A program made the position numbers and the translations under genes. Shown here in pieces: positions 1 to 64,000 of a stretch of DNA of 64,000 nucleotides. A model generated the notes under the pieces. That model made no database searches, had not been told where the DNA came from, and was given only the letters and a program-made list of their open reading frames with translations. Origin of the DNA: Lysobacter concretionis Ko07 = DSM 16239 (lineage in GTDB: Bacteria > Pseudomonadota > Gammaproteobacteria > Xanthomonadales > Xanthomonadaceae). The stretch covers positions 248,001 through 312,000 of the forward strand of contig NZ_AVPS01000003.1 of NCBI RefSeq assembly GCF_000768345.1. Direction: 5' to 3'. Numbering within the stretch: position 1 is the first letter of the stretch; every line of letters starts with the position of its first letter.

Positions 1-93
1 TGCGCCGCCACCGGCCGCATGCCGGCAGGGATGGCGCAGACTGATGCAGGGCAGGCCAATGACCGCGACCCACCCCCGACACGGAGAACACCC

Positions 94-579
94 ATGAGCA
101 TCCGTCTTGCCATCCTCGCGCTCGCCACCGTACTGCTGGCCGCCTGCGCCAGCCAGCCCAAGCCGCTGCAGGGCGAGTTCGCCCAGATCAGCCCCCACGA
201 CGCCGGCAGCATCGACCGTACCGGTGCCCTCGTGCGCTGGGGGGGTCGGATCGTGCAGGTCGAGCCGCACCCGAACCGCACCTGCTTCGAGATGATCTCG
301 ACCCGGCTCAACGTCTACGGCCGACCGTACTGGGCGACCGACGACGTCGGCGGCCGCTTCATCGCCTGCCGCGACGGCTTCTACGACCCGGCGCTGTTCC
401 AGACCAACCGCGAGGTGACCTTCACCGGCCGCATCGATGGTTATGAGAACCGCCGCATCGGCGGGTACGACTACCGTTTCCCGCGCGTCGCCGCCGACGT
501 GGTGTACCTGTGGCCGGTGCGCGAACGGGTCGACGTGATCACCCGCCCCTCGCCGTGGCCGTGGTGGGGTTACTGGTAG
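94..579 (+). CDS. slp: Slp family outer-membrane lipoprotein
   Basis: This is a 161-residue predicted lipoprotein of the Slp (starvation-inducible) family. The N-terminus is a short signal peptide ending in the lipobox LAAC, so Cys18 would be lipidated after signal peptidase II cleavage. The body carries the family signature GALVRWGGRIVQVEPHPN near residues 45-65, followed by a GRPYW/GRF region. I start at ATG 94 because GGAGA lies 6 bases upstream. An upstream in-frame ATG at position 19 would bury the signal peptide behind 25 polar residues. Slp proteins sit in the outer membrane and their molecular role is not settled. The C-terminus is rich in Trp and Pro. The gene faces the hit gene across a shared terminator. 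Confidence 0.85.
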   Translation: MSIRLAILALATVLLAACASQPKPLQGEFAQISPHDAGSIDRTGALVRWGGRIVQVEPHPNRTCFEMISTRLNVYGRPYWATDDVGGRFIACRDGFYDPALFQTNREVTFTGRIDGYENRRIGGYDYRFPRVAADVVYLWPVRERVDVITRPSPWPWWGYW

Positions 580-612
580 CAGCCAGCGTCCGGGAAGCCG
601 CCGACACACATG

Positions 613-639
613 AAAACGCCCCGTAAACCGGGGCGTTTT
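613..639. terminator. Bidirectional intrinsic terminator between slp and hit
   Basis: CGCCCCG at 617-623 and CGGGGCG at 629-635 form a perfect 7-bp stem with loop TAAAC. AAAA flanks it on the left and TTTT on the right, so it has a U-tract in both directions. It sits between two convergent genes. Confidence 0.85.
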
Positions 640-656
640 CGCATCCTGCGGGATGA

Positions 657-1010
657 CTACTTCTGCGTGCCGAACCGGCCCAGCGGGGCACCGGCCAGCA
701 GGTGCAGGTGGATCTGGAACACGGTCTGGCCGGCATGCTCGTTGCAGTTCATCACCACCCGGTAGCCGTCTTCAGCCAGGCCCTCGCGCTTGGCATACTC
801 CGCGGCCGCGTGCACGAGGCCACCCACGACCGCGGCCTGCCCATCGGTCAGGTCGTTGAGTGTCGCGATCGGGGTCTTGGGCACGAACAGCACATGCACC
901 GGCGCCTGCGGGGCGATGTCGCGGAACGCGATCAGGCGGTCGTCCTCGTAGACGATGTCGGCGGGCAGTTCGCGGCGGATGATCTTGCCGAAAATGGTGT
1001 CGTCGGTCAT
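657..1010 (-). CDS. Histidine triad (HIT/HINT-type) nucleotide-binding protein
   Basis: This 117-residue protein has the usual length of HINT-type purine nucleoside phosphoramidases and the conserved start TIFGKIIRRELP. The signature GQTVFQIHLHLLAG lies at residues 95-108. His101 and His103 match the second and third His of the HxHxH triad, and His101 is the catalytic position in HINT enzymes. The first triad position is Gln99 rather than His, which is unusual for this branch. The start is supported by GGAG seven bases upstream. The gene is the last member of the dnaX-ybaB-recR transcription unit, 68 bp behind recR and directly before the terminator. The substrate in bacteria is generally an aminoacyl-adenylate or adenosine phosphoramidate. 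That part is family knowledge. Confidence 0.9.
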   Translation of the reverse strand: MTDDTIFGKIIRRELPADIVYEDDRLIAFRDIAPQAPVHVLFVPKTPIATLNDLTDGQAAVVGGLVHAAAEYAKREGLAEDGYRVVMNCNEHAGQTVFQIHLHLLAGAPLGRFGTQK

Positions 1011-1078
1011 GGCGGAACTCCGGTGAGGATGGCGGCATTGTCGCCCGGTGCGGGCGGTGGCCGGCCCGGGATATTTCT

Positions 1079-1675
1079 CTAGGGCATCTCGCTGCGGCTG
1101 CCGAACGCGTGCGACAGGGTGCCGCGATCGACGTATTCCAGTTCGCCGCCCAGCGGCACGCCATGGGTCAGCCGGCTGGGCCGGACGTTGTGCTGGCGTG
1201 CGATCTGGCCGACGTAATGGGCGGTCGCCTCGCCTTCCACCGTCGGGTTGGTGGCGACGATCAACTCCGACACCTCGCCTTCGGCCAGCCGCGCATGCAG
1301 GCGATCCAGCCCCAGCTCGGCCGGGCCGATGCCGTCGAGCGGGCTGAGCCGCCCCTGCAACACGTAGTACAGCCCGCGGTAGCCGGTCGCCTGCTCGATC
1401 GCGAGGCGGTCGGCCGGGGTTTCCACCACGCACAACTGATGGACATCGCGCGAGGCGCTGGCGCAGGTCGGGCAGACCTCGTCCTCGCTGAAATCCCGGC
1501 AACGCGCGCAATGGCCGATCTTCTCCACCGCGACCGCGAGCGCATCGGCCAGCCGCTGGCCACCCGCGCGCTCCCGTTCGAGCACGTGGTAGGCCATGCG
1601 CTGGGCCGACTTCTGGCCGACGCCGGGCAGCACGCGCAACGCGTCGATCAACTGCTCAAGCAGGGGTGAGCTCAT
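1079..1675 (-). CDS. recR: Recombination protein RecR
   Basis: RecR works with RecF and RecO to load RecA on gapped, SSB-coated DNA. At 198 residues it has the normal length. A helix-hairpin-helix (residues about 10-30, [18 protein letters not shown]) is followed by a four-cysteine zinc finger (Cys56, Cys59, Cys68, Cys71). A Toprim domain follows ([12 protein letters not shown] through [14 protein letters not shown]). It ends with the [17 protein letters not shown] motif found in all RecR proteins. It lies 9 bp downstream of ybaB, in the conserved dnaX-ybaB-recR order, which argues for cotranscription with the clamp-loader gene. Confidence 0.97.
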
Positions 1676-1684
1676 CGCGGAGCG

Positions 1685-2005
1685 TCAGAACGGCAACTTC
1701 ATTCCCGGCGGCAGCTGCATGCCGGCGGTCGCCGAACCCATCTTCTCCTGCGAGGCCGCGTTGACCTTGTTGACCGCGTCGTTGATCGCCGCGGCGATCA
1801 GGTCTTCGGCCATTTCCGGGTCGGACAGCACGCTGGGATCGATGCGCACCTTGCGGCACTCCATGCGCCCGGTCAGGGTCACGTTGACCATGCCGCCGCC
1901 GGCGTTGCCGGTGACCTCGATGTTGGCCAGTTCTTCCTGCGCACGCTGCATGTTTTCCTGCATCTTCTGCGCTTGCTGCATGAGTTGGGCGATGTTTCCA
2001 CGCAT
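1685..2005 (-). CDS. ybaB: YbaB/EbfC family nucleoid-associated protein
   Basis: This 106-residue DNA-binding protein belongs to the YbaB/EbfC family, whose dimers form a tweezer-like fold on DNA. The N-terminal amphipathic helix ([20 protein letters not shown]) and the core [28 protein letters not shown] are typical. The Met-rich, Pro-rich tail ([11 protein letters not shown]) is also characteristic. The ATG at 2005 gives the normal N-terminus. Longer in-frame openings upstream are non-homologous, and the ribosome-binding site is weak. The gene sits between dnaX and recR, its usual position in bacteria. Confidence 0.95.
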
Positions 2006-2105
2006 GTCGTCTACTCGTTCCGGTCGGTGAAATGAAGGATTACGGGATGTCTGTCGAGATGAAGGCGGCGCACGCCATCCACAAGGCCGCGAACGGCCTT
2101 CCGGT

Positions 2106-4127
2106 TCAGGCGCCGTCGAACGGGCGGATCGAATCGGCCACGATCTTCGCGCCGTACTGGCCCACCAGCTGCTGCACCTGCGCATCGTTCATGAACGCTC
2201 GTTCCGCCATCGCCTGGCGCTCGTCCCGGGCCCGTTCGTTGCGCTCGCGCAGCGAAGTGATCTTGCCGGTCGCGGCCTCGAAGCGGATATCCGGCACGCC
2301 GCCGAACAACGGCGCCAGGGCATCGGCGATCTGCCGCACCAGGGCCGGCTTGTTCAGCAGCTCATCGTCCGGGGCCAGGCCGAGTGTCAACACAGTGTCG
2401 TGACAGGCAATGAAGCCCACATGCTCGGCCAGCACACGTGCGGGACCTTTCAGTTCGCTCGCCATCACCCAGGCATGCCAGGCGTCGGCATTGTCGATGA
2501 CAGCGCTTTCGAATCCGGTGTCAGGCGGCCGCTCCGGCCGCGGCGCTGCCAATGCATCGGCCAAAACAGCGGGAGCTGGATCCATCGAAGGTGCGGCGGG
2601 TGCTGCCGGCATCGCGGCGGCCTCGTCCTCAAGCTCGCGATGTCCCTGGTGTTCGAGTGCCCCGGCATCCGCGACCCGGACCGGCGCCGGCTTTCCGGCA
2701 GCCTGCAGCGACGATGTCGCCATTACGGGCTCAACGGCCGGCTCATACGCGGACTGCGTTTCCGCCGTTACCGGCATCGGCGGCGCCGTGATTGGCGGCT
2801 GCGCGCCGGGATCCGCATCCGGCACCGCTGGCAACGCCGGGACTCCCGGATCGGCGACTAACCTCACCGAGGCAGCCGATTGCGAGATATCAATCGCCGG
2901 CACGTCCGGCCGTTGTGCTTCGGCTTTTTTTTCCGGCGCGGGCAGCATGCCGGTCGCGCTCGCGGCGGCCGGTGCCGGCGTTGCCGGTCCAGCCGCGGCC
3001 GCATCATCGCGCTCCGAAGCCGCCGGTGTCGGGCGCCCCGCGCCCGGGCCCGCCGGACGGAACGCCAGCATCCGCAGCACGCTCATCTCGAATCCGGCCC
3101 GCGGGCTCGGCGCCAGCGGCAGGTCGCGGCGGCCGTTGATCGCCATCTGGTACCACAGCTGCACCACTTCGGCCGGCACCTTGGCGGCCAATGCATCGAC
3201 ATCGACGCCATCGGTCTGGACCGCCACGCCTGGCACGAGTTGCCGCACCTGGATCCGGTGCAGGGCTTCGGTCAGTGCTTCCAGCACGCTGCCCCAGTCA
3301 GGCGAGAACTCGGCCAGCGTCGCCACCTCGTGCAGCAGCGTCCCGCCATCGCCATTACCCAGCGCATCCAGCAGCGCGCCCACGCGGGTCTGGTCGACGG
3401 TGCCGAGCATCGTCGCCACCGCCGCATCGGTCAGCTGGCCGCCGGTGTAGGCGATCGCCTGGTCCAGCAGCGACAGCCCGTCGCGCAGGCTGCCGTCGGC
3501 GGCCTTGCTGATCTGGCGTACCGCGCCGGGCTCGACCGCGATGCCCTCGGCCTGCAGGATCTTCTCGACCTGCCCGCCGATCTGGCCCTCGTCGAGGCGC
3601 TTGAGGTTGAACTGCAGGCAGCGCGACAGCACCGTCACCGGCAGCTTCTGCGGGTCGGTGGTCGCCAGCAAAAACTTCACGTGCCCCGGCGGCTCTTCCA
3701 GCGTCTTCAGCAGCGCATTGAACGCCGACTTGGACAGCATGTGGACTTCGTCGATCAGGTAGACCTTGACCCGTCCGCGCGACGGCATGTACTGCGCGTT
3801 GTCGATCAGGTCGCGGACGTCGTCGACACCGGTATTGGAGGCCGCGTCGATCTCCAGCAGGTCGATGAAACGGCCCGCATCGATGTCCCGGCAGGAGTTG
3901 CACTCCCCGCACGGATCGGCCGACGTGCCGCGCTCGCAGTTGAGCGACTTGGCGAAGATCCGCGCAATCGTGGTCTTGCCGACCCCGCGGGTGCCGGAGA
4001 ACAGGAACGCGTGATGGACCCGGCCGGTATCGAGCGCATTGGTCAGCGCCCGGACCACGTGTTCCTGCCCGACCAGTTCGGCGAAGCGCTTGGGCCGCCA
4101 CTTGCGGGCGAGGACGAGGTAGGACAT
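2106..4127 (-). CDS. dnaX: DNA polymerase III clamp-loader subunits tau/gamma (DnaX)
   Basis: The full-length product is 673 residues (tau form), an AAA+ ATPase of the clamp loader that loads the beta sliding clamp. Visible parts are Walker A GTRGVGKT (45-52), a zinc module (Cys64, Cys73, Cys76, Cys79), Walker B LIDE (124-127) and the sensor/arginine-finger motif LSRC (167-170). After about residue 370 comes a long Ala/Pro-rich linker and then a tau-specific C-terminal domain. The ATG is preceded by AAGG six bases upstream. At codons 399-401 the coding strand contains eight consecutive A (GAA AAA AAA). Slipping to the -1 frame there adds 11 residues and then meets TGA, giving a product of about 412 residues, the right size for a gamma subunit. 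See the separate feature and finding. Confidence 0.97.
2890..2932 (-). promoter_or_regulatory. Putative dnaX frameshift/slippage site with -1 frame stop
   Basis: The coding strand has A8 (2932-2925), read in frame as GAA AAA AAA GCC and containing the slippery heptamer A AAA AAA. In the -1 frame the next codons are AGC CGA AGC ACA ACG GCC GGA CGT GCC GGC GAT and then TGA at 2892-2890. A small GC hairpin (GCCGG 2910-2906, loop ACGTG, CCGGC 2900-2896) starts 14 nt after the run. Long A-runs are rare in this GC-rich sequence. Whether the slip is translational (as in E. coli) or transcriptional (as in Thermus) cannot be told from sequence. Confidence 0.65.
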
Positions 4128-4257
4128 CGATAACCTTGGACAAGTCCGGAGGGAATGGCTGCTGGCCCGTGCGCCGTGCCGCGGTCGGCCGGCCATGGCG
4201 GGCCGGTGCCATTGTGCCACGCCGCATCCCCCGCGCCGACGACCGCCAACAGGCGAC

Positions 4258-4286
4258 TTGTCCGCAAGCCCCGGCACCGCTAGACT
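4258..4286 (+). promoter_or_regulatory. Sigma-70 promoter for tRNA-Ser(GGA) and probably the SRP RNA
   Basis: TTGTCC (4258-4263) and TAGACT (4281-4286) are separated by exactly 17 bp. Transcription would begin near 4293, about 59 nt before the mature tRNA. The region is the divergent interval between dnaX and the tRNA. This is inference from consensus spacing only. Confidence 0.5.
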
Positions 4287-4351
4287 TTGCGACCCGCTGG
4301 CGACCTGGTGTCGTTGCGGGGGTCTGAGCGGCTTCAGATGCGGGACGATGC

Positions 4352-4444
4352 GGAGAGGTGTCCGAGTGGTTGAAGGAGCACGCCTGGAAAGTGTGTAAGC
4401 GTCTAAACCGCGCTTCGGGGGTTCGAATCCCCCTCTCTCCGCCA
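4352..4444 (+). tRNA. tRNA-Ser(GGA)
   Basis: This is a class II tRNA with a long variable arm. The anticodon loop CTGGAAA carries GGA and reads UCC/UCU serine codons. The T loop is TTCGAAT. The acceptor stem GGAGAGG pairs with TCTCTCC with a G-U at the last pair. The discriminator is G, and CCA is encoded. Confidence 0.95.
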
Positions 4445-4465
4445 GATTTTGCAGTATCCCGCTTG

Positions 4466-4491
4466 CTTGTGACTGTGCATCTTGTAACTGT
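4466..4491. repeat. Direct repeat upstream of the SRP RNA gene
   Basis: CTTGTGACTGT (4466-4476) and CTTGTAACTGT (4481-4491) match at 10 of 11 positions with a 15-bp period, directly before the 4.5S RNA. They may be part of a promoter or processing region, or chance. Confidence 0.35.
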
Positions 4492-4497
4492 CCATGG

Positions 4498-4601
4498 TGG
4501 CCCCGTCGGCCCCTCGCGACGCCAGGTCGAAAACTCCGCCAGGGCCGGAAGGCAGCAACGGTATTGACTGATGCGGGTGCCGAGGTCAGCCGGCGGGGCC
4601 A
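4498..4601 (+). ncRNA. ffs: Signal recognition particle 4.5S RNA
   Basis: This is the small bacterial SRP RNA of about 104 nt, partner of Ffh in co-translational targeting. The invariant apical motif GGCCGGAAGGCAGCA (4543-4557) and the opposite strand GGGTGCCGAGG (4575-4585) form the Ffh-binding domain. The ends TGGCCCCG and CGGGGCCA pair to close the hairpin, which fixes the boundaries to within a few bases. It lies 53 bp after tRNA-Ser and may share its transcript. No convincing terminator follows it. Confidence 0.92.
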
Positions 4602-4683
4602 TCGCCTTTCCGGGAATTGCCCGCGACTTAGTGCGAACGCCAAGCTTCTTCCGAGCGGACCTTGCCGTCGCCCCCGCCTTGAA

Positions 4684-5445
4684 CTATCGCGGCACTTCGA
4701 CCTGCAACGCAGTGCTGTCCGCCAACGCGACCACTTCGCCCGGCCGGCCGATCCGATAGCCCCGCGCGGCGAGTATTTCTCCCTCCTGCACGCTGCCGTA
4801 GTGGTACAGCAGGCAACGGGCCAGCACCTCGCGCGGGTATTCGCGCTCCAGGTCCTCGATGCCGCTGTGCGAGGGGTTGCCATGCAACGCGCAATCGTGG
4901 GCGATCAGCTCCCCGGCATCGGCGACCTTGGCCAGCACTTCGGGAATCGGCCGGGTATCGCCGGTCCAGACCACGCTGCCGTGCAACCGCAAGCCGAACG
5001 CGGTGTCGGGCCAGTGATGGCGCACGGGAAACACTTCCAGCCGCACGCCGTCGTGCCAGAACGCGTCGCCGACCGGGATCACCTGGAACGCATCCCAGAA
5101 GTTCGCCCCGCCCTCCGCCAGCGGATTGGGGTAATCGCCCACGCGCTGATGCAGCAGCGGCACCAGCTTCGCCGGCACATACAGGCGTACCCGGCCGCGA
5201 CGGCCGGGGTCGAAATAGCTCTGCACGAACAACCGCTCGAAGCCGGCGATGTGGTCGAGGTGGGTGTGGGTGATGAACAACGCCTGCGGGGCGGCGCCGT
5301 AATGCGCCAGATAGGCCGACAAGCCTTCGCCGCCGCAGTCGATGGTCAGCCACGGCTGGCCGTCGCGCTCCAGGGTCGCCATCGCCGAGCCCAGCTCGAC
5401 CGCCGAGGCATTGCCCACTCCGTGCAGGCGCAGGGTCCAGGCCAT
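4684..5445 (-). CDS. Metallo-beta-lactamase-fold hydrolase (ribonuclease Z-like)
   Basis: This 253-residue soluble protein has an MBL fold. The zinc motif THTHLDHIAG is near residues 59-68, and later ligand motifs are HHWPDTAFG, WTGDTRP and AHDCALHGNPSHSG. This arrangement resembles the RNase Z/PhnP-like branch rather than glyoxalase II, but it lacks a clear specificity motif and I do not assign a substrate. The start codon is 3 bases from the stop of kdkA, so the two genes are cotranscribed. In related genomes this MBL gene commonly follows kdkA. That neighbourhood suggests an envelope-linked or RNA-processing role, but this is inference. Confidence 0.85.
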   Translation of the reverse strand: MAWTLRLHGVGNASAVELGSAMATLERDGQPWLTIDCGGEGLSAYLAHYGAAPQALFITHTHLDHIAGFERLFVQSYFDPGRRGRVRLYVPAKLVPLLHQRVGDYPNPLAEGGANFWDAFQVIPVGDAFWHDGVRLEVFPVRHHWPDTAFGLRLHGSVVWTGDTRPIPEVLAKVADAGELIAHDCALHGNPSHSGIEDLEREYPREVLARCLLYHYGSVQEGEILAARGYRIGRPGEVVALADSTALQVEVPR

Positions 5446-5448
5446 CGG

Positions 5449-6198
5449 TCAGTAGCCCCGCGCCCATGCGCGGTCATAGGCGCCGCGCAAACGGGCGAAA
5501 TCGCGCTCCACCGCGGTGACTTCGCGCTCGCCGCGCAGCTTCAGCAACGAGCGCTTGAGGCGGGCGAGATTGCGCTCCCGCCAGCCAGTGGCGGGAATCG
5601 CGATCCGGCCGCGATCCAGGTCGATCACCCAGCCGTTGCCGCAGGTGTCGAACATCAGGTTGTGGGCGTTCAGGTCGGCGTGATCGAGGCCCGCCCGGTG
5701 CGCGCGCGCGACCAGCCGACCGGCCTCTTCCCATGGCGCACCGTCGCCGGCCACCATCGCCCGGTCGGCCAGGGTGCGCACGTCGGGCAGGCGCTCGATC
5801 AGGATCGCGCACCGGTAGAACAGGCCTTCGCGGCGATAGCTCGCGGCGATCGGCCGCGGCACCGGCACGCCTTTTTCGATCATCGCGCGCGACAGCCGAT
5901 ACTCCGCAAAACTGCGCGTCGCGTCGGCACTGCGCCACAGGTAACGGTCACGGCTGAGCCTGGCCACCATGCCGCCACGCAGGTAGCGTCGCAACACCGC
6001 CGGGCCGAACGGCGCGTCGACAAACCACGCCCCGCCGCGTCCGCCGCTTTCAACCGGGCGCGCTTTTTCCTCCCAGAACGCGGGAACGAACCATTCCGGC
6101 TGCGCTTGCCGCATCCGTGTGGTGTCGAACAGAATCGCCCCGTAACCGCCGTCTTCGCGGAATGGCGTCAGTCCCTCGGCAGCGTCATACCCCGTCAT
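5449..6198 (-). CDS. kdkA: 3-deoxy-D-manno-octulosonic acid (Kdo) kinase
   Basis: KdkA phosphorylates the Kdo residue of lipid A-Kdo at the cytoplasmic face of the inner membrane during LPS core assembly. The 249-residue protein has a eukaryotic-like kinase fold: GGRGGAWFV as nucleotide loop (52-60), catalytic motif DHADLNAHN (172-180) and metal-binding Asp in VIDLDRG (191-197). I use ATG 6198. An alternative ATG at 6222 would add eight residues and overlap the start of the divergent glycosyltransferase. The 22-bp gap to that gene leaves little room for two promoters. The association with a GT9 transferase and DUF6165 supports LPS core synthesis. Confidence 0.9.
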
Positions 6199-6220
6199 CA
6201 CCCGGAGTCTAGCAATTAGC

Positions 6221-7282
6221 ATGCCCCCTGCACCCGCTTCGATCTGCCTGCTGCGCCTGTCCGCGCTGGGCGACGTCACCCATGTCGTGCCGCTGGTGCG
6301 CACCCTGCAGGCTGCATGGCCGGACACGCCGCTGAGCTGGATCATCGGCAAGACCGAACAGCGCCTGCTGGAAGGTCTGCCGGGGGTGGAGTTCATCGAG
6401 TACGACAAGAAATCCGGGCTGGGCGGAATGATCGCGCTGTACCGCCGCTTGCACGCCCGTCCCGTCGACACCCGCGCATTCGATGTCTTGCTGCAGATGC
6501 AGGTGGCCGCGCGGGCGAACCTGCTGTCCGCGGTCGTGCCCGCCAGGGTGCGGGTGGGGTACGACAGGGCGCGCTCCAGGGACGGGCACGGCCTGTTCGT
6601 CAACCGTCGGATTCCCGACCGCCCCGGCATCCACGTCCTCGACGCCATCGGCAGTTTCTGCGAACCGCTGGGCCTGCAGCAGACCGACGTGCGCTGGGAC
6701 CTGCCGGTGCCCGCGGAAGCGCGCGAATGGGCACGCGCGCAATGGCCGGACGACGGCACCCGGACCCTGATGATCTCGCCGTGCTCCAGCCACGTGCTGC
6801 GCAACTGGCGGACCGATCGCTATGCCGCCGTCGCCGACCACGCGATCGCGCGCGGCTGGCGGGTGGTGCTGTGCGGTGGACGCAGCGGACTGGAGCGGCA
6901 GACCACCGACGCGATCCTCCATGCGATGCGTGGCGAGGCGCTCGACCTGGTCGGCAAGGACACCCTGAAACAATTGCCCGCGCTGCTGGAACGCGCCGAC
7001 CTGTTGCTGACCCCGGATTCGGGGCCGATGCACATCGCCAACGCGATGGGCACCAAGGTGCTGGGCCTGCATGCGGCCAGCAACCCGGCCCGCAGCGGGC
7101 CCTACAGCGACCGCCGCTACTGCGTGGACCGCTATGACGATGCCGCGCGCAGGTTCCGTGGCAAACCGGCAGCCGAACTGCGCTGGGGCAGCAAGATCGA
7201 GCACGAGGGCGTCATGGATCTGGTCACGGTGGAAGACGCGACGGAGGCCTTCGAACGCTTCGTCACCGACGCGTCGGGCTAG
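6221..7282 (+). CDS. Glycosyltransferase family 9 protein (ADP-heptose:LPS heptosyltransferase-like)
   Basis: This 353-residue GT-B glycosyltransferase is of family 9. The N-terminal Rossmann half opens with [23 protein letters not shown]. The C-terminal nucleotide-sugar half carries the GT9 hallmarks [17 protein letters not shown] and [25 protein letters not shown]. Most relatives transfer L-glycero-D-manno-heptose to Kdo or to another heptose in the LPS inner core. Whether this one is WaaC-, WaaF- or WaaQ-like cannot be decided here. It diverges from kdkA and converges with the DUF6165 gene, so all three probably act on the same core oligosaccharide. Confidence 0.88.
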
Positions 7283-7327
7283 TTAGCTGCGAAGCAACGG
7301 TTGCCTGGAAGGGGCCGATCTGCCTCA

Positions 7328-7735
7328 TCACGACGCATCCGGCTTCCGGTAGTCCTGGTAGGACTTTTCCTCGACATAGGTCGAACCCAGCGCGTGGTTG
7401 ATCTCGCGCTTGAGCCGGGCGCGCTCATCGTTCTGGATATAGACGCTGCGGGCGAGCTGGATGAAGTCCGCGTCGAACTCCTGCGCGCGCTCCTTGAGGC
7501 GGATGTCGTCCTCGATCTCCCACAGGCGTTCATTGACCGCCTTGAGCGCCGCGCGCAGGGCGACCACTTCCTTGCCGGCGGCCGGGTGTTCCAGCCAGGT
7601 CTTCTGCAGCGCGCCCAGTTCGTTGTGGATATTGGCCAGCTTGGCCGGATCGGTCATGCGCTCGGATTTGATCGCCAGGATCGAGATCTTGTCGAGCAAC
7701 TCGCCAAAGGAAACGGGAACAAGGATTTCGGACAT
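7328..7735 (-). CDS. DUF6165 family protein
   Basis: This 135-residue soluble, helix-rich protein starts SEILVPVSFGELLDKISILAIKS, the recognisable opening of DUF6165. Charged heptad-like helices run from residue 28 to 115 (NERLWEIEDDIRLKERA), suggesting a coiled-coil or helical bundle. Members of this family are often encoded beside LPS or polysaccharide glycosyltransferases, as here. No catalytic motif is visible and the function is unknown. Confidence 0.8.
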   Translation of the reverse strand: MSEILVPVSFGELLDKISILAIKSERMTDPAKLANIHNELGALQKTWLEHPAAGKEVVALRAALKAVNERLWEIEDDIRLKERAQEFDADFIQLARSVYIQNDERARLKREINHALGSTYVEEKSYQDYRKPDAS

Positions 7736-7809
7736 GGGACGGATTCAACCTGGCGCGCAAGTAAGAACGAGACCGACAGTCTAGCGCCGCACTCTTCCGG
7801 ACTGGTGGC

Positions 7810-7838
7810 TTGTCTGCTTGCCGCGCGCACCGTATGAT
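7810..7838 (+). promoter_or_regulatory. Sigma-70 promoter for tRNA-Ser(CGA)
   Basis: TTGTCT (7810-7815) and TATGAT (7833-7838) are spaced by 17 bp. The predicted start near 7845 is about 34 nt before the tRNA. Confidence 0.6.
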
Positions 7839-7878
7839 TGCGCCCCCACGACCCCGGACTTGCTGCCGGCGGTACACC

Positions 7879-7971
<93 letters not shown>

Positions 7972-7994
7972 ACACAAGGCATCACAAACAACAG

Positions 7995-8019
7995 GGCTGC
8001 CCCGCCGGCAGCCTTTTTT
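7995..8019 (+). terminator. Intrinsic terminator of tRNA-Ser(CGA)
   Basis: GGCTGCC (7995-8001), loop CCGCC, GGCAGCC (8007-8013) and then six T. It is 25 nt downstream of the tRNA. Confidence 0.85.
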
Positions 8020-8117
8020 GTTGCCGGCGCCGGATACAAACCACCGGCCACGCCATCACGCCCACCGACGGGTTCGATGGCCCTGCGGCGCGTGGCCGTC
8101 GAGTTGGCTTCACTGCG

Positions 8118-8146
8118 TTAACGTACGTGAAGGTTATCCCGATAAT
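8118..8146 (+). promoter_or_regulatory. Possible sigma-70 promoter of the PP2C phosphatase gene
   Basis: TTAACG and GATAAT are spaced by 17 bp, ending 34 bp before the ATG. The -35 matches only four of six consensus bases. Confidence 0.4.
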
Positions 8147-8180
8147 CTGAACGCCTGGTCCTGACTTGCATGATCAACCC

Positions 8181-8885
8181 ATGATCGAATTCGGACACCT
8201 GACGCACGTCGGCCTACGTCGCGAGCTCAATGAAGACAGCTATTACGGCGACAGCGAACTGGGCCTGTGGCTGGTCGCCGACGGCATGGGAGGACACGAA
8301 TACGGTGAGGTCGCCAGCGCGCTGGCAAGGGAAACCATCGTGCGCGAGATCCGCGACGGCACCCCGCTCACCCAGGCCATCCGGATTGCCGACGAGGAGA
8401 TCATCCGTACATCGCGGCAGCGGCGTGATGCGTTGCCAATGGGCACGACGGTGGTCGCCACCAGGATCACCGGCAACCGGTTTGAAGTCGCCTGGGTCGG
8501 CGACAGCCGGGTCTACCTGTGGCGCAACGGCCAACTGGTCCAGCTGTCAAAGGACCACAGCTATGTCCAGGAGCTGATCGCCAGCGGCACGATCACCCAG
8601 GAGCAGGCGCGCAGCCATCCGCATCGCAACGTGGTCACCCAGGCGTTGGGCGTGACCGATCCGCGCAACCTGAATGTCGCCACCCTGTCCGGCGAGGTGT
8701 TTCCCGGCATGCAGTTGCTGTTGTGCAGCGACGGCCTGACCGAGGAAGTCGACGACAGCGAGATCGCGCGGGTGCTCGGCCAGCAGGATTGCAGCGCCCA
8801 GGAGTGCGTGGACACGCTGGTGGCCGCGGCGCTCGACGGCGGCGGCTCGGACAACATCACCGCCGTACTCATCCGCAGTCACTAG
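8181..8885 (+). CDS. PP2C-family serine/threonine protein phosphatase
   Basis: This 234-residue stand-alone PP2C (Stp1/PrpC-like) is a metal-dependent phosphoprotein phosphatase of the cytoplasm. The metal-binding motifs are complete: NEDSYY (17-22), VADGMGGH (32-39), GTTVVA, WVGDSRVYLWRNG, LLCSDGLTEEV and GGGSDNITAVLI. It therefore should be active. No kinase gene is adjacent, so the partner Ser/Thr kinase, if any, is elsewhere. I choose ATG 8181 because it starts directly before the conserved IEFGHLTHVGLRRELNED. A TTG at 8166 would add five residues, and neither start has a strong Shine-Dalgarno. Its 3' end faces dnaQ. Confidence 0.9.
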   Translation: MIEFGHLTHVGLRRELNEDSYYGDSELGLWLVADGMGGHEYGEVASALARETIVREIRDGTPLTQAIRIADEEIIRTSRQRRDALPMGTTVVATRITGNRFEVAWVGDSRVYLWRNGQLVQLSKDHSYVQELIASGTITQEQARSHPHRNVVTQALGVTDPRNLNVATLSGEVFPGMQLLLCSDGLTEEVDDSEIARVLGQQDCSAQECVDTLVAAALDGGGSDNITAVLIRSH

Positions 8886-8939
8886 CCGCGACTCCGTTCC
8901 GGAGGGACACGCACCGCGTATGGCCCGAATCGCAACGGG

Positions 8940-9650
8940 TCATTCGTCCGTCACGTCATCCCACACTGCCTGGCCGGCCCGCTTGCGCAAGGTCGCCAGC
9001 CGCGCCTCGTGCGCAGCGAACTCGTCGGGCGCCACCTCCACCCGTGGCCGTGGACGGTGGGCATCGAGCTGGAACACAATAGCACCGGCGTCTGCCGGTC
9101 CCGGCTCGGCGGCATCGAAACCGATCTCTTCCTGCCCGGATGTCAATCCGATGTAGACCTCGGCCAGCAACTGGGCGTCCAACAGCGCGCCATGCAACTG
9201 GCGGTGCGCATTGTCCACCCCCAGCCGCCGGCACAGGGCATCCAGCGAATTGCGCTGGCCGGGGTAGCGACGACGGGCGAGCAACAGCGAGTCCTCGATC
9301 GTGCAGCGGTCCGCGAGGCTGCCGTGGTGCGCGCCCGCGAGGCGCAACTCGTTGTCCAGGAAGCCCACGTCGAACGCGGCGTTGTGGATCACCAGCTCGG
9401 CGCCGTCGATGAAGGCCAGGAACTCGTCGACCACCTCGGCAAACACCGGCTTGTCGGCGAGGAACTCGAGCGTCAGGCCGGTCACTTCCTGCGCGCCCGG
9501 CTCGAACACGCAGTCCGGCTTGAGATAGCGGTGGAAGGTACGGCCGGTCGGCCGCCGTTCGACGAACTCGACGCAGCCGATCTCGACCACGCGGTTGCCG
9601 CGCTCCCAGCTCAGGCCGGTGGTTTCGGTATCGAGGATGACCTGGCGCAC
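8940..9650 (-). CDS. dnaQ: DNA polymerase III epsilon subunit (3'-5' proofreading exonuclease)
   Basis: This 236-residue DEDDh exonuclease is the proofreading subunit of the polymerase III core. Exo I is LDTETTGL (Asp7, Glu9), Exo II is HNAAFDVGFLDNE, and Exo III is HGALLDAQLLAEVY with the catalytic His. The C-terminal tail beyond about residue 185 is the polymerase-alpha binding segment. The start is GTG at 9650: GAGG lies five bases upstream and the product begins MRQVILDTETTG as in other DnaQ proteins. It follows rnhA by 7 bp in the same direction. In E. coli the same two genes are divergent. Confidence 0.95.
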   Translation of the reverse strand: MRQVILDTETTGLSWERGNRVVEIGCVEFVERRPTGRTFHRYLKPDCVFEPGAQEVTGLTLEFLADKPVFAEVVDEFLAFIDGAELVIHNAAFDVGFLDNELRLAGAHHGSLADRCTIEDSLLLARRRYPGQRNSLDALCRRLGVDNAHRQLHGALLDAQLLAEVYIGLTSGQEEIGFDAAEPGPADAGAIVFQLDAHRPRPRVEVAPDEFAAHEARLATLRKRAGQAVWDDVTDE

Positions 9651-9657
9651 GGACACC

Positions 9658-10146
9658 TCAGCCCACCTGACCGCGCGAGCGTTGCTTGAAACGGGTCGCC
9701 TCGTCACGCGCCAGGTCGTCCACACGCTCGTTGTCGGGATCGCCCGAATGCCCCTTGACCCAACGCCAGTCGATCTGGTGGCTTTGCACGGCCAGGTTCA
9801 GCCGCTCCCAGAGATCGCGGTTCTTCACCGGGGCGCCGGCGGCGGTCTTCCAGCCACGACGCATCCAGTTGGCCATCCACTGGGTGATGCCCTGGCGGAC
9901 GTACTGGGAGTCGGTATGCAGCGTCACCACGCAGCTCTCGCTGAGGGCTTCCAGCGCGCAGATCGCCGCCATCAGCTCCATGCGGTTGTTGGTGGTGTCG
10001 GCCTCGCCGCCCACCAGTTCGCGCTCGCGCCCCTTGCAGCGCAGCAGTGCGGCCCAGCCGCCCGGCCCGGGATTGCCGAGGCAGGCGCCATCGGTGTGGA
10101 TGTCAACGATCTTCTTTGCGTCGGTGCCGCGAATGCTTTCAGTCAT
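9658..10146 (-). CDS. rnhA: Ribonuclease HI
   Basis: This 162-residue enzyme hydrolyses the RNA of RNA-DNA hybrids such as R-loops and primers. The catalytic acidic residues are all visible: Asp19 in [15 protein letters not shown], Glu in NNRMELMAA, Asp in LHTDSQYV and Asp in VDDLARDEA. The [10 protein letters not shown] loop supplies the His. It lies between the YafS-like methyltransferase (7 bp upstream) and dnaQ (7 bp downstream), so the three are very likely one transcript. Confidence 0.96.
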
Positions 10147-10153
10147 CGCGGCA

Positions 10154-10870
10154 TTATCGCCGAGTGCGCTGCTGAAGGTCGCCTCCGCAGGCGCGCCGGA
10201 CCTCGTCCACCGGCCAGCGCCCGGCTTGCCAACGCAACTGGCGCAAGGGTGTAGGCGGGACCATCGCCGGCGCACGCTTGCTGACCGTGATCGCGATACT
10301 GGCGCGAAAGCGATCCATCACGGCGACGCCGGCCTCGCCCGGACTGGCGTGCCAATGCGGGCCCAGCCACTGCAGGCGGATCGAGCTGCCGGCAAACCCG
10401 GCGCGGCGCAGCATGCGCTGCCAGCGACCGGGACCGCGCGCATGCAGGCCACGACCGGCCCAGCGCGCGCGGTAGGGGCTCCATGGATTCAACGTCGCCA
10501 GCCACAACGTGCCGCCCGGCGTGAGCACGCGGGCGCATTCCTCGAGCAGCGCGGTCTGGTCACGGCCTTCGTCCAGTACGTGCTGGAGCAAAACCGCACC
10601 GAAGGTTTCACTCGCCAGCGGCAGCGGCAACCGGCAGCGCACCGAGCCGGCCAGTTCACGTCCCTCGTACCGCAACAACACACTGCGGCGACCTCCCGGA
10701 GGTGGCAACGCGGGCGACACGCCCAACCATGCCCAGGGCAGCGCGGGGCAGCCTGACAGCACCCGGGCAACCGCGGCGGCCTCGGTCGCGAGCACGCCTT
10801 GCCCTGCCGGACTGGCGAACCAGGCCAGGCCGGAGGCATCGGGTTGACGGTCGTGCGCAAACGCGGGCAT
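10154..10870 (-). CDS. SAM-dependent methyltransferase-like protein (YafS-like)
   Basis: This 238-residue class I methyltransferase-fold protein carries the post-motif region [24 protein letters not shown], typical of Methyltransf_11 members. The usual glycine-rich SAM motif I is degenerate. The N-terminal half has [14 protein letters not shown] where a GxGxG loop would be expected, so catalytic activity is uncertain. The position between gloB and rnhA matches E. coli yafS, and I base the name on that synteny. It is divergent from gloB across 131 bp. Confidence 0.7.
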
Positions 10871-11001
10871 GGTCGCGAATTCTCGCCTTGGTGCTGCAGG
10901 CTCCCGATTTTGCGGCAAATCCAGCGGCAAGTCCCTGCGACAAGTCCGTCGACGGGCACCACCCTGCCGACATCCATCACCGATCTCGAGGAGCATGCAT
11001 C

Positions 11002-11778
11002 GTGCAGCTGCAAGCCCTGTCTGCGTTCGCCGACAACTACATCTGGTTGTTGCCCAATGACGAAAACACCGCTGTGGTGGTGGACCCGGGCGAAGCCGGC
11101 CCGGTCTTCGCCGCCGCCGATGCCGGTCTGTGGATCGGCGCAGTGTTGCTGACCCATCACCACCATGACCACATCGGCGGCGTGCCGGCACTGCTGGAGC
11201 GCTGGCCAGGCCTGCCGGTATTTGCACCCGACGACCCGCGCATTGCCGTGCCTGCGACGCCAGTGGGAGATGGCGACCGGCTCCGGGCCACGGGTTTCGA
11301 GTTCGAAGTGATCGCCGTTCCAGGCCATACCAGCAGCCACGTGGCCTATTACGGAGCCGGGATCGGCGACGGCGTGCTGTTCAGCGGGGATACCTTGTTC
11401 AGCCTGGGTTGCGGACGACTTTTCGAAGGTAGCCCGTTGCAGATGCACCAATCGTTGTCGCGCCTGGCCCGTTTGCCGGGTTCCACCAGCCTGTATTGCG
11501 GCCACGAATACACCCTGTCCAACGCCGCCTTCGCGCGCGTGGTCGAGCCCGAAAATGCGCCGCTGTTGCGCCGCACCCAGGAAGCCCAAGACATGCGTGA
11601 TGCCTCCCGACCCACCCTGCCCAGCACGCTGGCCAGCGAACTGGCAAGCAACCCGTTCCTGCGTTGCGACCAGCCGGCCGTGATCGCCGCCGTACAACGC
11701 CGCCTCGGTCGCGTCCCGACGGATGCGGTCGAGGTCTTCGCCGAATTGCGGCACTGGAAAGACGGATTCAGCGGATGA
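11002..11778 (+). CDS. gloB: Hydroxyacylglutathione hydrolase (glyoxalase II)
   Basis: GloB hydrolyses S-D-lactoylglutathione to lactate and glutathione in methylglyoxal detoxification. The 258-residue protein has the zinc motif THHHHDHIGG (51-60), GHTSSHVAYY, the FSGDTLFSLGCGRLFEG segment and CGHEYT, all diagnostic of glyoxalase II. The start is GTG at 11002. Upstream GAGGAG (8 bases) supports it, and the protein begins MQLQALSAFADNYIW as in other GloB sequences. Its TGA overlaps the next ATG in an ATGA junction, so it is translationally coupled to the transglycosylase. Confidence 0.95.
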   Translation: MQLQALSAFADNYIWLLPNDENTAVVVDPGEAGPVFAAADAGLWIGAVLLTHHHHDHIGGVPALLERWPGLPVFAPDDPRIAVPATPVGDGDRLRATGFEFEVIAVPGHTSSHVAYYGAGIGDGVLFSGDTLFSLGCGRLFEGSPLQMHQSLSRLARLPGSTSLYCGHEYTLSNAAFARVVEPENAPLLRRTQEAQDMRDASRPTLPSTLASELASNPFLRCDQPAVIAAVQRRLGRVPTDAVEVFAELRHWKDGFSG

Positions 11779-12779
11779 AGCGCCTCACGTTTAAACCGCG
11801 CCCCGCAAAGGCAGCCCTCGCCCAGGCGGTCGGGATACTGCTCGCAGTGGCGCTGGTCGCTCCCGCCGCCGCCGCAACGCCCGCCACCAGAACCTCCGAC
11901 GCCGCCCCGCCGGCCATCGTCACCACCACCTCACCTGCTTCGGCACCCGCCGCGGGCACAGCCCCCTCCCGCAGCGGACTGGAAATCTACCAGCAGTTCC
12001 AGCAAGGCCTGGCCGACCCGAGCTGCGGCACGGAGGTAAGCGCGCGCTGGAGCAAGCATTACGCCGCCGCGCCCAAGCGGCTCGCATCGCAGAATGAAGA
12101 CACGCTGCTGTTGTTCGGTTACGTACTGGACGCCGTGCGCGAAGCCCATCTGCCCAGCGAGTACGCGCTGATCCCGTTCGTGGAAAGCGGCTATCGACCG
12201 GAAGCACGCAGCCCGGCGGGCCCTGTCGGCATGTGGCAGATGATCGAACGTACCGCGCGCAACCACAAAGTCCCGATCCGCAAGGGGTACGACGGGCGCC
12301 TCTCGCCGGTCGACTCTACCCGCGCCGCGGTGCGTTACCTGAAGACCCTGCACGGGATGTTCGCCGGCGACTGGCGTCTGGCCGCGATGGCCTACAACGC
12401 CGGCGAATACCGGATCCTTTCCGCGCTGAAAAGCGGCGGCCAGGTCGCCCGGAACGCCAAGCCCGAAGCCCTTCCCAACGTGCCGGCCACCACCCACGCC
12501 TACGTGCGCAAGCTACACGCGCTGGCTTGCGTGCTGGGTGAGGCGGAGGATCGCGAGTCATGGGTCAAGGCCATGGACCGACCCGCTCCGCGCCTGCAGG
12601 CGGTGACGATCGGCGATGGCATCAATCGGCTGGCCGACTGGGCTGACCGCAACGGCCAGGATGCAGCCCGTCTTGGCCGTCTCAACCCGGGCTTCAGTGG
12701 CGGTCGGATCGCCAGCAGCGATGACGCGCCGGTGCACCTGCTGGCCCCGCCATCGATGACAATCAGCGGCGTCAATTAG
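11775..12779 (+). CDS. Lytic transglycosylase (MltD-like SLT domain, no LysM)
   Basis: This 334-residue exported enzyme is predicted to cleave peptidoglycan glycan strands to 1,6-anhydro-muropeptides. A signal peptide (residues 1 to about 35, ending VAPAAAA) precedes an Ala/Thr-rich linker and an SLT domain. The catalytic Glu is in LIPFVESGYRPEARSP, followed by PVGMWQM and MAYNAGEYRI. E. coli MltD is about 450 residues and ends in LysM repeats. Those repeats are absent here, so wall binding must differ. The gene overlaps gloB, the same partner mltD has in E. coli. Confidence 0.88.
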   Translation: MKRLTFKPRPAKAALAQAVGILLAVALVAPAAAATPATRTSDAAPPAIVTTTSPASAPAAGTAPSRSGLEIYQQFQQGLADPSCGTEVSARWSKHYAAAPKRLASQNEDTLLLFGYVLDAVREAHLPSEYALIPFVESGYRPEARSPAGPVGMWQMIERTARNHKVPIRKGYDGRLSPVDSTRAAVRYLKTLHGMFAGDWRLAAMAYNAGEYRILSALKSGGQVARNAKPEALPNVPATTHAYVRKLHALACVLGEAEDRESWVKAMDRPAPRLQAVTIGDGINRLADWADRNGQDAARLGRLNPGFSGGRIASSDDAPVHLLAPPSMTISGVN

Positions 12780-12794
12780 TTCGCGCGCGCCCGC

Positions 12795-12800
12795 TACAAT
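12795..12800 (+). promoter_or_regulatory. Likely -10 box of the fabI promoter
   Basis: TACAAT lies 52 bp before the fabI ATG. No good -35 is present at 16-18 bp spacing, so this is a weak to moderate call. Confidence 0.4.
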
Positions 12801-12851
12801 GAGTGATTGCCCGACCGTGCCGGTCGTGGCCCTGATCACTTAGGAGCAACC

Positions 12852-13646
12852 ATGGGTTTCCTGCAAGGCAAGCGTGCGCTGATCACGGGCATCGCCAGCG
12901 AGCGTTCGATCGCCAGCGGCATCGCCGAGGCGATGCACCGCGAGGGTGCGGAGCTGGCTTTCACCTACCTCAATGACAAACTGCGGCCGCGCGTGGAAAA
13001 AGCCGCGGCAGCCCTGGGCAGCGACATCGTGCTGCCGCTGGATGTCTCCAGCGACGAGCAGATCACGGCCTGCTTCGACCAGCTCGGCCAACGCTGGGAC
13101 GGTTTCGACATCCTCGTCCACGCGATCGCCTATGCGCCGCGTGAGGCGATCGAGGGCGAGTTCCTCGACGGCCTGACCCGCGAGAACTGGGCCATCGCCC
13201 ACGACATCTCGGCCTATTCCCTGGCCGCCATCGCCAAGGCGGCCAGGCCGCTGATGGCGGGGCGCAACGGTTCGATCCTGACCCTGAGCTACCTGGGCGC
13301 GGTGCGTGCGCTGCAGAACTACAACGTGATGGGAGTCGCCAAGGCCAGCCTGGAGGCGACGGTCCGCTACCTCGCACTGAACCTCGGCCCCGAAGGCACG
13401 CGCGTCAACGCGATTTCCGCCGGCCCGATCAAGACCCTGTCCGCCGCGGGCATCTCCAACTTCCGCAAGATGCTGGGCCAGTTCGAGCAGAATGCGCCGT
13501 TGCGGCGCACGGTCACGATCGAGGATGTCGGCAACACCGCCGCGTTCCTGTGTTCGGACCTGGCACTGGGCATCACCGGCGACGTGGTGTACGTCGATTC
13601 GGGCTACAACATCCTGGGCATGACCGGCATCGGCGACAAGGACTGA
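12852..13646 (+). CDS. fabI: Enoyl-[acyl-carrier-protein] reductase (NADH), FabI
   Basis: FabI catalyses the last step of each fatty-acid elongation cycle and is the triclosan target. The 264-residue SDR has the FabI-type cofactor loop [16 protein letters not shown] (10-25). The catalytic pair is Tyr157 and Lys164 in [13 protein letters not shown], with Tyr147 two turns earlier (LSYLGA), equivalent to Tyr146/Tyr156/Lys163 of E. coli. AGGAG lies six bases before the ATG. It is a monocistronic gene with its own -10-like box and a strong terminator. Confidence 0.97.
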
Positions 13647-13680
13647 CACGGGCACTGACGCAGACAGTCCCTGACCCACG

Positions 13681-13709
13681 AAAAAGCCCGGCTTCGCGCC
13701 GGGCTTTTT
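13681..13709. terminator. Bidirectional intrinsic terminator between fabI and ppiD
   Basis: AGCCCGGC (13685-13692), loop TTCGC, GCCGGGCT (13698-13705), with A-run before and T-run after, giving a 12-bp extended stem for both directions. Confidence 0.92.
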
Positions 13710-13757
13710 CATTTCCGCCGGCACCGGATCCGCACGGATCCGATACCAACGATCGAG

Positions 13758-15743
13758 TTACAGGTTCTGCTCGATGACCTTGATCTTCATGGTCTTGCGC
13801 AGCGTGGCCAGCAACGCCTGCACATCATCGATCCCGGCCGCCTGGGCCAATTGCTGCTGCAGCATCTGGCGCTGTTCGGGCGGGAAGCGGTCGATGTCGC
13901 CCGGCACCACCTTGTCGACGGTGAACAGCACGATCCGGCCATCGTCCAGCACGCGGTCACCCGCGACCGGCTTGCCGTCAGCCGACATGTGCGCGGCGAA
14001 GATCGCGTCCGATACGCCCGGCGCGATCAACGGCGCGCCGCGCGGCACGCCCGGCAACGTCTCCGGCGCCGGCAGCGATTCCTTCTCCGCCAATGCGGCC
14101 AGGGTTTCACCGCCCTTCACGCGCGCCAGCAACACCGCCGCGCGCTCGCTGGCGGCCTTCTGCAGGCGTTGGGCACGGATCGCGGCAACCACCTGATCGC
14201 TGACCTGACTCAACGGCTGCGCCTGTTCCGGCGTGTGGTCGACCACCCGGATCCAGACGTTGTGACCTGGCGAGATCTCGATCGGGTCGCTGACTGTCGC
14301 GTCCTGGATCAGCACCTCGGAAAACGCCGCACGCTTCAGCGCGGGGCTGGCGGCGATGCCTTCATTCGATTGCGCGTTGAACGGACCGAGCTTCTGCACG
14401 GTCAGGTTCGCCGCGGCCGCCGCCGGTGCCAGCGAGCCGGGGTTCTGCAGCACCGCATCGACCACGCGGCTGGACAGGTCGTTGAACACCCGCTCGCGAT
14501 CAGCCTCGGCCTGCTCCCGCACCAACGCATCGCGGACCTGCTCGAACGATTCCTGCTCGCCGGCCTTGATCTCGCGCAACTTGAGCACGTGCCAGCCAAA
14601 CTCGGTTTTCACCGGATCGCTGACCTGGCCCGGCTGCATGGCGAACAGCACGCTTTCCAGCGGCGCAGGCATCGTGTCCTTGCCGACCCAACCCAGATCG
14701 CCACCAGCGGCCTTCGAGCCGGTGTCATCGCTTTCGGCCTCTGCCAGGGCCGCGAAATCCGCCCCTTCGGCACGCGCCTTGACGGCCAGCCCACGCGCCT
14801 TCGCTTCGGCCGCTTCGCGGGTCGCTGCGTCCGCGTTTTCGTCCACTTCCACCAGGATGTGCGATGCCAGACGCTGCTCCTGATCGGCGAATTTCTCGCG
14901 CTCCTGGTCGTAACGCTGACGCAGGGTTTCCTCGTCCGCCGGCGGCGGGGCCGGCATGGTGTTCGCATCCAGCGAGATGTACTCGATGCTGACGCTCTCG
15001 GGGGCGCGGTAGTCGTCCAGATGGGCGTCATACCAGGCCTGGATATCAGCCTGGGCAACCGGCGCGCCTGTCCCGGCGTCCGCCAGGGACGGCAGGATCA
15101 TCAAGGTGACATCACGCTGCTCGCCCATCAGCTTGATCAATCGGTCCATTTCCGGCGCGGTGATGAAGTTGCTGCTGGCGATCGCATTCATCACCAACCC
15201 TTGCTCCAGACTCTCGCGCACCGCTCGGTCGAACTGGGACGGCGTCTGCGGAGGCACCTGGGATGCCAGTGCCAGCTGATAGCGCTGGGGATCGAACCGG
15301 CCATCGACATGGAACGCCGGGATCCGCTGGATCTCATCGCGCACCATGGCATCGCTGACCGCCACGCCCGCCGCTTCGGCGGCCATCGACTGCACCCGCT
15401 GGTCGATCAGCCCCTCAAGCACCGCGCGCTTGTTGGCGACATCCTCGAATGCGCGCGCGTCGAACGCATCGCCCTGCTCGGCGCGCTGCTGCTGGCGCAC
15501 CTGCTCGAAGCGGTTGCGGAACTCCTCGGTGCCGATTTCCTCATGCCGCCAGAACACGGACGCCGGCCAGAACGAGGGTGCGGAAGACCACCAGGTCGGC
15601 GGCGCCTTGATGGTCGCAACGGTGCTGCTGCTGCCCTGGACCATGTACTGCTCGAGTCCGAACAACGCAAAGGGAACGATCAGAATGCCGAGGATCGTCA
15701 TGGCGATCCAGCCGGTGGTCTTGTCTCGGAGTTTCTGCAGCAT
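13758..15743 (-). CDS. ppiD: Periplasmic folding chaperone / peptidyl-prolyl isomerase PpiD
   Basis: PpiD is an inner-membrane-anchored chaperone near the SecYEG exit that assists newly exported proteins. The 661-residue protein has one N-terminal transmembrane helix (about 11-31, GWIAMTILGILIVPFALFGL) and a large SurA-N-like chaperone region. A parvulin (PpiC) domain follows, around HILVEVDENADAATREAA through DLGWVGKDTMPAPLE and EFGWHVLKLREI. The order hupB then ppiD is conserved in gammaproteobacteria. Here four tRNA genes and a terminator lie between them, so ppiD probably has its own promoter. A TAAACT -10-like box is at 15779-15774. Confidence 0.94.
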   Translation of the reverse strand: MLQKLRDKTTGWIAMTILGILIVPFALFGLEQYMVQGSSSTVATIKAPPTWWSSAPSFWPASVFWRHEEIGTEEFRNRFEQVRQQQRAEQGDAFDARAFEDVANKRAVLEGLIDQRVQSMAAEAAGVAVSDAMVRDEIQRIPAFHVDGRFDPQRYQLALASQVPPQTPSQFDRAVRESLEQGLVMNAIASSNFITAPEMDRLIKLMGEQRDVTLMILPSLADAGTGAPVAQADIQAWYDAHLDDYRAPESVSIEYISLDANTMPAPPPADEETLRQRYDQEREKFADQEQRLASHILVEVDENADAATREAAEAKARGLAVKARAEGADFAALAEAESDDTGSKAAGGDLGWVGKDTMPAPLESVLFAMQPGQVSDPVKTEFGWHVLKLREIKAGEQESFEQVRDALVREQAEADRERVFNDLSSRVVDAVLQNPGSLAPAAAAANLTVQKLGPFNAQSNEGIAASPALKRAAFSEVLIQDATVSDPIEISPGHNVWIRVVDHTPEQAQPLSQVSDQVVAAIRAQRLQKAASERAAVLLARVKGGETLAALAEKESLPAPETLPGVPRGAPLIAPGVSDAIFAAHMSADGKPVAGDRVLDDGRIVLFTVDKVVPGDIDRFPPEQRQMLQQQLAQAAGIDDVQALLATLRKTMKIKVIEQNL

Positions 15744-15900
15744 GATCCAGTCGTGTCAGGTCGGAAGCCGGACAGTTTACCGTGGATGGGCCTCAGGGGT
15801 TCGGCACGTCCAGGGGCATGCGCGCCCCACACCCGGCGACAGGTGGGAACTGCATCCGGCAGCCGGATCAATGCGGTGGCGAAGCGCGCAGGCCATCAAC

Positions 15901-15928
15901 AAAAAAGGGCACCGTTTCCGGTGCCCTT
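15901..15928 (-). terminator. Intrinsic terminator after the tRNA-Val/tRNA-Asp array
   Basis: On the minus strand AAGGGCACCG, loop GAAA and CGGTGCCCTT (15928-15905) end in a six-T run. It lies 10 nt after the last tRNA-Asp and upstream of ppiD. Confidence 0.88.
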
Positions 15929-15938
15929 CGGGTGCAAC

Positions 15939-16015
15939 TGGCGGAGTGGACGGGACTCGAACCCGCGACCTCCGGCGTGACAGGCCAGCATTCTAACCAA
16001 CTGAACTACCACTCC
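15939..16015 (-). tRNA. tRNA-Asp(GTC), distal copy
   Basis: 77 nt. The anticodon loop CTGTCAC carries GTC. The acceptor is GGAGTGG/CCACTCC with discriminator G and encoded CCA. It is identical to the two upstream copies and is the last gene before the terminator. Confidence 0.97.
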
Positions 16016-16121
16016 GCGTCTTGAACATCTTTCCAGCGGGACGGATGGCTCCGGTGCATCCGGGAAGCAACCGCCTCACTCAAAGCAAACCCCTCGATCA
16101 CTCGGGGGGCTTGGGTGCAAC

Positions 16122-16198
16122 TGGCGGAGTGGACGGGACTCGAACCCGCGACCTCCGGCGTGACAGGCCAGCATTCTAACCAACTGAACTACCACTCC
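16122..16198 (-). tRNA. tRNA-Asp(GTC), middle copy
   Basis: 77 nt, identical to its neighbours, with anticodon GTC and encoded CCA. It is embedded in the 183-bp tandem unit. Confidence 0.97.
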
Positions 16199-16304
16199 GC
16201 GTCTTGAACATCTTTCCAGCGGGACGGATGGCTCCGGTGCATCCGGGAAGCAACCGCCTCACTCAAAGCAAACCCCTCGATCACTCGGGGGGCTTGGGTG
16301 CAAC

Positions 16305-16381
16305 TGGCGGAGTGGACGGGACTCGAACCCGCGACCTCCGGCGTGACAGGCCAGCATTCTAACCAACTGAACTACCACTCC
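16305..16381 (-). tRNA. tRNA-Asp(GTC), proximal copy
   Basis: 77 nt, anticodon GTC, encoded CCA. It is the first of the three copies in transcription order, 27 nt behind tRNA-Val. Confidence 0.97.
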
Positions 16382-16408
16382 GCACTTGAACGCTTTCTAC
16401 CCGGTGCT

Positions 16409-16483
16409 TGGTGGGTGCTGAGGGTTTCGAACCCCCGACCCTCTCCGTGTAAAGGAGACGCTCTACCACTGAGCTAAGCACCC
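16409..16483 (-). tRNA. tRNA-Val(TAC)
   Basis: 75 nt. The anticodon loop TTTACAC carries TAC. The acceptor is GGGTGCT/AGCACCC with discriminator A and encoded CCA. It starts 47 bp after the hupB stop with no clear promoter between, so it is probably transcribed from the hupB promoter together with the Asp copies. Confidence 0.96.
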
Positions 16484-16530
16484 TGTACTACAGACCCGAT
16501 GCCAACAGCAGGCACCGGCGGGCCAGCCAC

Positions 16531-16803
16531 TTAGTTTACAGCGTCCTTCAGGGCTTTGCCAGCCTTGAACGCCGGATTTTTCGATGCCTTGATCTTGATG
16601 GCCTCGCCGGTCTTCGGATTGCGGCCCTGACGGGCAGCACGCTTGCGAACCTCGAAGGTGCCGAAGCCGACCAGCGTGATCGTTTCGCCCTTCTTCAACG
16701 TCTTGGTGATGACGCTGATCACGGCATCCACGGCACTGGCGGCATCGGTCTTGGACAGCTCTGCAGCCTCGGCGACAGCAGCAACAAAATCACCCTTGTT
16801 CAT
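16531..16803 (-). CDS. hupB: DNA-binding protein HU (beta-type)
   Basis: HU is a small histone-like dimer that bends and compacts DNA. The 90-residue protein starts [21 protein letters not shown] and carries the beta-arm signature [21 protein letters not shown] (about 47-67) followed by the [19 protein letters not shown] tail. The position downstream of lon identifies the HupB-type paralogue. A strong promoter (TTGCGC-17-TATAAC) lies in the lon-hupB gap and leaves a leader of about 125 nt. Confidence 0.96.
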
Positions 16804-16934
16804 TCGTTTGGACTCCCTGAGCGGATTTGACCGCGATGTTCTTGAAATCGGAATGTCACCGCCAGCAGCGGCCCTCCGATCGACCTTGCCGCATCGCAGT
16901 CCCCGGCGGGGTTTGTGCGACACGGTTGCCCGTC

Positions 16935-16963
16935 GTTATACCAGCGGGATTTTGGACGCGCAA
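16935..16963 (-). promoter_or_regulatory. Sigma-70 promoter of hupB (and probably the tRNA-Val/Asp array)
   Basis: On the minus strand TTGCGC (16963-16958), a 17-bp spacer and TATAAC (16940-16935). It lies in the gap after lon and drives transcription towards hupB. Confidence 0.65.
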
Positions 16964-17027
16964 GGCGGAAACCCAGCAATGACGCGGGTTTCAGCCGATT
17001 CTGCGAATTTCGCGTCAACAGGCGCAA

Positions 17028-19484
17028 TCAATGCTTGACCCCGGCACGCGTCACACGCTCGCTCTTGCGCGGCGCGGGCAAGCCCTCCTGTCCGGCCGGC
17101 GGCAGCGGCGTCAGCGGCGTCAGCGGGCGCTCCAGCGCGACATCCAGCACCTCGTCGATCCAGCGGGCGGTCACGATCTTGAGACCTTCGCTGATGCTCT
17201 TGGGCAGATCGACGAGATCCTTCTTGTTTTCCTCCGGAATGATCACGGTGGTGATCCCGCCGCGCAGTGCCGCGAGCAGCTTTTCCTTGAGTCCACCGAT
17301 CGGAAGCACCCGGCCGCGCAGGGTGATCTCGCCGGTCATCGCCACTTCCGCCCTGACCGGATTCCTGGTCAACGTGGACACCAGCGCAGTGGCCATCGCG
17401 ATGCCCGCGCTCGGGCCATCCTTCGGCGTCGCGCCTTCGGGGACATGCACGTGGACATCGTGCTTCTGCAGGAAATCCAGGTCGATGCCGAGGCGCTCGG
17501 TCCGCGCACGCACAACCGACAAGGCTGCCGATGCCGATTCCTTCATCACATCGCCGAGCTGGCCGGTCAGCAGCAACTGGCCCTTGCCGGGCACCAGCGT
17601 GGTTTCGACCTGCAGCAACTCGCCACCGACCTCGGTCCACGCCAGCCCGGTGACCAGGCCGATTTCGTTCTGCTCCTCGGCACGTCCGAAGTCGAACCGG
17701 CGCACGCCGAGATACTTGTCCAGGTTCTTGGCGGTGACGGTCAGGATCGACTTGCGGGCCTTCGCCGGCTTCGGGCCTGCCAGGGCAATCTCCTTGACCA
17801 CCTTGCGGCAGATCTTGGCGATCTCGCGCTCCAGATTTCGCACGCCGGCTTCGCGTGTGTAGTAGCGCACGATGTCGTGCACCGCCGACTCGGCGACCTT
17901 CAGCTCCTCGGGCTTCAGGCCGTTGGCCTTGATCTGCTTGGGCAGCAGGTAACGCATCGCGATGTTGACCTTCTCCTCCTCGGTGTAGCCGGGGATCCGG
18001 ATCACTTCCATGCGGTCCAGCAGCGGACCGGGAATGTTCAGCGAGTTGGAGGTGGCGACGAACATCACCTCGCTCAGGTCCAGGTCGACCTCCAGGTAAT
18101 GGTCGTTGAATGCGTGGTTCTGCTCGGGGTCGAGCACTTCCAGCAAGGCCGATGACGGGTCGCCGCGGAAGTCCATCGACATCTTGTCGATCTCGTCGAG
18201 CATGAACAGCGGATTGCGGGTGCCGACCTTGGTCAGGTTCTGCACCACCCGGCCCGGCATCGAACCGACATAGGTGCGCCGGTGGCCGCGGATTTCCGCC
18301 TCGTCGCGCACGCCGCCGAGCGACATGCGCACGAACTTGCGGTTGGTCGCCTTGGCGATCGACTGCCCGAGCGAGGTCTTGCCCACGCCGGGCGGCCCGA
18401 CCAGGCACAGGATCGCGCCCTTCATCTGCTTCACCCGGGTCTGCACGGCCAGGTATTCGAGGATGCGCTCCTTGACCTTTTCCAGGCCGAAGTGATCCGC
18501 ATCCAGCACTTCCTGGGCCGCCTTCAGGTCCTTGCGCACCTTGCTGCGCTTCTTCCACGGCACCCCGAGCAGCCACTCCAGGTAATTGCGAACCACCGCT
18601 GCCTCGGCCGACATGGGCGACATCTGCTTGAGCTTGTTGAGCTCGCTCTTGGCCTTGGCCTCCACCGGCTTGGGCATGCCCGCCTCGGCGATCTTGCGCG
18701 TGAGGTCCTCGATATCGTTGGGCGCATCGTCGATCTCACCCAATTCCTTCTGGATCGCCTTCATCTGCTCGTTGAGGTAGTACTCGCGCTGGCTCTTCTC
18801 CATCTGGCCCTTGACCCGGCCACGGATGCGCTTCTCCAGCTGCTGGACATCGATCTCGCCGTCCACCAGGCCCACCAGCTGTTCCAGCCGCGCACCGATG
18901 CCGTGGGTTTCCAGCAGCTTCTGTTTGTCGCTGATGCGCACGCCCAGGTGGGCGGCGACGGTATCGGCCAGGCGCCCGGGTTCATCGATCCCCGCCAGGG
19001 TCTGCATCAACTCCGGCGGCAGCTTGCGGTTGGTCTTGATGTACTGCTCGAACAGGGTCATCAGCGACCGCATGATCGCCTCGATCTCGCGCTCTTCGCG
19101 ATCGACCACCGGCGCGATTTCGCGGGCCTGCCCGCTCAGCGCTCCGTCGGTCTCCACCACGTGGTCGACCTGCACCCGTGAGACGCCCTCCACCAGCACC
19201 TTGATGGTGCCGTCGGGCAATTTCAGCAGCTGCAGCACATGCGCCAAAGTGCCGATCTCGAACAGGTCCGCAGCGCCCGGGTCGTCGGTCTCGGCCGCCT
19301 TCTGCGCGACCAGCAGGATCTGCTTGTCGGCTTCCATCGCGATTTCGAGGGCACGGATCGATTTGTCGCGGCCGACAAACAGCGGAATCACCATATGCGG
19401 GAACACGACGACGTCGCGCAATGGCAGCACCGGCAGATTGAGCAGCTCGTCCTGGGCGGACTCGCGTTCAGTGGATTCGGTCAT
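17028..19484 (-). CDS. lon: ATP-dependent protease Lon (class III heat-shock protease)
   Basis: Lon degrades misfolded and regulatory proteins in the cytoplasm. The 818-residue protein has an N-terminal LON substrate-binding domain ([23 protein letters not shown], from residue 16) and an AAA+ module with Walker [10 protein letters not shown] and Walker [10 protein letters not shown]. The C-terminal Ser-Lys protease domain has the nucleophile in [12 protein letters not shown] and Lys in [14 protein letters not shown]. It is about 35 residues longer than E. coli Lon, mostly as a Pro-rich C-terminal tail. The ATG has GGAG eight bases upstream. A sigma-32-like promoter precedes it. Confidence 0.97.
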
Positions 19485-19571
19485 GGAAAACTCCGGTCGT
19501 TCATGCAGCCGGGACTCGATGCCCGACCACGAAAGATGAGGATGCGCCGACATCGCCGGCCATGCACCCGG

Positions 19572-19600
19572 TTATGGGGGTCGACCGGGAAGGTTGCAAG
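19572..19600 (-). promoter_or_regulatory. Sigma-32 (RpoH)-like heat-shock promoter of lon
   Basis: On the minus strand CTTGCA (19600-19595), a 15-bp spacer and CCCCATAA (19579-19572). The heat-shock consensus is CTTGAA, 13-15 bp, CCCCATnT, so the fit is close. It lies about 88 bp before the lon ATG. Confidence 0.7.
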
Positions 19601-19640
19601 CAAAAGCCGTTGCGGCCGCGGGATCCGTGCGGATTTCCCA

Positions 19641-19674
19641 ACAAAATCAGCCGCTTGCGGAAACAAGCGGCTGA
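19641..19674 (-). terminator. Intrinsic terminator of clpX
   Basis: TCAGCCGCTTG and CAAGCGGCTGA form an 11-bp perfect stem with a 6-nt loop (19647-19674). On the minus strand it is followed by TTTTGTT. It begins 27 bp after the clpX stop. Confidence 0.85.
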
Positions 19675-19701
19675 CAGGCAAAACCGGGGGCAACGGCCGG
19701 C

Positions 19702-20994
<1,293 letters not shown>

Positions 20995-21075
20995 GCGCTT
21001 GCCTGAATGATCATGTGCAGAACGCTCATCGGCGACTGCCGCCAGACGAACGTGTTCATGCGTGTTTCGGGCCTG

Positions 21076-21084
21076 AGAATAGCA
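21076..21084 (-). promoter_or_regulatory. Extended -10 element upstream of clpX
   Basis: The minus strand reads TGCTATTCT, matching TGnTATAAT at most positions, about 82 bp before the clpX ATG. No good -35 is seen, as expected for extended -10 promoters. Confidence 0.4.
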
Positions 21085-21181
21085 CAGCGCCCCAACCCGC
21101 CCGAATGACGGAGGGGCGCCGATAATTTTCTTTGTAATCAACAGGTTGGACGTGCGTCCACTGTTCCGTCCGCACGAAAAA

Positions 21182-21808
21182 TCAGCTTGCCTGAATGGAC
21201 TCTTCCGGACGGCGCTCCAGCACTTCATCAATCAAGCCGTAGTCGCGCGCGGCCTCGGCGCCCTTGAAGTTGTCACGCTCGGTATCGCGCGCGATCGTTT
21301 CCAGCGGCTGCCCGGTGTGCTTGGACAGCACCTCGTTGAGCTTCTGCTTCAGCGCCAGGATCTCGCGTGCGTGGATCTCGATATCCGTGGCCTGGCCCTG
21401 GAAGCCGCCCAGCGGCTGGTGGATCATCACCCGCGAATTGGGCAGCGCGTAACGCTTGCCCTTCGCGCCCGATGCCAGCAACAACGCCCCCATCGAGGCC
21501 GCCTGGCCGACGCAGATCGTGCTCACGTCGGGACGGATGTACTGCATGGTGTCGTAGATCGCCATGCCGGCGGTGACCACGCCACCGGGCGAGTTGATGT
21601 ACAGGCTGATGTCCTTCTCGGGGTTTTCCGCCTCGAGGAACAGCATCTGGGCAACGATGACGTTGGCGACGTGGTCGTCGATCGGACCGACCAGGAAGAT
21701 CACCCGCTCCTTCAGCAGACGCGAATAGATGTCGTACGCGCGCTCGCCACGGCTGGTCTGTTCGACCACCATCGGCACGAGGTTGAGGGCTTTGGTTTGG
21801 TTTTCCAT
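21182..21808 (-). CDS. clpP: ATP-dependent Clp protease proteolytic subunit ClpP
   Basis: ClpP forms the tetradecameric proteolytic chamber used by ClpX and ClpA. The 208-residue protein has the catalytic triad Ser105 ([10 protein letters not shown]), His130 (MIHQPLGG) and Asp179 (ERDNF). The N-terminal segment ([28 protein letters not shown]) is that of processed ClpP. I start at the ATG; an adjacent TTG one codon upstream is in frame. A heat-shock-type promoter precedes the gene. The order tig, clpP, clpX, lon, hupB is the classical gammaproteobacterial arrangement. Confidence 0.97.
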
Positions 21809-21851
21809 CAAGACGGCACCTTGGCTGACGTTATATGGGCGGACCCGATCA

Positions 21852-21880
21852 ACGTGGGGTCGAGCGGACCATAGCGCAAG
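21852..21880 (-). promoter_or_regulatory. Sigma-32 (RpoH)-like heat-shock promoter of clpP
   Basis: On the minus strand CTTGCG (21880-21875), a 15-bp spacer and CCCCACGT (21859-21852), 43 bp before the clpP ATG. It shares element order and spacer length with the lon promoter. Confidence 0.6.
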
Positions 21881-21940
21881 AGGCGCCCGGCGCCCGCCCT
21901 GAAGGCAGGCACCGTTGGGATTGCGGTTCAGGCAACCGGT

Positions 21941-23239
21941 TTACTGGCGGATCGCCTCGGCGAAAGCGAGCGGCTGCTCGGTGTGCTGGGCGCGCTCGGC
22001 AATCCAGTCGATCACCTGCTCCTCCATCACCCGCCCCTGCAGGTTGGTCATCAGCTGGCGGTCATTGCGGTACAGCTCGATGACCTGCTGCGGCTCCTCG
22101 TAGGTGGAGGCGATCAGGTTGAGCGTCTCGTTGACGCGCTTGGGATCGAGCTTGAGCGCGTTGGCGCGCGCGACCTCGCCGACCAGCAGGCCGACCAGCA
22201 CGCGCTTGCGCGCCGGCTCGAGGAACTGCAGGTGTGCATCGGCCGGGAGCTCGACGTTGCGGCCCTGGCGGCGCGCCTGCTCGGCCGCCTGGTTGGCCAT
22301 GTCGCGGGCTTCGTTCTCGACCAGCTTCGGCGGCATTTCCAGCTCCGAGTAGGCAGCGATCAGCTGCTCGCCGACCTCACGACGCAGGCGGCTCATCAGC
22401 GCGCCCTTGAGCTCGCGCTCCAGGTTGCTGCGGATATCGGCACGGAACTGCTCCGCATCGCCGCTCTTGATGCCGAAGCTCTTGATGAACGCTTCATCCA
22501 CGTCCGGCAGGACCGGCTCGGACACCTTGCCGACCGTCAGGCTGACCAGGACCTTCTTGCCGGCGAACTGCGGCACGCGCCACTCGGAGGGGAATTCGAT
22601 CTCGGTGTCTTTGGACTCGCCCGCCTTCATGCCGACCAGCGCCGACTCGATCGCCGGCAACATCGCACCGGAGCCGATGACGGTGGTGCCACGCTCGGCA
22701 CCCTCGGCTGGCAGACGCTCTCCATCAACGGTGGAGAACGTCTCCAGCTCGACCGCGTCGCCTTCCTGCGCGGCCCGCTCGACCACGTTCCACGTGCGGC
22801 GCTGCAGGCGCAGGTTCTCGACCATCGTGTCGATGTCCTCATCCTTCACCTCGGAGGTGTGGCGCACGACATTGAGCTTGCTTACGTCGATCTCGCCGAA
22901 GTCCGGCACCACCTCGAAGGTCGCCACGTAGGCGAGCTCGGCAGCCGCATCACCCGCAGGTTCGATGAACGGGTTGCCCGCGATCTGCAGAGACTGCTCG
23001 CGCACCGCGCTGCCGAAGGTTTCGCGGACGAGGTTGTCGAGGACTTCAGCGCGGACCTGAGGACCGAAGCGCTGTTCGATGACCTTGGCCGGAATCTTTC
23101 CGGGACGGAACCCCTTGATCTTGGCCCCGCGCGAAATCTCGCGCAGGCGGCCACCCACCTCGCTCTCGAACCGGTCGGCCGGGAGGTTGAAGGTCATGCG
23201 GCGTTCAAGGGCACCGAGCGATTCGACCGAAACTTGCAT
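21941..23239 (-). CDS. tig: Trigger factor
   Basis: Trigger factor is the ribosome-associated chaperone and prolyl isomerase that meets nascent chains. At 432 residues it has the same length as the E. coli protein. The N-terminal ribosome-binding domain contains the signature [17 protein letters not shown] (about 44-60). A PPIase domain spans roughly 150-245 ([16 protein letters not shown] through IEFPSEWR). A long helical C-terminal domain forms the arms. GGAG stands five bases before the ATG. It is the first gene of the tig-clpP-clpX-lon block. Confidence 0.97.
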
Positions 23240-23404
23240 ATCCACTCCTGCAACCGTGGCGGATGCCGACGGCACGATAGTTGTTGGGTCTGGCTGGCCG
23301 CGGAAAGCCGGAACTCTGCCGGCGGCCGAACGCGCTAGTTTGGCGGATTCCGGCCGTCGCTTCCAGTGGTTTGCCACCCGCGACGACGTTCCGGCCTGCC
23401 TGGA

Positions 23405-23489
<85 letters not shown>

Positions 23490-23560
23490 CTGTTGCCTGC
23501 CGCGACGGCCGGGACCACCGCGGCCGAACCGGCGATGACAACCCTATGCCGCTGACGGGC

Positions 23561-23589
23561 AAAAAAAAACACCTGGCGCGAACCAGGTG
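23561..23589 (-). terminator. Intrinsic terminator within the tRNA cluster (after tRNA-Lys)
   Basis: On the minus strand CACCTGG, loop TTCGCG and CCAGGTG are followed by nine T (23569-23561). It ends the Pro-Arg-His-Lys transcript before tRNA-Leu. Confidence 0.85.
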
Positions 23590-23598
23590 CTTCAATTT

Positions 23599-23674
23599 TG
23601 GTGGGCCGTGAAGGATTCGAACCTTCGACCTATTGATTAAGAGTCAACTGCTCTACCAACTGAGCTAACGGCCC
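23599..23674 (-). tRNA. tRNA-Lys(CTT)
   Basis: 76 nt. The anticodon loop CTCTTAA carries CTT (reads AAG). The acceptor is GGGCCGT/ACGGCCC with discriminator A and encoded CCA. Confidence 0.96.
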
Positions 23675-23713
23675 GCAACTCGCAAAATTGTACAGCAACA
23701 ACCAAAAAAACGA

Positions 23714-23791
23714 TGGGGTGGAAGACGGGATTCGAACCCGCGACCCTCGGAATCACAATCCGATGCTCTAACCAACTGAGCTACATCCACC
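23714..23791 (-). tRNA. tRNA-His(GTG)
   Basis: 78 nt including the extra 5' G(-1) that pairs with discriminator C, the identity element of HisRS. The anticodon loop TTGTGAT carries GTG, and CCA is encoded. The acceptor strands read GTGGATG and CTTCCAC, leaving one T-T mismatch at pair 6-67. The remaining stems are intact. Confidence 0.94.
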
Positions 23792-23835
23792 ACAGGAAAA
23801 CGACTGCAGACAACGTGACGCAATTATTGCACGGT

Positions 23836-23912
23836 TGGCGCGCCCGGCAGGACTCGAACCTGCAACCATCGGCTTAGAAGGCAGATGCTCTATCCGGTTG
23901 AGCTACGGGCGC
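23836..23912 (-). tRNA. tRNA-Arg(TCT)
   Basis: 77 nt. The anticodon loop CTTCTAA carries TCT (reads AGA/AGG, rare codons in such a GC-rich genome). The acceptor is GCGCCCG/CGGGCGC with discriminator G and encoded CCA. Confidence 0.96.
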
Positions 23913-23944
23913 CTGCGTGAATCCTACCGACGCCGTTGAACAAG

Positions 23945-24021
<77 letters not shown>

Positions 24022-24063
24022 ATCCGGGCTTTCGTAGCACGCCGATGCCGCGAAAGGCCGGCC

Positions 24064-24092
24064 ATTCTGTGCCCAGTCCGGCCCGGTGTCAA
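24064..24092 (-). promoter_or_regulatory. Strong sigma-70 promoter of the tRNA-Pro-Arg-His-Lys cluster
   Basis: On the minus strand a perfect TTGACA (24092-24087), a 17-bp spacer and CAGAAT (24069-24064). Transcription would start near 24057, about 36 nt before tRNA-Pro. Confidence 0.75.
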
Positions 24093-24162
24093 TGCCCGGA
24101 TACCCGTGATGGCGCCCGATGTATGCTTGCGCAATCGCACTATGACCGCCCAGGGGGCATGC

Positions 24163-24918
24163 ATGATCCGCAGCAGCAATCCGGCGTTGAAGGGCGCCAG
24201 CTTCCTCGACCTGCACAGTGGGACGATCGTCCGCGGCCGCAGCGACGTGATGAGCCTGAACGGCACGGTCAACAAGACCGGCATGCTGTTGTTGCTGTGC
24301 GTGCTGACCGCCTCGTTTGCGTGGAGCCAGGTGAGCACGCCAGCCGGAATCGTGGGTGCCCAGCCCTACATGTGGGGTGGCCTGATCGGCGGGCTGGTGC
24401 TGGCGATGGTCACGATCTTCAAGAAGGAATGGGCACCGGTCACTGCGCCTCTGTATGCGCTGGTGGAAGGCTTCTTCCTCGGCGCGATCTCGGCGATGTT
24501 CAACCACATGTACGAAGGCATCGTGATGCAGGCGGTACTGCTCACCTTCGGCACCCTGTTTGCGCTGTTGTTCGCCTACCGCTCCGGGCTGGTCAAGGCG
24601 ACCGAGAACTTCAAACTCGGCGTGGTCGCCGCCACCGGCGGCGTGTTCCTGGTCTACATGGCAAGCATGGTGCTCGGCTTTTTCGGCATCAACATCCCGA
24701 TGATCCACGAGTCCGGGCTGCTCGGTATCGGCTTCAGCCTGGTGGTGGTCGTGATCGCGGCGTTGAACCTGGTGCTGGACTTCGACTTCATCGAAACCGG
24801 TGTCGAGCAGGGGGCACCGAAGTACATGGAGTGGTACGGCGCGTTCGGCCTGATGGTCACGCTGGTGTGGCTGTACATCGAGTTCCTGCGGTTGCTGTCC
24901 AAGCTGCAGTCGCGCTGA
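24163..24918 (+). CDS. Bax inhibitor-1/YccA family membrane protein
   Basis: This 251-residue integral membrane protein has seven predicted hydrophobic segments, the first near residue 42 (TGMLLLLCVLTASFAW). The BI-1 family C-terminal signature is DFDFIETGVEQGAPKYMEWYGAFGLMVTLVWLYIE. The N-terminal RSSNPALKGASFLDL is typical of the longer bacterial subfamily. Relatives are pH-sensitive Ca2+ leak channels or modulators of FtsH (YccA). Which role applies here is unknown. I start at ATG 24163, preceded by a GGGGG stretch; an in-frame ATG at 24142 is possible. It is flanked by a bidirectional terminator. Confidence 0.85.
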   Translation: MIRSSNPALKGASFLDLHSGTIVRGRSDVMSLNGTVNKTGMLLLLCVLTASFAWSQVSTPAGIVGAQPYMWGGLIGGLVLAMVTIFKKEWAPVTAPLYALVEGFFLGAISAMFNHMYEGIVMQAVLLTFGTLFALLFAYRSGLVKATENFKLGVVAATGGVFLVYMASMVLGFFGINIPMIHESGLLGIGFSLVVVVIAALNLVLDFDFIETGVEQGAPKYMEWYGAFGLMVTLVWLYIEFLRLLSKLQSR

Positions 24919-24938
24919 CGACCGCCGTCGCGACACAG

Positions 24939-24965
24939 AAAAAGGGCGCTCAAGGCGCCCTTTTT
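24939..24965. terminator. Bidirectional intrinsic terminator between the BI-1 gene and the antiporter gene
   Basis: GGGCGC (24944-24949), loop TCAAG, GCGCCC (24955-24960), flanked by AAAAA and TTTTTT. The two genes are convergent. Confidence 0.88.
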
Positions 24966-26351
24966 TCATTCCGGTTCCCGGGCCTTGGCAGAACCCGCCG
25001 CAAGCGCGCCCTCCCTGCCTGCCGGCAGCTCAACCCGCGAGGGCCACAGCATGAAGCCGATCGCCACCACGGCCAGCAACCAGCAGTACCAGACCTTGCC
25101 GGCGATCAGCAGCGGCGACAGGCCGGCGAGCGACCCGGCCAGCAGGATCTGCGCGCCATACGGCAGGACGCCCTGCGCGACACATGAATAGATGTCCAGG
25201 ATGCTGGCCGCGCGGCGCGGCGGCACGCCGTGCCGCTGGGCGATGTCTTTCGCCAGGCTGCCACCGACCAGGATCGCCACGGTGTTGTTGGCGGTCAGTA
25301 CATCCCCGCCGACCGCCAGCGCGGCGATGCTGAGCTCGCCGGCACGGCGCCCCTGGCTGCCGCGGGCGAACCGGGCGATCGTCGCGGCCAGCCAGGCCAG
25401 GCCACCGCTGGCCTTGATCAGTGCGGCCAGGCCGCCGATCAGGATCGACAGCAGCGTGATTTCGACCATTCCCTCGAAGCCGGTGTAGATGTCGCTGGCG
25501 TAACTGACCACGTCGTAACCGTCGGCCATGAAAAAGCCGAACACGCCTGCCAGCAACAGCCCGATGGCCAGCACCAGCACGACGTCGAGCCCGAGCAGCG
25601 CCAGCGCCAGCACCGCCAGGTACGGCAGCACGAGCCACGCCGAAGCGGCCTGGTGGGTCGTCGCCACCGGCGCGGCGTCGCCGAGGAACGCGAGCAGCAC
25701 GATCGTGGCCACCGCCGCCGGCAGCGCGATCCTGAAGTTCTCGCGGAACTTGTCGCGCATCGCACAACCCTGGCTGCGGGTAGCGGCGATGGTGGTATCG
25801 GAGATGATCGACAGGTTGTCGCCGAACATGGCGCCGCCGACCACAGCGCCCAGCACCAACGCCTTGTCCATCCCGGCCGCGTCCGCCAGGCCCGTCGCGA
25901 TGGGAACCACCGCGGCGATCGTGCCCATCGAGGTGCCGATCGACAACGACACGAAGCTGGCGACGACGAACAGCCCCGGCAGGATCAGCTGCGGCGGCAG
26001 GGTTCCCAGACCCAGCGCGACGACCGCATCCACCGCACCGATCGCCTTGGACACGGTGGCGAACGCACCGGCCATCAGGAAAACCAGCACCATCAGCATC
26101 ACGTTGCTGTGTCCCATGCCGGCCAACAGGGTGTCCACCGGTTTGATGTTGCGGCGCCAGGCGATCCAGGCGCCCAGCGCCAGCGCCGGCAGGATCGCGA
26201 CCGGGGCCCGCAGCTGGTAGAAACCCATCGCTTCGCCCTGCGCCGTGAAATACAGCCCGGCACCGAAGAACAGCGCCAGGAACAGCAGCAGCGGCAGCAG
26301 CGCTACGGCACTGGGACGCACCGAAAGATCCGGGCGGGAAAAATCATTCAT
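24966..26351 (-). CDS. Na+/H+ antiporter, NhaC family
   Basis: This 461-residue membrane protein has about 11-12 hydrophobic segments. It carries family motifs GTSMGTIAAVVPIATGLADAAG, GAMFGDNLSIISDTTIAATRSQGC and GGDVLTANNTVAILVGG. These belong to the NhaC/YuiF-like ion transporter clan. Relatives exchange Na+ (or malate and lactate in some members) for H+ at the inner membrane. The exact substrates are not readable. The gene is convergent with the BI-1 gene and separated from icd by the icd terminator. Confidence 0.85.
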   Translation of the reverse strand: MNDFSRPDLSVRPSAVALLPLLLFLALFFGAGLYFTAQGEAMGFYQLRAPVAILPALALGAWIAWRRNIKPVDTLLAGMGHSNVMLMVLVFLMAGAFATVSKAIGAVDAVVALGLGTLPPQLILPGLFVVASFVSLSIGTSMGTIAAVVPIATGLADAAGMDKALVLGAVVGGAMFGDNLSIISDTTIAATRSQGCAMRDKFRENFRIALPAAVATIVLLAFLGDAAPVATTHQAASAWLVLPYLAVLALALLGLDVVLVLAIGLLLAGVFGFFMADGYDVVSYASDIYTGFEGMVEITLLSILIGGLAALIKASGGLAWLAATIARFARGSQGRRAGELSIAALAVGGDVLTANNTVAILVGGSLAKDIAQRHGVPPRRAASILDIYSCVAQGVLPYGAQILLAGSLAGLSPLLIAGKVWYCWLLAVVAIGFMLWPSRVELPAGREGALAAGSAKAREPE

Positions 26352-26448
26352 CGCTTTATTCGGATACAAGGAGCAAGCCGCGCAGTGTGCCGACTGGGCG
26401 GGCCGCTGTCGAGCGCAGGAATGGGATGCTGGATATCGCCGCGCGCAC

Positions 26449-26479
26449 AAAAAAACGGGGCGCCCTCAAGGCACCCCGT
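26449..26479 (-). terminator. Intrinsic terminator after icd
   Basis: On the minus strand ACGGGGTGCC, loop TTGAG and GGCGCCCCGT (10-bp stem with one wobble) end in seven T. It lies 158 bp after the icd stop and upstream of the antiporter gene. Confidence 0.75.
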
Positions 26480-26637
26480 TCGGTCCGAATTGAAGCTGTG
26501 GACGTAAAGCTGTGGAGCTGGTGGATGGCAGGCCGGCCCCATGCGGGCCCATACCCTCAGGCCCGGGCCGCCCTGGCCAAACCAGGCCCGGTCAAATTGT
26601 GCCTGGTCAAGCCAGCCTGATGATCAAACCAGCCAGA

Positions 26638-27645
26638 TCAAACCCGGCTGGCGATTGCCTTGCCGAAGTCCATCGTGCTGCCGGTGCCGCCAAGGTCGGC
26701 CGTCAGGCTGTCGCGGGCTTCGAGCGTCGCCACGATCGCCTCGCGCACCCTGAGCGCCTTGTCCGTCATGCCCAGGTGATCGAGCATCTGCGAGGCGCCG
26801 AGCAACAGCGCGCACGGATTGGCCTTGCCCTGGCCGGCAATATCCGGCGCGGTGCCATGGACGGCTTCGAAGATCGCCGCGTCGTTGCCGATGTTGGCCC
26901 CCGGAATGAGGCCGAGACCGCCGATCAGGCCCGCGCACAGGTCGGAGATGATGTCGCCGAACAGATTCGTGGTGACGATGACGTCGAACTGCTCGGGACG
27001 CATCACCAGCTGCATGCAGGCGTTGTCGACGATCATTTCCTCGCACTGGATCTGCGGGTAGAGCGCGGCGACTTCACGCGCGGTCTTCAGGAACAGGCCG
27101 GAGGTCGACTTGAGGATGTTGGCCTTGTGCACCACGGTGACCTTCTTCCGGCCGGTCTTCACCGCCAGGTCGAAGGCGTAGCGCACGATGCGCTCCGAGC
27201 CCTTGCGGGTGGTGCGGGTGATCGAGGTCGCGCTCTGCCCGTCGGCCGCGGTTTCCTGGCCTTCGGCGCTGTAGGCACCTTCGGTGTTCTCGCGCACCGT
27301 GATGATGTCGACACCGCTAGGGAAGCGCGACTTGGTGTTCGGGAACGACTTGGCCGGACGCACGTTGGCGTACAGGTCGAAGCGCTTGCGCAGCTCGACG
27401 TTGACCGACGAGAAGCCGCCGCCTACCGGCGTGCTCAGCGGGCTCTTCAGCGCGATGCGGTTCTTGCGGATCGAGTCCATGGTGACCGCCGGCAGCAGCT
27501 CGCCGGTCTTCTCCAGCGCCACCAGGCCGGCGTCGGCGAACTCGTACTCCAGGCCGAGCTTCATCGCGTCGAGCACATAGAGGGTGGCGTCCATGATTTC
27601 CGGGCCGATGCCATCGCCACGGATAACCGTAATCGTCTGCGTCAT
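26638..27645 (-). CDS. icd: Isocitrate dehydrogenase, NAD-dependent homodimeric type
   Basis: This 335-residue member of the beta-decarboxylating dehydrogenase family oxidises isocitrate to 2-oxoglutarate in the TCA cycle. The substrate loop is SPLSTPVGGGFSSVN, and the metal-binding region is NLFGDIISDLCAGLIGGLGL. The cofactor segment HGTAPDIAGQGKANP has Asp-Ile, the NAD-type pair, rather than the Lys-Tyr of NADP enzymes. Length and motif match the short NAD-IDHs of xanthomonads. Isopropylmalate or homoisocitrate dehydrogenase is less likely, given the substrate loop and lack of leu neighbours. Confidence 0.85.
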   Translation of the reverse strand: MTQTITVIRGDGIGPEIMDATLYVLDAMKLGLEYEFADAGLVALEKTGELLPAVTMDSIRKNRIALKSPLSTPVGGGFSSVNVELRKRFDLYANVRPAKSFPNTKSRFPSGVDIITVRENTEGAYSAEGQETAADGQSATSITRTTRKGSERIVRYAFDLAVKTGRKKVTVVHKANILKSTSGLFLKTAREVAALYPQIQCEEMIVDNACMQLVMRPEQFDVIVTTNLFGDIISDLCAGLIGGLGLIPGANIGNDAAIFEAVHGTAPDIAGQGKANPCALLLGASQMLDHLGMTDKALRVREAIVATLEARDSLTADLGGTGSTMDFGKAIASRV

Positions 27646-27835
27646 AGGGGATCTTCTTCCAACTGGATGGGCGCTACCGCATCAACCATGCGGCGCCGGG
27701 GTAGGGGTCAGCCCCGTAATTGTGCCGGAATCAGGGATTTCCTGCAGGCCCGGGCGACCGGAAAGCCGCAATTGCAGCGCTGATCCCGCCGGGAGGCATC
27801 AAGCCATCCCGGCACATACAGGTCCGTTTCCGGCT

Positions 27836-28234
27836 TCAGTCGTGCCCATGCGCGGGCGGGGCGGCCGCTCCACCCTGTTCCAGCCGGTCGAGGAAATCGA
27901 CCGCGCGGCGCAGGTGCGGGATCACGATCGAACCACCGACCACCAGCCCGACCGAGAACGTCTCGAACATCTCCTCGCGCGTGGCACCGGCTTCATGGCA
28001 CTGGGCGACGTGGTAGCTGATGCAGTCGTCGCAACGCAGCACCAGCGAAGCCACCAGACCCAGCAGCTCCTTGGTCTTCACGTCCAGGGCACCGGCCTTG
28101 TAGGTCTGGGTATCGAGCGCGAAAAACCGGCGCACGACCTGGTTGGGCTCGGCCAGGATGCGGTCGTTCATGCGTTGCCGGAACTCGGCAAAGCCCTCGA
28201 CAGCCCGATCTTCCGGTGCAGACGGATCGCTCAT
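27836..28234 (-). CDS. Carboxymuconolactone decarboxylase / AhpD-like protein
   Basis: This 132-residue all-helical protein has the AhpD-type redox motif CDDCISYH (Cys68, Cys71, His75), preceded by KTKELLGLVASLVLR. Such proteins act as thiol-dependent peroxidases or as disulfide partners of peroxidases. The ATG overlaps the TGA of the glutaredoxin gene (ATGA), so the two are translationally coupled. That coupling suggests a glutathione/glutaredoxin-linked thiol redox pair. The tail AAAPPAHGHD is low-complexity. Confidence 0.87.
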   Translation of the reverse strand: MSDPSAPEDRAVEGFAEFRQRMNDRILAEPNQVVRRFFALDTQTYKAGALDVKTKELLGLVASLVLRCDDCISYHVAQCHEAGATREEMFETFSVGLVVGGSIVIPHLRRAVDFLDRLEQGGAAAPPAHGHD

Positions 28235-28512
28235 GCACCACCCGCCAGCAACGGCTCCAGCTTGCCGGCACGGTGCAGCGCCATCATGTCGTCGAAGCCG
28301 CCCACATGGGTGTCGCCGACGAAGATCTGCGGCACGCTGGTGCGCTTGGCCAGGGTCATCATCTTCTCGCGCGCGGCGGCATCCAGATCGATCCGCACCT
28401 CGGTCCATTCCTGGTCCTTGCTCTTCAGGAAGTTCTTGGCGGCGACGCAGTAGGTGCACGTCGCGCTGGTGTACATGACGATTTCGGGCTTGGCGGTGGC
28501 AACATTGTTCAA
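28231..28512 (-). CDS. grxC: Glutaredoxin (Grx3-type)
   Basis: This 93-residue thioltransferase has the redox motif Cys19-Thr-Tyr-Cys22 in IVMYTSATCTYCVAAKNFL. It also has the glutathione-binding TSVPQIF cis-Pro motif and GGFDDMMALHRAGKL. The canonical motif is CPYC, so Thr replaces Pro. The most likely start is TTG at 28512: AGGAG stands about eight bases upstream, and no ATG is available before the first beta strand. The start overlaps nothing, and the stop overlaps the AhpD-like ATG. Confidence 0.88.
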   Translation of the reverse strand: MNNVATAKPEIVMYTSATCTYCVAAKNFLKSKDQEWTEVRIDLDAAAREKMMTLAKRTSVPQIFVGDTHVGGFDDMMALHRAGKLEPLLAGGA

Positions 28513-28816
28513 CTGGCTTCTCCTGCAATGAACTTGGGGACGGGTGGATGGTCGTATGGTCTGACCATGCACCATTGGAAAGATCATGCCCCTACATGGG
28601 AGCGGGCAACGGGTTTTTCCAGCCAGGCGTGCCGGCCCGCCGTGACGCCTGACCACCAGCCGGATCGGTGTCCGACAACATACCCGGATTGGCCGGCAAT
28701 GATTAACCGGCAATTCACCCACCCTGCTCCAGCAAGCCGCATCCTCGCAACCGTTGACCTGCTTCCACTCCAGCTCGCTCACCCAGGCCTGCCTGCCCCG
28801 ACCCCAGGAGTCCCGC
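28513..28816. other. Divergent intergenic region between grxC and bepA
   Basis: This 304-bp divergent gap should hold promoters for both flanking genes. I see no convincing -35/-10 pair, operator repeat, RNA or small ORF with a ribosome site. Nothing further can be assigned. Confidence 0.5.
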
Positions 28817-30391
28817 TTGCGCCGCATCGTCCTGCTGACCGCCGCCCTCACCCTTGGCCTGGCCAGCCTCTGCGCCCCGGCGCAGGACTCGCTGCCCGAT
28901 ATCGGCTCTTCCGCCGGCGAGCTGCTCACGCCGCACCAGCAGGAGGAGTACGGCGCGATGATGCTGGCGCAGTTGCGCCACTACGACTACATCCTCGAAG
29001 ACCCGCTGATCGACAGCTGGCTGGACAGCCTGGGCACCCGTCTGGGAGCGAATAGCGACCGGCCGCGCCAGCCGTTCACCTTCTTCATGCTGCGCGAGCG
29101 CCAAATCAACGCCTTTGCCACCCTGGGCGGCTACATCGGGGTCAATGCCGGACTGGTGCTGGCGGCCGATCGCGAAGACGAAGTGGCGGGGGTGCTGGCG
29201 CACGAGATTTCACACGTCACCCAGCAGCACGTCCTGCGCGGCGTGGAGCGGGCGCAGCGCGACCAGTTGCCGATCCTGCTGGCGATGCTCGGTGCGATCG
29301 TGGCGGCGCAGGCGGCAGGCGGCAATTCCTCCGGCGAAGCCACCCAGGCCGCGATCATGTCGGCAATGGGCCTGGCCCAGCAGCGCCAGATCAACTACAC
29401 CCGTTCCAACGAGCACGAGGCCGACCGGATCGGCATCCAGACCCTTGCCCGCGCCGGTTACGACCCGCAGGCGATGGCCGAATTCTTCACCATCATGCAG
29501 GCCCGTTCGCGGGTGAATGCCGCCGGGGCCTACGACATCCCCGATTACCTGATGACCCACCCGGTCACCACCACCCGCATCAGCGAGGCGAAGGAGCGCG
29601 CCGACCGGATCGCCGGCGCATCGGCCAGCTTCCGCGCCGGCCCGATCGCCACCGACAACCCCCTGCTGCCCAGCGGGCTGACGATCGACACCGTCACCAG
29701 CAGCGGCGGTACCGGATATTTCGACCTCGCCCGCGAACGCCTGCGCGTGCTCAGTGCCGACACACCGCGGGCGGCGGTGCGCGAGTACGAGCAGATGGCA
29801 CAGCGCGGGAAACTCGATCCGGCCCAGCGCTATGGCCTGGCCATCGCCCGGCTGCGCGCCAGCGAGCCGGCGGCGGCCGTGGATCTGCTGGCGGGCCTGC
29901 TGAAAGAGCGCCCTGACGACCTCTGGGTGAGTCTGGGCCTGGCCGAGGCGGAGTCGCGCAGCGGTCGCCACGCCGCGGCCGACGCCCGTTTCGAGGCCCT
30001 TTCGCGGCGCCTGCCCAACAACCGCGCCGTCGCCCTGACCTATGCCGGCACCTTGCTGGAGCGCAACACGGTGGAGGCGGGGAAACGCGCCCAGGCGGTA
30101 TTGCGGCCGCTGGCGGGGCGCTCGGCGGCCGACCCCGAATTCCAGCGCGCCTTCGGCCGTGCCAGCGAGATTGCCGGCGAGCCGATCCGCGCCGGCGAGG
30201 CCTACGCCGAGGCGGCCTTCCTGAGCGGTCGCGCCGAGCAGGCACTGGTGCAGTTGAACAGCCTGAAAAAGCGCCCGGAAGTGGACTACTACGCGCGTGC
30301 ACGGATCGAGGCCCGCATCGCCCGGATCACCCCGACCGTGCTGGAGCTGCACCGCCAGGGCATCCACGACCAGGTGCTGGAACGCAAGTAA
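28817..30391 (+). CDS. bepA: Periplasmic M48 metalloprotease/chaperone BepA (YfgC-like)
   Basis: BepA helps assemble or degrade outer-membrane LptD and BAM clients in the periplasm. The 524-residue protein begins with a signal peptide (1-23, ending CAPAQD). The zinc motif is His129-Glu-Ile-Ser-His133 (VLAHEISHVTQQH), and the third ligand Glu is in SNEHEADRIG. A C-terminal TPR-like region follows from about residue 310 (DPAQRYGLAIARLRAS onwards). The start is TTG at 28817: AGGAG lies six bases upstream, and the signal peptide begins there. An earlier TTG at 28754 would prepend non-homologous residues. Confidence 0.92.
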   Translation: MRRIVLLTAALTLGLASLCAPAQDSLPDIGSSAGELLTPHQQEEYGAMMLAQLRHYDYILEDPLIDSWLDSLGTRLGANSDRPRQPFTFFMLRERQINAFATLGGYIGVNAGLVLAADREDEVAGVLAHEISHVTQQHVLRGVERAQRDQLPILLAMLGAIVAAQAAGGNSSGEATQAAIMSAMGLAQQRQINYTRSNEHEADRIGIQTLARAGYDPQAMAEFFTIMQARSRVNAAGAYDIPDYLMTHPVTTTRISEAKERADRIAGASASFRAGPIATDNPLLPSGLTIDTVTSSGGTGYFDLARERLRVLSADTPRAAVREYEQMAQRGKLDPAQRYGLAIARLRASEPAAAVDLLAGLLKERPDDLWVSLGLAEAESRSGRHAAADARFEALSRRLPNNRAVALTYAGTLLERNTVEAGKRAQAVLRPLAGRSAADPEFQRAFGRASEIAGEPIRAGEAYAEAAFLSGRAEQALVQLNSLKKRPEVDYYARARIEARIARITPTVLELHRQGIHDQVLERK

Positions 30392-30478
30392 CGCTCGCCG
30401 TAAACCGGCAACTGCGGACACGTTGCAGTCAGGGCACGCTGTCAGGACATGCACCCTGGCCATGCGCCAGAAACGCGG

Positions 30479-30496
30479 CTGTCATCGCAGTGTCAC
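30479..30496 (+). promoter_or_regulatory. Pho box (PhoB-binding site) upstream of phoB
   Basis: CTGTCAT, CGCA, GTGTCAC forms the standard 7-4-7 Pho box, with 13 of 14 half-site bases matching CTGTCAT/CTGTCAC. It is 111 bp before the phoB start, consistent with PhoB autoregulation. Confidence 0.75.
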
Positions 30497-30607
30497 AACA
30501 TGGTGATGTACTGCGACGACGCCAAGGCCATCGACCCAGGCCATCGACCGCCATCCGCGGCCGGCCGCCGTCGGCCCCTCGCGCCCCCTCCCTGTCAGCG
30601 GTGACCC

Positions 30608-31327
30608 GTGCACAAACGCATCCTGATTGTCGAAGACGAACCCGCCATCCGCGACATGGTCGCGTTCGCGCTGAAGAAGGCCGAGTACGAGCCGATCCAC
30701 GCCGGCAACGCGCTGGAGGCACAGGCCGCGATTGCCGAGCGCATTCCCGACCTGATCCTGCTGGACTGGATGCTGCCGGGCACCAGCGGGCTGGAGCTGG
30801 CCCGTCGCTGGCGCAAGGACAGCCTGACCCGCGAGATCCCGATCATCATGCTCACCGCGCGCGGCGAGGAGGACGACCGCGTCGGCGGGCTGGAGGCCGG
30901 CGTGGACGATTACGTGGTCAAACCGTTCTCCGCGCGGGAACTGTTGGCCCGCATCCGCGCGGTCCTGCGGCGCTCCCGCGAGGACGACGAGGACGGCAGC
31001 ATCCGCCTTGGCGGGCTGCGTATCGATGGCGCAGCGCATCGGGTGTTTGCCGAGGCCGATGGCGACGGCACGGGCGAAGAGCAGGCGATCCCGATCGGCC
31101 CGGCGGAATACCGGCTGCTGCATTTCTTCATGACCCACGCCGAGCGCGTGTACTCCCGCGCCCAACTGCTGGACCACGTCTGGGGCGGCAGCGTGTATGT
31201 GGAGGAACGCACCGTGGATGTGCATATCCGGCGCCTGCGCAAGACCCTGGAGGCCAGCGGCCTGGACCGGATGATCCAGACCGTCCGTGGTACCGGCTAC
31301 CGTTTTTCGGTCACCATCGACGCCTGA
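30608..31327 (+). CDS. phoB: Phosphate regulon response regulator PhoB
   Basis: PhoB is the OmpR-family activator of the phosphate-starvation regulon. The 239-residue protein has a receiver domain with phosphoacceptor Asp53 (LLDWMLPG), acidic pocket EDE (9-11) and Lys in VVKPFS. A winged-helix domain follows ([42 protein letters not shown]). A 12-residue acidic insert ([12 protein letters not shown]) interrupts the start of the DNA-binding domain. The start is GTG at 30608. A Pho box lies upstream, and phoR, ppk1 and ppx follow. No pst or phoU gene is adjacent. Confidence 0.95.
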
Positions 31328-31361
31328 AACCCGCGGCGGACAACTGTTGGATACTTGGGCC

Positions 31362-32737
31362 ATGACCCCGCCTGTCCGCCCCGTCTGGCTCCGTACGCTC
31401 GGCCTGTTCGCGCTGGGCCTGGGGTTGGCGGCTGCGCTGGGCCTGGCCTCCGGTTACCCGTGGCAGGCCGTGGCACTGGCCGCGATGGCGATGCTCGGCT
31501 GGCACAGCTGGAAACTGGAGCGGCTGACGCAGCGGCTGATGCTGCGTCATCGCCCGGCACCATCGGACGCGCCCGGCGCCTGGCACGAGCTCGACCGCCT
31601 GCTGTACCGCGGCCAGGCCGAGATGCGCAGCCGCAAGCGCCGCCTGATCGAGATGCTGCGTGCCTACCGGGCCGCCGCTGCCGCGCTGCCGGATGCGATC
31701 GTGGTGGTGGACCGCAACAGCCAGCGGATTCTGTGGTTCAACCAGCCCGGCACCTCGCTGCTGGGCCTGCGCTACCCCGACGAAATCGGCGCGCCGCTGG
31801 TGCAGCGCCTGCAACCGTTGCCGCTCGCCCACTGGCTGGCCTCCGGCCGCCATGCCGAAACGCTGGAAGTGGGCGCCCCGGGAAATCCCGCCATCCGCTT
31901 GAACCTGCGGCTGATCCCGTACTCGGAAAACCTGTGGCTGCTGGTGGCCCGCGACGTCAGCCGGTTGCTGCACCTGGAGCAGATGCGGCGCGATTTCGTC
32001 GCCAATGTCTCGCACGAACTGCGCACGCCGCTGACCGTGATCCACGGGTATCTGGACATGATCGACCCCGGGGAGCACGCGGAACTCGCCCCGATGCTCG
32101 GCGAGATGCAGCGCCAGTCGCAGCGCATGGCGCAGCTGGTGGAGGACCTGCTGGCGCTGTCGCGGCTGGAGTCGCAGGACGCCCTCACGGCGGAAGAAAC
32201 CGTCCCGATGGGCTGGATGCTCGATACCCTGCGACGCGAGGCGATGGCCCTGAGCCAGGACCGGCACCGTGTGAAGGTCGAGGACAGCGCTGATCTGGAC
32301 CTGTGGGGCTCGAGCCGGGAGCTGCACAGCGCGTTTTCCAATCTGGTCGGCAACGCGGTGCGCTACACGCCCGACGGCGGCGACATCGTCATCCGCTTCC
32401 GCACCGAAGATGCGGTTGACGGAAGGGTCGCCGGACGCCCCCGCGGCGCGGTGCTGGAAGTGATCGACAGCGGCCAGGGCATCGCCGCCGAGCACCTGTC
32501 GCGGCTGACCGAGCGCTTCTACCGCGTATCCACCAGCCGCTCGCGCGACAGCGGCGGCACCGGTCTGGGACTGGCGATCGTCAAGCACATCCTGCAGCGG
32601 CACCAGGCGCGGCTGGAGATCCGCAGCCAGGTCGGCCGCGGCAGCACGTTTTCCTGCCATTTCGGCGCCGAGCGGTTGCGCGCACGCAGATCCGACACCT
32701 CTGGGGGCACCGCCCCCACTTCCAGCGAGGCCCCCGC

Positions 32738-32741
<4 letters not shown>
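31362..32741 (+). CDS. phoR: Phosphate regulon sensor histidine kinase PhoR
   Basis: PhoR is the membrane kinase that phosphorylates PhoB under phosphate limitation. The 459-residue protein has two closely spaced N-terminal membrane helices (about 11-47) with no periplasmic domain. A PAS domain (about 105-200, ALPDAIVVVDRNSQRILWFN) precedes the phosphoacceptor His218 in NVSHELRTPLT. The ATPase boxes are NAVRYTPDGG, DSGQGI, RDSGGTGLGLAI. ATG 31362 is 34 bp after phoB; a TTG five codons upstream is possible. The stop overlaps ppk1 (ATGA). In E. coli PhoR needs PhoU and Pst, which must be encoded elsewhere. Confidence 0.94.
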
Positions 32742-34905
<2,164 letters not shown>

Positions 34906-34909
<4 letters not shown>

Positions 34910-36453
34910 TCGATCATGCCGCGATGACGGACCCCTCTCCGACCACCGTCCTGCCGTTGCAGGACGGCGACCTGCTGGCCGCGATCGACCTGGGATCCAA
35001 CAGCTTCCACATGGTCGTCGCCCAATACCTGCTCGGCCAGCTGCGGGTGATCGACCGCCTGCGCGAGACCATCCGCCTGGCCGAAGGCCTGGATGCCCGC
35101 GGCGGACTGTCGGCGGAAGCCCGCCAGCGCGCCTACGAGTGCCTGGCGCGGTTCGGCCAGCGCATCCGCGGCATTCCACCGCAGCGCGTGCGCGCCATCG
35201 CGACCAACACCGTGCGCCGGCTGGCCGCGCCGCAGGCGTTCCTGATGCCGGCGGAGAGCGCGCTGGGCCACGCGATCGAAGTTGTCGCCGGCCGCGAGGA
35301 GGCGCGCCTGATCTATCTCGGCGTCGCCCATGCGCAACCGTCCAAGCGCGACCGGCTGCGGCTGGTGCTCGACATCGGCGGCGGCTCCACCGAATGCATC
35401 ATCGGCAGCGGCTTCGAGGCGATCGAGCGCGAGAGCCTGCAACTGGGCTGCATCGCCACCACCCGCCGGTTCTTCGGCGACGGCAGGATCACCCCCAGGC
35501 GCTGGCGCGACGCGCGGACCGAGGTCACCGCCGAGTTCCAGCAGTTCGCCGCCCGCTACCGCGAGCTGGGCTGGGACGACGCGATCGGCACGTCCGGCAC
35601 CAACAAGGCGATCGGCGACATCTGCGCGGCGATGAAGCTGACCAAGGGTTCGGTCCTGGCCGACGCGATACCGCAGGTGCGCGACCGGCTGTTGCAGGCC
35701 TCGCGGATCGAGGCGATCGACCTGCCGGGCCTGTCCGCCGAGCGCCGCCCGGTGATCGCCGGCGGGCTGCTGGTGCTGGAGGCGGCGTTCGACGCGTTGG
35801 GCCTGCAGCGCATGGCCGTCAGCAAGGCGGCGCTGCGCGAAGGCGTGCTCCACGACATGCTCGAACGCGGCGGCGACGACGACCCCCGCGATGCGTCGGT
35901 CACCGCGCTGATGAAGCGCTACGGCACCGACACCGCCCAGGCCGAACGCGTCAAGGGCACCGCGCTGCGGTTGTTCGACCAGCTGGCCGGAACCTGGCAT
36001 CTCGACGCCGACGACCGCCTGATGCTGAGCCGCGCGGCCAGCCTGCACGAGCTCGGCCTGGCCATCGCCCACAGCCACTACCACGTGCATGGCGCCTACG
36101 TGATCGAGCACAGCGACATCGCCGGCTTCTCGCGTCAGCAACAGCAGTTCCTCGCGGCCCTGGTGCGCACCCAGCGACGCAAGATCCCCAAACACGTGTT
36201 CGACGCCCTGCCCGACCGCCTGCTGCCGGCCGTGCGCCACACCTCGGCGCTGCTGCGGCTGGCGGTGTTGATCCACCGCGCGCACGAGATCGACCCGATC
36301 CCGCAACTCGACGCCCGTGCCGACGGCGATCAGCTGACCCTGACCCTCGCCCACCGCTGGTTCGATGCACGGCCGCTGCTGAAGGCCGACCTGGAAAGCG
36401 AACCCGACAGCATCGCTCCGCTCGGCATCAGGTTGCGCATCGATACCGAGTAG
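34906..36453 (+). CDS. ppx: Exopolyphosphatase / guanosine pentaphosphatase (Ppx/GppA)
   Basis: Ppx removes terminal phosphates from polyphosphate and may hydrolyse pppGpp. The 515-residue protein has the actin-like ATPase fold: phosphate-1 loop AIDLGSNSFHMVVAQY (about 25-40) and phosphate-2 loop LDIGGGSTECIIG. A C-terminal HD-like helical domain follows (from about residue 320, HELGLAIAHSHYHVHGAYVIEHSDI). The ATG overlaps the ppk1 stop; an internal ATG at 34924 would remove six residues. Synthesis and breakdown enzymes in one coupled operon imply tight control of the polymer pool. Confidence 0.94.
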
Positions 36454-36470
36454 GCTGCAGCGCCGGCCGG

Positions 36471-36500
36471 CCAGACCAGACCAGACCAGATCAGATCAGA
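36471..36500. repeat. Pentanucleotide tandem repeat at the 3' end of opgH
   Basis: Four CCAGA and two TCAGA units run without interruption in the ppx-opgH gap. The opgH stop codon lies inside the repeat (36498-36496 read as TGA). Changes in unit number would not alter either protein. Confidence 0.85.
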
Positions 36501-38478
36501 CCGGATTCGGCTCCAGATCGGCGAGCGTCTCTGCCGACGACCGCCCTCCGGATGCGGACAATGCCCCCGGCTTCGCCGCGACCAGGGAACCACGCAACCC
36601 CTGCGCCCGCGCGAGCACCGGCGGCGGCGCCACCTCCTCGGGGGTCAGGAACACGCCCAGCTGCCGCAACCACCGCCCTGGTCCGGGCGCCGAAGTGAGC
36701 ACCACCAGCGGCATCGACAACACCAGCCCGAGCAGGACCGGCGACATCCACAACATCAGCGAAGGCGACACCGCGTAGCTCCAGACCGCGCCCACCAGGC
36801 CGCACGCGGTCACCGCCCCGTAGCGGCGCAGCAGCTCGGACCGCGACAGCGTGCCGTCGTCGCGCCGCTGGCTCTCCCAGCCCGAATCGCGTCCGGCCAG
36901 CACCTCGGCCACGCCGCGCGACTGCACGTACATCGTCACCGGCGCCATCAGCGTCGTCAGCAGGGTTTCCACCAGCACGCCGAGCGTCAGCCGCGCCGCG
37001 CCGCCGCAACTGCGGCGGGCCCAGGGGTCGGCCAGGGTGAGCAGGAAGCCCAGCAGTTTCGGCCCCAGCAGCAGCGTCATGGTCAGCACGAACACCCACA
37101 GGAAGCGCTCGATGCCCTCCGGTCCGGTCCAGTCGGCCGGGGACGCCAGGCCCGGCAGCGCCAGATCGCTCAGATGCAGGCCCGAGTTCGCCATCGTGGT
37201 CACCAGGCCGATCAGCATCAGCATCCCCCACAGCGGCGCGGTGATGTAGTGGCCGATGCCGGTCAGCAGGTGCCAGCGGCTGACCCAGTGCAGGCCCTTC
37301 GCGGGCAGCACGCCGCCGTGCTGCAGGTTGCCCTGGCACCAGCGGCGGTCGCGCACCAGCATGTCGGTCAGCGACGGCGGACCTTCCTCGTAGCTGCCGC
37401 CCAGGCCCGGCACCAGGTGCACCGCCCAGCCGCCACGGCGCATCAATGCCGCCTCGATGAAATCGTGGCTGAGGATGCTGCCGCCGAACGGCCGCGGCCC
37501 GGTCAGTTTCGGCAACCCGGCTTCGGCGGCGAATGCGGCGGTGCGGATGATCGCGTTGTGCCCCCAGTAATTGCCTTCGGTGCCATGCCACCAGGCGTTG
37601 CCGTAGGCCAGCACCGGTCCGTACACGCGCCCGGCGAACTGCTGCATGCGGGCGAACACGGTGGCGCCATTGACCACCACCGGCAGGGTCTGGATCAGGC
37701 CAACCTGCGGGTGGCGTTCCATCGCCATGGCCAACCGGACGATCGCCTTGCCCGTCATCAGGCTGTCGGCATCCAGGATCAGCATGTGCGGGTAGGCGGC
37801 GCCGAAACGCTGCACCCATTCGGCGATGTTGCCGGACTTGCGCTCCAGGTTGTTCGGGCGGTGCCGGTAGAACAGCCTCGCCCGCCCGCCGATGGCGTCG
37901 CGCAAGGCCTGGAAGGCCACCAGCTCGCGCTCGCGCAACTCAGCACGGGTGGTGTCGCTGAGCACGAAGAAATCGAACGACGCTTCCCGCCCGGTGGCCA
38001 GTACCGACTCGACGATCGCCTGCAGGCCCGCCATCAGCCGCTCGGGGTCCTCGTTGTAGGTCGGCATCAGCAGCGCGGTGCGGGTCGTCAACGGCGGCAG
38101 CGGCCCGGCATCGACCAGGCCCAGCCGGCCGCGACGGCGGTAGCCATGGACGATCAAGGCGAAGCCGGCCAGCGCACTCGTGAAGCTTTGCGCCACCCAC
38201 ACGAACAGGCAGGCGAACAGCCCCAGGCCCAGCCACTCGGACGGGCCGTGGCCGCCGCCGCGCAGGGCCCACCACAGCTGATAGGTCGCCAGCAGGGTCA
38301 GCCCCGCGGTGCCGCCGAGGACCCAGGCGCGTCGCCAGACAATGTCGGCCGGCGTGCCGGGCAACCGGGGCGATGCCGGCGCGGCCTCGTCGAACGATTG
38401 CAGCGGCATCGCCAGCGGCGCCTCGGGCGGCAGCAGAGGGGTGGCAGTCGATGCCGGGTCGACATCGGCAGGGGTCAT
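36496..38478 (-). CDS. opgH: Osmoregulated periplasmic glucan glucosyltransferase OpgH (MdoH)
   Basis: OpgH makes the beta-glucan backbone of osmoregulated periplasmic glucans from UDP-glucose and exports it. The 660-residue inner-membrane protein has about eight hydrophobic segments around a GT2 domain. The domain motifs are MPTYNEDPERL, LDADSLMTGKAIVRLA, HDFIEAALMRRGGW and RDRRWCQGNLQH (the (Q/R)xxRW-type processivity motif). I start at the ATG that overlaps the opgD stop (ATGA). An ATG three codons earlier is also possible. OpgH and OpgD form one operon, with opgD first. Confidence 0.93.
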   Translation of the reverse strand: MTPADVDPASTATPLLPPEAPLAMPLQSFDEAAPASPRLPGTPADIVWRRAWVLGGTAGLTLLATYQLWWALRGGGHGPSEWLGLGLFACLFVWVAQSFTSALAGFALIVHGYRRRGRLGLVDAGPLPPLTTRTALLMPTYNEDPERLMAGLQAIVESVLATGREASFDFFVLSDTTRAELRERELVAFQALRDAIGGRARLFYRHRPNNLERKSGNIAEWVQRFGAAYPHMLILDADSLMTGKAIVRLAMAMERHPQVGLIQTLPVVVNGATVFARMQQFAGRVYGPVLAYGNAWWHGTEGNYWGHNAIIRTAAFAAEAGLPKLTGPRPFGGSILSHDFIEAALMRRGGWAVHLVPGLGGSYEEGPPSLTDMLVRDRRWCQGNLQHGGVLPAKGLHWVSRWHLLTGIGHYITAPLWGMLMLIGLVTTMANSGLHLSDLALPGLASPADWTGPEGIERFLWVFVLTMTLLLGPKLLGFLLTLADPWARRSCGGAARLTLGVLVETLLTTLMAPVTMYVQSRGVAEVLAGRDSGWESQRRDDGTLSRSELLRRYGAVTACGLVGAVWSYAVSPSLMLWMSPVLLGLVLSMPLVVLTSAPGPGRWLRQLGVFLTPEEVAPPPVLARAQGLRGSLVAAKPGALSASGGRSSAETLADLEPNPV

Positions 38479-40082
38479 GGGGTCCATCGGTACAGCCAGG
38501 TTTCGGAAAGGGAGGAGCCGTTTTCGGCCAGCAGGCGGGCGCGCAGTTCGACGACGGCGGCGTCCGGCGGGTCCAGCTCGAAGGCGATGCGCCAGCGGCC
38601 GGCGGTGGTACCGGCGTGGGCGACGACATTGGCCACGCGTCCGTGGCTCGAGCCGACCTCGGCGCGCGGTGCTGCGGCAACCGCGAGGTCCGCCAGCGCG
38701 CCGCCGGCCAGGTCGATCACGATGCGCCGCGTGCCGGCGCCCGCCGCGCCGATACGGGTGCGCTCCACCCGCGCCAGCGCCGGGTTCCACGGGTGCCGGT
38801 CGCACCAGTGCAGGCGATAGTCGAAACGGTGCTCGCGGCCGGCCGCCAGCGGTCCGCGCGGACGCCAGAAAGCAACGATATTGTCGTGGTACTCATCGGC
38901 GGTCGGCATCTCGAACAGATGCACCCCACCTTCGCCCCAGTCGCCGAGCGGCTCCACCCAGGCACCCGGGCGGCGGTCGTAGCGGGCCTCGCTGTCGCCG
39001 TAGTCGGCGAAATCGCGCTTGCGCTGCATCAGCCCGAAGCCGCGCGGGCCGCGATCCTCGAACACGCTTTCCTGCACGGTCGCGGGATTGCGGAGCGGTC
39101 GCCAGAGTTGCTCGCCGGCACCGTTGAGCAACGCGAGCCCGTCGGAATCGTGCACGGCGGCGCGGTAGTCATCGACGCCGACCCGGTCGCTGGAGTCGAA
39201 CTGGAACATGCTCGTCAACGGCGCGATCCCGGCCCGGGACAGCGCCACGCGGGGGTACAGGCGCATGGAGACATCGAACACGGTCTCCCCGCCCGGCCGG
39301 ATCGCGAACCGGAACGACGCCGCGGCGCTGGGGCTGTCCATCAGCGCGTGCACCACGATCTGTGCCGCGCCCGGCTCGGGCCGCTCGATCCAGAACGCCT
39401 TGAAGAACGGGAACTCCTCACCGGCCGGGTCCCCGGTGCGCAAGGCCAGCCCGCGTGCGGACAATCCGTACAGCTGCCCCTTGGCGACCGCACGGAAATA
39501 GCTCGCGCCCAGGAAGGCGCAGACCTCGTCGAAATAGTCGGGGGTGTTGATGGGCGCGTGCAGGCGGAACCCGGCAAAACCGAGATCAGTCTCGGTCGGT
39601 GCCGGCGCCGAGCCGAAGGTGAACATCCCCGGCTGATAGACGACCGGAATGGCCAGGCCATCAGCCACCTGGTGGATGTCCACCCGCTGGCCGAACAGGA
39701 AGGCGCGATGGAAGAATTCCGCCTGGAACGGCCGCCCCTGTCCGCGCCATAACGCCTGTTTGGGATCGAAACGGATGTCGCGGTACTGGTCGTAACCGAT
39801 CCTGCGCAGCGAGTCCGGCAATGTCCCGGCAGCGGGCCGGAAGGGCTGCGCGGCCAGCGCGCGGGCCAGCCGGGGCACGGTGTCGGGGGTGAATGGCTGG
39901 GCCAGCTGGTCCTGCAACGGACCTTCGCCGACAAGGCTGCGTAGCGGCCACGGCATCCCGACGCCTGGCAGGGCGGCGAGGGGCAGCGTGAGACCCGCGA
40001 TCAGGAGTTCGCGACGGCGCAAGGGGATTACCGGAAACAGGGAACGGCACAGCCTATCGAAGCCCCTATTAATGTTCGGCAA
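38475..40082 (-). CDS. opgD: Glucan biosynthesis protein D (OpgD/MdoD), Tat-exported
   Basis: OpgD is a periplasmic protein that shapes the osmoregulated periplasmic glucan backbone. The 535-residue frame has a Tat-type signal peptide with twin arginines in PLRRRELLIAGLTLPLAALPG. Conserved OpgG/OpgD segments follow (YDQYRDIRF, FQAEFFHRAFLFGQRV, LTSMFQFDS, WVEPLGDWGEGGVHLFE). The start is uncertain. The longest frame begins with TTG at 40082 but its ribosome site is too close, and no ATG precedes the Tat motif. A TTG at 40022, right before RRRELL, is another option. It is coupled to opgH. Confidence 0.9.
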   Translation of the reverse strand: MPNINRGFDRLCRSLFPVIPLRRRELLIAGLTLPLAALPGVGMPWPLRSLVGEGPLQDQLAQPFTPDTVPRLARALAAQPFRPAAGTLPDSLRRIGYDQYRDIRFDPKQALWRGQGRPFQAEFFHRAFLFGQRVDIHQVADGLAIPVVYQPGMFTFGSAPAPTETDLGFAGFRLHAPINTPDYFDEVCAFLGASYFRAVAKGQLYGLSARGLALRTGDPAGEEFPFFKAFWIERPEPGAAQIVVHALMDSPSAAASFRFAIRPGGETVFDVSMRLYPRVALSRAGIAPLTSMFQFDSSDRVGVDDYRAAVHDSDGLALLNGAGEQLWRPLRNPATVQESVFEDRGPRGFGLMQRKRDFADYGDSEARYDRRPGAWVEPLGDWGEGGVHLFEMPTADEYHDNIVAFWRPRGPLAAGREHRFDYRLHWCDRHPWNPALARVERTRIGAAGAGTRRIVIDLAGGALADLAVAAAPRAEVGSSHGRVANVVAHAGTTAGRWRIAFELDPPDAAVVELRARLLAENGSSLSETWLYRWTP

Positions 40083-40268
40083 ACCTTGTCGATGCGTTGC
40101 CCGTTGCCGTCACGCCATCGTCATATTGTCGCCCTCGCCGGTTCACTTCGCGGGGCCTGGCTGGCGGCATACGGGCGTGTGAACAGCAATCCAACGCGGA
40201 GAAGCCGCCGCGCCCACGCTCCTGGAACCGCCGGCGCCTCCCGTGGGACGCGCCGGCGGACGCGAGGA

Positions 40269-41648
40269 TCAACCCTCGCCCAAACCCGGCCCGGACCGCC
40301 GCGGGCGCGGCGATGGACGCCCGGCCAACTGGTACCAGTCCACATGGCGGGTGATCGTCATCAGTGCGGCCAGCACCACGAACAGCAGGCCCGAACCCAG
40401 CACCAGCGCGTTGTCTTCCGACACCAGCAATCCATACAGCGCGGCATACAGGGTGGCCAGCATCGCGGCGAAACCCAGCGCCCGCGACACGCTGCGCAGG
40501 ACCGCGCTGAGATAGAACGTGATCAGGCCGATGCAGGCGACCCCGGCGCCGAGGTAGGACCAGCCGAACCTGAAGTGCTCGCTCAGGCTGAGCAGCAGCA
40601 GGAAGAACATCGCCAGCGCGAGCCCGACCAGGCCGTACTGGATCGGGTGGATCGGCAACTGCCGGGTCAGCTCGAAAATGAAGAACCCGATGAAGGTCAG
40701 CAGCACGAATAGCAGGCCGTACTTGGTCGCGCGGTCGGTCTTGGCGTACACATCGACCGGGTCGACCAGCGACACGCCGACGCTTTCCACGGCCAGTCCA
40801 CTCCCGTCGCCGGCGCCTGCCCGCGTCCGGTCGGCCGCGACGCCTTCCAGGAAGTTGCGCTGCGCGTTGCTGGCCAGGCCGGGAATGTCCCACTCGGCCC
40901 GGAAGCCGCTGGCGTCGATCGTCCGGGTACGCGGCGAGCTGCCTTCGAAACTCGGATGCGGCCAGCTCGACACCAGCGAAAACCGGTTCTGGTGGCCCAG
41001 CGGCACCAGTGCCAGACGTTCGGTGCCGGCCAGCACGAAGTCCAGGCGGGTACGCACGGTACGTGTCCCGCCTGCGGCCGGCACGTCCAGCCGCACATGC
41101 AGACCCTCGCCGCGACGGACGCCCTGGCCCTGTTCGAGCGCCAGGCGGCGGCCATCGACCTTCAGCTCCGGGGTTCCCACCAGCCCGCGTACGTCGCCGA
41201 TCCCGTAGCTGAGGTAGGGCTGGCCGATCCGGCGCGCCTGCTCCGGGCCGGGGTCGGCCGGGATCACCAGATCGAAGGACGCCTTCGCGCGCGCGTGCCA
41301 CTCGTACACCCGGACCTCGTGCAGCCCGCGCTGGCGGATGCCGGGCCTGAGGTCGCCGTCGACGGTCAATGCGGTGGGGAAGAACGTCCACTGGCTGTCC
41401 TGCACGCGGCGCGTCCTGCGCACCACGCCGGTCGCGTCGGGTTCTTCCACCTCGATCAACTGCCGATACGGCACCACCAGCACCGGCCCGGCAAACCACT
41501 GCTGGCCGGCGTAACTGCGGGCGATGTCGGTCACCGCCTGCTGGCGGTATTCCTGCCGCTCGTGGATCACTCCGCGCACCATCGTCAGCGGCACCAGGAT
41601 CGCCAGGGTCATCCCCAGCACCAGCACCAGTTTCAGCCAAAGTCGCAT
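40269..41648 (-). CDS. creD: CreD-family inner-membrane protein
   Basis: This 459-residue protein of the CreD family has an N-terminal membrane helix (LVLVLGMTLAILVPLTMV, about 7-24). A large periplasmic region of about 280 residues contains QQWFAGPVLVVPY. Five to six closely packed C-terminal helices follow (YGLLFVLLTFIGFFIFELT onwards). CreD is the main output of the CreBC two-component system in Enterobacteria, Aeromonas, Pseudomonas and Stenotrophomonas. It is linked to envelope and beta-lactam stress, but its biochemical role is unknown. GGGAG precedes the ATG by six bases. A perfect cre tag lies 67 bp upstream of the start. Confidence 0.93.
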   Translation of the reverse strand: MRLWLKLVLVLGMTLAILVPLTMVRGVIHERQEYRQQAVTDIARSYAGQQWFAGPVLVVPYRQLIEVEEPDATGVVRRTRRVQDSQWTFFPTALTVDGDLRPGIRQRGLHEVRVYEWHARAKASFDLVIPADPGPEQARRIGQPYLSYGIGDVRGLVGTPELKVDGRRLALEQGQGVRRGEGLHVRLDVPAAGGTRTVRTRLDFVLAGTERLALVPLGHQNRFSLVSSWPHPSFEGSSPRTRTIDASGFRAEWDIPGLASNAQRNFLEGVAADRTRAGAGDGSGLAVESVGVSLVDPVDVYAKTDRATKYGLLFVLLTFIGFFIFELTRQLPIHPIQYGLVGLALAMFFLLLLSLSEHFRFGWSYLGAGVACIGLITFYLSAVLRSVSRALGFAAMLATLYAALYGLLVSEDNALVLGSGLLFVVLAALMTITRHVDWYQLAGRPSPRPRRSGPGLGEG

Positions 41649-41715
41649 TTCGCACTCCCGTCGTGGCAACTGCCGGCAGCATCGACGTCGCGCATGTGCG
41701 GACGATGGGGCCACG

Positions 41716-41731
41716 GTGAAGCGGGGGTGAA
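41716..41731 (-). promoter_or_regulatory. cre tag (CreB-binding site) upstream of creD
   Basis: The minus strand reads TTCAC-CCCCGC-TTCAC, an exact match to the TTCAC-N6-TTCAC cre/blr tag. It lies in the 86-bp creC-creD gap, which is where the E. coli tag for creD is found. Confidence 0.85.
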
Positions 41732-41734
41732 GCG

Positions 41735-43162
41735 TTACGCGGTCATCGGCAGTACGAGCCTTGCCACGGCACCGCCACCTTCGCGATTGCCGAGGGTGGC
41801 CCGTCCGCCGTGCAGGGCCGCGACTTCCGCCACGAAGCACAGGCCCAGTCCGCTGCTGCGACTGCCGCCGCCCGGGCGCGGCAACGAATAGAACCGCTCG
41901 AACACCCGCTCGGCCGCATAGTCGGGAACACCCGGGCCGCGGTCGGCGATCTCGATGACGGCCTCAATGTCCTGGACCTTCAGATGCAGCTCGACCACGC
42001 TGCCGGCCGGGGCGAAATCCACCGCGTTGTCGACCAGGTTGACCAGCGCCTGGCGAAGCAGGAACGCATCGCCGCTGACCGTCGCCGGGACCGTCTCCAG
42101 CCGCAGTTCGACATCCGCGCCGAGCAGGCGCGACGCGCAGAGCCCGGCAACCTCGCCGGCCAGCCGCGCCAGCTCGACCGGTTCAGGCTGTTCGATCCGC
42201 TGCCGATGCTCCACCGCGGCCAGGGCAAGCAGCTTGTCGATCATCTGCGCCAGGCGGTCGGCCTGGGTCCGGATGCTGGCGGCAAAGCGCGCGCGGTCGG
42301 CCTCGGGCATCGGCGCCTCCAGCAGTTCCGCGCTGCCCAGGATCGCCGCCAGCGGCCCCTTCATCTCGTGGGTCAGGCTGTGCACGTAGTGCTCGACGTA
42401 CTGCTTGCCCTCGAGCCGGACACGCATGGTTTCCAGCGCCTCGCCCAGCTCGCCGAACTCCCCCGCCGCGCGCGGCGGGACCGCGCGTTCGCCCGCGGTA
42501 ACCGCATGGGCGTAGCGCCGTAACCCGGCGAGCTGGCGCGACAGCCACCCGGCGGCCGTCAGGCCGATCAGCAGGGCCGCGCCCAACAGCACCGCGCCCC
42601 AGCCCAGCACCACCGCCTGGCCGCGCTCGATGAAAGGCGTCAACGTGCTGTTGGGTTTGGCCACCGTCAGGACACCGATCAGGCTGCCGGCCGCGTCGCG
42701 GATCGGCGCGGCGACATGCATCACGGTGGAGTTCTCGTCAGCCGGATCGCTCCGGCTGGAGCGGGCTCCGTATTGCCCGTCCAGGGTCCGCCGCACATCA
42801 TTCCAGCGCGAATAATCCGCTCCCAGCGCCGCTCCGCCGCTGTCGAACACGACGACCCCACGCGCGTCGGTGACGTACACCCGGTAACTGCCGTGGTGCT
42901 TGTCGAAACCCCAGATGCTGGCGCCGAAGTCGCGCCCGGCCACCGCACGCACGCGCCGCGCGAACGCCCCATCGGCGATATGCCCGGCCTGCAGGTCGTC
43001 GGTCGCCAGCTCGGCCAGGACATTGGCGGTATCCACCAGGGTGTCCTCCATCGCCTGGCGCACGCCCGGCTTGACCTGCGCGACGAACACCTGCACCACC
43101 AGCAGCCCGGCCAGGGCGACGATCAGGAAGTAGCCGAGGAAGATCCGCAGTCCGATGTTCAA
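41735..43162 (-). CDS. creC: Sensor histidine kinase CreC
   Basis: CreC is the inner-membrane kinase that activates CreB. The 475-residue protein has TM1 (about 8-26) and a CreC-type periplasmic sensor domain (30-178, with SIWGFDKHHGSYRVYVTDARGVVVFDS). TM2 (about 184-205) and a HAMP linker follow. The phosphoacceptor is His265 in LTHEMKGPLAAILGSAELLE, the CreC variant of the H box. ATPase boxes are NLVDNAVDF, DRGPGVPD and SSGLGLCFV. The start is TTG at 43162: GAGG lies eight bases upstream, and no better start keeps TM1. It lies 79 bp downstream of creB. Confidence 0.93.
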   Translation of the reverse strand: MNIGLRIFLGYFLIVALAGLLVVQVFVAQVKPGVRQAMEDTLVDTANVLAELATDDLQAGHIADGAFARRVRAVAGRDFGASIWGFDKHHGSYRVYVTDARGVVVFDSGGAALGADYSRWNDVRRTLDGQYGARSSRSDPADENSTVMHVAAPIRDAAGSLIGVLTVAKPNSTLTPFIERGQAVVLGWGAVLLGAALLIGLTAAGWLSRQLAGLRRYAHAVTAGERAVPPRAAGEFGELGEALETMRVRLEGKQYVEHYVHSLTHEMKGPLAAILGSAELLEAPMPEADRARFAASIRTQADRLAQMIDKLLALAAVEHRQRIEQPEPVELARLAGEVAGLCASRLLGADVELRLETVPATVSGDAFLLRQALVNLVDNAVDFAPAGSVVELHLKVQDIEAVIEIADRGPGVPDYAAERVFERFYSLPRPGGGSRSSGLGLCFVAEVAALHGGRATLGNREGGGAVARLVLPMTA

Positions 43163-43241
43163 GACGCCCGCCTCATCGCGCCGCGATGGCCTGTTGGGAT
43201 GGAGCGGGTCGGGGTCGCCGCGACGCGCTCACGTGGCAGGG

Positions 43242-43916
43242 TCACGCAACCTCCAGCGAGTAACCCAGTCCGCGATGGGTGCGGACCGGGTCGGTCGACG
43301 GATCCACCTCGCGCAATTTCGCCCGCAGGGTCTTGACGTGCGTATCGACGGTCCGGTCGCCGCTTTCCAGCGCATCGCCCCAGACCCGGTCCATCAACTG
43401 CGCCCGCGACAGGATCGCCCCGGGCCGCTGCAGCAATGCGGCCAGCAGGCCGTACTCGTAACGGGTCAAGTCCAGCCGGCGTCCGCGGAAGCGGATGCAC
43501 TTCCCCTCCGCATCGTGGTGGAAAGCCTCGGCCACCGGTTCCACCGGCATCGATGCCTGGCCACGCCGCAGCACCGCCCGCACCCGCGCCACCAGCTCGC
43601 GCGGCGAGAACGGCTTGGTCACGTAATCGTCGGCGCCGATCTCCAGCCCGAGGATGCGGTCGGCTTCGGCACCCTGCGCGGTCAGGAAGATCACCGGCAT
43701 CCCGCTGCCACGGCGCAGCTCACGGCACAACGCGAACCCGCCGATGTCGGGCAGGCCGACGTCGAGAACGGCCAGATCGAACGCCTGCCCGGCCGCCAGC
43801 CGCAGCGCCTCGCCACCGGTCAGGCAGTGCACCGGCTCGAAGCCTTCGGCGCGCAGGGCGTATTGCAGCGTCTGCGCGATCGCGATCTCGTCTTCGACCA
43901 GGAGGATGCGGGGCAT
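43242..43916 (-). CDS. creB: Response regulator CreB
   Basis: CreB is the OmpR-type regulator that binds the cre tag. The 224-residue protein has acidic pocket EDE (8-10), phosphoacceptor Asp52 (VLDVGLPD) and Lys in VTKPFSPRELVARVRAVLRR. A winged helix follows (RYEYGLLAALLQRPGAILSRAQLMDRVWG, GDRTVDTHVKTLRAKL). It is first in the creB-creC-creD order and is divergent from rlmJ across 102 bp. No creA gene is present. Confidence 0.94.
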   Translation of the reverse strand: MPRILLVEDEIAIAQTLQYALRAEGFEPVHCLTGGEALRLAAGQAFDLAVLDVGLPDIGGFALCRELRRGSGMPVIFLTAQGAEADRILGLEIGADDYVTKPFSPRELVARVRAVLRRGQASMPVEPVAEAFHHDAEGKCIRFRGRRLDLTRYEYGLLAALLQRPGAILSRAQLMDRVWGDALESGDRTVDTHVKTLRAKLREVDPSTDPVRTHRGLGYSLEVA

Positions 43917-44018
43917 GGGCAAATCGAACCGGAAATGGCGGGGCCGGGAAGGACGGCAATGGCCGGCCGCGACAGGATAAGCCAGCCACCCGCCCCGTCG
44001 CCGGGATACCCTGTCGCG

Positions 44019-44876
44019 ATGAACTATCGCCACGCCTTCCATGCCGGCAACCATGCCGATGTCCTCAAGCACGTCACCGTCCTGGCGCTCTGCGACGCGC
44101 TGACCTCCAAGCCGGCGCCGCTGTTTGCGCTCGACACCCACGCCGGGCGCGGCCTGTACGCGCTCGACAGCAACTCCGCCCAGCGCACCGGCGAGGCCGA
44201 GGGCGGCATCGGCCGGCTGATCGCCGAAGCGCCGAAGCACCCGGCCATCACGCGCTACCTGGCCGCCGTGAAGGCCTGCCGCGCGCAACACGGCAATGCC
44301 AGCTATCCCGGTTCGCCGTGGCTGCTGGCGCACGCGCTGCGCGAGGGCGACCGGATCGCGGCCTGCGAACTGCTGCCCGAGGAGGCCGCGCAATTGAAGG
44401 CCAACTTCGCCGCCGATACCCGCGTCGCGGTGCATGCGCGCGACGGTTACGAGGCCATGAAAGCCCTGCTGCCGCCGAAGTTCGGTGACGTCCGCTTCAA
44501 TCGCGGACTCGTGCTGATCGACCCGCCCTACGAGGCCCAGCTGCAGGAATTCGACCACATCATCGGCGCAGTGCGCGAGGCGCTGGTGCGCTGGCCGCAG
44601 GCCAGCTATGCGGTCTGGTACCCGATCAAGCTGCGCCGTTCGTTGAACCAGTTCTTCCGGCGTGCCGCGACGTTGCCGGTCAAATCGTCGCTGCTGGCCG
44701 AGTTGATGGTGCACCCCGATGACTCGCCCCTGCGCATGAACGGCAGCGGCATGCTGCTGCTCAACCCGCCCTGGCAGCTCGACCAGACCCTGCGCGCGGC
44801 GTTGCCGCTGTTGCAGAAGGTACTGGGGGAAACCGGCGCGTCATCGCGCATCGAGTGGCTCAAGCCGGCCGACTGA
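44019..44876 (+). CDS. rlmJ: 23S rRNA (adenine2030-N6)-methyltransferase RlmJ
   Basis: RlmJ methylates A2030 of 23S rRNA. The 285-residue protein starts MNYRHAFHAGNHADVLKHV, diagnostic of the family. It has the SAM-binding LFALDTHAGRGLYAL segment and the N6-adenine methyltransferase motif DPPYE (in GLVLIDPPYEAQLQEF), with SYAVWYPIK downstream. Length and motifs agree with E. coli YhiR. Its stop codon lies at the beginning of a tandem 14-bp repeat. Confidence 0.96.
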   Translation: MNYRHAFHAGNHADVLKHVTVLALCDALTSKPAPLFALDTHAGRGLYALDSNSAQRTGEAEGGIGRLIAEAPKHPAITRYLAAVKACRAQHGNASYPGSPWLLAHALREGDRIAACELLPEEAAQLKANFAADTRVAVHARDGYEAMKALLPPKFGDVRFNRGLVLIDPPYEAQLQEFDHIIGAVREALVRWPQASYAVWYPIKLRRSLNQFFRRAATLPVKSSLLAELMVHPDDSPLRMNGSGMLLLNPPWQLDQTLRAALPLLQKVLGETGASSRIEWLKPAD

Positions 44877-44915
44877 AGCCGCCCGGTTGAAGCCGCCCGG
44901 TTGAAGCCGCCCGGT
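44874..44915. repeat. Three tandem 14-bp repeats after rlmJ
   Basis: TGAAGCCGCCCGGT occurs three times head-to-tail, the first TGA being the rlmJ stop. A degenerate pair of 14-mers (GACGGGGTGAAACA, GGCGGGGTGAAATA) follows at about 44922-44949. Confidence 0.88.
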
Positions 44916-45008
44916 TGAGCAGACGGGGTGAAACAGGCGGGGTGAAATAGTCCGGCTCAGCCGACTGGACGCCGCGCGCTCCGGTCGACCGGCCGACTCC
45001 CGGTCCAT

Positions 45009-45028
45009 TGATGCCCGACGGGGCATCA
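45009..45028. other. Hairpin overlapping the stop of the cation-efflux gene
   Basis: TGATGCCC, loop GACG, GGGCATCA is a perfect 8-bp stem. There is no T-run on either side, so it is not a standard terminator; it may stabilise the 3' end. Confidence 0.4.
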
Positions 45029-45946
45029 GATGCCGGGACGCACATCCGGCTCGAAGAAGCTCCAGCGCACTTCGGGGAAGGCCTGCTTCATCGCCCGCTC
45101 GATCGTGTTGATCTGCGCCACCAGCGCGCGGACATCGCGCTCCTCGCGCATCTGCGCCTGCACCGACACCATCGCCTCGTTGCCCAGCTGCATGGTGATC
45201 ACGCTGATCACCCGGATGATCTCGGGGCGACCGTCGAGGAACTGGCGGATCTGCCGCTGCCGCTCGGGGTCCACACTTTGGCCGATCAGCATCGCCTTGA
45301 TCTCGATCGCGACGAACACCGCCACGATGATCAGCAACGCGCCGATGCCGATCGTGCCGATCGCGTCCCACAGCGGGTTGCCGGTGACCATCGTCGCGAC
45401 CACCGCGACCAGCGCGAACACCAGCCCCAGCAGCGCCGCCAGATCCTCACCGAAGATCACCACCAGCTCCGCCTGCCGGCTCTCGCGGAACCAGCGCCAG
45501 ACACCGCGGTGGCCGCGCGACTTGTTGACCTCCTGCAGGCAGACCCGCATCGAGATGCCTTCGGCGATGATCGCGAAACTCAGCACGGCCACCGCCCACC
45601 ACAGGCTGCTGCCGCCTTCGGTCGCGGGCGCCTGCAGCTTGTGGATGCCCTCGTAGAGGGAAAACATGCCGCCGACGGTGAACAGCATCACCGCGACCAG
45701 GAACGACCAGAAATAGATCGCCCGCCCGTAGCCCAATGGATGGTCGGCCGACGGCGCCTGCTTGGCTTGCTTCAATCCCAGCAACAACAGCCCCTGGTTG
45801 CCACAGTCCGCCAATGAGTGGACGGTTTCCGCCAGCATCGCGCTGGAACCGGTAAAAAATGCCGCCGTGCCTTTCGCCGCTGCGATCGCGAAATTGGCGC
45901 CCAGCGCAAACAGGATCGCCTTGGTCGAATCACCATTGCCGGCCAT
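45026..45946 (-). CDS. Cation diffusion facilitator family transporter
   Basis: This 306-residue inner-membrane protein has six hydrophobic segments and a soluble C-terminal domain (about 215-306). It belongs to the CDF family of divalent-metal/proton antiporters. TM2 reads SAMLAETVHSLADCGNQGLLLLG and TM5 has FGEDLAALLGLVFAL. The canonical TM2 HxxxD pair appears as HSLAD, and TM5 has Glu-Asp in place of HxxxD. This resembles the ZnT9-like subgroup rather than FieF or ZitB. Metal specificity is uncertain, with zinc or cobalt most likely. The gene is convergent with rlmJ. Confidence 0.87.
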   Translation of the reverse strand: MAGNGDSTKAILFALGANFAIAAAKGTAAFFTGSSAMLAETVHSLADCGNQGLLLLGLKQAKQAPSADHPLGYGRAIYFWSFLVAVMLFTVGGMFSLYEGIHKLQAPATEGGSSLWWAVAVLSFAIIAEGISMRVCLQEVNKSRGHRGVWRWFRESRQAELVVIFGEDLAALLGLVFALVAVVATMVTGNPLWDAIGTIGIGALLIIVAVFVAIEIKAMLIGQSVDPERQRQIRQFLDGRPEIIRVISVITMQLGNEAMVSVQAQMREERDVRALVAQINTIERAMKQAFPEVRWSFFEPDVRPGI

Positions 45947-46080
45947 GCTGGATACCCCCGTGAAAACCCGACAATCCTAGCACCGGTCCCGCCCGCTTCC
46001 GGGTGGATTCCCGGCGATTCGCCGGCGACCGCGCGCCCGGCAACCGCGTGATTGTGTGATGAAGGCATCATTTACGGCGA

Positions 46081-46650
46081 ATGTGCCAATATTCGCGGAT
46101 GGCCTCCTCCCGTGAACGACTTCCGCCCTGGCACGAGCGTCAACGCTTGCCCAATGGGCGTGAACTGCTGATCCGTCCCATCCGCCCGGAAGACGCGGAA
46201 CCGTTGCGCGCCGGGTTTTCACTGCTGCAGCCCGACGAGGTACGGCAGCGGTTCCTGCATTCGCTGCGCGAGATTTCCGCCGAATCGGTGGAACGCTTCA
46301 CCCGCATCAATCCCAAGACCGAGTTCGCCCTGGTCGCGGCCGAGCCGTTGCCGCCGGGCGAGGCACTGGTCGGCGCGGTGGCACGGATCTCGATCGACCC
46401 CGACGGGCGCAACGCCGAGTTCGCGATCCTGGTCAGCCATTACATCGCCGGCATGGGACTGGGGCGCTATCTGATGACCCGGCTGGTGAAGTGGTCGCGC
46501 GGCAAGCAACTGGAGCGCATCTACGGCGATGTGATGGAGAGCAACCTGCCGATGTTGTCGCTGGCGAAGTCGTTGGGCTTCGTCCGCGAATCGCAGCAGG
46601 ACGGCCTGGTGCGGGTCAGCCTGCAACTGCTGCCCGAACCCCAAGGCTGA
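46081..46650 (+). CDS. GNAT family N-acetyltransferase (Pat C-terminal-like)
   Basis: This 189-residue acetyltransferase starts its domain at LPNGRELLIRPIRPEDAEPLR. The acetyl-CoA loop lies in ILVSHYIAGMGLGRYLMTRLVKW (Q/RxxGxG-type, here AGMGLG), followed by the YGDVMESNLPMLSLAKSLGF motif. The sequence resembles the GNAT domain of protein acetyltransferase Pat, without the large acyl-CoA synthetase-like part. The target is unknown. Start choice between ATG 46081 and 46099 is open because neither has a good ribosome site. It lies 113 bp before mfd. Confidence 0.8.
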   Translation: MCQYSRMASSRERLPPWHERQRLPNGRELLIRPIRPEDAEPLRAGFSLLQPDEVRQRFLHSLREISAESVERFTRINPKTEFALVAAEPLPPGEALVGAVARISIDPDGRNAEFAILVSHYIAGMGLGRYLMTRLVKWSRGKQLERIYGDVMESNLPMLSLAKSLGFVRESQQDGLVRVSLQLLPEPQG

Positions 46651-46748
46651 CCGCCATCCCGGGCGCCACTGCCCGGACCGCCGGTGAACCCTGTCGCCGG
46701 ACAGCACTGCCGCACATCCGCCGCGATGGGCCGCCACGCCGGATCGGC

Positions 46749-46754
46749 TAAAAT
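46749..46754 (+). promoter_or_regulatory. Probable -10 box of mfd; mRNA near-leaderless
   Basis: TAAAAT sits in CGGCTAAAATCGCCG, where CGGC and GCCG form an inverted repeat around the box. Transcription would start near 46761, only about 3 nt before the ATG at 46764. No Shine-Dalgarno is visible. Confidence 0.5.
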
Positions 46755-46763
46755 CGCCGGCTG

Positions 46764-49700
46764 ATGTCCAATCCCACCTTCCCCACTCCGCCGCTGCCCA
46801 GGGCCGGCCAGCAGCGCGCCTGGTGGCGTGCGCCGGCGTCGCCTTCGGCCCTTGCCTTCCACATTGCCGGTGCGGCTGCGGCCCACGACGGCCCGTTGCT
46901 GGTGATCGCGCGCGACAACCAGACCGCGCAGCAACTGGAATCCGACCTGCGGACCCTGCTTGGCCCGGCTGGCACGGCGACCGGCACGGCCGGGGTGCTG
47001 CCTGTCCTGCCCGGGTCGCCTTGGCTGCCCGTCCTGCACTTCCCCGATTGGGAAACCCTGCCTTACGACCATTTCAGCCCGCATCCGGAGATCGTCAGCC
47101 AGCGCCTGGCGACGCTGAACCGGCTGCCCACCCTGCAGCGCGGGATCGTGGTGGTGCCGGTGCAGACCTTGCTGCAACGTCTCGCGCCGCTGCGCCACGT
47201 GGTCGGCGGCAGCTTCGATGTCCAGGTCGGCCAGCGGCTGGATCTGGGGGCCGAGCAGAGCCGGCTGGAATCGGCCGGCTACCGCCACGTGCCGCAGGTG
47301 CTGGATCCGGGTGATTTCGCCGTGCGCGGCGGCCTGCTCGACGTCTACCCGATGGGCGCCGGGCAGCCGTTCCGGATCGAACTGCTCGACGACGAGATCG
47401 ACACCATCCGCGGTTTCGATCCCGAGACCCAGCGCTCGTTCGACAAGATCGACGCGGTGCACCTGCTGCCCGGCCGCGAACTGCCGCTGGACGAGGCCTC
47501 GCTGAAACACGCGCTGGATGCGTTGCGCGAGCGTTTCGACCTCGACACCCGGCGCAGTGCGCTGTACCAGGACCTCAAGGCCGGGATCGCGCCGGCCGGC
47601 ATCGAGTACTACCTGCCGCTGTTTTTTGAAGGCGGTGACTTCGAGCAGACCTCGACCCTGTTCGACTACCTCGCCGACAACACCCTGCCGCTGCTTGGCG
47701 AAGGCGCCGCCGAGGCCGCCGACACGTTCTGGCGCCACACCGGCGAGCGCTACGAGCAGCGCCGGCACGATCTGGAACGACCGCTGCTGCCGCCCGATGC
47801 GCTGTACCTGTCGCCGGAAGCACTGCGCGAACGGCTCAACCAGGGCGTGCGCATCGAGGTCTGCGGCGAAGGCCATCCGCAACGCGAACGCGCCCAGGCG
47901 CTGGCCAGCCAGCCGGCACCCGCGCTGCCGATTGCCGCGCGCGACCAGATTCCGGCCGGCGAGCTGAAATCGTTTCTGGGCAGCTACCCGGGGCGGGTGC
48001 TGGTCGCGGCCGATTCCCCCGGCCGGCGCGAGGCGCTGCTGGAGATCCTGCAGGCCGCCGGACTGCAGCCGGACGTGCTGCCGGACTGGCCGAGCTTTGC
48101 GCACCCCAACCTTCTCCCACAGGCGGAGGAAGGAAGCCTGTCGCGCTTCGCGATCGCCGTTGCGCCGTTCGACGACGGCTTCGCCCTGACCGAGCCCGCG
48201 CTGGCGATCCTCACCGAGCGCCAGCTGTTTCCCGAGCGGGCGAGCCAGCCACGCCGGCGTCGGCGCGCCGGGCGCGAACCCGAAGCGATCGTCCGCGACC
48301 TGGGCGAGCTGTCCGAAGGCGCGCCGATCGTCCACGAGGACCACGGTGTCGGTCGCTATCGCGGTCTGGTCACGCTGGAAGCCGGCGGCGAGAAGAACGA
48401 ATACCTGGAGATCGAGTACGCCAAGGGCGACCGCCTGTACGTGCCGGTCGGCCAGCTGCACCTGATCAACCGCTACTCCGGTGCGTCGGTGGAGACGGCG
48501 CCGCTGCATTCGCTCGGCGGCGAGCAGTGGAGCAAGGCGAAGAAGAAGGCGCAGGAAAAAGTCCGCGACGTCGCCGCCGAGCTGCTGGAAATCCAGGCCA
48601 GGCGGCAGGCGCGCGCCGGATTGGCGATCGACCTGGACCGCGCGATGTACGAGCCGTTCGCGGCCGCGTTCCCGTTCGAGGAAACCCCCGACCAGCACGC
48701 CGCGATCGAGGCGGTGCTGCGCGACCTGCAATCCAGCCAGCCGATGGACCGGGTGGTCTGCGGCGACGTCGGCTTCGGCAAGACCGAAGTCGCGGTGCGC
48801 GCCGCGTTCGCGATGGCCGCCGCCGGCAAGCAGGTCGCGGTGCTGGTACCGACCACCCTGCTGGCCGAGCAGCACTACCGCAACTTCAGCGACCGCTTCG
48901 CCGACTGGCCGTTGAAGGTCGAGGTGCTGTCGCGCTTCAAGACCGCCAAGGAGATCAAGGCCGAGCTGGAGAAGGCCGCGGAGGGCACGATCGACGTCAT
49001 CGTCGGCACCCACCGGCTGCTGCAGAAGGATGTGCGCTTCAAGGACCTCGGACTGGTGATCGTCGACGAGGAGCAGCGCTTCGGCGTGCGCCAGAAGGAG
49101 GCGCTGAAGGCATTGCGCGCCAACGTGCACCTGCTGACCCTGACCGCCACCCCGATCCCGCGCACGCTCAACATGGCGATGGCCGGCCTGCGCGACCTGT
49201 CGATCATCGCCACCGCGCCGGCGCACCGGATGGCGGTGCAGACCTTCGTGGTGCCGTGGGACGACAGCCAGCTGCGCGAGGCCTTCCAGCGCGAGATCGC
49301 GCGCGGCGGGCAGGTCTACTTCCTGCACAACGACGTGGAAAGCATCGGCCGCATGCAGCGCGAGCTGGAAGCGCTGGTGCCCGAGGCGCGGATCGGCATC
49401 GCCCACGGCCAGATGCCTGAGCGCGAGCTGGAGCGGGTGATGCTCGACTTCCAGAAGCAGCGCTTCAACGTGCTGCTGTGCTCGACCATCATCGAGTCCG
49501 GCATCGACATCCCCAACGCCAACACCATCATCATCAACCGCGCCGACAAGTTCGGCCTGGCCCAATTGCACCAGTTGCGCGGCCGGGTCGGCCGTTCGCA
49601 CCACCGCGCGTACGCCTATCTGGTGGTGCCGGACCAGCGCTCGATCAGCGCCGACGCGAAGAAGCGGCTGGATGCGATCACGGCGATGGACGAGCTCGGC

Positions 49701-50315
49701 GCCGGCTTCACCCTGGCCACCCACGACCTGGAGATCCGCGGCGCCGGCGAACTGCTGGGCGAGGACCAGAGCGGGCAGATGGCCGAGGTCGGCTTCAGTC
49801 TCTACACCGAGCTGCTGGAGCGCGCGGTCCGCAGCATCCGCCAGGGCAAGCTGCCCGATGTCGACGGCACCCACGACCGTGGCGCGGAGGTGGAGCTGCA
49901 CGTGCCGGCCCTGATCCCGGACGACTACCTGCCCGACGTGCACACCCGTCTGACCCTGTACAAGCGCATCTCCGGCGCCCGCAATGCCGAGGAACTGCGC
50001 GAGTTGCAGGTCGAGATGACCGACCGCTTCGGCCTGCTGCCCGATCCGGCCAAACACCTGTTCGCGATCGCCGACCTGAAGCTGCAGGCCACCGAACTGG
50101 GCATCAGCAAGCTCGACATCGGCGCCACCGGGGGCAGGCTGCAATTCATCGAGAAACCGCACGTCGATCCGATGGCGGTCATCAAGATGATCCAGGGTCA
50201 GCCGCAGCTGTATCGCATGGATGGGCCGGACAAGCTGCGGCTGAGCCTGGACCTGCCCGACGCCGCCGCCCGGATCGCCGCTGCGCGCGCCTTGTTGATC
50301 GCGCTGCGGCCGTGA
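46764..50315 (+). CDS. mfd: Transcription-repair coupling factor Mfd
   Basis: Mfd removes RNA polymerase stalled at DNA damage and recruits UvrA. The 1183-residue protein has a UvrB-like N-terminal module (WETLPYDHFSPHPEIVSQRL). The RNA-polymerase interaction domain follows near residue 525 (GAPIVHEDHGVGRYRGLV). A RecG-like translocase has Walker A GDVGFGKTE, the helicase box VIVDEEQRFG, TATPIPRTL and QLRGRVGRS. The C-terminal autoinhibitory D7 domain ends the protein. It is slightly longer than the E. coli protein (1148 residues). The ATG lies right behind a TAAAAT box without a Shine-Dalgarno. Confidence 0.97.
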   Translation: MSNPTFPTPPLPRAGQQRAWWRAPASPSALAFHIAGAAAAHDGPLLVIARDNQTAQQLESDLRTLLGPAGTATGTAGVLPVLPGSPWLPVLHFPDWETLPYDHFSPHPEIVSQRLATLNRLPTLQRGIVVVPVQTLLQRLAPLRHVVGGSFDVQVGQRLDLGAEQSRLESAGYRHVPQVLDPGDFAVRGGLLDVYPMGAGQPFRIELLDDEIDTIRGFDPETQRSFDKIDAVHLLPGRELPLDEASLKHALDALRERFDLDTRRSALYQDLKAGIAPAGIEYYLPLFFEGGDFEQTSTLFDYLADNTLPLLGEGAAEAADTFWRHTGERYEQRRHDLERPLLPPDALYLSPEALRERLNQGVRIEVCGEGHPQRERAQALASQPAPALPIAARDQIPAGELKSFLGSYPGRVLVAADSPGRREALLEILQAAGLQPDVLPDWPSFAHPNLLPQAEEGSLSRFAIAVAPFDDGFALTEPALAILTERQLFPERASQPRRRRRAGREPEAIVRDLGELSEGAPIVHEDHGVGRYRGLVTLEAGGEKNEYLEIEYAKGDRLYVPVGQLHLINRYSGASVETAPLHSLGGEQWSKAKKKAQEKVRDVAAELLEIQARRQARAGLAIDLDRAMYEPFAAAFPFEETPDQHAAIEAVLRDLQSSQPMDRVVCGDVGFGKTEVAVRAAFAMAAAGKQVAVLVPTTLLAEQHYRNFSDRFADWPLKVEVLSRFKTAKEIKAELEKAAEGTIDVIVGTHRLLQKDVRFKDLGLVIVDEEQRFGVRQKEALKALRANVHLLTLTATPIPRTLNMAMAGLRDLSIIATAPAHRMAVQTFVVPWDDSQLREAFQREIARGGQVYFLHNDVESIGRMQRELEALVPEARIGIAHGQMPERELERVMLDFQKQRFNVLLCSTIIESGIDIPNANTIIINRADKFGLAQLHQLRGRVGRSHHRAYAYLVVPDQRSISADAKKRLDAITAMDELGAGFTLATHDLEIRGAGELLGEDQSGQMAEVGFSLYTELLERAVRSIRQGKLPDVDGTHDRGAEVELHVPALIPDDYLPDVHTRLTLYKRISGARNAEELRELQVEMTDRFGLLPDPAKHLFAIADLKLQATELGISKLDIGATGGRLQFIEKPHVDPMAVIKMIQGQPQLYRMDGPDKLRLSLDLPDAAARIAAARALLIALRP

Positions 50316-50328
50316 GCGGGCCCGGGCC

Positions 50329-50874
50329 ATGAACGCTGCTGGACTCAAAAGCCGCCGGCCGTTCTGCCGGATCGCACTGGCCGCGATCGTCCTGCCGCTA
50401 TTGCTCGCCGCCTGCGCCAGTCGGCCGGGAGGCGACGATGCGGTCCGGTTCGTGGTCGTACGCCATGCCGAGAAAGTCGCCGATGGCAGCCGCGACCCGG
50501 CGCTTACTGCCGCGGGCCACGACCGCGCGATGGCGTTGGCGCGACGACTCGCCGACACGCCGGTGGTCGGGGTGTATGCCACCGGCTTCCGCCGCACCCG
50601 GGACACGGCCGCGCCCACCGCACTCGGACACGGTGTCGCCGTCACGACCTATGACGCCAACGAGCCGGCCGCCGCCTTCGCGGCCCGCCTGCGGCGCGCA
50701 CACCGGTCCGGCACCGTGCTCGTGGTGGGCCACAGCAACACCGCTCCCGACATTGCCGCGGCCCTGTGCGGATGCGATGTCCCGGCCATGGACGAGGAGG
50801 AATACACCCGCCTGATGACCGTCCACGTTGGCCGCCACGGCGGCATCACCCTGCTGGGCACGACGGCACCCTGA
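50329..50874 (+). CDS. Histidine phosphatase superfamily lipoprotein (SixA/phosphoglycerate mutase-like)
   Basis: This 181-residue predicted lipoprotein has a signal peptide ending LLAAC, with lipidated Cys29. The histidine phosphatase fold shows the catalytic RHAEK (about 44-48), the second Arg region YATGFRRTRDTA, and the late His in LVVGHSNTAP. It is a compact branch-2-like phosphatase located at the envelope. The substrate is unknown, and lipid-linked or extracytoplasmic phosphomonoesters are possible. It lies 13 bp behind mfd and may be cotranscribed. Confidence 0.83.
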   Translation: MNAAGLKSRRPFCRIALAAIVLPLLLAACASRPGGDDAVRFVVVRHAEKVADGSRDPALTAAGHDRAMALARRLADTPVVGVYATGFRRTRDTAAPTALGHGVAVTTYDANEPAAAFAARLRRAHRSGTVLVVGHSNTAPDIAAALCGCDVPAMDEEEYTRLMTVHVGRHGGITLLGTTAP

Positions 50875-50922
50875 AGCCGCAACGGGTACGCTCGGACACC
50901 CGTCCGTGATGACCGAGGCCGC

Positions 50923-51354
50923 ATGCAACGGTGCCGTACCACCCGCCATCTCCTGGTCATGGGCGTGCTGGGCGCCTGCATGGCAGTCATCGCGCTGGCC
51001 GGCTGCACGACCGCAGGCGAGCGCTTGCCAGGCGTCCGCCTGCTCGAACCCGGCCGGATGCTTGCCCTCGCGCCCGGCGAGCACGTCACCCTGCCGGACG
51101 GCGCAACCTTGCGCTATGCCGGAGTCCGCACCGATTCGCGCTGCCCGCCCGCCGTGCAATGCGTGTGGGCGGGCGAGGCCGAAGTGGCTTTCGAATTCAC
51201 GCCTCCCGGTGACAGACATCCGGTCGAGGTCGTCCTGCACATCGCGAAGCAGCCCCTCGCACCGATCGGCAACTGGCAACTGCAGCTGGTCTCGCTCGGC
51301 TTCGGTGCCGCGCCTCCGGCGACCATCCGCATCCACCACCGGAGCACCCCATGA
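50923..51354 (+). CDS. Hypothetical lipoprotein
   Basis: This 143-residue predicted lipoprotein has hydrophobic stretch LLVMGVLGACMAVIALAGC, lipobox LAGC and Cys28. The mature part has a conserved-looking region VTLPDGATLRYAGVRTDSRCPPAVQCVWAGEAEVAFEF with two cysteines. These may form a disulfide in the periplasm. I recognise no named function. The stop overlaps the pirin ATG (ATGA), so it is translationally coupled to a cytoplasmic quercetinase-fold protein. Confidence 0.72.
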   Translation: MQRCRTTRHLLVMGVLGACMAVIALAGCTTAGERLPGVRLLEPGRMLALAPGEHVTLPDGATLRYAGVRTDSRCPPAVQCVWAGEAEVAFEFTPPGDRHPVEVVLHIAKQPLAPIGNWQLQLVSLGFGAAPPATIRIHHRSTP

Positions 51355-52211
51355 CCATCATCATCGCGCCCCGCCTGCACGACGTCGGCGGCCTCCAGGT
51401 CCGTCGCGCCGTCCCCACCCTGCAGGCGCGCAGCGTTGGACCGTTCGTTTTCGTCGATCACATCGGCCCGGCGGTATTCGAGCCGGGGAGCGGGCTGGAC
51501 GTACGCCCGCACCCGCATATCGGCCTGGCCACGGTGACGTTCCTGTGGGACGGCGTGCTGCGGCACCGCGACACCCTGGGCAGCGTGCAGGACATCACGC
51601 CCGGTGACGTCAACTGGATGACCGCCGGGCGCGGCATCGCCCACTCCGAACGCACCCCGCCGGAATTGCGCGCCGGCGAAAACCCGCTGTACGGCATGCA
51701 GACCTGGGTCGCATTGCCGATGGCGCACGAGGAAACCGCGCCCGAATTCCACCACCACGCCGCACCGGCGATCCCCCATCGACGCCACGCCGGCGCCTGG
51801 CTGCGGGTGATCGCCGGCCGCGCGTTCGGCGAGGAATCCCCGGTGCGGGTGTTCAGCGACACCCTGAACGTCGCGATCGACCTGGATCCCGACGCCGAGC
51901 TCCTGCTCGACGACAGCCACCCCGAACGCGCGCTGTACCTGCTGGAGGGCGAGGCACAGCTGGACGGCACGGACCTGCCGGCGAAACACCTGATCGTGCT
52001 CGACCCCGGCACCCGGCCGCGGCTGCGCGCGAAAACGGCGGTGAAGGCCATGCTGTTGGGCGGCGAACCGCTGGATGGACGGCGTCACCTGTGGTGGAAC
52101 TTCGTGTCCTCCTCCAAAGAGCGCATCGAACAGGCCAAGCAGGACTGGACCGAAGGCCGCTTCGGCACGATCGCCGAGGAGCATGAATCCATCCCGCTGC
52201 CGGATCGCTGA
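51351..52211 (+). CDS. Pirin family protein (first of two)
   Basis: This 286-residue bicupin has the pirin metal-binding signature RPHPHIGLATVTFLWDG (three His) and GDVNWMTAGRGIAHSER with His and Glu. Pirins bind a single iron; some oxidise quercetin and others modulate enzymes or transcription. A C-terminal extension (SSSKERIEQAKQDWTEGRFGTI) is typical of the YhhW/pirin group. The function in this organism cannot be fixed. A paralogue lies about 0.7 kb downstream on the opposite strand. Confidence 0.88.
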   Translation: MTIIIAPRLHDVGGLQVRRAVPTLQARSVGPFVFVDHIGPAVFEPGSGLDVRPHPHIGLATVTFLWDGVLRHRDTLGSVQDITPGDVNWMTAGRGIAHSERTPPELRAGENPLYGMQTWVALPMAHEETAPEFHHHAAPAIPHRRHAGAWLRVIAGRAFGEESPVRVFSDTLNVAIDLDPDAELLLDDSHPERALYLLEGEAQLDGTDLPAKHLIVLDPGTRPRLRAKTAVKAMLLGGEPLDGRRHLWWNFVSSSKERIEQAKQDWTEGRFGTIAEEHESIPLPDR

Positions 52212-52265
52212 TCCGCTCGCCCGGCCGACCCACCCCAGCGAATCGACCACACCAGACCGGAACAA

Positions 52266-52294
52266 TTGTCAACACCCCGACAGTGCTTTAAGGT
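52266..52294 (+). promoter_or_regulatory. Possible promoter of the small exported protein gene
   Basis: TTGTCA and TAAGGT are separated by 17 bp, with a leader of about 90 nt before the ATG at 52390. The -10 matches three of six consensus bases. Confidence 0.4.
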
Positions 52295-52389
52295 CGGAAG
52301 CGCAGCCCATCGGGAACGGCTGCCGTTTCAGACGCGGTACATGGCCACGAATCATGGCCGTAGATGGCCGCAAACCAGGGGGGTTATCC

Positions 52390-52845
52390 ATGAAAAAGTC
52401 GGCACTTTGCCTGCCATTTCTGTTGTTGTTCGTTACCGGCGCCGCGGCTCAGGAGGCGGATGCGTGCCCGCAACTGACGAGTGCGGGCCTGAGCTGGGAG
52501 TACCGCGGCGGCAACGGATCGGACTTCTGTCGCGCATTGCGCGAAGACGGTTCCGAGGCGTTCGGGATGTACATCAGCAAGGAACCGGCCTTCACGCCCA
52601 AGCGCGGCAACCGCGAAGAGGTGGACACGATCGACGGCCAGGAGGTCCAGTGGTACCGCGCCGAACTGGCCGGCCAGCCCGGCATCGAGGCACGCGAGAC
52701 CCTGATCAAGCTCGACGACGGCCGCACCGCCCACGTCTGGCTGCAGGCCGCTTCCGGCGAGCAACTCCAGAACGCCTTCCAGATGACCCGCGGCCTGGAT
52801 TTCTCGCCACCGCGGACGAATGCCACGATTGCCGCCGGGCAGTAG
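52390..52845 (+). CDS. Small exported protein of unknown function
   Basis: This 151-residue protein has a clear Sec signal peptide (MKKSALCLPFLLLFVTGAAAQ, cleavage after AAA near residue 20). The mature part of about 130 residues contains two Cys (CPQLTSAGLSWEYRGG, DFCRALRED). The ATG is preceded by GGGGGG about 7 bases upstream. It is followed by a strong terminator and looks monocistronic. I do not recognise the family. Confidence 0.75.
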   Translation: MKKSALCLPFLLLFVTGAAAQEADACPQLTSAGLSWEYRGGNGSDFCRALREDGSEAFGMYISKEPAFTPKRGNREEVDTIDGQEVQWYRAELAGQPGIEARETLIKLDDGRTAHVWLQAASGEQLQNAFQMTRGLDFSPPRTNATIAAGQ

Positions 52846-52880
52846 GCAAGCGAGGCGACCCTCATCCGCCATAGACGAAA

Positions 52881-52908
52881 AGGCCGCATCCGGGAATGCG
52901 GCCTTTTT
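52881..52908. terminator. Intrinsic terminator after the small exported protein
   Basis: AGGCCGCAT, loop CCGGGA, ATGCGGCCT and then TTTT, preceded by AAA on the other side. It can serve the convergent pirin gene too. Confidence 0.85.
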
Positions 52909-52934
52909 GTATCCGTCAGCCGATACCTCGCGGG

Positions 52935-53786
52935 CTAGAACCTGCCCTCCTGCAGATCCACGAACGCCTGCATCAGCTCCTGCCGGGTGTTCATGACGAA
53001 CGGCCCGTGACGCGCAACCGGCTCGCGCAACGGACGCCCGGCCACCAGGATCATCCGGGCGCCCCCGCTGCCGGCAACGGCCCTGAACACCTCGCCACCC
53101 GCCAGCACGCCCAGTTGCTGCGCCCCCAGTGGACGAGCATCCGCACCCTCGCCGACCGTGGCCGCGCCCTCGAAGGCGTAGGCAAATGCGTTGTGGCCTT
53201 CGGGCAGCGGATATTCCCACTGCGCACCCGGTGCCAAAGCGATGTCGAGGTACACCGGATCGGTCGCCGGCTGCACGATCGGCCCGGTGGTCTCACCCAC
53301 CCGGCCCGCGATGACCTTCACCTCGACGCCCGCGACCGGCTGCACCTGCGGAATCCGGTCCGGTGCGAACTCCTGGTAACGCGGATCGATCATCTTGTCG
53401 CGCGCCGGCAGGTTCACCCAGAGCTGGAAGCCACGCATCCGGCCCGCCTCCTGCTCCGGCATTTCCGAGTGCACGAGCCCACGTCCGGCCGTCATCCATT
53501 GCACGCTGCCGGGCACCAGCACGCCCTCGTTGCCGTGGTTGTCCTTGTGCCGCATGCGCCCGTCGAGCATGTAGGTCACCGTCTCGAAGCCGCGATGCGG
53601 GTGGTCCGGAAAGCCGGCGAGGTAGTCCTCGGGCCGGTCGGTGCCGAACTCGTCGAGCAGCAGGAACGGATCGAGGTCAGGCAATGCCGGGGCACCGATC
53701 ACCCGGGTCAGGCGCACACCCGCGCCATCGGAAGTGGGCATCCCGCGGACGGTCTGGCCGATATGGGCATAGCGTTGAGTCGTCAT
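52935..53786 (-). CDS. Pirin family protein (second of two)
   Basis: This 283-residue bicupin carries FPDHPHRGFETVTYMLDG and GSVQWMTAGRGLVHSEMPE, the pirin His/Glu iron-binding motifs. GGGAG seven bases before the ATG supports the start. It differs clearly from the pirin at 51.4 kb, so the two are old paralogues and not a recent duplication. The upstream region contains the two inverted 69-bp elements. Confidence 0.9.
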   Translation of the reverse strand: MTTQRYAHIGQTVRGMPTSDGAGVRLTRVIGAPALPDLDPFLLLDEFGTDRPEDYLAGFPDHPHRGFETVTYMLDGRMRHKDNHGNEGVLVPGSVQWMTAGRGLVHSEMPEQEAGRMRGFQLWVNLPARDKMIDPRYQEFAPDRIPQVQPVAGVEVKVIAGRVGETTGPIVQPATDPVYLDIALAPGAQWEYPLPEGHNAFAYAFEGAATVGEGADARPLGAQQLGVLAGGEVFRAVAGSGGARMILVAGRPLREPVARHGPFVMNTRQELMQAFVDLQEGRF

Positions 53787-53949
53787 GGGACGCTCCCGAA
53801 GGTTGTGGAGATGCAACCGGAGATGGCGATTGCCCGCGTGGGAAACCAGCACGGCGACAGCCACCCTTCGTTCCAGAATTGTCGCCAATCCGGGGTTTGC
53901 GCTTCGTCAGCGCCGGTTCCGGCTCCTGCTGAAGGACACAGCACGAGAT

Positions 53950-54018
53950 GCTGGCGGGCAGGGGCATCGCAAGTCGCTCCACGATATTCGCCTGGTTGCG
54001 ATGCCCCTGCCCGCCAGC
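53950..54018 (-). repeat. REP/REPIN-like palindromic element, copy 1
   Basis: The left arm (53950-53972) and right arm (53996-54018) are 23-bp perfect inverted repeats around a 23-nt loop (53973-53995). Read on the minus strand the loop carries GCGAATATCGTGGAGCGAC, nearly identical to copy 2. The arm sequences differ from those of copy 2, yet pair perfectly with each other. Confidence 0.85.
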
Positions 54019-54124
54019 CCCGACAGTCCCACCGGGCGTGGAAGAAAAGCCCTGGGCAATCGCATGCAAGCGACCTTCCGCGGTCGTCTGATGCCTTTGC
54101 CACAAGCGCCCCAATCTCCCGGAA

Positions 54125-54193
54125 GTGCCTGCCGGGTGTCCCGGTCACCAAGCGAATTTCGTGGAGCGACTGACCGGGATGCCCGGCAGGCAC
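54125..54193 (+). repeat. REP/REPIN-like palindromic element, copy 2
   Basis: Arms at 54125-54147 and 54171-54193 are 23 nt each with a 23-nt loop carrying GCGAATTTCGTGGAGCGAC. Of the 23 arm pairs, 21 are Watson-Crick. The other two become G-U wobbles in plus-strand RNA, so the hairpin stays fully paired as RNA. Confidence 0.85.
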
Positions 54194-54222
54194 CCTCTAT
54201 CACTCTCCGCTGTTGAAACCCG

Positions 54223-56484
54223 TCACCCACGCGACAACCGCCAGCAGCGATGGATCCGCGCATGGCGCGCGAAATCCGGCGGGATCGTCTGCGCACTGAT
54301 CTCCTCGCACCGCGCGAACTCCGCGACCGCCGCCTCGCCCAGCTTGAAGCGGCGGAAGTTGTTGGAGAAATACAGCACCCCGTCGCGCGACAGCCGTGCA
54401 ACCGCCGCACGCAACAGCCGCACGTGGCTGGCCTGGATATCGAAATCGTCCGCACGCTTGGAGTTCGAGAACGTCGGCGGATCGCAGAAGATCAGGTCGT
54501 ACTCCGCGGTGTCGTTTTCGAGCCACGCCACCGCGTCGGCCTGCACCAGCCTGTGGCGGGTGCCGCCGAAACCGTTCTCGGCAAGGTTGTCCGCGCACCA
54601 CTGCAGGTAGGTCGGCGACAGATCGACCGTGGTCGTCTGCCGCGCGCGCCCCACCGCTGCCTGCACGGTCGCCGCCCCCGTGTAGCCGAACAGGTTGAGG
54701 AAACGCGTGTCCTCGGCTTCCGCCGCGATCTTCAGACGCATCGGGCGGTGGTCGAGGAACAGGCCGGTATCCAGATAGTCGAACAGGTTCACCCGCAGCC
54801 GCGCATCGCCCTCGCGCACGGTGATGAACTCGCCGCGCTGGTCGAAGCGGCCGTACTTGGAACCGCCCTTGCCACGGGCGCGCGTCTTCAGGGCGACCTG
54901 CTCGTGCGGCACCGCGAACACTTCGCGGGCGGCGGCCAGCAGCTCGTTCAGGCGGCGGCGCTGCACCGGCTCGGGGATGTCGTCCGGCGCGGCGTATTCC
55001 TGCACGTGCAGAAAGGTGCGCGGCGTGGCCTCGTCGGTTTCATACACGTCGATCGCAGCGGAATACTCGGGCAGGTCGGCATCGTAGGCACGGAAGCAGG
55101 TCACGCCGTCGCGCTGGCGCCAGGCCTTGAGCTTGCGCAGGTTCTTGCGCAGCCGGTTGGCGACCATCTGCGCGCCGTCACTCAGCGCCGGCGCCGGTTC
55201 GCCCGGTTTTTTCCCGCGCTGCGGCGGGGCGATCGGGTCCACGGTGATCAGGGTGCATTCGATCGCGCCATTGAACAGCTGGTATTTCTTCAGCGCCCGC
55301 AGGCCGGTGGCATGGGCCAGCTCGGCATCGCCGCACAGCAGGCTGGCACGCCAGTCCGGCACCGCCCGTTTGAGCGCGTCGCCCAGCGCGCGGTACAGCG
55401 CGGGATCCGCGGCCAGGCGCAGGTCGTAGGGCGGGTTGCATACGACCAGACCACCCGGTGGACGCGGCTTATGCCTCGCCCGCGACCCAGTACCTGCTTC
55501 ATCCGGCTCCGACAGCTCGTCCGGCCGTCCGGGAACCTCCGGAGCCTCGTCATCGAGGATCCGCCGCACCAGCGGAATCGAACCCAACCGCAGCCCTTCG
55601 ACGGCCGCGGCTTCCCAGCGGATCGCCCCGGCCAGTCCCGCCAGCACCTCGTTGTCCTGCGCGGCGCGGATCGCCTGCGGGTCGTTGTCGCGGCCGAAGA
55701 ACACCGGACGCAGCGCGGCACGGCCGTCGGTCTCGCGCTGGCGGGCGTCGTCGCGCAACGCCTCCCAGGCGGCCTCGTCGAAACCCTTCCAGCGCGTCGG
55801 GACAAAACCGCCGTGGCGCAGCAGCCCCGGCGCGACGTCGGCGGCCATCAGCGCGCCTTCGATCAGCAACGTGCCGCTGCCGCACATCGGGTCGAGCAGA
55901 CCGCCGCCGTCGGCGTACACCTGCGGCCACTGCCCGCGCAGCAGCACGGCCGCGGCCAGATTCTCCTTCAGCGGCGCCTCGCCTTGCTGCTGGCGCCAAC
56001 CGCGCCGGTGCAGCGGACCGCCGCCCAGGTCGATCGAGACGATCGCGCGGCCCTTGCGCACCACCAGGTTCACGCGCAGGTCCGGGGTGTCGACATCGAC
56101 GCTGGGGCGCACGCCGGTGGCGTCGCGCATCACGTCGACCACCGCGTCCTTGACCCGCTGGGCAGCGAAGCGGGCGTGGGTCAGGCCGGTGCCCGACACG
56201 TGCGCATCGACCGCGATGGTGTCGCCGTCCGCCAGATGCTCCGGCCACGGCAACGCGGCAACGCCTGCGTACAGCGCCTGCTCGTCGGCGCATTCGAACT
56301 CGGCAATCGGCCACAGCACCCGGCTGGCCAGGCGCGACCACAGCACCGCGCGCTGGGCGTCGAGCGGACTGCCCTCGACATTGACGCCGGCCATCGTCGC
56401 GGTGGCGCGGCTGCAACCCAGCGCCAGCAGCTCGTCGGCGAGCAGGTACTCCAGCCCCTTGCCGCAGCTTGCGAAGAATTTCAT
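54223..56484 (-). CDS. rlmL: Bifunctional 23S rRNA methyltransferase RlmKL (m2G2445 / m7G2069)
   Basis: This fused enzyme modifies G2445 and G2069 of 23S rRNA. The 753-residue protein has a THUMP domain (about 40-160). An RlmL N2-guanine methyltransferase follows with [17 protein letters not shown] and the NPPYDLRL catalytic motif. The C-terminal RlmK domain has [27 protein letters not shown] and [12 protein letters not shown]. Length is comparable with E. coli (702 residues), with an extra charged linker near residue 330. The ATG overlaps the stop of the upstream hydrolase. Confidence 0.96.
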
Positions 56485-57038
56485 CGACCCGCCCCTTCCG
56501 ACATCCGGGACCGGGCGACGGCCGCCAGCAGCGCTCCGAACGCTTCCGCGCTGGCCTCGACATGGTCCGACAGGCGGTGGCTGTCATCGACCAGCAGCAA
56601 ACGCGCGCGGCGTGCGCCGGCCCACGCCACCACCTGCGCGGCGGGAATCAGTTCGTCGTCCCAGCCGTGGATGATGCTGGTCGGCACGTCGGCGGCGTCG
56701 ATCGGATGCGCCTGGTCCATGCGGACCGGCGGGGCCATCAGGAACAGGCCGGCGACCGGCACCTGCAGCGACGCCAGCCCGGAGATGTAGGCCCCGAGAC
56801 TGGAGCCGGCCAGAACCAGCGGGCCGCGTGCGGCCGCCGGCCGGGCCAGCTCGATCAGGCGCTGCAGCCGCTGCGGCACGTCGCCCAGGTCGCTGATATC
56901 GCGCCGGGCGTCCAGGTCGGTGTAATCGGGGCGCTCACAGGACCAGCCGAGCCGCTCGGCGACCTCGACCAGTGCGGTGACCTTGGTCGCGTCGGGGCCG
57001 CTTTCGAAGCCGTGGGAAAGAATGCAGTGTCCGCGCAT
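56481..57038 (-). CDS. Alpha/beta-fold hydrolase (YqiA/esterase-like)
   Basis: This 185-residue compact serine hydrolase has the oxyanion start [14 protein letters not shown], nucleophile Ser in [12 protein letters not shown], and catalytic Asp in [11 protein letters not shown]. The His is in [12 protein letters not shown]. It resembles the UPF0227/YqiA group of small esterases with unknown natural substrates. Its stop overlaps the rlmKL ATG (ATGA), so the two are translationally coupled. It is divergent from the amidase gene. Confidence 0.84.
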
Positions 57039-57132
57039 GGGGGTGTCCGGGTGGGAGGCGCGCGGCGGCGGGCGACGTGTGGCACACGACGCGCACAGCG
57101 GCGGCTGTAGCTGAGACTGGGGCCCGCGATGC

Positions 57133-57138
57133 TAGCAT
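57133..57138 (+). promoter_or_regulatory. Possible -10 box of a leaderless amidase mRNA
   Basis: TAGCAT inside ATGCTAGCAT lies 7 bp before the ATG. No ribosome-binding site separates them, which would fit leaderless transcription. Confidence 0.35.
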
Positions 57139-57145
57139 CCGCGCC

Positions 57146-57757
57146 ATGCCGACCGAGTCCGTGCCGCCGTCCATTCCGCCATCCGGGCCATCCCCCGTGC
57201 AGCTCCGGATCCAGCTCGAACCGCTGCCCTACGAGGGCCGGCTGGACGCGCGCCCTGACGGCCAGATCGACCTGGTGGTGATCCACTGCACCGAACTGCC
57301 CGATCTGGCGATGGCGCGCGAGTACGGCGAGCAGGTGCTGTACCCCGGCTCGGGCACCGGCAACAGCGGCCATTTCTACATCGACCGCGACGGCAGCGTG
57401 CACCGGTACGTCGACACCGGCCGCGTCGCCAACCACACCCGCGGCTACAACCCGCGCTCGATCGGGATCGAGCTGGTCAATACCGGCCGCTACCCGCACT
57501 GGCTGGACTCCGGCCACCAGGCGATGGTGGAGGCCTACCCCGCCGCGCAGATCGACACGCTGATCGACCTGCTGTGCCAACTCGCCGACCGGCATCCGTC
57601 GTTGCGATGGATCGCCGGCCACGAGGATCTCGACACCACGTGGGTCGCCTCCAGCAACGACCCCGATGTGCAGGTCGCCCGCAAGCGCGACCCGGGGCCG
57701 ATGTTTCCCTGGGGCCGGGTCATGGACGCGATACCGCTGCGACGCCTGCATCCCTGA
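57146..57757 (+). CDS. N-acetylmuramoyl-L-alanine amidase, Amidase_2 (AmpD-like), no signal peptide
   Basis: This 203-residue zinc amidase cleaves the bond between MurNAc (or anhydroMurNAc) and L-Ala. Zinc ligands are His in VVIHCTELP, His in IAGHEDLDT and Asp in RKRDPGPMFPW, with the family Glu in IGIELVNTG. The N-terminus is Pro-rich and lacks a signal peptide, which favours a cytoplasmic AmpD-type role in muropeptide recycling. A separate AmpD elsewhere is not excluded. A TAGCAT box directly before the ATG suggests a leaderless mRNA. Confidence 0.85.
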   Translation: MPTESVPPSIPPSGPSPVQLRIQLEPLPYEGRLDARPDGQIDLVVIHCTELPDLAMAREYGEQVLYPGSGTGNSGHFYIDRDGSVHRYVDTGRVANHTRGYNPRSIGIELVNTGRYPHWLDSGHQAMVEAYPAAQIDTLIDLLCQLADRHPSLRWIAGHEDLDTTWVASSNDPDVQVARKRDPGPMFPWGRVMDAIPLRRLHP

Positions 57758-57797
57758 ACGTCACGGCGCGGCGACCGGTCCGGTCACCGTCGCCGGC

Positions 57798-57803
57798 TAT
57801 AAT
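57798..57803 (+). promoter_or_regulatory. Probable -10 box of tesB
   Basis: A perfect TATAAT in CCGGCTATAATCGCCGG, where CCGGC and GCCGG form an inverted repeat around the box, as at mfd. The leader would be about 22 nt. No -35 consensus is seen. Confidence 0.5.
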
Positions 57804-57831
57804 CGCCGGTTCCCCGCACCGGCCCGCCTGC

Positions 57832-58728
57832 ATGACGCCTCCCGTTTCCGAGCTGATCGACCTGCTCTCGCTGGAGCGCCTCGAAGACAACCTGTTCCGC
57901 GGCCAGAGCCGCGACATCGGCACCAAGTACGTGTTCGGCGGCCAGGTGCTCGGCCAGGCGCTGTCGGCGGCGCGGGCGACCCTCAAGAACCAGCGCGGCG
58001 CGCATTCGCTGCATGCCTACTTCCTGCGCGCGGGCGACATCAACGCGCCGATCGTCTACCAGATCGACCGCACCCGCGATGGCGGCAGTTTCTCGGTGCG
58101 CCGGGTCACCGCGATCCAGCACGGGCAGGTGATCTTCTTCATGGCCGCCTCGTTCCAGGACGCGGAACCGGGCGCGGAGCACCAGGTCACGATGCCGGTG
58201 GTGCCGATGCCGGAAGACATCGAGCCCTCGCCCGCGGTGCCGGAAAAGGTGCTGGCGACGCTGCCCGACAAGATCCAGCGCTGGCTGTCGCGCGAGGGGC
58301 CGTTCGAGTTCCGTCATGTCTACCCGCGCGACGAGCTCAACCCGCCCAAGCGTCCGCCCCAGCAGCAGGTCTGGTTCCGCCTCACCGAACGCGTCGGCGA
58401 CGCACCCGAGCTGCACCAGGCCCTGCTCGCCTACGCGTCCGACTTCCAGCTGCTGGGCACGGCGACCTTTCCGCACGGCATCAGCTACTACCAGCCCAAC
58501 GTGCAGATGGCCTCGCTCGACCACGCGCTGTGGTTCCATCGCCCGTTCCGCGCCGACGAGTGGCTGCTGTATTCCATCGACAGCCCCAGCGCGCAGAACT
58601 CGCGCGGCCTGGCCCGCGGCCAGATCTTCGATCGCAACGGCCGGCTGGTGGCCAGCACCGCCCAGGAAGGCCTGATCCGGGTCGTCCCCGACCCCGAAGC
58701 CGTCGCCCACGTGCCGGCCAAGGCGTGA
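57832..58728 (+). CDS. tesB: Acyl-CoA thioesterase II
   Basis: TesB is a cytoplasmic double hot-dog enzyme that hydrolyses medium- and long-chain acyl-CoA. The 298-residue protein shows FGGQVLGQALSAA and the Asp-Thr/Ser-Gln type active site elements in hot dog 2 (LLYASDFQLL-like ALLAYASDFQLLGTA; SLDHALWFHRPFRADEWLLY). The C-terminus has GLARGQIFDRNGRLVASTAQEGLIR, a strong TesB signature. It lies downstream of a perfect TATAAT box. The next gene begins 10 bp later. Confidence 0.95.
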   Translation: MTPPVSELIDLLSLERLEDNLFRGQSRDIGTKYVFGGQVLGQALSAARATLKNQRGAHSLHAYFLRAGDINAPIVYQIDRTRDGGSFSVRRVTAIQHGQVIFFMAASFQDAEPGAEHQVTMPVVPMPEDIEPSPAVPEKVLATLPDKIQRWLSREGPFEFRHVYPRDELNPPKRPPQQQVWFRLTERVGDAPELHQALLAYASDFQLLGTATFPHGISYYQPNVQMASLDHALWFHRPFRADEWLLYSIDSPSAQNSRGLARGQIFDRNGRLVASTAQEGLIRVVPDPEAVAHVPAKA

Positions 58729-58738
58729 TGGCAGCCTG

Positions 58739-59599
58739 ATGCGCAAGGTCTTCAGCAGCCGCCGGCTGGAAAACACCGAAGGCGTGGCGACATTGCTGCG
58801 CGAGGCCGGGATCGAGGTGCGCATCATCAACGGCCGTTCCTACAAGGGAAACCGTCGCGGCACCTTCAGCTACTCCGATCCCGCCGCACCGATGTCCGAG
58901 GTCTGGGTGGTGCGCTCTGACCAGCAACGCCAGGCGCGCGAACTGCTGCGCGAGGCCGGGCTGATCGACACCACCCGCCCCGGCGGCAGCTACACCTTCC
59001 GCAGCACCACCGAACTGGCCGAAGCCAAATCGCCGGCCCGCAAACGGATGCTGCGGATCAAGCTGGGGCTGCTTGGCGTGATCGGCGCGGTCGTCGTCGC
59101 CGGCGCCGTGCACACCCTGAACCAGCCGCCGCCCGTCCCCACGGAGCCGGCCGAGGCGGAATTGGCCGCGCCGCCATTCGACGGCTCGGTCGCCGCGACC
59201 CTGCCGGCGGTCGCCCGCGCCGCGTTCGCCAGCGAACTGGGCCAGGTCGACACCCCCTTCGCCTGCCTGGGCATCGATGGCGGCGATGCACCGCCCGCCA
59301 TGATCGCCGCGCTGTCGGAGCGCGTGCCCGGCTTGAAGCTGGTGCCCGCATCCGCCTGCGTCGAGATCGCCGACGAGGATCGCGGCAGTTACGAGCGCGC
59401 GTCCGGCCAGCCGGCAATGATCGTCGACGTGCGGGTATTCCGGCCGTCCGCACCGGACCACGCGACGGTCGAGATCAACGCCTACCACCACCGCGGCTGG
59501 GCCAGCTACAAGACCCTGGAGGTCGCCCGCCGCGACGGCCAATGGCAGGTCGTGCAGGTGCTCAAGCACGTCGAGAGCCGCGGATTGATGGGGTTCTAG
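58739..59599 (+). CDS. Single-pass membrane protein with DUF2007-like N-terminus
   Basis: This 286-residue protein begins MRKVFSSRRLENTEGVATLLREAGIEVRIING, a DUF2007-type putative signal-transducing fold (about 1-80). One membrane helix follows (about 107-125, LGLLGVIGAVVVAGAVHTL), then a periplasmic domain of about 155 residues containing two Cys. The topology is N-in, C-out. Xanthomonad relatives carry the vague label pathogenicity-like protein, and I would not infer virulence from that. It is 10 bp behind tesB, and its stop touches the terminator of the opposite gene. Confidence 0.75.
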   Translation: MRKVFSSRRLENTEGVATLLREAGIEVRIINGRSYKGNRRGTFSYSDPAAPMSEVWVVRSDQQRQARELLREAGLIDTTRPGGSYTFRSTTELAEAKSPARKRMLRIKLGLLGVIGAVVVAGAVHTLNQPPPVPTEPAEAELAAPPFDGSVAATLPAVARAAFASELGQVDTPFACLGIDGGDAPPAMIAALSERVPGLKLVPASACVEIADEDRGSYERASGQPAMIVDVRVFRPSAPDHATVEINAYHHRGWASYKTLEVARRDGQWQVVQVLKHVESRGLMGF

Positions 59600-59633
59600 A
59601 AAAAACCCGCGCCGTCGGGAGGACGGCGCGGGT
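59599..59633 (-). terminator. Intrinsic terminator of the EF-hand protein gene
   Basis: ACCCGCGCCGTC and GACGGCGCGGGT (12-bp perfect stem, 5-nt loop). On the minus strand a six-T run follows; on the plus strand there is no T-run. It is 60 bp after the EF-hand stop. Confidence 0.87.
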
Positions 59634-59692
59634 CGGATGGTTCTACTTTGCGTCTTGTCGCACGTGTTACCGCGTGTCAGTCAGATTCCGGT

Positions 59693-60418
59693 TCACCGCG
59701 GGTGCTGCGGGGCCAGGTCGGCGCGGACCAGATACCCGTCGCGGTCCTCATCCAGGAACGCGAACAGCTTCGCCTTCTGCGGCCAGCCGGCTTCGAACTC
59801 GGCCCGGCTCAAGCGGCCGTCCTGGTTGCTGTCGGCCTGCTGGAACTGCTGCTCGAACCGCTCCGCGCGCTTGGCCGCGAACTCCGCGCGGCGCTGCTCC
59901 CGCTCGGCCAGCAGTTCGCTGCGCACCAGATAACCGTCACGGTTGCGGTCGATCCGGGCGAACCGGGCCGCCAGTGGCGAGGACGCCGCTTCGAGCTTGC
60001 TGATGCGGCCATCGCTGTCGGTATCCAGCGCGATGAAGCGGGCGAACCCGCCGTGCTGCCCGTGGCGCTGGTGCCCCTTGTGATGGCGCCCAACGCGCAG
60101 GGCATGGCCGTGGCCGTGGCGGAATTCACCGCGCTCCAGCTTGCCGTCGCCATTGCGATCGAGCTGGTCGAACTTCTCCGCCAGGCGCGGGTGCGCGGCG
60201 GCTTCAGCGCGGTCGATCATGCCGTCGCCATTGGCATCGAGCATGAGCATCGGGCGCTCGCGGTGTCGCTCGGCACCCGCCATGTCGGTGGCGGTCTTGC
60301 CGGTAGCAGCCTTGCCGGTAGCCGCCTGGGGCGAGGCGAGGGCGGTGCCGGCCAGCAGCATCGCGGCGGCAAGGAAGGACATGCGGAGGGTGGAGGTACG
60401 GATAACGGAAGACTTCAT
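59693..60418 (-). CDS. Exported calcium-binding protein with six EF-hands
   Basis: This 241-residue secreted or periplasmic protein has a signal peptide (about 1-28, MSFLAAAMLLAGTALA) and a Thr/Ala-rich linker. Six DxDxDG-type loops follow: DANGDGMIDRAE, DRNGDGKLERGE, DTDSDGRISKLE, DRNRDGYLVRSE, DSNQDGRLSRAE and DEDRDGYLVRAD. Between the second and third lies a His-rich segment (HGHGHALRVGRHHKGHQRHGQHGG) that could bind transition metals. AGGAG stands seven bases before the ATG. It probably buffers or senses Ca2+ outside the cytoplasm; a signalling partner is not visible. Confidence 0.86.
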   Translation of the reverse strand: MKSSVIRTSTLRMSFLAAAMLLAGTALASPQAATGKAATGKTATDMAGAERHRERPMLMLDANGDGMIDRAEAAAHPRLAEKFDQLDRNGDGKLERGEFRHGHGHALRVGRHHKGHQRHGQHGGFARFIALDTDSDGRISKLEAASSPLAARFARIDRNRDGYLVRSELLAEREQRRAEFAAKRAERFEQQFQQADSNQDGRLSRAEFEAGWPQKAKLFAFLDEDRDGYLVRADLAPQHPR

Positions 60419-60593
60419 GCGGGATCTCCTGCACCGGCACCACGACGGCACCGTTGGAAGGGATCAACGTCCCCGCACGCGCGCCGTTGACACTTTGCCT
60501 CAACGGCAGGTGAACGACGCCCAGCACCGCGGGCGTCCCTGCGGCGCCCAAGCGTGACATCTGCCCTGCATCCGGCGGCGTTATGCTGACCGC

Positions 60594-61346
60594 ATGCGCG
60601 ACGATCCGCACCGGAACATCGATGATCTGCGGCTGTTCCACACCGCCGAGCACCCCTGCGGCTACTGGCCGCAGCGGGTCGCGCGCGACCTGGTGCTGGA
60701 CCCGCGCGATCCGCGTCTGGCGCAGTGGTACCCGCAAGCACTGCAGTGGGGGTTTCGCCGTTCCGGCAACATCGTCTACCGGCCGCATTGCCAGGGTTGC
60801 CGTGCCTGCGTCGCGGTGCGCATCCCGGTCGACCGGTTCCAGCCCGACCGCAGCCAGCGACGTTGCCTGCGGCGCAACGCGCACGTGACGATGCGGGTGC
60901 TGCCGGCCGAGCGCACCGACGAGCAGCTCTCGCTGTACCGGCGCTACCTCACCGCCCGCCACCGCGGCGGCGGCATGGACGACCACGGCGCCAGCGAGTT
61001 CGACCAGTTCCTGGCCGGGCAATGGAACGACGGCCGCTTCATCGAGCTGCGCGAGCCCGCTGCGCACGGCCCCGGACGGCTGCTCGTGGTCGCGGTGACG
61101 GATGTGGTCGACACCGCGCTGTCAGCCGTCTACACGTTCTTCGATCCCGACGAGGACAAACGCGGCCTGGGCACCCTGGCCGTGCTCAAGCAGCTGCAGT
61201 GGGCGCGCACCCAGGGCCACAGCCACCTGTATCTGGGCTACTGGATCGACGGCCATCGCAAGATGGACTACAAACGCCGGTTCCGCCCGCTGGAAGGTTT
61301 TGACGGTCGCAGCTGGCGCGATCTGGATATCGGAGACTCCGCATGA
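60594..61346 (+). CDS. bpt: Aspartate/glutamate leucyltransferase (Bpt, bacterial Ate1-like)
   Basis: Bpt transfers Leu from Leu-tRNA to N-terminal Asp or Glu of proteins, creating an N-degron for ClpS-ClpAP. The 250-residue protein has the N-terminal Cys-containing motif ATE_N ([30 protein letters not shown]). The C-terminal GNAT-like domain has [22 protein letters not shown] and [22 protein letters not shown]. Length is normal. The stop overlaps the next ATG. It connects functionally with the Clp proteases encoded in this window. Confidence 0.95.
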
Positions 61347-62665
61347 CCCTGTCGCACCGCAACGCACCCTGCTTCCATGCCACCACTCCCTGCCCGACTG
61401 CCACCCCGCCGCCCACGAAAACCGCCCGCTGGCGACAACGCACCCGCGGCATTGCCGCACTGTTGCTGGGCATGGCGCTGGCCGGCTGCGTGCAGGTCAC
61501 CGTCCACGGCGATCCGCACGCACGAGCCCACCGTCCCGAACCAATGAGCAATTCCCCGACGCTGCGGGTGGCGACCTACAACGCCTCGCTGTACACCGAT
61601 GCCGCCGGCGGCCTGGTCCGGCAGCTGGAGGCCGACGAGAGCCACGCGCGAAAGATCGCCGCGGTGCTGCAACGCGTGCGCCCCGACATCGTGCTGTTGA
61701 ACGAATTCGACTACGACCCGGCCGGACGGGCCGCGACGCTGTTCCAGCAGAACTATCTGGACGTCGCCCAGCCCGGCGGCGGCGAGGCCCTGCATTACCC
61801 GTATCGCTACCTCGCGCCGGTCAACACCGGCGTGCAGAGCGGGCTGGACCTGGACCGCAACGGCCAGGCCGGGGGCGAAGGCCGCGACCGCGGCAACGAC
61901 GCCTGGGGCTACGGCCTGCATCCCGGCCAGTACGGCATGCTGGTGCTGTCGCAATACCCGATCGACGCCGCACAGGTGCGCACGTTCCAGCAACTGAAGT
62001 GGAACGCGATGCCGGGCGCGCGCGCGCCACGCGATCCGCAGACCGGCGCGGCGTGGTATCCGCCGGCGATCTGGTCGCAGTTGCGCCTGTCGTCCAAATC
62101 GCACTGGGACGTGCCGATCGATACGCCGCTGGGCATCGTGCACCTGCTGGCCGCGCACCCGACGCCACCGGTATTCGACGGTGCCGAAAACCGCAACGGC
62201 CTGCGCAACGCCGACGAGATCCGCCTGTGGGCGGAATACATCAGCCCCGGCAGCACGCCTTGGCTGTGCGACGACCGCGGCCGCTGTGGCGGCCTCGCGG
62301 GCGACGCGCGGTTCGTGATCGTCGGCGACTACAACGCCGACCCGGACGATGGCGACGGCGAACCCGGCGCGATCGCGCAGTTGCTGGACAACCCGCGGGT
62401 CAATGCCGGCTTCGTGCCACGCAGCCGGGGTGCCGCCGAGCGCGCCACCGGGCGCGGCATCCCACGCGCCGGCGATGTCGCCAGCCACACCGGCGATTTC
62501 GGCCCCAAGGGCGGCACTCTGCGCCTGGATTACGTATTGCCGTCAAACGACCTGGATGTCAGTGACGGCGGTGTGTTCTGGCCCGCTTCCGGCGAGCCTG
62601 ACAGTGATATCGCCGAGGCCAGCGACCACCACTTGGTGTGGCTGGATCTGACGCCGCGCCGGTAG
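61343..62665 (+). CDS. Endonuclease/exonuclease/phosphatase-fold lipoprotein
   Basis: This 440-residue envelope protein has a long positively charged N-region, then [14 protein letters not shown] with lipidated Cys49. The EEP domain has metal-binding Asn in VATYNASLY, Glu in [10 protein letters not shown], catalytic [15 protein letters not shown] and the terminal Asp-His in [10 protein letters not shown]. Relatives act as secreted nucleases or phosphodiesterases. Which applies here is unknown. Two inserts (about 165-185 and 295-320) are Gly/Asp-rich and might bind calcium. The ATG overlaps the bpt stop. Confidence 0.85.
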
Positions 62666-62672
62666 CCCGCGG

Positions 62673-63035
62673 TCAACCGGCGCCCTTCCCCGCCTCTGGC
62701 GTGGCCGCCGGCACCGGTGCACGCGTTTTCCCCGCCACCGCAGGCACCAGTGACGACACCGCGATGCGCGGACCGAACCCGAAGGACTCCTCGATGCGGG
62801 CCGACACGACCATCCGCACCATGCTGCCGGGCACCATCAGCTCCAGCGAGATCGCTTCGCCCGTCGCGGTCCGGCCGTCGAGGTCCATCTTGAACATCGC
62901 CCCGCCGGTGTCGATGTTGCGGCACACCATGTGCTCGCCAGCCGGGCCCTGCTGGAGATAGGGCTTGATGGCCTCGCCCAGCGCTTCCAGCGCCTGCGGA
63001 AAGAAAAACACGGCGTAGCCGCTTTTATCGTCCAT
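62673..63035 (-). CDS. Conserved hypothetical protein
   Basis: This 120-residue soluble protein has a distinctive start MDDKSGYAVFFFPQALEALGEAIKPYL. A beta-rich middle follows (HMVCRNIDTGGAMFKMDLDG, ISLELMVPGSMVRMVVSAR), and the tail is Ala/Pro-rich and disordered. The beta segment loosely recalls a PilZ-like barrel, but the RxxxR and D/NxSxxG motifs are missing, so I do not assign that. It is 57 bp downstream of purT in the same direction and may be cotranscribed. Confidence 0.7.
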   Translation of the reverse strand: MDDKSGYAVFFFPQALEALGEAIKPYLQQGPAGEHMVCRNIDTGGAMFKMDLDGRTATGEAISLELMVPGSMVRMVVSARIEESFGFGPRIAVSSLVPAVAGKTRAPVPAATPEAGKGAG

Positions 63036-63092
63036 CGGTATACCCCTGTGGTGGATTGGCGGTGCGTTGTCTGGAGTGGGCGGGACAGCGGC

Positions 63093-64000
63093 TCAACGCA
63101 ATTCGACGTGCAATTGCGCCGCGGCGTTGCGGGCCTTCTCGCGGGCCTGCCCGATGTCGTCGCCCAGCGCGAGCGTCACCGCGACCCGGCGCTGGCCTTC
63201 CACCCGCGGTTTGCCGAACAGGCGCAACTGGGTGTCGGGCGCGGCCAATGCGGCGTCGACCCCGGAAAACACCGGCACGCCGTGCCCTTCGGCCAGTACC
63301 GCGCACGAGGCCGAGGCGCGCTGGGTACGGATGACCGGGATCGGCAGGCCGAGGATCGCGCGCGCATGCAGGGCAAACTCGCTCAGGTCCTGGCCGATCA
63401 GGGTGACCAGGCCGGTGTCGTGCGGCCGCGGCGAGACTTCGCTGAACCAGACTTCATCGCCCTTGACGAAGAACTCCATGCCGAACACGCCCCAGCCGCC
63501 GAGGTCGTCGCTGACCGCCTTCGCCATCGCCTGCGCGCGCTCCAGCGCAATCGCGGACATCGGCTGCGGCTGCCAGCTTTCACGGTAATCGCCGTCGCGC
63601 TGGGTGTGCCCGATCGGCGCGCAGAACGTGGTGCCGCCGGCATGACGCACGGTCAGCAGGGTGATCTCGTAATCGAAGTCGACGAAACCCTCGACGATCA
63701 CCCGTCCCGCGCCGGTGCGGCCGCCGGTCTGGGCGTAATCCCAGGCCGGGTCGATGTCGGCCGCACCGCGCACCAGCGACTGGCCCTTGCCCGAGGACGA
63801 CATCACCGGCTTGACCACGCAGGGGATGCCGATGTCGGCGACCGCGGCGCGATAGTCCGCCAAGGTATCGACGAAACGGTACGGCGAGGTCGGCACGCCC
63901 AGGGTTTCCGCGGCGAGGCGACGGATGCCTTCGCGATCCATCGTCAACTGGGCGGCGCGCGCGGTCGGGATCACCCGCGCCCTGCGGCCGGCATCGGCGA
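63093..64000 (-). CDS. purT: Phosphoribosylglycinamide formyltransferase 2 (PurT), 5' end outside the window
   Basis: PurT makes formyl-GAR from GAR, formate and ATP in purine synthesis. About 302 residues of an expected roughly 395 are present; the N-terminus runs off the right edge. The ATP-grasp motifs are [67 protein letters not shown] and [23 protein letters not shown]. The reading frame stays open to position 64000, so there is no sign of a broken gene. Confidence 0.95.

Follow-up and report, generated by a model that had tools for sequence, protein, structure and literature searches.

The 64,000-nt stretch of the Lysobacter concretionis Ko07 = DSM 16239 genome analysed here (the window) contains two long hairpins in opposite orientation, which raises the question of whether they belong to a wider repeat family and, if so, which part of them is under selection and what might recognise it.

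Structure and genomic context of the hairpin pair

Copy 1 (53950-54018) is a perfect 23-bp stem whose arms, at 53950-53972 and 53996-54018, are 100% complementary over 23 nt and enclose a conserved 23-nt loop (53973-53995). Its selected strand, termed B below (GCGAATATCGTGGAGCGAC), is the minus strand. Copy 2 (54125-54193) has its strand B (GCGAATTTCGTGGAGCGAC) on the plus strand, with arms at 54125-54147 and 54171-54193 that are 91% complementary over 23 nt, and it also contains a conserved loop of 23 nt (54148-54170, plus strand). In plus-strand RNA all 23 pairs of copy 2 form, of which 21 are Watson-Crick and two G-U; the minus-strand RNA stem opens at those two positions, which identifies them as G-U pairs of the plus strand. 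Throughout, the orientation GTCGCTCCACGAWATTCGC is called A and its complement GCGAATWTCGTGGAGCGAC is called B. The two copies form an A→←A inverted pair around a spacer of 106 bp (54019-54124), a spacing class also found in other pairs of the family, and their loops match as an inverted repeat (92% over 25 nt). Within the window the core GCGAATWTCGTGGAGCGAC occurs twice at up to three mismatches (expected 0.03; none of 100 shuffles reached two), and the folding energies of the hairpins differ from those of shuffled sequences by z = -7.5 to -11. The original prediction of two palindromes with 23-23-23 architecture, 106 bp apart, with a shared loop core in inverse orientation and two G-U pairs in copy 2, agrees with these coordinates, arms and folds of both strands.

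The pair lies between two minus-strand genes that we take, from their protein sequences, to be rlmKL (54223-56484) and a pirin-like gene (best start near 53786). A role at the 3' end of rlmKL, which had also been proposed, found no support in the comparison with relatives: the matched parts of the two genes are 155-256 nt apart in three same-order relatives (G022, G025 and G028) versus 443-489 nt in the host genome, and no family match was located within 9 kb of the rlmKL match in any of nine sister genomes. The window pair is absent from this junction in relatives. The shorter gaps of G022, G025 and G028 were considered as exact empty sites and set aside as too diverged for a junction reading. 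Because the hairpin-free sites are so diverged, the ends of the unit and any target duplications are not visible.

Copy number and distribution

Further copies in the genome and its relatives had been named beforehand as a check, and they exist. The host genome contains 34 copies of the loop core at up to three mismatches (31 perfect, the others with 1, 2 and 2 mismatches) versus two matches of a reversed control pattern. A covariance model returned 35 matches in the host genome and 9, 7, 0, 0, 0, 7, 6, 6 and 4 in the nine sister genomes G020-G028, in this order, with one of the six in G027 representing the opposite strand of another. The host genome is thus far richer in copies than its nine same-genus sisters.

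An exact loop scan of 84,980 species genomes yielded 82 stretches, carried by Pseudohaliea rubra, a Halioglobus bin, other Halieaceae or gammaproteobacterial bins, Lysobacter antarcticus, Lysobacter sp. A03 and Pandoraea species. Judging from equal coordinates, the L. antarcticus and A03 genomes seem to be the assemblies G020 and G027. One exact loop match in Rhodobacteraceae (L108) is without a stem. Across whole genomes, the model matched 76 times in Pseudohaliea, 48 times in the Halioglobus bin, twice in six of seven Pandoraea genomes and four times in the seventh, counts in which a few matches may be one hairpin on both strands. Model matches were present in 17 genomes of a family-level sample of 149, and 15 of these are secure or likely. 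The matches L173 (G031) and L174 (G529) were rejected as family members and are GTAG-type REPINs instead.

Among 369 class-level genomes only the host genome and G740 matched, in a search of low sensitivity that scored 13 candidates per genome. A pattern search of 398 phylum-level genomes matched seven, namely the host genome and six with single hits at one mismatch; the reversed control pattern matched in five. Viral contigs contained no exact match of two loop patterns, and with one copy as query, plasmids and phages gave no convincing match and no record covering 80% of the query.

Covariation of the stem and conservation of the loop

Across 138 distinct hairpins not filtered for pairing, Watson-Crick pairs fill 2615 of the 2898 cells at stem positions 1-21 (~90%), and the pairing dies out from 22 to 26 bp. 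For the alignment, near-duplicates were thinned and eight rows (seven distinct hairpins) that formed under 19 of 24 pairs were removed, which left 60; L034, with ill-matched arms, was also left out of the 59 rows used. Pairing occurs in 95.4% of the cells of this alignment, a value inflated by the removal of poorly paired rows, so that the unfiltered 2615 of 2898 is the fair figure; a slide by one column lowers the pairing in the alignment from 95% to 42-44%. Cells with double changes number 595 versus 174.5 after shuffling, and the covariation score is 1.086 versus 0.232. The number of pairs altered on both sides did not differ from that of shuffles (24 versus 23.7; 352 of 500 shuffles as high), because all pairs vary.

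The loop is invariant at 18 columns of the 59-row alignment, which overstates its conservation since the main set, apart from the copies of the host genome, was collected through exact loop matches. Under the covariance model loops vary more, with CCAAGCGAGTATCGGGGAGCGAC, CCGAGCGAGTATCGGGGAGCGAA and CAAAGCGAATAACGTGGAGCGAC among the forms found. The form CCGATAC is the sole one among the pattern matches of G025 (6/6) and G028 (4/4), and a further form, ACGAWAT, is that of the host genome at the one junction (two hairpins) that it shares with G025 and G028. By eye, AGCGA or a close variant flanks a small apical part on each side in nearly all of the other loops found with the model.

G740, another genome of the class, contains twelve nearly identical hairpins of the same plan (L188, L189, L191, L193, L195, L197, L199, L201, L203, L205, L207 and L209), with a longer loop of 32 nt (CAAAGCGAGTTATCGCAGATTGTCCGAGCGAC). 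A CsrA-type GGA site was considered and discarded, the G740 loop being without GGA.

A repeat family with a conserved loop and self-complementary arms that covary, as inferred earlier from the two window copies, is hence reproduced on a larger set, with the loop almost fixed. An almost fixed loop on a stem that changes in matched pairs points to a factor reading the loop of a folded single strand.

Strand asymmetry of wobble pairs

Any mispair that reads as G-U in the fold of strand B becomes A-C in that of strand A. At a threshold of 17 pairs or wobbles out of 22, 151 of 155 distinct hairpins were kept (L094, L095, L108 and L127 failed), and these contain 183 B versus 23 A wobbles, totals in which wobbles common by descent are counted repeatedly. 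Hairpins leaning to B wobbles number 107 and those leaning to A four, and all five lineages point in the same direction. In the thinned 59 rows, G·U exceeds A·C by 74 to 8. As G·U pairs occur almost only in the strand-B fold, the fold of one strand, B, is under selection, and the wobble asymmetry is the strongest sign of this. The hairpins form a family, and selection on it is one-stranded and centred on the loop.

Inverted pairs and their polarity

Inverse pairing of the kind seen in REPINs, another element of the original prediction, is common in the family and has a single polarity. Among neighbours within 2 kb, all 36 inverted pairs are A→←A and none is ←A A→, with 11 neighbours in direct order (each sequence counted once, for the loci in the set; a smaller locus set gave 31, 0 and 11); pairs that related species share at one junction are not independent.

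Judged by eye, two different stem types are joined in 7/7 pairs of Pseudohaliea and 8/8 pairs of the Halioglobus bin, some of the latter looking like near-copies of each other. When arms were re-dealt, identity was equal or lower in 2.4% of trials for Pseudohaliea and 0.7% for the Halioglobus bin. The difference between partner stems was not significant in the host genome (three pairs, 19%) or the sisters (six pairs, 41%), and a mixed group of five pairs had the opposite trend (84%); only Pseudohaliea and Halioglobus show it clearly. In Pandoraea, three of the six pairs have arms of a single type, and the eight direct neighbours in the host genome have similar arms (19.0 of 22). Five single hairpins of the Halioglobus bin (L034, L065, L075, L081 and L096) carry left-type outer flanks on both sides, by eye, which would fit loss of the interior of a pair; an assembly error in the bin is also possible. 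At four Pandoraea loci holding both hairpins 538-748 bp apart, inspection of the ORF lists revealed no recognisable gene in between.

On balance, and guardedly, we favour the reading that the window pair is a unit of a dispersed chromosomal family, REPIN-like but with long stems, whose loop is read by a putative factor. Strand B would fold when single-stranded, in DNA more likely than in mRNA, and a putative protein would read the loop, especially its two AGCGA motifs. The family would spread as inverted pairs, with the stem serving as a mere scaffold whose sequence drifts while pairing persists, and selection would keep some copies in place, which suggests a service to the host. Of these steps, the reading of the loop by a factor is the best supported, followed by single-stranded DNA rather than RNA as its target, and then by the idea that some copies may serve the host.

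Retention at shared gene junctions

Ten groups of hairpins occupy the same gene junction in at least two species. Duplicate assemblies and second copies were omitted (both of L061 at the presumed rlmI junction, one of L019 and one of L023), and the resulting 33 same-junction comparisons share genomes and are therefore not independent. They comprise 146 differences in left and 126 in right arms, of which 108 are two-sided versus 42 expected with independent arms, and 95 of these 108 double changes replace one Watson-Crick pair by another. Loop differences amount to only 30 of 759 positions, and the flanking 60 nt have 49% identity in 28 of the 33 comparisons versus 50% for unrelated flanks. Same-junction hairpins have either been kept by selection, or some have been replaced at the same junction; the first copy on the side of a gene we take to be hslV in the host genome, with 12-13 changes per arm, may be such a replacement.

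Retention in place is unlike what is predicted for a purely selfish element, and it counts against the dispersed family as our best explanation, as does the outcome that neither a loop-reading factor nor an autonomous element was found. A more tentative alternative, which we regard as possible, is a hitherto undescribed hairpin signal maintained by the host, where a dedicated protein unrelated to RAYTs would read the single-stranded B loop with a specificity that shifts with the loop type of the genome, such as CCGATAC in G025 and G028 or ACGAWAT in the host genome.

Genomic placement and a possible role in RNA

Genes were called with a purpose-made codon-usage gene finder, and 26 of 151 hairpins lie too near an end to be classed. 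Only one of the 125 classable hairpins overlaps a predicted gene. Convergent gaps hold 32 hairpins and divergent gaps 19. Of the four lineages in which both distances could be measured, three have their hairpins closer to a gene 3' end than to a gene start, and in Pseudohaliea the two distances are about equal. These placements, together with the tolerance of G-U on one strand, are what an RNA element would lead one to expect. Strand B would then be transcribed and its loop bound by an RNA-binding protein or nuclease, for protection or processing of mRNA 3' ends or as a small RNA, and in an A→←A pair the transcript from either direction would end with a B-form hairpin. We consider this rather doubtful in view of hairpin orientation. 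In tandem gaps the sense strand is A in 44 hairpins and B in 29, and single hairpins between tandem genes are A-sense in 24 and B-sense in only 15 of 39, so the selected strand shows no preference for the mRNA sense. In the three loci examined at the rlmI junction (L001, L130 and L131; crude gene finder), B runs antisense to the genes. Furthermore, no Rfam family reached the cut-off on the hairpins: all matches in window positions 53600-54500 were below the gathering cut-off, and on six hairpin loci only FMN and cobalamin riboswitches were found, beside the hairpins. Orientation gives no backing to a function of strand B in mRNA, nor to a directional one in DNA. A bias towards one replication strand was looked for by eye in G021 and G026, whose copies are too few to support a claim.

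The cobalamin and FMN riboswitches are situated near hairpin clusters at L023:2052-2259 and L007:2559-2734, respectively. In addition, a long CTG/TTG trinucleotide run adjoins two hairpins (L030:1905-2075), and a further repeat, CCAATGAATCGCCGATGCGGCG, continuing in places as GGCGGGGTGTTGCGGACAGC, was noticed by eye beside hairpins of the host genome (L005, L007, L020 and L030).

Y1 transposase genes and the search for a carried gene

Many copies arranged as inverted intergenic pairs would also be expected of a classical REP/REPIN, here one of exceptional stem length, that is moved by a RAYT (Y1 transposase). In the same direction, the 5' foot of strand B carries GTAG at a fixed place in 14 of 25 Pseudohaliea hairpins and 4 of 33 host hairpins, with GTRG in 16 of the 33, and the one Y1 gene of the host genome adjoins a GTAG-type REPIN that is a weak model match. 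A constant GTAG place is lacking, however, in the sisters (31 hairpins), the Halioglobus group (48), Pandoraea (10) and GL140 (9).

Linkage to a RAYT gene, suggested as a check along with the original prediction, was not observed. Y1_Tnp matches were obtained in the host genome and in 10 of the 19 genomes to which exact loop matches had led. In a mixed set of 30 genomes, 18 had a match, and Y1 was no commoner in carriers (10/18) than in non-carriers (8/12). No Y1 match was found in 15 of 36 distinct carrier genomes (17 of 38 by handle, before G002 was merged with G020 and G007 with G027), including Pseudohaliea with its 76 model matches; the search used the Pfam cut, below which distant or decayed transposases could fall. 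The 43 Y1 matches gave 41 loci, mostly covering 1.5 kb on each side, with 26 in carriers and two matches without a locus, and a loop hairpin was present at none of the 41. Inverted repeats flanking some Y1 genes are of the GTAGGAG type, the GGGGTCAG type or other strings, and 14 of the 41 loci had none in an exact 13-base test. Mobilisation by a RAYT thus appears improbable for the loop hairpins.

The REPIN beside the sole Y1 match of the host, which gave the one model match among the 41 loci, is an inverse pair of GTAGGAGCGACGTCAGTCGCGAACG (L113:1929-2031) and has the strings CCAAGCG and GGAGCGAC in common with the loop, perhaps by chance. Likewise, the REPINs L173, L174, L187 and L113 were matched by the model through short strings common with the loop and were treated as chance or unresolved matches.

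A gene carried by the element itself was also sought and dismissed: among the best 40 clusters of flank proteins, those common to different genomes nearly all represent orthologous loci of one genus, and no transposase-like protein was seen. One cluster among these 40 unites the host genome, the Halioglobus bin and a GL140 bin by an ORF that is presumably short-chain dehydrogenase-like.

Least credible of all is neutral upkeep, in which template-switch correction of quasi-palindromes would keep functionless stems perfect and give matched changes in both arms, but should treat G-T and A-C mispairs alike instead of favouring one strand by 183 to 23, in a family whose loop, moreover, hardly changes.

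Comparison with known repeats and outlook

Having weighed these alternatives, we return to the dispersed family with a putative loop-reading factor. Strand-specific recognition of a folded single strand is a property of IS200/IS605 end hairpins and of integron attC sites. The loop hairpins resemble both in their strand-specific fold and differ from them in that no transposase or cassette was seen beside them. No description of such a hairpin family was found in the literature searched, and the loop strings had no match in the text searched (figures and subscription papers being outside its scope) save for a 12-mer in unrelated work. A B-strand hairpin oligonucleotide, compared with an A-strand control, could serve as bait for a new single-strand hairpin-binding protein, and the family provides a natural test of how intergenic repeats become retained at a site.

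REP, REPIN and BIME elements with RAYTs are described as short intergenic hairpins of many Proteobacteria, often in inverted pairs, with GT pairs in their stems and in some cases located inside other palindromes (Di Nocera 2013, PMC3733652; Bertels and Rainey 2011, PMC3116915). For GTAG REPs, the account in PMC3733652 gives stems of 5-13 bp, loops of 2-20 nt and a terminal tag that defines the family. Like GTAG REPs and REPINs, the loop hairpins are intergenic and form inverted dimers (36 inverted, 11 direct); unlike them, they have stems of 22-26 bp, a conserved 23-nt loop and no constant tag, and no linked Y1 gene was found for them at the loci searched.

CGTC REPs are described as hairpins without a known dedicated transposase, with stems of 8-9 bp and loops of 4-5 nt (PMC3733652). 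The loop hairpins also have no known dedicated transposase, but differ in stem (22-26 bp) and loop (23 nt). A CGTC-type REP dimer (CGTCATTCCCGCG-like) directly follows a tandem run of three loop hairpins at L020:1953-2045. The terminal inverted repeats (TIRs) of TIRYT genes, which flank a Y1 gene, are in some cases self-complementary and form moderate repeat families with dimers or clusters, according to the same account (PMC3733652). No Y1 gene searched is flanked by a loop hairpin, and this sets the two apart by description, with TIR sequences outside the comparison and identity with one of them possible.

According to PMC3733652, it is the stem and the tag that define REP families, and a Y1 transposase accounts for the GTAG ones. 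The loop-hairpin family, by contrast, has a constant loop on a stem that acts as a covarying scaffold, with selection on one strand and no Y1 gene linked to the family.
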